Source: Bolinopsis microptera
Taxonomy: Eukaryota; Ctenophora; Tentaculata; Lobata; Bolinopsidae
Assembly: GCF_026151205.1 (NCBI RefSeq)
Contig: NC_087074.1
Span: 17,332,712-17,396,711 of the forward strand
Reading direction: 5' to 3'
Length of the DNA: 64,000 nucleotides
A program made the translations under genes and the position numbers. The notes below the pieces were generated by a model. The model worked only from the letters and a program-made list of their open reading frames with translations. It made no database searches and was not told where the DNA came from. Numbering within the stretch: position 1 is the stretch's first letter; each line of letters starts with the position of its first letter. Positions 1-64,000 of the stretch are shown here, one piece after another.

Positions 1-412
1 TATTTTTCCATGGGACCAAAAACAGCTGATAGATATCACTCCCCTCTATAATCAGAAACAACTATAAAGTCAATTTCGAGATAATTTTGATGAAGACCCC
101 CCCCCCCGGCCCCCTTAACTATTAACTATTATTGCTTAACTACTCAGTAGTCTAAGTCACCATACATTCCTCAATAGTGGAACAATTTTTATGTCTAAAT
201 TCAGATAAAATTTAATTGCTATTAATTGAAATACAAATTTGTTGTTTTCTATAGAAATATTTGGGCATGCAAATGAATTACTACACAAAACGGTTTCTGT
301 CAAGTGATATAGTTCAAATTAACAGCACATTCCCTCTATTACCAATACCCGCTTACTGTATATTTTTTCATTGTTAAATGTAGATTTGCACTAACAAATT
401 CCTCTATTTTAG
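1..412. other. Non-coding sequence at window start
   Basis: AT-rich sequence with a short C-rich run near 101-120. It ends in a pyrimidine-rich stretch and AG that could be a splice acceptor for the exon starting at 413. I see no gene, RNA or clear repeat in it. Confidence 0.4.
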
Positions 413-487
413 CTCAATAATAGTTCAGTAATTGGACAACAGCTCCTGTCAGTGAGACAACACAAAATCCCCTGCGATCCGGATTGG
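413..487 (+). CDS. Possible orphan exon (25 codons)
   Basis: A 75-base segment is bounded by an acceptor (CTCTATTTTAG at 402-412) and a donor (GTGAGTTC from 488). Only one frame is open, phase 0 at both ends, and reads 25 residues beginning LNNSSVIGQQ and ending CDPDW. It could be the last visible exon of a gene entering from the left, or a 5' exon of the POU gene: the exon carrying the POU start codon is itself preceded by an acceptor, so an upstream exon must exist. The peptide matches no family I recognise. Confidence 0.3.
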
Positions 488-1764
488 GTGAGTTCAATTC
501 TTATTTAAGAATATAATTATCATTTCAATTCTGTTTGGTCACGCAAATTCTATGACAATTGCAGTATGGAAAAATGTTTTTCATTTCTTTCAACTTGAGG
601 TTTCAAACTGAAATATCAATGAAACTATTATAAGTACGTTTTAGGCCTAAGGGCAATTAATTCAAATTAGGAATAATTCCATGCTGGCATATTTCTTCAC
701 TCGGATGTATTCTCATTCTGTAATACTGGAGTTTTATCTCAAAAACCCACTAAAATGGATAATTTTAGATAATAATTATCGCCAATAATATTAATATAAT
801 ATATCAAATTAATGATAATTTAATATATTAGGTCTTGATGCCAATCATTTTTCAAAGCTCTATAATTATAATAATCGTTTCATAATATAGTTTTATTGCC
901 TGAGGTATTTCTAGGCCAATGCTAATTCTGAGTGTTTTGGTCAATCATTCTATCATCCAGCATTGCCGTCAGTGCAGGCAAAACTTGCTCTGCCTCATAG
1001 TCCCTGCCTAAATAAAAACGTGATTTAACCTCTTATTAAAATGAATAAACGGATACTAAATACGATTGTTTTCTCTAACCAATCTAGCGCAAGCTATGCC
1101 CTAAAATTACAATTTACAACTAAATAACTCTCAGTCTTTAACAAAACAGTCTTTATCCACCATCTATCCACGTAATGATCATTAAAAAGCTATTTGACTG
1201 GTTACTGTGTTTGGAATAAAACGTGCTATTTAAAAAAATGTTCTACAGAAGTCTAACAAATGATTGGTATAAGTCTACAGAAATTAGAACTATTATATCT
1301 TTAGAATAGTACATGCAACTTTATTTTTCAACTTTTGATCAAATGAGACTACTCCTAAAGACAAAGAGAAATTTGGATTTGGGGGAAAAAGTACAATGTC
1401 CACAATAAGCAGTAAGTATTAATGATTACACTCAGCCGACAGTAGGACGTTATGCTGGGCCTTAGACCCAGTTTTCCCAACACTAAATCAAATTTAAGTT
1501 CTGTAGAATATTTGGTGGCATTTAAGTCGGGACAGATTCTTATCTTTGCTTCCAGTCATGCATTAGCGAGGCTATATACATTTAAGACTTTTCAACACTA
1601 AATAAAATAATTCATTTGAGCAAACCATGGAGCTGAGGGACCAGGCTTTTTGTTGGACAGATATTGGTCAAGAAACAACTATGAACATTTCAAGATATAA
1701 CTCCACTTTTGACCTATTTGACGGCCACTTATTATTTTCATTATTGCACCGGTTTTTTTCATGG

Positions 1765-2480
1765 AGTGCGATTACAAAACTAATTGCACTGTTTTGAGAG
1801 TAACCGAAAACATATTCGGTGCGATTACAAAACTAATCGCACTGATTTTCTGAAAGATACTGTGATATATTAATAGCTTTCAGAGGTGATTTAACGGGTG
1901 GTCTGAAAATCCACAGCAGGCAAGCAAAACGTTCAAACAATCATCACAACTGCAGATAATAGGGACGGGCCGATTCTTGGTCCATCCCGTCCTAGCGGCC
2001 AATCGCAATCGATGAGTTATGTCACGTGACTCAGATCCGACCAATCGCATAACAGGAGCAATTAGCATCGGACGGTTATCCTATGTTTACTTTTCTTATC
2101 TGTATTTGACCCTCCATTGAGGTGGTTATCAGACATTTTTGTGGAGTTACTAGATTGTACAAATCAACCGAGAGAGAGAGTCGGCGGATGACGTCACTTC
2201 GTTTCTCGGAAGAGGTTTCGGGTTGAAGTGGAGGGTTGAAGTGCGCTGTTCTTGCTCAGTACTCTCAAACAGTGCGATTAATTTATAATCTTACTGATTT
2301 TAGAGCAACTAACAACACAGTCCGTGCAATTATAAACTAATCGCACCTATTATATAATAATACCAGAAGCGTGTAGTTATACACGAATCTAACTGCATAT
2401 GCAGTTATAATACGATTACACCAGTTATTGCACTCGGCTGTGCCTCGTGAAATAACTGCAATAATTGATCGCACTTTATC
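1765..2480. repeat. Cluster of GTGCGATTA hairpins, MITE-like
   Basis: Short inverted motifs recur: AGTGCGATTA paired with TAATTGCACT at 1766-1791, GGTGCGATTA paired with TAATCGCACT at about 1819-1844, then further degenerate copies at about 2271, 2331 and 2400-2475. Each pair can fold into a 10-bp stem with a short loop. This looks like nested remnants of small inverted-repeat elements, but target-site duplications were not found and the boundaries are approximate. Confidence 0.35.
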
Positions 2481-2989
2481 AAATCTGCATCATCATCTCG
2501 ATACCTGATATTTCAGCTGCTCTAAATTATTAACTTTTATTTCTACTCAGCTTACTCCGTATTTGGCTGTGAGACTACTATGCACTAGTAAAATAAGCCT
2601 CTGTACTATTAGTATAATATTGCGTGCTTACAAGTGTCATTGTAAAATGTACATGAGAAGTGCGGTTTTTGAACAATAACATTGCCAACATCACGTCTGT
2701 CCCAGGAATAGGGATACTTTACAATTTACATTGTCCCTTCCCAACACTCATGATGCTTATTTCATCTGCCCCACGAAAACCCCACCGAACCTCCACGCGG
2801 TGTGGGGTGGGTGGCTCGAACGGGAGGTGCATGGGTGTTTCTAACCTATGCAAAGGAAGGGACTAGCCATCTCTACAACAAAGGAAAGGCTCTAATAGCC
2901 TCTACTAACCTTAGAACCGCAGCATAACCGCTTTTCCCACAGGCAAATAACACCTTCCGCAGGAAACTAACACGCTCACAGGCTCCCAC

Positions 2990-3420
2990 ATCTCGTGTAA
3001 CCCCAGGGTTTGGTTTTAAATCGGACATTCAAAACAACGATAGAGGAGAGGTCTACACGCTCACAGGCTACCATGTCTCGTGTAAATCCAGGATTTGACA
3101 CGCTCACAGGCTACCATGTCTCGTGTTAATCCAGGATTTGACACGTTCACAGGCTACCAAGCCACGTCTAGTGTAACCCCAGGATTTAAAAAGCTCACAT
3201 GCACAGGCTACCACGTCTCGTGTAACCCTAGGACTCTTAACACTTAACAGACTCTAACACGCTCACAGGCTTCCGCGTCTCGTGTACCCTAGCATTTGGA
3301 TTTGGATCGGACACTCAAAACAACGATAGAGGAGCGGTCTACACGCTCACAGGCTACCATGTCTCGTGTAACCCTAGGATTTGGTTTTGGATTGGCCACT
3401 CAAAAAAAAGGAAAGAGGAG
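2990..3420. repeat. Degenerate minisatellite, ACACGCTCACAGGCTACC units
   Basis: About seven copies of a unit starting ACACGCTCACAGGCT, continuing to TCTCGTGTAA and a CCCAGGATTTG-like tail. Spacing varies from about 43 to 60 bases. A longer block with AACAACGATAGAGGAG appears near 3030 and again near 3320, so the array also has a second-level duplication of roughly 290 bases. Confidence 0.6.
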
Positions 3421-4692
3421 CAGTCTACAGTGACGTTACAGGAACATTGCATACTCCTACGAGTTGCACGTTGCTGGCCATGACCTCCCCTGGAAGTCCC
3501 TGTCTCTCTGTCGTTAATCCGGCGGGGTTGCACCAGGGGCGGTGGTAACAGAACTTCAAGACTCTCGGAGTCTGTTGTTGATATCTATGTTCAATATATT
3601 TATGGTATATAATTTGGGAGTCTCTCTCTCCAGCAGCAGGAGTTGTGAAAGCCACCGTAAGGAAGGCTTACTGTCGACGCCGACCAATCAAAAGAAGCTT
3701 ATTTCATCTACCACTGCACTGACCCCCTCTCCCAATGTACATCCAACAAAACATATCTTGTTCTAACTTGATAATTTATTTGTGTTTAGGTTAAAGAGGA
3801 AGTGACTTTACAGGTTTACTGAATACATACATGTTCTCATTAGGACACGTTAACGCTTTAAACATTTGTACTCTCACTAAAATGTGTAAAATGTGTAAAA
3901 TGTTTGAAACATTACACGAGTGAGATATATCATATATTGAGTTTATTTGTATACCTTACTTCTATATTGCGACATATTTCTGCTCTACTTGGTAAAGTAT
4001 TCCTATTAGCTAACAATGCCCCAGCATATCTCGTATCGCACATATATTAATTTGCGGGCTCTACTTTCAATCACAACGAATACAGCGAAATTCATTTTCT
4101 GCGAAATCTAAAATGGAGCCCATATAACATGCACTACAATCCGATTCTTCATAATATACTTTTCTTTCTATGAGAAATTTACAATAAAGGAATATGTCGC
4201 CCCATTTGAACAAAGAAGAAATATTTGGATATATTGTCATTTTTATATGACGGCTCTCTCATATTATGCCTTTTGGGGGCAAGGTTGCAGCACTTTGTAC
4301 TACCAAATTGAGTATTATGAGTTATGAGAGTGAATATTAGAAATTGTTTGAATTACCTAACAGTTTAAATGGAGTAGTGATCTACACACATTTTAGTGAG
4401 TGAGTCTTCTGTGTTATCCGTTTTGTAAGTAAATACCCTCAATGCAAACAGTTGCGACACCGTAAATTGTGAACTGTTATTACCCAAATAATAACTTCCA
4501 CTGCACTGCACTTGACAGAAAAATGATGGGTATTTGAACTCTCACCAACTTTTTTCTCGGGATCTTTATTGCCATTGCCAACTTATTACCGATCACATTC
4601 TATGTAGATACCATGATCTGTAGATACCATGGTACAATTTGAGAAGCTCCGATATCAAAAGTCGATCGGTTATAATTTTAATGACGTTTCAG

Positions 4693-4736
4693 ATGGAGTG
4701 AAAAGTTGACGGCAGCAAACTGAAAAGGAAGAAATA
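4693..4736 (+). other. 5' UTR part of the POU start exon
   Basis: A splice acceptor (GACGTTTCAG, ending 4692) precedes this segment. It contains an in-frame TGA at 4707-4709, so translation cannot begin farther upstream in this frame. The acceptor implies at least one non-coding upstream exon; 413-487 is a candidate. Confidence 0.5.
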
Positions 4737-32686
<27,950 letters not shown>

Positions 32687-35600
32687 TGAACAGTAGAGAA
32701 CATGTTAAAGCGGTCTGGTACTACAGACTGCAGCTGCACGCCGGCCAGCCAATGTACAGACTCCTCTGTACTGAACCTGGTCTATTTCAATGAAAGACTG
32801 CAACAGTGTTTTGAGAGAAGTGACCTACTGGCACAGTGAGTGCCGCGCAGTGAGCGCCGCGCAGTGTGTGCCGCGCTCTACTGGTGCACTGAGTGCCGTT
32901 AATATGCTCTGTGGACGGTAATGTCAAGTTCGCGATCTGTGAAGTGGGGCAGGAGACTGCACCCGGGGTACGCTTGCTCTAGTACCGGGCCCTCCTGCTC
33001 CATCTTGTTTGCGAAATGCTGCCATAGTTATCTAACAAATATCTTTAGAACAAACAACTTTTGCCGCTCTAATAGTGTGATTTCATTTTCAATGCCTGCC
33101 GTTTAAAATTATCAAATCTGTTTAAAATGTTAGAAAATCTTTTGGCATTGGGTGAAACTCGCCAAATATAAAAAGGTTACCGCACGCCGTACAGTTGGGC
33201 ACTTGACACCACCCTGACCCTGACCAGACAACACCAAAATGAACCATGTCTCCTATTGGTACCTGGGCTGAGCTGTTGTCGAGTTCCTACCTGACTATTA
33301 TCAATATAAACTGATTGTCTTTTCTTGGTTCGATGTCTTTTTCCATCATGCTTGATGAACGAACACTTACATTATATTTGCATAGTCTTTCGCACGAGCT
33401 CCCGTGTTTCTAGCCAATACCACGTGACATAAAAAAACTTAACCTACATCCTAGATGCTCCATGACATCTCAAATACATGAAACTTCATGTTACTCATAC
33501 GCCTTGCTCCTTTCTCAATATTTCAATCTGAGAATATCACTTATTAAACAAATCAACACCACAAATCAAATATTATGTCACGTGATTTTGCTAGGGATGT
33601 AATGACCCTTGTTTCCCCTAGCAAAGGGACTGTTTTCCCTAGCAACTGGACTCCTCCTAAGATCGCTCGGGGACATCACCCTCAGAGAAATAAAATAATT
33701 TGCATGACCCAACATTTTGTTGCAATATTATATTTGGTGAGGAGGTTGAGCCGCTATTTTCTGGGATTCAACTCTTGAGCCCCCACTCTTGATAGTTCGA
33801 GTATTTTAAAGCAGTTTGATTTTTAAAATATATTATTACAATAGAAAATGTTCAGGAATGTCCACACTTCAGGTGTGTTTTCTGTGTTAGTACCTTTGCC
33901 AAAGTATTGTAGTATCTGGTAATATAGTGATGTAGTATTAATAACTGTAAGCGATAAACAGCTGTAATCTGATAGATACCTCTCGTGCGTTTTAGTAATT
34001 TTGTTTCAACTGCCGGTTCACTCCTCCCTGCCAAAATAATTCTTTTAAATAACCTGCATCATCCCCGAAAAGCTTGTCTTTTCATTTCCAAATTTCACTA
34101 GATATACATATCACTTACTTCTGGTATGATCAAGCTTTTTTTGGTGGCTTTTTAGAATTGTAAAACCTCGCACGGTGTGAACTGGCAGAGTTCTATCTTT
34201 TGGTGCATGGATGGTAAATCCCCATGCCCTAGATAACATAATACAATATATACATAATACTATATAGAACTGTTTAGATGGCGGGCTATCTGGTCACTTA
34301 CGTGACCGGCCACGCCCTTTTCGGTATGCTTTATTGTAACTAGTGTTATGTGTAAGTGACTGAGATACGTGTATATCAAATACGGTTCATGTTTCATATT
34401 TATAACATTCCAAAACACAACTCCCCGTTCAAGATTTTGATTGTAAAAGAGATGATGATTTCTCTTTTTGGTTAAAATTTACTGCTTTTAATGAGTAAAT
34501 ATAAAAGTTAATGATTTTCCTTGGAGTTATGTTTTAAGCTTTGCTGTTTGTGCCTTAATTTCCCGATATATTGTATGATACATTGTTCAGAATCCCTTTC
34601 TGACTGCCCCCTCAAAACGAAAGTAATAATAATGCCAGTTGATAACTCAAATATAACGTATTGAATATTGTGATTTGTAGTTTCATATTTACATTAGTGG
34701 AGGGGCCGCGGAATGACGCACCGGAATGCAGTGTAGTTCCGAGGCCCCTAGCAAGGTTTCACATGTCACGTGTTGCCCCTAGCAAGGTTTCACGTGTGTT
34801 CCTGAGATAATAATGTGCGGACAACCAACTTTCTTTTTTGTTCTGCAAGCAGCAAATATCATGATTTGTAATTCTCACAATTTGTATGGTTGTCCGGGCA
34901 TTAAAGTAGATTGATGAAAGGTGTATGCACTTTTCAAGGTTGGTTTACATTTTGGTCCGTGTATAATATTTACTAATGATTTGGATGGAGTTTTACCAGT
35001 AGCCGCCCTATTTTGTCAGCCCTAAAACATAGGATAGACGACGGACAGGTTTCCGGGAATTGAAATACCTACACATCTTTCTAAAACTCAATTTATGTTG
35101 TTTTTAAAACGGCTATGGTTATTGAGGCTGGTCCTTGAGTTTTCCTAATATTTATATACTGTGTGAACTGCTGACGCACATTTTTAGGGACCTGTTTACT
35201 ACGAAGTTTATTTCATTTCCTTTAATTCTATATTAACAGTTTGTGCATAACCACAAGTTTTTTTTGGGTTTACGGTTTGCTGAAAGTCTTATCGAGTTTG
35301 TAAAATACTAAATTATATAGCATACAGTGTTAAAGTAACGACTTGTCGTGACTAACTAGTTTTGGGCGATGTTAATACTGTTTAGTGTTGTGGCATGGAT
35401 GTAATGTTACATAGCTCCTCCCATGTCGAAATGAAGGGCCAGTAAAAGTGGCAGAAGAGAGTGGGGTATTCTTGTAGACTCACTCTGCATAGTGGGCCAT
35501 CAAGCTCACTTTGTGTGTTCTGGGGCAAATCTGACACGTGACACTTCGCGCCTGATTTGTTCTCAGCAACACTTATCATATGATATTATCATTGGTCTAA

Positions 35601-36345
35601 GTATTGTATAGGGCTACTAGTGATACGCACTCATAAAATTGCTGATTCTCTCGTGTTAGCGGAGACTTGTGCCTGCTGCTAGCTTTTCTAAATCCTCAAC
35701 AAATTTGCCATTTTACCGTCAAATTTCGTTTAACAATTTTAAATTACAATTTTGTTTCTTCTAATTTTATTTAGAATCCGCTGAACTGAAAGATTTCTTT
35801 TGACAAATTTCATGAACAACCCTCCCATATTACAAATCACTATAAAATTCCTCCAAAATTAGCCTCGCCAGAACATTGTATCCCAAGACAGGGACAGAAT
35901 ATAAAGCTTGCAGCAAGCCTTCGGACGTGATCCGCGGTATGCACTCTCTTAGTCTCGTAAAATAGCTGTTTTGTTTTTAATACGCTACTGGGTGGTTCGA
36001 ATTTTTAATATCCCTCCTAATATTTAATTTTTGATTTAGGTAACCTTACATTTTAACATTTAACCAGCAAGTGCACGTCGAATTATCCTTTCAATTTAAA
36101 CTGAAATGGCCATGGAGATAGTAAGCTTATTTTGAGGAAAAGGTTATATTTTCAGATATTGCTTTCAGTAATTTGGATATGATAAATTGTTATGAATCAT
36201 GTGTGTGTGCGCTGTTTTGAATTTTAATGGAAGCAATAATAATAATAATACCCTGCAATGAAACTTAATGATAATCGACCCCAATTATGTTTGAAAAAGG
36301 TGTTTCATTTCTCGAAATATTACCAAAATTACGTTTTTGAGTATC
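32687..36345. other. POU 3' UTR and intergenic region
   Basis: Just after the stop, GTGAGTGCCGCGCA-like units repeat imperfectly at 32836-32900. A possible polyadenylation signal AATAAA lies near 33689, but none is convincing. A CCCCTAGCAAGGTTTCAC unit is repeated at about 34744 and 34777. No gene supported in 33100-36345. Confidence 0.45.
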
Positions 36346-37865
36346 TTGTCATACGTTGTATGACCCGCCGCGCACGAGTGCGCGGCTCCACCTCTACCTC
36401 ATACCTACTCCTAGTGAAACAACCGTGGGTGTCACGACGTGATACAATTGAATATCTGGAATTAATTAATAAGAAAACATGTGAGGATGCTGCCAATATC
36501 GAGTTATACTTATGGCTTAGATGAATTAGAACCAAATATGGCGAATTGGACCATCCCTAGCTCTAGTGGAAAAATCGACCTAATAATAACTCAATAATAT
36601 AACTAATATAACACTTGGAGGACTCCGACGCGCCGCGCAAACTATCATTCTTGCTTCTCATCGAACGGCGCCAGCTTTTCTATATTCTTTATAGTCGCGC
36701 GCGCATCCAATAATGCTTCTCGCAACCGCAGATGCAGATCGGCGAGATGCGAAGGATTGACATCGTGAATCAACTACATTCTATCCTCCCCACTGGCACA
36801 TATATATGTTGTATGACTGTAAAGGTACATTTTAACGACATTTGAAGTCAAGGCGTTGTTTTACTGACAGTTGTGGCTGACTAACAATATATATGTATAT
36901 ATATTAGATTAGATGATAAGAATAAGATGACATTAATTGACGATGTCAATTCATGGCAGCTCGGCGCGGCACAGTAGCGCATCTCGCCGATCTAGCCAGA
37001 TCGCTGTGAGAAGCCTCATTGAGTGCACGGCGCGGCAAAGTAACGCATCGCGCTACAAATAAGACCCTAACTAAACAGTATGCATTTAGTCTGATATTTG
37101 TTCCGTTTCTATATTATATTATTATTAAAACTCTAAGATTGCGCTCCTACTAAATCGCTCGCCTGCAAATTTTAAAAAAATTTTTGTTGAAAGGCCCTTT
37201 GGGCATGAAAGTGATCTGGATCGGTGTATTTTTGGACGCTGATTCCGAATCACCCCCCATGACGTAGGGTTAAAATTCTTTCCTTGGAGAGTTATGGGAA
37301 TGGGCAAAAAACCGTTTTGGTCACGTGACAAGCTAGTAAAATACGAATTCGATTGTTTAGGGCCCGGGTTAGGGTTAGGGTTGTGGTAAGGGTTATGGTT
37401 AGCTTCGGGGTTATGGTTAGGGTTAGGGTTCACCTAACCATGTGCTTTCGCGCCACTGCGGGCGCACTTGTTTCACAAGTCAAGGCGGGTGCGCGCTACT
37501 GCAAGCGCAAGGGCTCTGGATAGAGCAAGGGTTAGTATAGGGTTGGGATTAGGGTTTATGTAAAACCGTTTTGTACGGCCGCTGCAAAACCATAAAAACC
37601 AAAGTCACGTGAAATTTTTGGGCGAGCGAATTAGTAAAAGCCCTAAGATTGACGGTTGACAACTAAATTTGATGCAAAACGGCTTTAAAACGAGATTGAC
37701 GGATGTTACTCGTCTAAATTTCTTCGAAGTAGCGCGCCCCCCTTTATTCTAGCCCGATGGCACGTTGTTTCATGTGGTGACCCTCACTGTCGCTTCACTA
37801 TAGAGCTTCGACGATACAGGGGGAGCTGCGCACTCGTGCGCGGCGGGTCATACAACGTATGACAA
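36346..37865. mobile_element. Non-autonomous TIR DNA element
   Basis: The 38-base arm at 36346-36383 (TTGTCATACGTTGTATGACC onward) is repeated exactly in inverted orientation at 37828-37865. The 1.5-kb interior is unlike its surroundings: CpG-rich, with TTAGGG-like runs at about 37366-37430 and a nested inverted pair AGATCGGCGAGATGCG (about 36738) with its inverse (about 36977). It encodes no transposase, so it would need one in trans. No clear target-site duplication is visible, so true ends may extend beyond the perfect arms. A second inverted pair, TTCTTCGAAGTAGCGCG (about 37721) and its inverse (about 37968), crosses the right end. Confidence 0.65.
37366..37430. repeat. Degenerate TTAGGG repeats
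   Basis: GGGTTAGGGTTAGGGTT followed by GGTTATGGTTAG variants, with related units near 37529-37555. They lie inside the TIR element, which suggests the element carries them. Confidence 0.6.
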
Positions 37866-38264
37866 ATGGCACGAGCTACAAAGTAGCGCGCGCCGGGCCA
37901 GATCATTAACAATGGTCAAAATCGAGAGTACAACATCTATTATACCTGAGGTACTATAATAGCTATATACGCGCTACTTCGAAGAAATCAAAAGAACTTA
38001 AATATTCATCCTGTTTAAAATGTTCATTTATAACGATTGCATGCTTTTCCTTTGATACAGTGAAGCAGAGCATTACGATCCCCTCAAAAGGAAATCTTTT
38101 ACGATCTCCTTACGATCTCCTTCGAAGCAAAGCAAAAATGATGTTCGCACGGCGCGTTGAAGCGGCGACGTTCTCCAATGTTATTCTTAAACTTGATTGA
38201 CAGCTTTAGCGTTAATGTGGCTGATCCTGCTATGTGTCATGTTGGTTCAACAATTGCAAATTTA

Positions 38265-38312
38265 AGTTTATATTTCTAGTTTATATATATATATAAACTA
38301 GAAATATAAACT
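38265..38312. repeat. Perfect 48-bp palindrome
   Basis: Left arm AGTTTATATTTCTAGTTTAT plus ATAT (38265-38288) is followed directly by its exact reverse complement (38289-38312). It ends exactly where the first 536-bp monomer starts, suggesting a boundary or an insertion scar. Confidence 0.9.
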
Positions 38313-38848
38313 GACGTGTCCCAGTAGCCAATCATAATATATGTATTTCTACCGGTGGCACATACTGGATGGCGGTAGATGAGTACACTACTCTCTCAAG
38401 CATCTCGAGTCTCTCGGTGATCCTGCCTCCACACCACACTCAGTCTGGACTCCCTTCCGGCCGACCGAACTATTTTCCTAATATCTCCTAATATAACTTT
38501 GATCGAACTGGCCTAAATTCATGATGCACTATAAACTTGATTTGCGACAGAAATTTTAGACAATTTATCTGCTTACGTGTAATTTCAAACTCTTATCAGT
38601 TACCATGTCTTTTATCTAATTTTTATCAGCAGATTTATAAATCTGCTGTTCATTTGTAGTTATTACCTTTCTAGTTATGAGTAAATTTTTGCCTTCCATC
38701 AATTGAGTGCAGCTTTCAGTTTCAAAATTTTCAGTTTATTCAGATTTTTCGTTTTCAATATTGCAAATTTTTAATAAATCATGTTCAGATTATGGTGATA
38801 ATGGATGTAAAGGTACTTCAACCGAATTAACAATCCAACCGTGTGTAT
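38313..38848 (+). repeat. 536-bp tandem monomer, copy 1
   Basis: Begins GACGTGTCCCAGTAGCCAAT and ends at GTGTGTAT before copy 2. It contains a 22-base perfect palindrome at 38628-38649 (CAGCAGATTTA and its inverse). By eye it is identical to copy 2. Confidence 0.9.
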
Positions 38849-39384
38849 GACGTGTCCCAGTAGCCAATCATAATATATGTATTTCTACCGGTGGCACATA
38901 CTGGATGGCGGTAGATGAGTACACTACTCTCTCAAGCATCTCGAGTCTCTCGGTGATCCTGCCTCCACACCACACTCAGTCTGGACTCCCTTCCGGCCGA
39001 CCGAACTATTTTCCTAATATCTCCTAATATAACTTTGATCGAACTGGCCTAAATTCATGATGCACTATAAACTTGATTTGCGACAGAAATTTTAGACAAT
39101 TTATCTGCTTACGTGTAATTTCAAACTCTTATCAGTTACCATGTCTTTTATCTAATTTTTATCAGCAGATTTATAAATCTGCTGTTCATTTGTAGTTATT
39201 ACCTTTCTAGTTATGAGTAAATTTTTGCCTTCCATCAATTGAGTGCAGCTTTCAGTTTCAAAATTTTCAGTTTATTCAGATTTTTCGTTTTCAATATTGC
39301 AAATTTTTAATAAATCATGTTCAGATTATGGTGATAATGGATGTAAAGGTACTTCAACCGAATTAACAATCCAACCGTGTGTAT
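38849..39384 (+). repeat. 536-bp tandem monomer, copy 2
   Basis: Same sequence and length as copy 1. A third partial copy begins at 39385 and is lost after about 24 bases in an AT dinucleotide run (39408-39429). Its place just upstream of ORF1 resembles monomeric promoter arrays of mouse L1 5' UTRs. It might also be a separate tandem repeat the LINE landed beside, or an assembly duplication. Confidence 0.9.
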
Positions 39385-39936
39385 GACGTGTCCCAGTAGC
39401 CAATCATAATATATATATATATATATATAACTCTAAAACTCTGGTCACAAGAGCAACTGCCTAAACGTGCAGAAGTGAAAACAAATACATAAAATACTAG
39501 CAATCCTTTAAATTCGCAATAAATAAGTTCGTTCAATGTCATTATATAATTCTTAAAACCGCGTATATATGTGACCGGTAAATAATTTAATTGGTCTATA
39601 GACTACTGTATAAAATTCTCAATATAAACTTTTTAACAATAATAAATTAATTAAAAACACACAACAACCTTTGGTGTGTAAGAATGATTAAACAGTCTCA
39701 TTTTGACACAAAATATCTTCATAATATTATAGTATATGCTATAATATTAGAACTGTTAAGTTGAGTTCAGGTAACAGAATTTAACTGCAATAGAACCTCT
39801 GCTGTGTTATCCACTGTTGAGATGTAGCCATATTTTCGTCTGGTCTAACATTGACCCCGGCTCATGAAATATATGCTTCGTCCGGTCTAACATTGAACCC
39901 GGCTCACTAATCATAGGGATGGTGTAGTTATGGTAG
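39385..39936 (+). other. LINE leader upstream of ORF1
   Basis: A partial third monomer, an AT microsatellite (39408-39429), then AT-rich sequence. TCCGGTCTAACATTGA occurs near 39878 with a related TGGTCTAACATTGA near 39841. An ATG at 39930 is out of frame with ORF1 by one base and stops after five codons. Confidence 0.5.
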
Positions 39937-42093
39937 TTGGAATATAATCAACTGTTTAAAGTTTTATCTCTATTCGAAGGAATTCTTCTGCATCAAGATG
40001 GATCTTGTGAGCCTATTGTTGTAGACAGTGATGTAACACTCCCAAAGATTGACAGTTCACACAGGGACAAGACAAAATGTCCATGCAATAAGTCAATATC
40101 GTCATGGAAGATTGACTGTGTAAAGTGCAAGCAATATTGGCACATAGACTGTCTAACTATGAACGGACTCAATCAGAAAAACGTCAACAGCATGACCAAT
40201 TGGCACTGCCCCTTTTGTTTGGTTTTACCAATTCCCACACTCGAAACTGCTGCAGATGTGTGTTATGTGTGTAGGAACACTCTGACACTTCAAAAATCTA
40301 ACAGTCAGTGTGAGACAGCTATTGCCACAGAGAAGCTTAATACCATCACAGCTTTTGGTGAAAAGCTTGGCAAAGTTGACTTTGACAGTCTAAACGACAG
40401 CATTGCCGCCATCCAGAACCTTGACCTCCATATCAAGCACCTACTGGTTAGTGACAAGAACACCGCTCCAGCATGGGTTGAAATTATGGAAGGAGATCTG
40501 AAGCAGCTGAAAACTTCAGTTGACTCCGGACTCGGAAAGGTTTCTGAGACTGATAGTGGCCTAACAGAACAGATTAGAGTGTTGAACAAGCAACTGCAGG
40601 ACTTTTCTATTCCTCAAGTAAGTGCTCAATCTTCATCCAAGACCAAAGATCTCATGGAAAAAATAGAGAAGAATCTCCATGAGCTAAATTCCAAGCAGTC
40701 TCTGGAGACGAATCAGGAGCTAACAGCCATCAGACAGTCTTTGAACACTCTTGAGCAAAATTCTTTGGCTTCTTCTGACCATTTAAATGCCCAACTTACC
40801 AATTCTTCACTTGCCCCTGGCCCAGACCTAACAGCTAATGAGCATCTCAAATCAAGAGAAGAACCAGTTGTAGGCGCTATAGAAGAGTTTATCACCACAG
40901 AAGAGCAGGATCTTCTCCTCCTTGCCTGTCAATCACTTGACGAGGATTTTGTTGTGGAAGGAGCTCGTGCTGTGTATTCTCTGGGAGAACCATACAAGTA
41001 TAATGGCTCCAAGTCACCCAATGGTCAGCTAGAGTCAACCAGCTTCTCTAAACTGATGGACAAAATCAATGGGGCATTCTGTAGTGGTGAGAAACCGAAG
41101 ATCAATAGTCTGCTGATCAACCGCTTCAAAGAGGATGGCTCCCTACCAAAACATTCGGATGATGAAGCCACCATCCACCCCGAATCCGAAATTTTCACTG
41201 TGTCCATCGGAGGCCAGTGCAACATCAAATTCTTTGACAAGAAGACGGATGATATAGTCCTTGACCACCCATGTGTTCCAAGATCCATGTATCGCATGAC
41301 ACGAAGTAGCCAAGAGTATTACAGCCACTGTATCATGGATGGGGCAATAACTGGTGGGGTCAGATACAGCCTAACTTTTCGTTCAGTTAGCTTCAGGAAC
41401 AAGAACTCTACGTGCATCATAGGAGACAGTCATACAGGGGGGCTTAAGTTTGGGTCAGATGCCAGGAAATCGTTTGGACAATGGTTCCCTGGGAGGCAAT
41501 ATTTTGCACCAGTGGTTGACCAGATTGACCCATATGTCACATGTGGTTATCGTAACGTTGTTTTGATGTGTGCGATTAATGATCTTAAAAAACCTGAGAT
41601 CAAGAATACAGCTGATATTAAACGAAATGTATTTATTCCCTTTATTAAAAAGATTGAGAAAATTCATGCTATTAACCCTAAGGCACATGTATATGTTTGT
41701 CCAGCCCTGCCTACAAAGCTTGCTGAACTGAATAGAAAAGTTGTTTGCTTTAACCGCCTTATTCTGACAGAGCTGATCCCTTCAAATTTTGGTGTGACTT
41801 ACGTCGATGGGTTCGGTGGGTTTTGTGATGATGCTGGGCTTCTTAGCCAACAGTTCTCCAGAAACATCGGCCGAGACCAGCGACCAGATTATCTCCACCT
41901 TAACTGGAGGGGTACAGCTAAACTAGGCACTTTGATTCGTAACACAGTGCTTCTTAGAATGAATGGAGGAGTTGATAGAAGGAAAAGGAGAACAGACGAG
42001 GTTGATGGACGCTCATATCGGAACGTGTTGAGTGGGACGGGTTCTACTACTGCTGCTGAGTCTCGACACCAGGATGGTTACCAGCCATTCTGA
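39937..42093 (+). CDS. LINE ORF1: PHD, AlkB-like dioxygenase and SGNH esterase
   Basis: 718 codons from just after a TAG. Domains in order: PHD-type zinc finger, C4HC3 (Cys48, 50, 61, 64, His69, Cys72, 91, 94); predicted coiled-coil/linker about 140-290; AlkB-type 2-oxoglutarate/Fe(II) dioxygenase about 330-485, with NSLLINRF at 390-397, His406-x-Asp408, distal His464 and the family RxxxxxR motif (Arg476, Arg482); SGNH esterase about 490-675 with GDS (Ser498), Asn548 and the DxxH motif Asp651/His654. All catalytic residues expected for both enzymes are present. AlkB enzymes oxidatively remove methyl groups from nucleic acids; esterase ORF1 domains are known in CR1-type LINEs but their role is unclear. 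The first in-frame AUG is residue 75, inside the PHD finger, so initiation is unresolved. The basic tail (RRKRR, about 681-685) could bind RNA or act as a nuclear signal. Confidence 0.9.
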   Translation: MEYNQLFKVLSLFEGILLHQDGSCEPIVVDSDVTLPKIDSSHRDKTKCPCNKSISSWKIDCVKCKQYWHIDCLTMNGLNQKNVNSMTNWHCPFCLVLPIPTLETAADVCYVCRNTLTLQKSNSQCETAIATEKLNTITAFGEKLGKVDFDSLNDSIAAIQNLDLHIKHLLVSDKNTAPAWVEIMEGDLKQLKTSVDSGLGKVSETDSGLTEQIRVLNKQLQDFSIPQVSAQSSSKTKDLMEKIEKNLHELNSKQSLETNQELTAIRQSLNTLEQNSLASSDHLNAQLTNSSLAPGPDLTANEHLKSREEPVVGAIEEFITTEEQDLLLLACQSLDEDFVVEGARAVYSLGEPYKYNGSKSPNGQLESTSFSKLMDKINGAFCSGEKPKINSLLINRFKEDGSLPKHSDDEATIHPESEIFTVSIGGQCNIKFFDKKTDDIVLDHPCVPRSMYRMTRSSQEYYSHCIMDGAITGGVRYSLTFRSVSFRNKNSTCIIGDSHTGGLKFGSDARKSFGQWFPGRQYFAPVVDQIDPYVTCGYRNVVLMCAINDLKKPEIKNTADIKRNVFIPFIKKIEKIHAINPKAHVYVCPALPTKLAELNRKVVCFNRLILTELIPSNFGVTYVDGFGGFCDDAGLLSQQFSRNIGRDQRPDYLHLNWRGTAKLGTLIRNTVLLRMNGGVDRRKRRTDEVDGRSYRNVLSGTGSTTAAESRHQDGYQPF

Positions 42094-42182
42094 CTCCCCT
42101 GAGTAAAGAGGTATGCCTAGTCTGTGCGAAGTTCATTAACGTAGGACAATTCATTGTTGAATGCTGTGAATGCGACTGCCCA
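42060..42182 (+). CDS. ORF2 N-terminal extension: second PHD finger, no AUG
   Basis: The ORF2 frame is open from 42060, after a TGA at 42057-42059, and overlaps the last 34 bases of ORF1 in the -1 frame. It encodes the first half of a C4HC3 finger: Cys codons at 42114, 42123, 42162 and 42171. The second half lies past the first ATG: His at 42186, Cys at 42195, 42243 and 42252. The complete finger therefore requires translation starting before the AUG at 42183, by frameshift, reinitiation at a non-AUG codon or splicing. No classical slippery heptamer is visible in the overlap. Confidence 0.7.
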
Positions 42183-45100
42183 ATGCACCATAAGTGCTAT
42201 ACCAAATCCATTAACAATGACACATTATCTGACGATTTTTACTGTCCCAAGTGCGTACATTTAGCAGTTATTCGTTACAATCCATTTCGACTTGCATGCA
42301 CTAATTTAAGTGATATTGAAAGTAGTGAAGTGGATGACACTATCATAAAAGTAGATCAAATACTAAATAACTGCGTATCGTACAATGTCAAGGAATTCAA
42401 CAAAGCACTAGATAATCAAATGAATGAATTTTCATCGCTTCTCTTCCAAAACATCGACGGCAATAAGTCAAATTTCGACACTTTCGCTATTGAATCCCAT
42501 AGGCTCACCAAGAAATTCTCGATCATAGCCTTAGCGGAAACAAATGAAGGTCCTGAATCCAGCAGTTTGTATCAATTAACTGGATACAACAGTTTCTACC
42601 AAAACACAATACCAGATAAAAAAAAGGGCACTGGAGTGGCTCTCTATGTTTGTGACACTCTTAGTGCCAGAGTAAACGGCAATGTATCCCATATCACTGA
42701 ACATTTAGAAACTCTTTTTGTGGCCGTAAGTAGTACAACTTCCCCAGTAACAGTTGGTGTAATGTACCGTCCTCCAAGTGGTAATGTCAATGTTGCACTA
42801 TCTGAACTCTCTGACATCCTTGACAGTCTCCCCAAGTGTAGTTACCTAGCGGGTGATTTTAACATTGATTTACACGATAAGAATAGCACAATCGTACAAC
42901 GCTATGAAGAAATACTATTAAGTAAAGGATTTTTCCCCCTAATTTCGTTAGCAACACATGAGAAACCAGGCTGTAAAGCATCCTGTATTGATAACATAAT
43001 AACTAACGACGTAGAGAGTATAGTAGCTTCTGGAATACTGACTGACCGTATATCACACCACTCACCCATCTTCCAAATCTTTGATAGAAACTTGGACTCT
43101 AGCAGAATTGACCTGAAATACAAACAGTATTATGATTACAACAAACCGAATGTAAAAGCTTTTTTACAGACTCTGGAACATGATCTCAATAATAATGTTA
43201 TCGACAATTTTACAACATTTCACGACATATTTAAGGACTGTATAGATAGAACTTGTAAGTTAGAAACCCCTAAATGCTCTAAAAGAACAGCACTGAACAA
43301 CCCATGGATTACACCAGACCTTGTGGGCAAAATTTCATATCAGCACGAACTTTACGATAAATGGGTAAAGGTCAGAAAAGTTAAATGTAAATTTGGGGAA
43401 ATTGAAAATAAAGGGGGGACATGCCAATGCCCAATATGTTGCTCAAAACGTGACAAGTATAAAAAATACAGTGACTGCAGGCGGAAGGTCAAAAAAGATC
43501 GCCGCAATGCTCAATCTAAGTTCTATGGTGGAAAATTTGCAGAGTTGCACGGAAACAGTAAAAAGACGTGGGAATTAATTAACCAAATACGGGGTAAACG
43601 AAAACGACAAACCAAACCTCTATTTACTATCAATAATGAAAAAATTACTAATCGTAGGGTAATAGCTAATGAGTTTAATAAGTACTTTGTCTCCCTAGCT
43701 TCTAATCTTAACGAGGCATACAATGAAATCGGCGAACTAGTAATTAATGGCATCCCCAGTATCTATGACTACCTACCAAAATCCAACACGACCAGTATTT
43801 ACATGCATGATTGTACAATCGATGAAGTATGTAAAATAATATCAGAATTGAAAAATGGCAAATCGTCTGATATCCCAATACATGTTGTAAAAGCGTCATC
43901 CAGAATTATCGCCCCCCTATTATCTGTACTATACAATGAATGTTTGAAGGAGGGAATATTCCCGGACGATTTAAAGATTGGCAGGATCAGTCCCATATAC
44001 AAGAAAGAAAATGAAGAATTACTTGAAAACTATAGACCAGTCTCTACCTTAGCCGTATTTGGTAAGTTATTCGAGAAAATTATATATAGTAGGCTATACA
44101 GCTTTTTCCAGTCACAAAATATGATCTATGAAAATCAGTATGGATTCCGTAAAAATCACTCTACAAGTCATGCCCTGAATTTCTCAGTGAATTATATAGA
44201 ATCATGCCTTAATAAAAAGCAGCACGTGCTCGGAATATTCATTGATCTAAGCAAAGCATTCGATACCATCTCAGCTGACAAATTACTGAGTAAGCTAGAT
44301 AATTACGGAATTCGAGGCAATGCCAACAAACTCATTGCTAGTTATCTCTCTAATAGATATCAATACGTCTCGGTCCTAGGAGAAGAGTCTGACAAGCTTC
44401 CAGTTCTCTTTGGAGTACCCCAGGGATCTTGTCTTGGTCCGTTACTATTTATTATTTATATCAACGACCTATATAGGGCAACTGAACTAGGCAAGTTCAT
44501 TCTATTTGCTGACGATACAAATATATTTGTCGCGGATGAATGTAAGATAAAGTTATATGAACGAGCAAACCAAATTCTCAAACTGGTACAACTGTATATG
44601 AAATGTAATCTCCTGCATATTAACATTAAGAAATGCTGTTACATTCACTTTAAACCAACGAATAGAAAAAGCAAGGTAGAACATAATGAAGAAGAACACG
44701 TACTTACTCTAAACAATGTAGTAATAAAGCAAGTCAAAAAGGTGAAGTTTCTTGGTGTTATTATTGATGATCAGCTTAAATGGGATGCTCAAATACGGTC
44801 GCTCAACACAAAGCTGAAATGTGAAAGTGGGAAAATTTGTAGAATACGGCACATTATTCCAGAAAAACTCTACAAAGAACTGTACTACACACTATTTGAA
44901 TCACACTTGCGATTTGGGATATCAGTATGGGGTGGCCTTAGTAACAACAGGCTTGAACCAATATTTATCACTCAGAAGAAATGTGTTAGAATACTATTTG
45001 GTAACCGAGAGGCGTACTTAGAAAAGTTTAGAACTTGTGCTAGAACACGAAGTAAAGACAAGCAAAAATTAGGAAGCGACTTCTATGAAAAACAGCACAC

Positions 45101-45458
45101 AAAACCCCTATTTAAGAAAAATGGTTTACTAACCATACACAGTTTGTTCAAACACACATGTTTATTGGAAATGTTCAAAATCAATAAATTAGAATCCCCA
45201 GTCCCACTCCTAAATCTATTTCACAGATCATCAAGACGTGCTGATCGATTCATCACTCCAACCCCATCCACCTCCTTCATATATCAATCGACAAAAATGT
45301 GGAACGATTGTAGGAACACTGCTAGCAATATCAACTTCTCTACATCAACGAACCTTGTGAAATCCACAATAAAAAAGGAGTTACTCGGCATGCAGTCCAG
45401 GTACGACGAAATAGATTGGTGTGAACTGAACTTCGATTCCAACGAACTGAAATTCTAA
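42183..45458 (+). CDS. LINE ORF2: APE endonuclease and reverse transcriptase
   Basis: 1091 codons from the first ATG, uninterrupted. After the half PHD finger comes an APE-like endonuclease (about 85-300): Asn90, Glu119, YRPP, GDFN with Asp225 and Asn227, and the SHHSP motif with His293. It nicks target DNA for priming. A basic linker holds a Cys cluster (Cys402, 414, 416, 419, 420). The reverse transcriptase spans about 600-800 with FIDLSKAFD (Asp688), GVPQGS (about 744) and FADD (Asp777, Asp778). It is followed by a thumb/C-terminal region with basic and Cys residues but no RNase H that I can see. Together these are the complete enzymes for target-primed reverse transcription. The frame and length suggest a potentially active copy. 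Confidence 0.95.
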   Translation: MHHKCYTKSINNDTLSDDFYCPKCVHLAVIRYNPFRLACTNLSDIESSEVDDTIIKVDQILNNCVSYNVKEFNKALDNQMNEFSSLLFQNIDGNKSNFDTFAIESHRLTKKFSIIALAETNEGPESSSLYQLTGYNSFYQNTIPDKKKGTGVALYVCDTLSARVNGNVSHITEHLETLFVAVSSTTSPVTVGVMYRPPSGNVNVALSELSDILDSLPKCSYLAGDFNIDLHDKNSTIVQRYEEILLSKGFFPLISLATHEKPGCKASCIDNIITNDVESIVASGILTDRISHHSPIFQIFDRNLDSSRIDLKYKQYYDYNKPNVKAFLQTLEHDLNNNVIDNFTTFHDIFKDCIDRTCKLETPKCSKRTALNNPWITPDLVGKISYQHELYDKWVKVRKVKCKFGEIENKGGTCQCPICCSKRDKYKKYSDCRRKVKKDRRNAQSKFYGGKFAELHGNSKKTWELINQIRGKRKRQTKPLFTINNEKITNRRVIANEFNKYFVSLASNLNEAYNEIGELVINGIPSIYDYLPKSNTTSIYMHDCTIDEVCKIISELKNGKSSDIPIHVVKASSRIIAPLLSVLYNECLKEGIFPDDLKIGRISPIYKKENEELLENYRPVSTLAVFGKLFEKIIYSRLYSFFQSQNMIYENQYGFRKNHSTSHALNFSVNYIESCLNKKQHVLGIFIDLSKAFDTISADKLLSKLDNYGIRGNANKLIASYLSNRYQYVSVLGEESDKLPVLFGVPQGSCLGPLLFIIYINDLYRATELGKFILFADDTNIFVADECKIKLYERANQILKLVQLYMKCNLLHINIKKCCYIHFKPTNRKSKVEHNEEEHVLTLNNVVIKQVKKVKFLGVIIDDQLKWDAQIRSLNTKLKCESGKICRIRHIIPEKLYKELYYTLFESHLRFGISVWGGLSNNRLEPIFITQKKCVRILFGNREAYLEKFRTCARTRSKDKQKLGSDFYEKQHTKPLFKKNGLLTIHSLFKHTCLLEMFKINKLESPVPLLNLFHRSSRRADRFITPTPSTSFIYQSTKMWNDCRNTASNINFSTSTNLVKSTIKKELLGMQSRYDEIDWCELNFDSNELKF

Positions 45459-46595
45459 TGTCTACTCAATGAAGATATGCTGAGCGCTAAAGCCGATTGA
45501 AATGTTAATGTCTAAAGTATAAAATTTCGGCGGTCACGCCGCGCATTTTGCGCGCTGTGCCGCTATTTTTGGCCCATCTTATCAGATATTATTTACAATG
45601 TACTCGCACAGTACATGCAGGGCATGCCTCAAGATCATATTAGTGTAGGAATCATTATGTTTTCAACAATTCATTATATGTCGAATTCAGCAGTGGGTCC
45701 TCTCTTCGTCCGGTTTGTGTGTTTGTCGCCTGTCTGGACTCTCGTAGTCATGTAATTTTTAATTTTTAATTTCTAATTTGTTATTTTAATTTTAATTTTT
45801 CAATTTTCTAAATGTGTGTTCTGCTCCGGGACTCGATTACCGTTTCGGCTTTCTTGAGACTGTAAATTTTGAAAGCCAACTATGCGGGGCGCCTGCCCAC
45901 CGGCACTGAAGAGTGATCAAAGAATTAACTAAAATTTCCTAATATAACGATTGAATATAGAGTTGTTTAACCGGCGCGGCCATGGGTGTGTGGCCTAGCT
46001 TTGGCTGCACACCTATGACTGCGCTGTTGCTGGTGGACAGGCGCAGTTTTTGTTGTGCAGTAGTGTTGCAAGAGAATAAAACCAACTTATTATGTACTAA
46101 ATGGAATCAAGAATATTATTGACTATATTTGATAACGATGAATTGTAAATTTCGATCAATTTATATTTTTCGGTCTCCAATTATTGAACTGCGGAAGCTG
46201 GTTGCCTCAACAATGTTGACTACGCATGGTATGACTGAATTGTAAACACGTGATAATTGAACGAAAAATAAATGATGAACATGATTCAAAAACTGTAAAC
46301 CACCAAATGAATTATCGCTTAAATTTAAATAAGTATTTAAACAAAAACCATCATGTGCCGTTAAGCAGCAGGGCGCGGCTCATCTGGGCCACAGCAAATC
46401 GGCGAAAATGGGTTCGAAAAAGCCACTATTGGCACTCGAGTCCTTGATCTTTCCGATGGTTCACTGGGGCTTTTGAGCTGCCGTCCTTCAGCTTCTGTAA
46501 ACTGAAATTACTACCAATCCAAGTTGAGGCAATCAGCCGACGCGCGGCTTTTGTGGTTATATATGATATGTTTAATCTGTAATAAAGATCAAAAT
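45459..46595. other. LINE 3' region and flank
   Basis: 3' UTR of the CR1-like element, with a GC-rich patch near 45530-45570 (CGCGCATTTTGCGCGC), TTTAATTTT-type repeats at about 45755-45800, and an AATAAA at 46075-46080. No gene is seen in 46086-46595. Confidence 0.45.
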
Positions 46596-47387
46596 TCAAA
46601 TTTGTTTCTCTCTCTCTCCCTTTGTTATTTCCAGTGCTAGATCAAAGAACTCACGAAGTCTGCTCCATGATATCAACATTGAGTTCCCACCATAGCCTTG
46701 GTTTTTGATGTTGTGGAAAGGGTGTCTTTCAAGAAGCTCACTCATTTTGTTCCTTTTATCTGCTTGTACATCAGGACAGTCGGTAAGCAGGTGAAGTGAA
46801 TTTTGAGCCCCTCGCCTACAATCACACAGTGGAGAATCAAATTTACTATTTTTGAAGCGGTGTAGAAATTCATTCATTATGTTGTTTGGATAGAACAAAC
46901 TTAGAAACAAGGTTTCAAGTTGCCTTGATGTTTTGGGCGGAAACTTGAGCTTTGTGGCGCTCACTGTAGGTGCCTCTGTATACCCTTCCAGCTGGTACTG
47001 GCTGTTTATGGACGATTGCCAAAGCTGTTCACTGTAATGTTTCATCACTGATTTACTGTAGCTGCATCCTTTTATTGATAGACTGGTGAGTTTTTCTAGA
47101 TCATGGTTATTTATGATTTTTAGATCCTCATTAGTGAAGTGTTCAGGAAGTATTGAAGATTTCCACAATAGAAACTGAAATACATCTTTTACCTTTCCAG
47201 TTAGTGCGCTGTAACTGCCTGATTTCATTTGGTCATCAATAAGGTGTTTCAGTGGATCCTCTTTATTCGGGAATATATTCAGTTTAAGGATGTGCTTCAC
47301 TGAGTTCACTTTGTTTGATATGTTGAGTGGCAACACACCAAGTATCATTTCAGCTGTAGTTAGTCTTACATTGAACACTGCACCCAA
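46596..47387 (-). pseudogene. LINE C-terminal remnant
   Basis: The open frame (about 264 codons) resembles the region after the reverse transcriptase of non-LTR elements. It starts with an RLTTAEMILGVLPL motif, as in the conserved TTP...PL region of such polyproteins, and near its end has a CDC...H....C zinc knuckle (CDCRRGAQNSLHLLTDC). A stop lies a few codons upstream of KAALGAVF and nothing upstream encodes a polymerase, so it is a 5'-truncated or decayed copy from a family different from the neighbouring LINE. It is in opposite orientation to that LINE. Alternatively a domesticated fragment; I see no splice evidence for that. Confidence 0.7.
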
Positions 47388-47847
47388 AGCTGCTTTTATA
47401 GTCTAGTTTAGTTAAATACAACTCATTGTATAACTTATAAATTATATTACAATACCATTGCTTTCGTTAGTTTTATATCAAAATGATGTCAATGCAGTTT
47501 TGCATGGCTGGAATGAAACGATTGAATAAGAAATAATAAAATAAAAAACCATATATTTTTAAACTACAATTTGGTATTTGATTGTCAACTCGTAGCAAAC
47601 TACTGCGGCTCAAGTCGTCTGTCTAGTATAGCTCAACAAATCAGTAACTAATTTTAGAAACTTGTAATTATCGAGCGAAGAGTTATTTAACATCAGGATC
47701 ACCCAAACATTTTGGCTTCTACCTACAGTTTCCATATTAAAATATACAAAACAATTGTTTTTGAAAATATTTGAACATTTTGAAGATGGAGAAGAAAAAA
47801 TGTCCAGTAGTTTGTTTTCAGAATGTACTGATTTACAGAATGTATCT
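47388..47847. other. PH gene 3' UTR and spacer
   Basis: Lies between the LINE remnant and the last exon of the minus-strand PH gene. AT-rich; no clear polyadenylation signal or other gene. Confidence 0.4.
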
Positions 47848-53147
<5,300 letters not shown>

Positions 53148-53928
53148 CTCTTCGATTATTAAAGACGATTTGTTTTTAACACGTGCTTTCTTTTTCCCTT
53201 TTCGTGACTTAAACGAGCCTGTCAATCTATTGAGTGGCGAAGAAATGTTGACTACGATGCAAAACAAACAATGAAAGTGACAATTTCTCGAGGAAGAGCA
53301 ATACACTTCTGAATACCCACTTCACATACAGAGAAAAGTAATGCGACCCTAGTACATTCACTCATCACGTGACTAAAAAAGAGTAAAATGTTTTGTTGAG
53401 TACTCCGGGGTTAACTGTTTTAGAGCTTTTTGTAGAACTGCAGCTTCAACTAACGGCTTTTGTCCTGTCTCAAAAATATTGCATCATCAAACATATTTTA
53501 TCCTCCCATTACTCGAACAATAATTTACATTATTTACCCAACAATTTAAAATTACCTTCTGAAAATACATACGTTTGCATTTCATTCATCTATGCAAACA
53601 AAAGCAAAATTCTAAAATATGATTTATGAATAAACTGAAGACTTGGGAGGGATACAAATAGTTAAAAAAATAAAAATAAATAAAATGTAGGATGTGAATT
53701 GTAAAGAATTGTACAAGATGACTGCCGACATTCCTACACAGCTCATTTCAACTGAAGGGTGGATTAAGGTTAGCCTCAATTTAGAAACTTCTCCTTTGCT
53801 CCTAGTTTCCACTTCTGAATAACTTTATGACAGCTTCCAATTATTGATTGATACCTAAGCACTAATTATAACTCTTCAAATAGCATAACATTAAATAACA
53901 CGATGTTCTACCGAGCTAACACTCTCAG
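53148..53928. promoter_or_regulatory. Divergent intergenic region between PH and VWA genes
   Basis: The PH gene runs left and the VWA-like gene right from this 0.8-kb segment, so it may hold both promoters, although the first VWA exon is probably not identified. No TATA box is obvious; AT-rich. Confidence 0.3.
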
Positions 53929-54093
53929 GAGCACGGGTTGAAACCCAGGAAGCTGACACGTGACCACATTTTAAAGAAGATAGGATTTAAAGCAGCTGCA
54001 GGGTATGTGGGATCACTAAAGAAGAATGTAAAGTCACGTTACAGCCTCGACATGTACAACATTGTTAAAGATGGAAATGGAAACAGTGTCTTT
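53929..54093 (+). CDS. VWA3-like exon a
   Basis: 55 codons after ACTCTCAG, donor GTAAGTTA. Reads EHGLKPRKLTRDHILKKIG then KSRYSLDMYNIVKDGNG. An in-frame stop just upstream of the acceptor supports a splice rather than a start here. Confidence 0.65.
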
Positions 54094-56469
54094 GTAAGTT
54101 ACCCTTATACTATCTGTACTATATTACACTTTTTAAACTAATAATCTCATATCTAATCCAACTTGGAGGGGTTGTTTGAAACATATAAGTTATAGGAAAT
54201 GTTTATTAAGCAGTTATCCAACTTGATGTTCCCCCCGGCCCCTTTAACACAAATGCTAGTAATTACACTGTCTGCTCACCCCCCCGGCCCCTTTAACACG
54301 AATGTTAGTAATCATACTGTCTGCTCACACTATTCTTCTTCAGCTAACAGGCCGACTGGAGGATCTGCAGAAAGAAGAGGCAAAGCTGCGGTCCCTGATC
54401 TCAGATATACAGGAGAGAGTAGAGTGGCTGATGAGTGGGAGCAGGGAGAAGTTTGGGGTGGTCACTGAGCGGAGGGTGGTGCTGGTCATGGCCAGCTATC
54501 ATATTAGTAATGTTACTTTTGGCAGCTTTTGTAGTGCTGTTGCGGGATTGGTCAGGGAGCAGATTATTGAGATTGACTCTTATAACGTTATCAGGTATAA
54601 TGATAGTCTTGAAATTGGTATGATTATGGTTTCAGCACTAAAAACAGCACTCTTTTATATTTTCTAAAGCGGTCTAAAGAACCAATATCATTTGAAATTA
54701 GTAACATAACCCCAAAAATTTAACATGATGATTTCAGAGCCAGCGATACTATATCAGAATGTTGGAATGAGTTAAGAGACATCACTCGAGACAATCTGAG
54801 ACAAAGTCTGGCTTTTGTCCTGTCTCAACAACCAACAATTCTTTTTAATAAAGACACGCTTTGTGAGGCTGTTAAATCTGCGGTAAGATTACGGCATATA
54901 TTACTGAGATTTCATCAGCAATTTGTAGAACTTTAGCACAGGTGACACACAATGTTGTGCTTATGATGTAATGTAGAAGAGTGTAACGTGAGGACAACTT
55001 AGCAAACTGAGCTGAGGGTGTTTTGCAGCACAACAAGTAGGGTTTGCTTTCTGATCGGTATGAGCTTTAAGCTATCTGCAAGTGACTGTTAGTTATATTG
55101 CGTAAGCCAGCTTTTAACTTTTATTCAGACCCCCTCCCCCATTCTCCCTCCATAACTTAGCAACTCCTTTTGTGTCAGAATTACAAGCTTTCCCACTCCT
55201 CCTTGACTGGCTTGCGCAATAAGTGAACGATACTTTAGCCATTTTACATGTGTATAACGGCCTGAGCAAGGCTTTAAAAGCCCTAGAATTAAAGCAGTTA
55301 CCCTTTTCAACGCTCATTTAACGGCTATAATACTAAACATTGGAGAATTACGAGTGGACTGAGCACAATCTTATTTCTCGATCCAAGTTTATATTATCTT
55401 GCCTTAACAACTTCACATTGTTATTCTTCTTAACTCGATGCTAATTTAACCTAAATATTTCTCTAGATAAATGCAGCAGACGTGGACGGTGTTTATCTGT
55501 TGGTACAGGGATCTCCTGACCAAAATACCCACGAACATCTCACTAGACTGGTAAATGGATTTAGTTTCAATTATTCATTAATAAGTATTAAAATTAAATT
55601 ATGATTAAATGGTTTTCCATTTTACCGTACCACGACAGACTAAATGAACTTCATTTTAGAGTTTTATTTTGTTACTTACTGTTAATTTAGACACACTTCG
55701 TACGGCATCTTTTTATAGCCAAACAAGCACATGAAAGACCTTATTGACATTTTGTATGTATGTACCGCTTGACAGGTACCGTGCATTATTTTTCTTGTTT
55801 GTTTGTTTGTTTATAGAACCCGTCCCCAATCTCGTATTGGAAAATGACTAAACTCAGGTCTGAGTGTGAATACGGGTGGTACCTGCAAGAGTGTTCATTA
55901 AGCATTTAGAGTTCTGTAAAACTGCAGTTACAATTGTGCTAGAGTATTTTTAGTATATACGATTGGTATCAGAAATATATCCCTACATGCTTCCAAAATT
56001 TGTAAAGCCGTAGTACATACATATCACATTACACCAGAGCCTACACAGTGCAATCTCCTCCAGTCTATCTGCGCCGCGTATATTTGTATAAGCACACGGC
56101 GCAGACTGGAAAAAACCACACTCTGCAAGTTCAATCCAGTGCAATGCTACATATGTACGTACTACGGCTTCATCTCCAACTTTCTGCACAATGTACTGGA
56201 ATGTTTTGAGGAAAAGAAAGAACAAAAAAAGTGATATATATAAATAAAATCAGCGATTCAATGTTAGCCTTGGGACAGTAACTTTAATTCCCTGGTTTCT
56301 AAAATCAGCTTTTTAAAAAAAAATAATAATAAAGTATGTAACGTCGATACCAAACCGATTATTAAGCGATAATAACTGAGTAGTTGATTCCTGGGTTGCA
56401 GAGTCATTCAGATGTTCCAGTCTTCGAATGTGGTTCTTGTTCAGTTCTTGACCAGAAGTGTCTAATGAA
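53929..56469 (+). CDS. VWA3-like protein, partial gene
   Basis: Exons 53929-54093, 54344-54594, 54738-54882, 55467-55550 and 56402-56469 form one consistent frame with GT-AG borders. Reading order: LTRDHILKKIGFKAAAGYVG, then a helix leading to VEWLMSGSREKFGVV, then a von Willebrand A-type fold (RRVVLVMASYHISN, SYNVIR, LAFVLSQQPT, DGVYLLVQGSPDQ). The WLxSGSRxxFG lead-in and DGVYL..G.PD strand resemble VWA3A/VWA3B, cilium-associated proteins. The MIDAS DxSxS is replaced by MASYH, so metal binding through that motif seems lost. The gene is incomplete: the start is upstream or unassigned, and the rest lies beyond the satellite. The exon at 55817 is an alternative end. Confidence 0.65.
54236..54333. 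repeat. 49-bp direct repeat, two copies
   Basis: CGGCCCCTTTAACAC plus about 34 further bases occur at 54236 and again at 54285 with three or four differences, in the VWA intron just before exon b. Confidence 0.85.
54344..54594 (+). CDS. VWA3-like exon b
   Basis: CTTCTTCAG to GTATAATG. Encodes LTGRLEDLQKEEAKLRSLI (coiled), VEWLMSGSREKFG and the first VWA strand and helix (RRVVLVMASYHISN). Confidence 0.75.
54738..54882 (+). CDS. VWA3-like exon c
   Basis: GATTTCAG to GTAAGATT, phases match. ISECWNELRDITRDNLRQSL then AFVLSQQPTILFNKDTL. Confidence 0.75.
55467..55550 (+). CDS. VWA3-like exon d
   Basis: 28 codons between TTTCTCTAG and GTAAATGG. INAADVDGVYLLVQGSPDQ fits the VWA strand that normally reads TDG. 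Confidence 0.75.
55817..55909 (+). CDS. Possible alternative terminal exon of the VWA3-like gene
   Basis: After GTTTATAG, phase 0 matches exon d. It reads NPSPISYWKMTKLRSECEYG then ends at TAG, 31 codons in all. This would truncate the protein. A donor-like CTCAG/GTCTGA inside gives another option, but it leads to a stop in the exon at 56402. Confidence 0.4.
   Translation, partial: NPSPISYWKMTKLRSECEYGWYLQECSLSI
56402..56469 (+). CDS. VWA3-like exon e
   Basis: GGGTTGCAG to GTAAGTCA. In phase 0 from exon d it reads SHSDVPVFECGSCSVLDQKC and ends in phase 2. Cys-rich. Its partner exon must lie beyond the satellite. Confidence 0.5.
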
Positions 56470-56681
56470 GTAAGTCAGACAAGCAAACTCTTCCTTAAAT
56501 GCTAATATAAGTCGTCTCAATCCCAAAAATTATGAATGATGACCCAGTGTAAAAGTGCAGAAATCGGTCGAAAATAACAAAGACTAAAAACAGTTAAAAA
56601 GTGAAAGGATTCAAACACAAGGAAAATTAATAACTTAGAGCGTAATAAGTAATATCTCCAAACGGAGTTTTCTGAGAGGAT

Positions 56682-59600
56682 GAGAGGTTCTTTAATTAGA
56701 GCTAATGATTAAATGAGACCCACTAAAGGTACTAAATTAACCGGACTGCTAGCAAGGAATCGAGAGTGGGAATAAAACTAAAAGCGGAATAAATTTTGAG
56801 ATAATGAAACAGAAACTGAAAGCTAAAATATATATCGTTCTAGAATGCCTCCGCAAACTATTGCTCCTTTGTAATGTGCACGTGTGAGAGGTTCTTTAAT
56901 TAGAGCTAATGATTAAATGAGACCCACTAAAGGTACTAAATTAACCGGACTGCTAGCAAGGAATCGAGAGTGGGAATAAAACTAAAAGCGGAATAAATTT
57001 TGAGATAATGAAACAGAAACTGAAAGCTAAAATATATACCGTTCTAGAATGCCTCCGCAAACTATTGCTCCTTTGTAATGTGCACGTGTGAGAGGTTCTT
57101 TAATTAGAGCTAATGATTAAATGAGACCCACTAAAGGTACTAAATTAACCGGACTGCTAGCAAGGAATCGAGAGTGGGAATAAAACTAAAAGCGGAATAA
57201 ATTTTGAGATAATGAAACAGAAACTGAAAGCTAAAATATATACCGTTCTAGAATGCCTCCGCAAACTATTGCTCCTTTGTAATGTGCACGTGTTAGTAAG
57301 TGTAGTAAAAAGATAAAAATAATAAAGCTATACAAATGAACGGAGCGGTGAAAATCTGAGAGGGTGAGAGGTTCTTTAATTAGAGCTAATGATTAAATGA
57401 GACCCACTTTCTGAGAGGGTGAGAGGTTCTTTAATTAGAGCTAATGATTAAATGAGACCCACTAAAGGTACTAAATTAACCGGACTGCTAGCAAGGAATC
57501 GAGAGTGGGAATAAAACTAAAAGCGGAATAAATTTTGAGATAATGAAACAGAAACTGAAAGCTAAAATATATACCGTTCTAGAATGCCTCCGCAAACTAT
57601 TGCTCCTTTGTAATGTGCACGTGTGAGAGGTTCTTTAATTAGAGCTAATGATTAAATGAGACCCACTAAAGGTACTAAATTAACCGGACTGCTAGCAAGG
57701 AATCGAGAGTGGGAATAAAACTAAAAGCGGAATAAATTTTGAGATAATGAAACAGAAACTGAAAGCTAAAATATATACCGTTCTAGAATGCCTCCGCAAA
57801 CTATTGCTCCTTTGTAATGTGCACGTGTTAGTAAGTGTAGTAAAAAGATAAAAATAATAAAGCTATACAAATGAACGGAGCGGTGAAAATCTGAGAGGGT
57901 GAGAGGTTCTTTAATTAGAGCTAATGATTAAATGAGACCCACTTTCTGAGAGGGTGAGAGGTTCTTTAATTAGAGCTAATGATTAAATGAGACCCACTAA
58001 AGGTACTAAATTAACCGGACTGCTAGCAAGGAATCGAGAGTGGGAATAAAACTAAAAGCGGAATAAATTTTGAGATAATGAAACAGAAACTGAAAGCTAA
58101 AATATATACCGTTCTAGAATGCCTCCGCAAACTATTGCTCCTTTGTAATGTGCACGTGTTAGTAAGTGTAGTAAAAAGATAAAAATAATAAAGCTATACA
58201 AATGAACGGAACGGTGAAAATCTGAGAGGGTGAGAGGTTCTTTAATTAGAGCTAATGATTAAATGAGACCCACTTTCTGAGAGGGTGAGAGGTTCTTTAA
58301 TTAGAGCTAATGATTAAATGAGACCCACTAAAGGTACTAAATTAACCGGACTGCTAGCAAGGAATCGAGAGTGGGAATAAAACTAAAAGCGGAATAAATT
58401 TTGAGATAATGAAACAGAAACTGAAAGCTAAAATATATACCGTTCTAGAATGCCTCCGCAAACTATTGCTCCTTTGTAATGTGCACGTGTGAGAGGTTCT
58501 TTAATTAGAGCTAATGATTAAATGAGACCCACTAAAGGTACTAAATTAACCGGACTGCTAGCAAGGAATCGAGAGTGGGAATAAAACTAAAAGCGGAATA
58601 AATTTTGAGATAATGAAACAGAAACTGAAAGCTAAAATATATACCGTTCTAGAATGCCTCCGCAAACTATTGCTCCTTTGTAATGTGCACGTGTGAGAGG
58701 TTCTTTAATTAGAGCTAATGATTAAATGAGACCCACTAAAGGTACTAAATTAACCGGACTGCTAGCAAGGAATCGAGAGTGGGAATAAAACTAAAAGCGG
58801 AATAAATTTTGAGATAATGAAACAGAAACTGAAAGCTAAAATATATACCGTTCTAGAATGCCTCCGCAAACTATTGCTCCTTTGTAATGTGCACGTGTTA
58901 GTAAGTGTAGTAAAAAGATAAAAATAATAAAGCTATACAAATGAACGGAGCGGTGAAAATCTGAGAGGGTGAGAGGTTCTTTAATTAGAGCTAATGATTA
59001 AATGAGACCCACTTTCTGAGAGGGTGAGAGGTTCTTTAATTAGAGCTAATGATTAAATGAGACCCACTAAAGGTACTAAATTAACCGGACTGCTAGCAAG
59101 GAATCGAGAGTGGGAATAAAACTAAAAGCGGAATAAATTTTGAGATAATGAAACAGAAACTGAAAGCTAAAATATATACCGTTCTAGAATGCCTCCGCAA
59201 ACTATTGCTCCTTTGTAATGTGCACGTGTTAGTAAGTGTAGTAAAAAGATAAAAATAATAAAGCTATACAAATGAACGGAACGGTGAAAATCTGAGAGGG
59301 TGAGAGGTTCTTTAATTAGAGCTAATGATTAAATGAGACCCACTTTCTGAGAGGGTGAGAGGTTCTTTAATTAGAGCTAATGATTAAATGAGACCCACTA
59401 AAGGTACTAAATTAACCGGACTGCTAGCAAGGAATCGAGAGTGGGAATAAAACTAAAAGCGGAATAAATTTTGAGATAATGAAACAGAAACTGAAAGCTA
59501 AAATATATACCGTTCTAGAATGCCTCCGCAAACTATTGCTCCTTTGTAATGTGCACGTGTGAGAGGTTCTTTAATTAGAGCTAATGATTAAATGAGACCC

Positions 59601-62600
59601 ACTAAAGGTACTAAATTAACCGGACTGCTAGCAAGGAATCGAGAGTGGGAATAAAACTAAAAGCGGAATAAATTTTGAGATAATGAAACAGAAACTGAAA
59701 GCTAAAATATATACCGTTCTAGAATGCCTCCGCAAACTATTGCTCCTTTGTAATGTGCACGTGTGAGAGGTTCTTTAATTAGAGCTAATGATTAAATGAG
59801 ACCCACTAAAGGTACTAAATTAACCGGACTGCTAGCAAGGAATCGAGAGTGGGAATAAAACTAAAAGCGGAATAAATTTTGAGATAATGAAACAGAAACT
59901 GAAAGCTAAAATATATACCGTTCTAGAATGCCTCCGCAAACTATTGCTCCTTTGTAATGTGCACGTGTTAGTAAGTGTAGTAAAAAGATAAAAATAATAA
60001 AGCTATACAAATGAACGGAGCGGTGAAAATCTGAGAGGGTGAGAGGTTCTTTAATTAGAGCTAATGATTAAATGAGACCCACTTTCTGAGAGGGTGAGAG
60101 GTTCTTTAATTAGAGCTAATGATTAAATGAGACCCACTAAAGGTACTAAATTAACCGGACTGCTAGCAAGGAATCGAGAGTGGGAATAAAACTAAAAGCG
60201 GAATAAATTTTGAGATAATGAAACAGAAACTGAAAGCTAAAATATATACCGTTCTAGAATGCCTCCGCAAACTATTGCTCCTTTGTAATGTGCACGTGTG
60301 AGAGGTTCTTTAATTAGAGCTAATGATTAAATGAGACCCACTAAAGGTACTAAATTAACCGGACTGCTAGCAAGGAATCGAGAGTGGGAATAAAACTAAA
60401 AGCGGAATAAATTTTGAGATAATGAAACAGAAACTGAAAGCTAAAATATATACCGTTCTAGAATGCCTCCGCAAACTATTGCTCCTTTGTAATGTGCACG
60501 TGTGAGAGGTTCTTTAATTAGAGCTAATGATTAAATGAGACCCACTAAAGGTACTAAATTAACCGGACTGCTAGCAAGGAATCGAGAGTGGGAATAAAAC
60601 TAAAAGCGGAATAAATTTTGAGATAATGAAACAGAAACTGAAAGCTAAAATATATACCGTTCTAGAATGCCTCCGCAAACTATTGCTCCTTTGTAATGTG
60701 CACGTGTGAGAGGTTCTTTAATTAGAGCTAATGATTAAATGAGACCCACTAAAGGTACTAAATTAACCGGACTGCTAGCAAGGAATCGAGAGTGGGAATA
60801 AAACTAAAAGCGGAATAAATTTTGAGATAATGAAACAGAAACTGAAAGCTAAAATATATACCGTTCTAGAATGCCTCCGCAAACTATTGCTCCTTTGTAA
60901 TGTGCACGTGTTAGTAAGTGTAGTAAAAAGATAAAAATAATAAAGCTATACAAATGAACGGAGCGGTGAAAATCTGAGAGGGTGAGAGGTTCTTTAATTA
61001 GAGCTAATGATTAAATGAGACCCACTTTCTGAGAGGGTGAGAGGTTCTTTAATTAGAGCTAATGATTAAATGAGACCCACTAAAGGTACTAAATTAACCG
61101 GACTGCTAGCAAGGAATCGAGAGTGGGAATAAAACTAAAAGCGGAATAAATTTTGAGATAATGAAACAGAAACTGAAAGCTAAAATATATACCGTTCTAG
61201 AATGCCTCCGCAAACTATTGCTCCTTTGTAATGTGCACGTGTTAGTAAGTGTAGTAAAAAGATAAAAATAATAAAGCTATACAAATGAACGGAACGGTGA
61301 AAATCTGAGAGGGTGAGAGGTTCTTTAATTAGAGCTAATGATTAAATGAGACCCACTTTCTGAGAGGGTGAGAGGTTCTTTAATTAGAGCTAATGATTAA
61401 ATGAGACCCACTAAAGGTACTAAATTAACCGGACTGCTAGCAAGGAATCGAGAGTGGGAATAAAACTAAAAGCGGAATAAATTTTGAGATAATGAAACAG
61501 AAACTGAAAGCTAAAATATATACCGTTCTAGAATGCCTCCGCAAACTATTGCTCCTTTGTAATGTGCACGTGTGAGAGGTTCTTTAATTAGAGCTAATGA
61601 TTAAATGAGACCCACTAAAGGTACTAAATTAACCGGACTGCTAGCAAGGAATCGAGAGTGGGAATAAAACTAAAAGCGGAATAAATTTTGAGATAATGAA
61701 ACAGAAACTGAAAGCTAAAATATATACCGTTCTAGAATGCCTCCGCAAACTATTGCTCCTTTGTAATGTGCACGTGTGAGAGGTTCTTTAATTAGAGCTA
61801 ATGATTAAATGAGACCCACTAAAGGTACTAAATTAACCGGACTGCTAGCAAGGAATCGAGAGTGGGAATAAAACTAAAAGCGGAATAAATTTTGAGATAA
61901 TGAAACAGAAACTGAAAGCTAAAATATATACCGTTCTAGAATGCCTCCGCAAACTATTGCTCCTTTGTAATGTGCACGTGTTAGTAAGTGTAGTAAAAAG
62001 ATAAAAATAATAAAGCTATACAAATGAACGGAGCGGTGAAAATCTGAGAGGGTGAGAGGTTCTTTAATTAGAGCTAATGATTAAATGAGACCCACTTTCT
62101 GAGAGGGTGAGAGGTTCTTTAATTAGAGCTAATGATTAAATGAGACCCACTAAAGGTACTAAATTAACCGGACTGCTAGCAAGGAATCGAGAGTGGGAAT
62201 AAAACTAAAAGCGGAATAAATTTTGAGATAATGAAACAGAAACTGAAAGCTAAAATATATACCGTTCTAGAATGCCTCCGCAAACTATTGCTCCTTTGTA
62301 ATGTGCACGTGTTAGTAAGTGTAGTAAAAAGATAAAAATAATAAAGCTATACAAATGAACGGAACGGTGAAAATCTGAGAGGGTGAGAGGTTCTTTAATT
62401 AGAGCTAATGATTAAATGAGACCCACTTTCTGAGAGGGTGAGAGGTTCTTTAATTAGAGCTAATGATTAAATGAGACCCACTAAAGGTACTAAATTAACC
62501 GGACTGCTAGCAAGGAATCGAGAGTGGGAATAAAACTAAAAGCGGAATAAATTTTGAGATAATGAAACAGAAACTGAAAGCTAAAATATATACCGTTCTA

Positions 62601-64000
62601 GAATGCCTCCGCAAACTATTGCTCCTTTGTAATGTGCACGTGTGAGAGGTTCTTTAATTAGAGCTAATGATTAAATGAGACCCACTAAAGGTACTAAATT
62701 AACCGGACTGCTAGCAAGGAATCGAGAGTGGGAATAAAACTAAAAGCGGAATAAATTTTGAGATAATGAAACAGAAACTGAAAGCTAAAATATATACCGT
62801 TCTAGAATGCCTCCGCAAACTATTGCTCCTTTGTAATGTGCACGTGTGAGAGGTTCTTTAATTAGAGCTAATGATTAAATGAGACCCACTAAAGGTACTA
62901 AATTAACCGGACTGCTAGCAAGGAATCGAGAGTGGGAATAAAACTAAAAGCGGAATAAATTTTGAGATAATGAAACAGAAACTGAAAGCTAAAATATATA
63001 CCGTTCTAGAATGCCTCCGCAAACTATTGCTCCTTTGTAATGTGCACGTGTGAGAGGTTCTTTAATTAGAGCTAATGATTAAATGAGACCCACTAAAGGT
63101 ACTAAATTAACCGGACTGCTAGCAAGGAATCGAGAGTGGGAATAAAACTAAAAGCGGAATAAATTTTGAGATAATGAAACAGAAACTGAAAGCTAAAATA
63201 TATACCGTTCTAGAATGCCTCCGCAAACTATTGCTCCTTTGTAATGTGCACGTGTTAGTAAGTGTAGTAAAAAGATAAAAATAATAAAGCTATACAAATG
63301 AACGGAGCGGTGAAAATCTGAGAGGGTGAGAGGTTCTTTAATTAGAGCTAATGATTAAATGAGACCCACTTTCTGAGAGGGTGAGAGGTTCTTTAATTAG
63401 AGCTAATGATTAAATGAGACCCACTTTCTGAGAGGGTGAGAGGTTCTTTAATTAGAGCTAATGATTAAATGAGACCCACTAAAGGTACTAAATTAACCGG
63501 ACTGCTAGCAAGGAATCGAGAGTGGGAATAAAACTAAAAGCGGAATAAATTTTGAGATAATGAAACAGAAACTGAAAGCTAAAATATATACCGTTCTAGA
63601 ATGCCTCCGCAAACTATTGCTCCTTTGTAATGTGCACGTGTTAGTAAGTGTAGTAAAAAGATAAAAATAATAAAGCTATACAAATGAACGGAGCGGTGAA
63701 AATCTGAGAGGGTGAGAGGTTCTTTAATTAGAGCTAATGATTAAATGAGACCCACTTTCTGAGAGGGTGAGAGGTTCTTTAATTAGAGCTAATGATTAAA
63801 TGAGACCCACTAAAGGTACTAAATTAACCGGACTGCTAGCAAGGAATCGAGAGTGGGAATAAAACTAAAAGCGGAATAAATTTTGAGATAATGAAACAGA
63901 AACTGAAAGCTAAAATATATACCGTTCTAGAATGCCTCCGCAAACTATTGCTCCTTTGTAATGTGCACGTGTTAGTAAGTGTAGTAAAAAGATAAAAATA
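56682..64000. repeat. 204-bp satellite with higher-order repeats
   Basis: Monomers of 204 bases start GAGAGGTTCTTTAATTAG and end TGTAATGTGCACGTGT, each with a CACGTG. Runs of one to four full monomers are separated by a linker of about 72 bases (starting TAGTAAGTGTAGTAAAAAGA) plus a 57-base truncated monomer that ends at ACCCACTTTCTGAGAGGG. Linkers come in two forms, GGAGCGG and GGAACGG. The order S-F-(A form)-S-F-F-F-(G form) repeats at a period of about 1074 bases (for example about 57956, 59030 and 60104). The array runs off the window end and has no long ORF. It appears to lie in a VWA-gene intron or at the gene's end. Confidence 0.97.

Follow-up and report, generated by a model that had tools for sequence, protein, structure and literature searches.

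Esterase-type (type IV) ORF1 proteins of non-LTR retrotransposons, such as that of zebrafish ZfL2-1, have a coiled coil with an SGNH esterase (Ser, Gly, Asn, Asp-x-x-His) behind it and are encoded upstream of an APE-RT frame; the coiled coil is taken to serve self-association and the esterase to allow action at membranes (PMC3905857). A 2014 survey of the Jockey superfamily placed esterase ORF1s, without a PHD finger, only in two vertebrate subgroups (PMC4120745), and they are reported more widely in the available part of the ZfL2-1 paper, from CR1, RTEX and Penelope elements and from chordates, cnidarians and sponges (PMC3905857). According to the same part of that paper, all esterase-type ORF1s in Repbase as of 2013 lacked a structural RNA-binding domain, and it mentions no AlkB or oxygenase, unlike the ORF1 described here. 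PHD fingers are found at the N-terminus of ORF1 proteins from CR1/L2 lineages, and L2 subgroup 5 probably has one opening its ORF2 as well (PMC4120745). Unlike the present case, none of the 20 subgroups in Table 1 of the survey has an oxygenase, and the words 'AlkB' and 'oxygenase' are absent from its accessible text (PMC4120745). A retrotransposon with a captured AlkB is known from Phalaenopsis orchids, and the orchid protein is active in vitro, where it erases m6A; in contrast to the element below, however, that Ty3/Gypsy element is an LTR retrotransposon of a plant, with the AlkB in a separate extra ORF and homologous to plant RNA demethylases (PMC9289625, in the part available).

By its sequence, the element analysed here is a two-ORF, APE-type non-LTR retrotransposon. 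It lies in a window of 64,000 nucleotides from Bolinopsis microptera, the whole stretch of DNA that was examined. ORF1 (39937..42093, plus strand) is one stop-free frame of 718 codons with the domain order PHD finger, helical region, AlkB domain and SGNH esterase, and it overlaps by 34 nt, in a different frame, with the open frame of ORF2 (42060..45458, plus strand; 1132 codons), which encodes a probable APE-type endonuclease along with a reverse transcriptase. Profile matches, alignment and the predicted fold all support the fusion of AlkB, PHD and esterase domains in ORF1. Its parts are known, and their combination in a LINE appears to be undescribed in the literature searched; searches aimed at AlkB or oxoglutarate oxygenases in LINEs or retroelements found no AlkB domain in a LINE in the available parts of that literature, outside which most subscription journals lie. 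Searches of the 64-kb window with ORF1 and ORF2 (tblastn, E up to 1) returned self-matches only, and when viral contigs were scanned with ORF1, ORF2 and the reverse transcriptase region, 0/24, 0/1 and 0/15 pattern matches, respectively, were confirmed as relatives. GC3 falls from 0.494 in the AlkB part through 0.430 (helical region) and 0.391 (PHD part) to 0.367 in ORF2 and 0.352 in the esterase core; this contrast was not accepted as proof of a recent AlkB capture because the stretches are short.

The AlkB (2OG-Fe(II) dioxygenase) domain occupies residues 311-488 of ORF1 (40867..41400, plus strand) and includes H406, D408, H464, R476, R482 and N395. The motifs by which the initial annotation had recognized it are all in place: NSLLINRF at 390, H406/D408, H464, and R476 with R482. 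The signature of the AlkB family comprises HxD, a distal His and RxxxxxR (PMC544882, as far as available), and the corresponding H406, D408, H464, R476 and R482 are invariant in 33/33 aligned sequences. Together with E410, these residues never vary in the 33-sequence alignment, and the same was found in a 36-sequence set. Residues 339-482 matched Pfam PF13532 (2OG-FeII_Oxy_2) with 43.5 bits (cut-off 31.2; E 5.6e-11); a profile match, the absence of which would have counted against AlkB, is thus present above the curated cut-off. A PHROG 'alkylated DNA repair' family also matched ORF1 (E 3.9e-8), and NCBIfam, searched up to E 1, gave no oxygenase match. A further profile, derived from 32 other AlkBs with ORF1 left out, scored ORF1 at 57.4 bits, compared with 4.6 for the best of 2000 domain shuffles and 4.8 bits for the best other stop-to-stop frame of at least 60 amino acids in the window (214 frames including ORF1). 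Comparison proteins came from a genome scan, in which 99 of 517 pattern matches were confirmed and the best 80 kept, and from viral contigs, in which 3/8 and 6/78 pattern matches were confirmed (overlapping sets). Nine HIV-type protease matches (E 0.06 to 1.6, over a 32-33-residue stretch) and one ribosomal protein match (E 1.1) in a single-sequence PDB search were dismissed as chance.

The domain has drifted far from its relatives. Identity to those found is 18-25% over the alignment, and over best segments it reaches at most 36% among the best 80 of the 99 confirmed genome relatives. ORF1 keeps 12 of the 17 well-filled columns that are invariant in the other 32 AlkBs, the losses being one W (a gap), P343A, Y397F, D401G and R428C; with gaps counted as misses, it agrees at 7/23 columns conserved at 90-99% and at 10/79 conserved at 50-90%. 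Retention of the iron ligands and of both arginines in a domain so far drifted is an indirect sign of selection. The same pattern bears on the idea that ORF1p binds RNA through the AlkB fold in place of an RRM, with catalysis incidental. An RNA-binding fold would help because esterase-type ORF1 proteins are described, in the available part of the ZfL2-1 paper, as being without RRMs (PMC3905857). A pure binder, however, need not keep the iron ligands, and these, with both arginines, have been kept here while most moderately conserved positions drifted; the domain is, moreover, acidic (pI 4.99), and a role in binding alone seems quite improbable.

The predicted structure of the domain shows an AlkB-type double-stranded beta-helix fold, the second feature whose absence would have counted against AlkB; model confidence is low at residues 351-370. 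Like the domain order, the open frame and the retained catalytic residues, this predicted fold, nearest to ALKBH3/ALKBH2, was computed here. To judge from sequence and model, the closest solved relatives are probably the repair-type ALKBH2/ALKBH3, with ALKBH6 and ALKBH5 not far behind: ALKBH2 or ALKBH3 came first in four comparisons, with an alignment that is subject to bias, and ALKBH6 and ALKBH5 followed within 1-2 Z. The ORF1 domain has ~21% identity to human ALKBH2/ALKBH3 and, unlike them, is fused to transposon domains and has a shortened stretch, residues 338-343, ahead of the conserved PR pair; this stretch is also short relative to the aligned AlkBs in general. The shortening, the low model confidence at 351-370 and the acidic pI weigh against a nucleic-acid role for the domain. 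In BFVD, the best match was a 739-residue unnamed protein (E 1.0e-13), with several polyproteins ranking lower. The AlkBs of positive-strand RNA viruses (plant viruses, Picornavirales sp.) have the same predicted fold and likewise belong to a replicating RNA element; unlike ORF1, they lie inside viral polyproteins and act without reverse transcription. Some invertebrate proteins annotated as Fe2OG dioxygenases may be transposon-derived.

These relationships also bear on a suggestion of the initial annotation, that the domain counters host RNA methylation. In its m6A form, the domain would strip m6A from element or host RNA and so evade surveillance, by analogy with what has been proposed for the orchid Ty3/Gypsy AlkB. 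We consider such an m6A eraser unlikely, and less likely than removal of base damage or m1A/m3C, because ALKBH5 suppresses L1 retrotransposition in human cells, where METTL3 promotes it (PMC7873242, in the part available), and because the solved structures closest to the domain are probably those of repair enzymes. The nearest matches in the single-sequence PDB search were ALKBH3 and ALKBH2, and neither ALKBH5 nor FTO was listed up to E 10. Nor does the HxDxE motif (E410, present in 33/33 rows) speak for m6A, as it is common to ALKBH2, which reads HRDDE.

The SGNH/GDSL esterase domain follows directly (residues 489-675; 41401..41961, plus strand). It had been described beforehand as a full Ser/Asp-x-x-His esterase, and S498, G519, N548, D651 and H654 do occur in the expected order, an assignment made by motif and spacing. 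Searched alone, the domain matched Pfam Lipase_GDSL_2 with E 9.2e-5 and 23.4 bits, below the cut-off of 32.9, and in the whole-protein Pfam search the SGNH match was likewise below cut-off (E 0.0019, 19.2 bits). No esterase, that of ZfL2-1 included, was listed in a PDB sequence search up to E 10, and tblastn of the esterase against plasmids gave nothing better than E 3. The full-length AF2 model is poor (pLDDT 54.9, pTM 0.44), and for the esterase the order of strands and helices alone was used; the region is modelled, with low to moderate confidence, as alternating strands and helices. The domain is basic, with a pI of 9.64 compared with 10.8 for the ZfL2-1 esterase, whose transposon-specific residues are His191 and Ser228 (PMC3905857, in the part available). 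The position of His191 is taken by Met544, as placed by motif spacing rather than by alignment to ZfL2-1.

At the other end of ORF1, the PHD finger (40078..40218, plus strand) was found to be complete, as the initial annotation had stated: all eight C4HC3 zinc ligands are present between residues 48 and 94 (C48, C50, C61, C64, H69, C72, C91 and C94), with profile scores below cut-off. Searched alone, the segment gave Pfam PHD_4 at E 0.0014 and PHD at E 0.0065, and in the whole-protein search E 0.1, all below cut-off; a further CxxC follows at residues 109-112. A second PHD finger stands at the N-terminus of ORF2 (42114..42254, plus strand; residues 8-54), identified by a pattern match and by Pfam PHD at E 0.0025 and 18.2 bits, below the cut-off of 24. 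Predicted PHD fingers in both proteins would fit an enzyme acting on the chromatin side, in which ORF1p would be anchored by its finger to a histone mark where the element inserts, leaving the AlkB domain to demethylate the target DNA or to repair the primed single strand. ALKBH2, one of the best matches to the AlkB domain, has a solved structure with duplex DNA, which points the same way. The PHD scores lie under curated cut-offs, however, and the stretch before the PR pair is shortened in the ORF1 AlkB; this arrangement is distinctly unlikely. Between the finger and the AlkB domain of ORF1 lies a helical, possibly coiled-coil region (residues 180-288; 40474..40800, plus strand). Among five helical segments subjected to a heptad test, only 180-225 stood out (32/5000 shuffles as good). 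Residues 234-288, which form one long helix in the AF2 model, gave no signal in that test (4848/5000 shuffles as good).

ORF2 encodes a probable APE-type endonuclease at 42378..43070 (plus strand); two Pfam matches, Exo_endo_phos (E 6.7e-4) and Exo_endo_phos_2 (E 0.0028), fell below cut-off. Two of its motifs, GDFN and IDN, are present, and SHH is found at 43053 (43053-43073) in place of the usual SDH. The reverse transcriptase (44001..44765, plus strand) matched RVT_1 with E 4.1e-36 and has FADD at 44505, and its best solved relative in the PDB is LINE-1 ORF2p (E 1.7e-20).

Neither protein has an in-frame AUG ahead of its N-terminal PHD finger. In-frame TAG stops lie directly ahead of ORF1 at 39925 and 39934, and the first Met of the frame is residue 75, within the finger; because the frame opens right after two stops and has its first Met at residue 75, the 'TTG start' is mechanical. 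In ORF2, the first Met is encoded at 42183, also within the finger. These features and the SHH of the endonuclease may mean that the copy has decayed a little; alternatively, it may rely on non-AUG initiation, on splicing or on reinitiation. Such possible signs of decay would fit a passenger, that is, an AlkB captured with host or viral RNA and taking no part in retrotransposition. A neutral passenger is nevertheless judged very unlikely, because the frame has stayed open and the active site intact despite the low identity to relatives.

Upstream of ORF1 lies a 536-bp tandem direct repeat (38312..39423, plus strand), made up of two complete units and the beginning of another, the units being 99.8% identical over 571 nt; it possibly represents 5' UTR/promoter monomers. 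A pair of 39-nt direct repeats, 85% identical, is located just upstream of the frame (39835..39915, plus strand). A perfect 48-nt AT-rich palindrome (38265-38312) reaches the start of the tandem repeat, and a degenerate, telomere-like GGGTTA array (37366-37430) lies ~0.9 kb upstream of it. Comparison of 37001-39936 with 45459-47000 for a target-site duplication gave two exact word matches of 12 nt and ten of 11 nt, and no match fell where the two ends of the element could plausibly lie.

Elsewhere in the window, a minus-strand frame of 268 codons (46596-47402) just downstream of the element had no Pfam match up to E 1; our impression is that it could be a fragment of another mobile element. 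A POU-homeobox frame recognized by Pfam (31160..32686), a sign of animal DNA, comprises 508 codons in one piece, and its POU domain contains LNLRAGARYGQSYISR, which looks unusual. A tandem array at 25639-27101 has frames reading EHGGTLLGIF and RTWRNTASYI repeats, and over the 8 kb of 56001-64000 both GC skew (0.12-0.22) and AT skew (0.19-0.21) are positive and above those of the rest of the window pooled. The window contains no RNA families at gathering score and no tRNAs.

It is from reverse transcription that a role for the AlkB domain can best be proposed. In the available part of a study of an engineered R2 retroelement reverse transcriptase, m1A hindered the enzyme, and AlkB treatment gave more capture of most 3' tRNA halves, with a modest effect on intact tRNAs (PMC12140624). 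These effects lead to the proposal that the domain clears m1A/m3C from element RNA or cDNA, and we infer its catalytic activity, substrate and benefit to retrotransposition along the following lines. ORF1p would assemble with element RNA, perhaps on membranes by way of the esterase, as suggested for ZfL2-1. The AlkB domain, with Fe(II), O2 and 2-oxoglutarate, would then remove the methyl groups that m1A and m3C carry on their Watson-Crick face, on element RNA or single-stranded cDNA, where these methyls could be either damage or marks. Their removal would clear blocks before the ORF2 reverse transcriptase in target-primed reverse transcription. Clearance of m1A/m3C blocks by ORF1p ahead of that enzyme is the best explanation of the locus as a whole, held tentatively and with somewhat less than an even chance of being right. 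The ORF1p of ZfL2-1 was dispensable in a HeLa assay (PMC3905857, in the part available). Of the earlier suggestion that the element repairs or edits its own RNA or cDNA, the AlkB identity is borne out by profile, alignment and predicted fold, and the repair role itself is plausible.

AlkB capture is known for an LTR retrotransposon and for RNA viruses; a LINE is a third kind of RNA-replicating element, here with the active site intact. That a non-LTR lineage carries its own remover of reverse transcription roadblocks, an m1A/m3C demethylase within the RNA-packaging protein that would tie the repair of bases, or epitranscriptomic erasure, to target-primed reverse transcription, is a rather doubtful prospect. 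Should the family prove conserved, one could test whether LINE reverse transcription is limited by base methylation or alkylation damage, and the element would be a natural case of a nucleic-acid demethylase fused to a retrotransposon packaging protein. Esterase-type ORF1s, which have been reported without a structural RNA-binding domain, would then also gain a candidate nucleic-acid-facing part.
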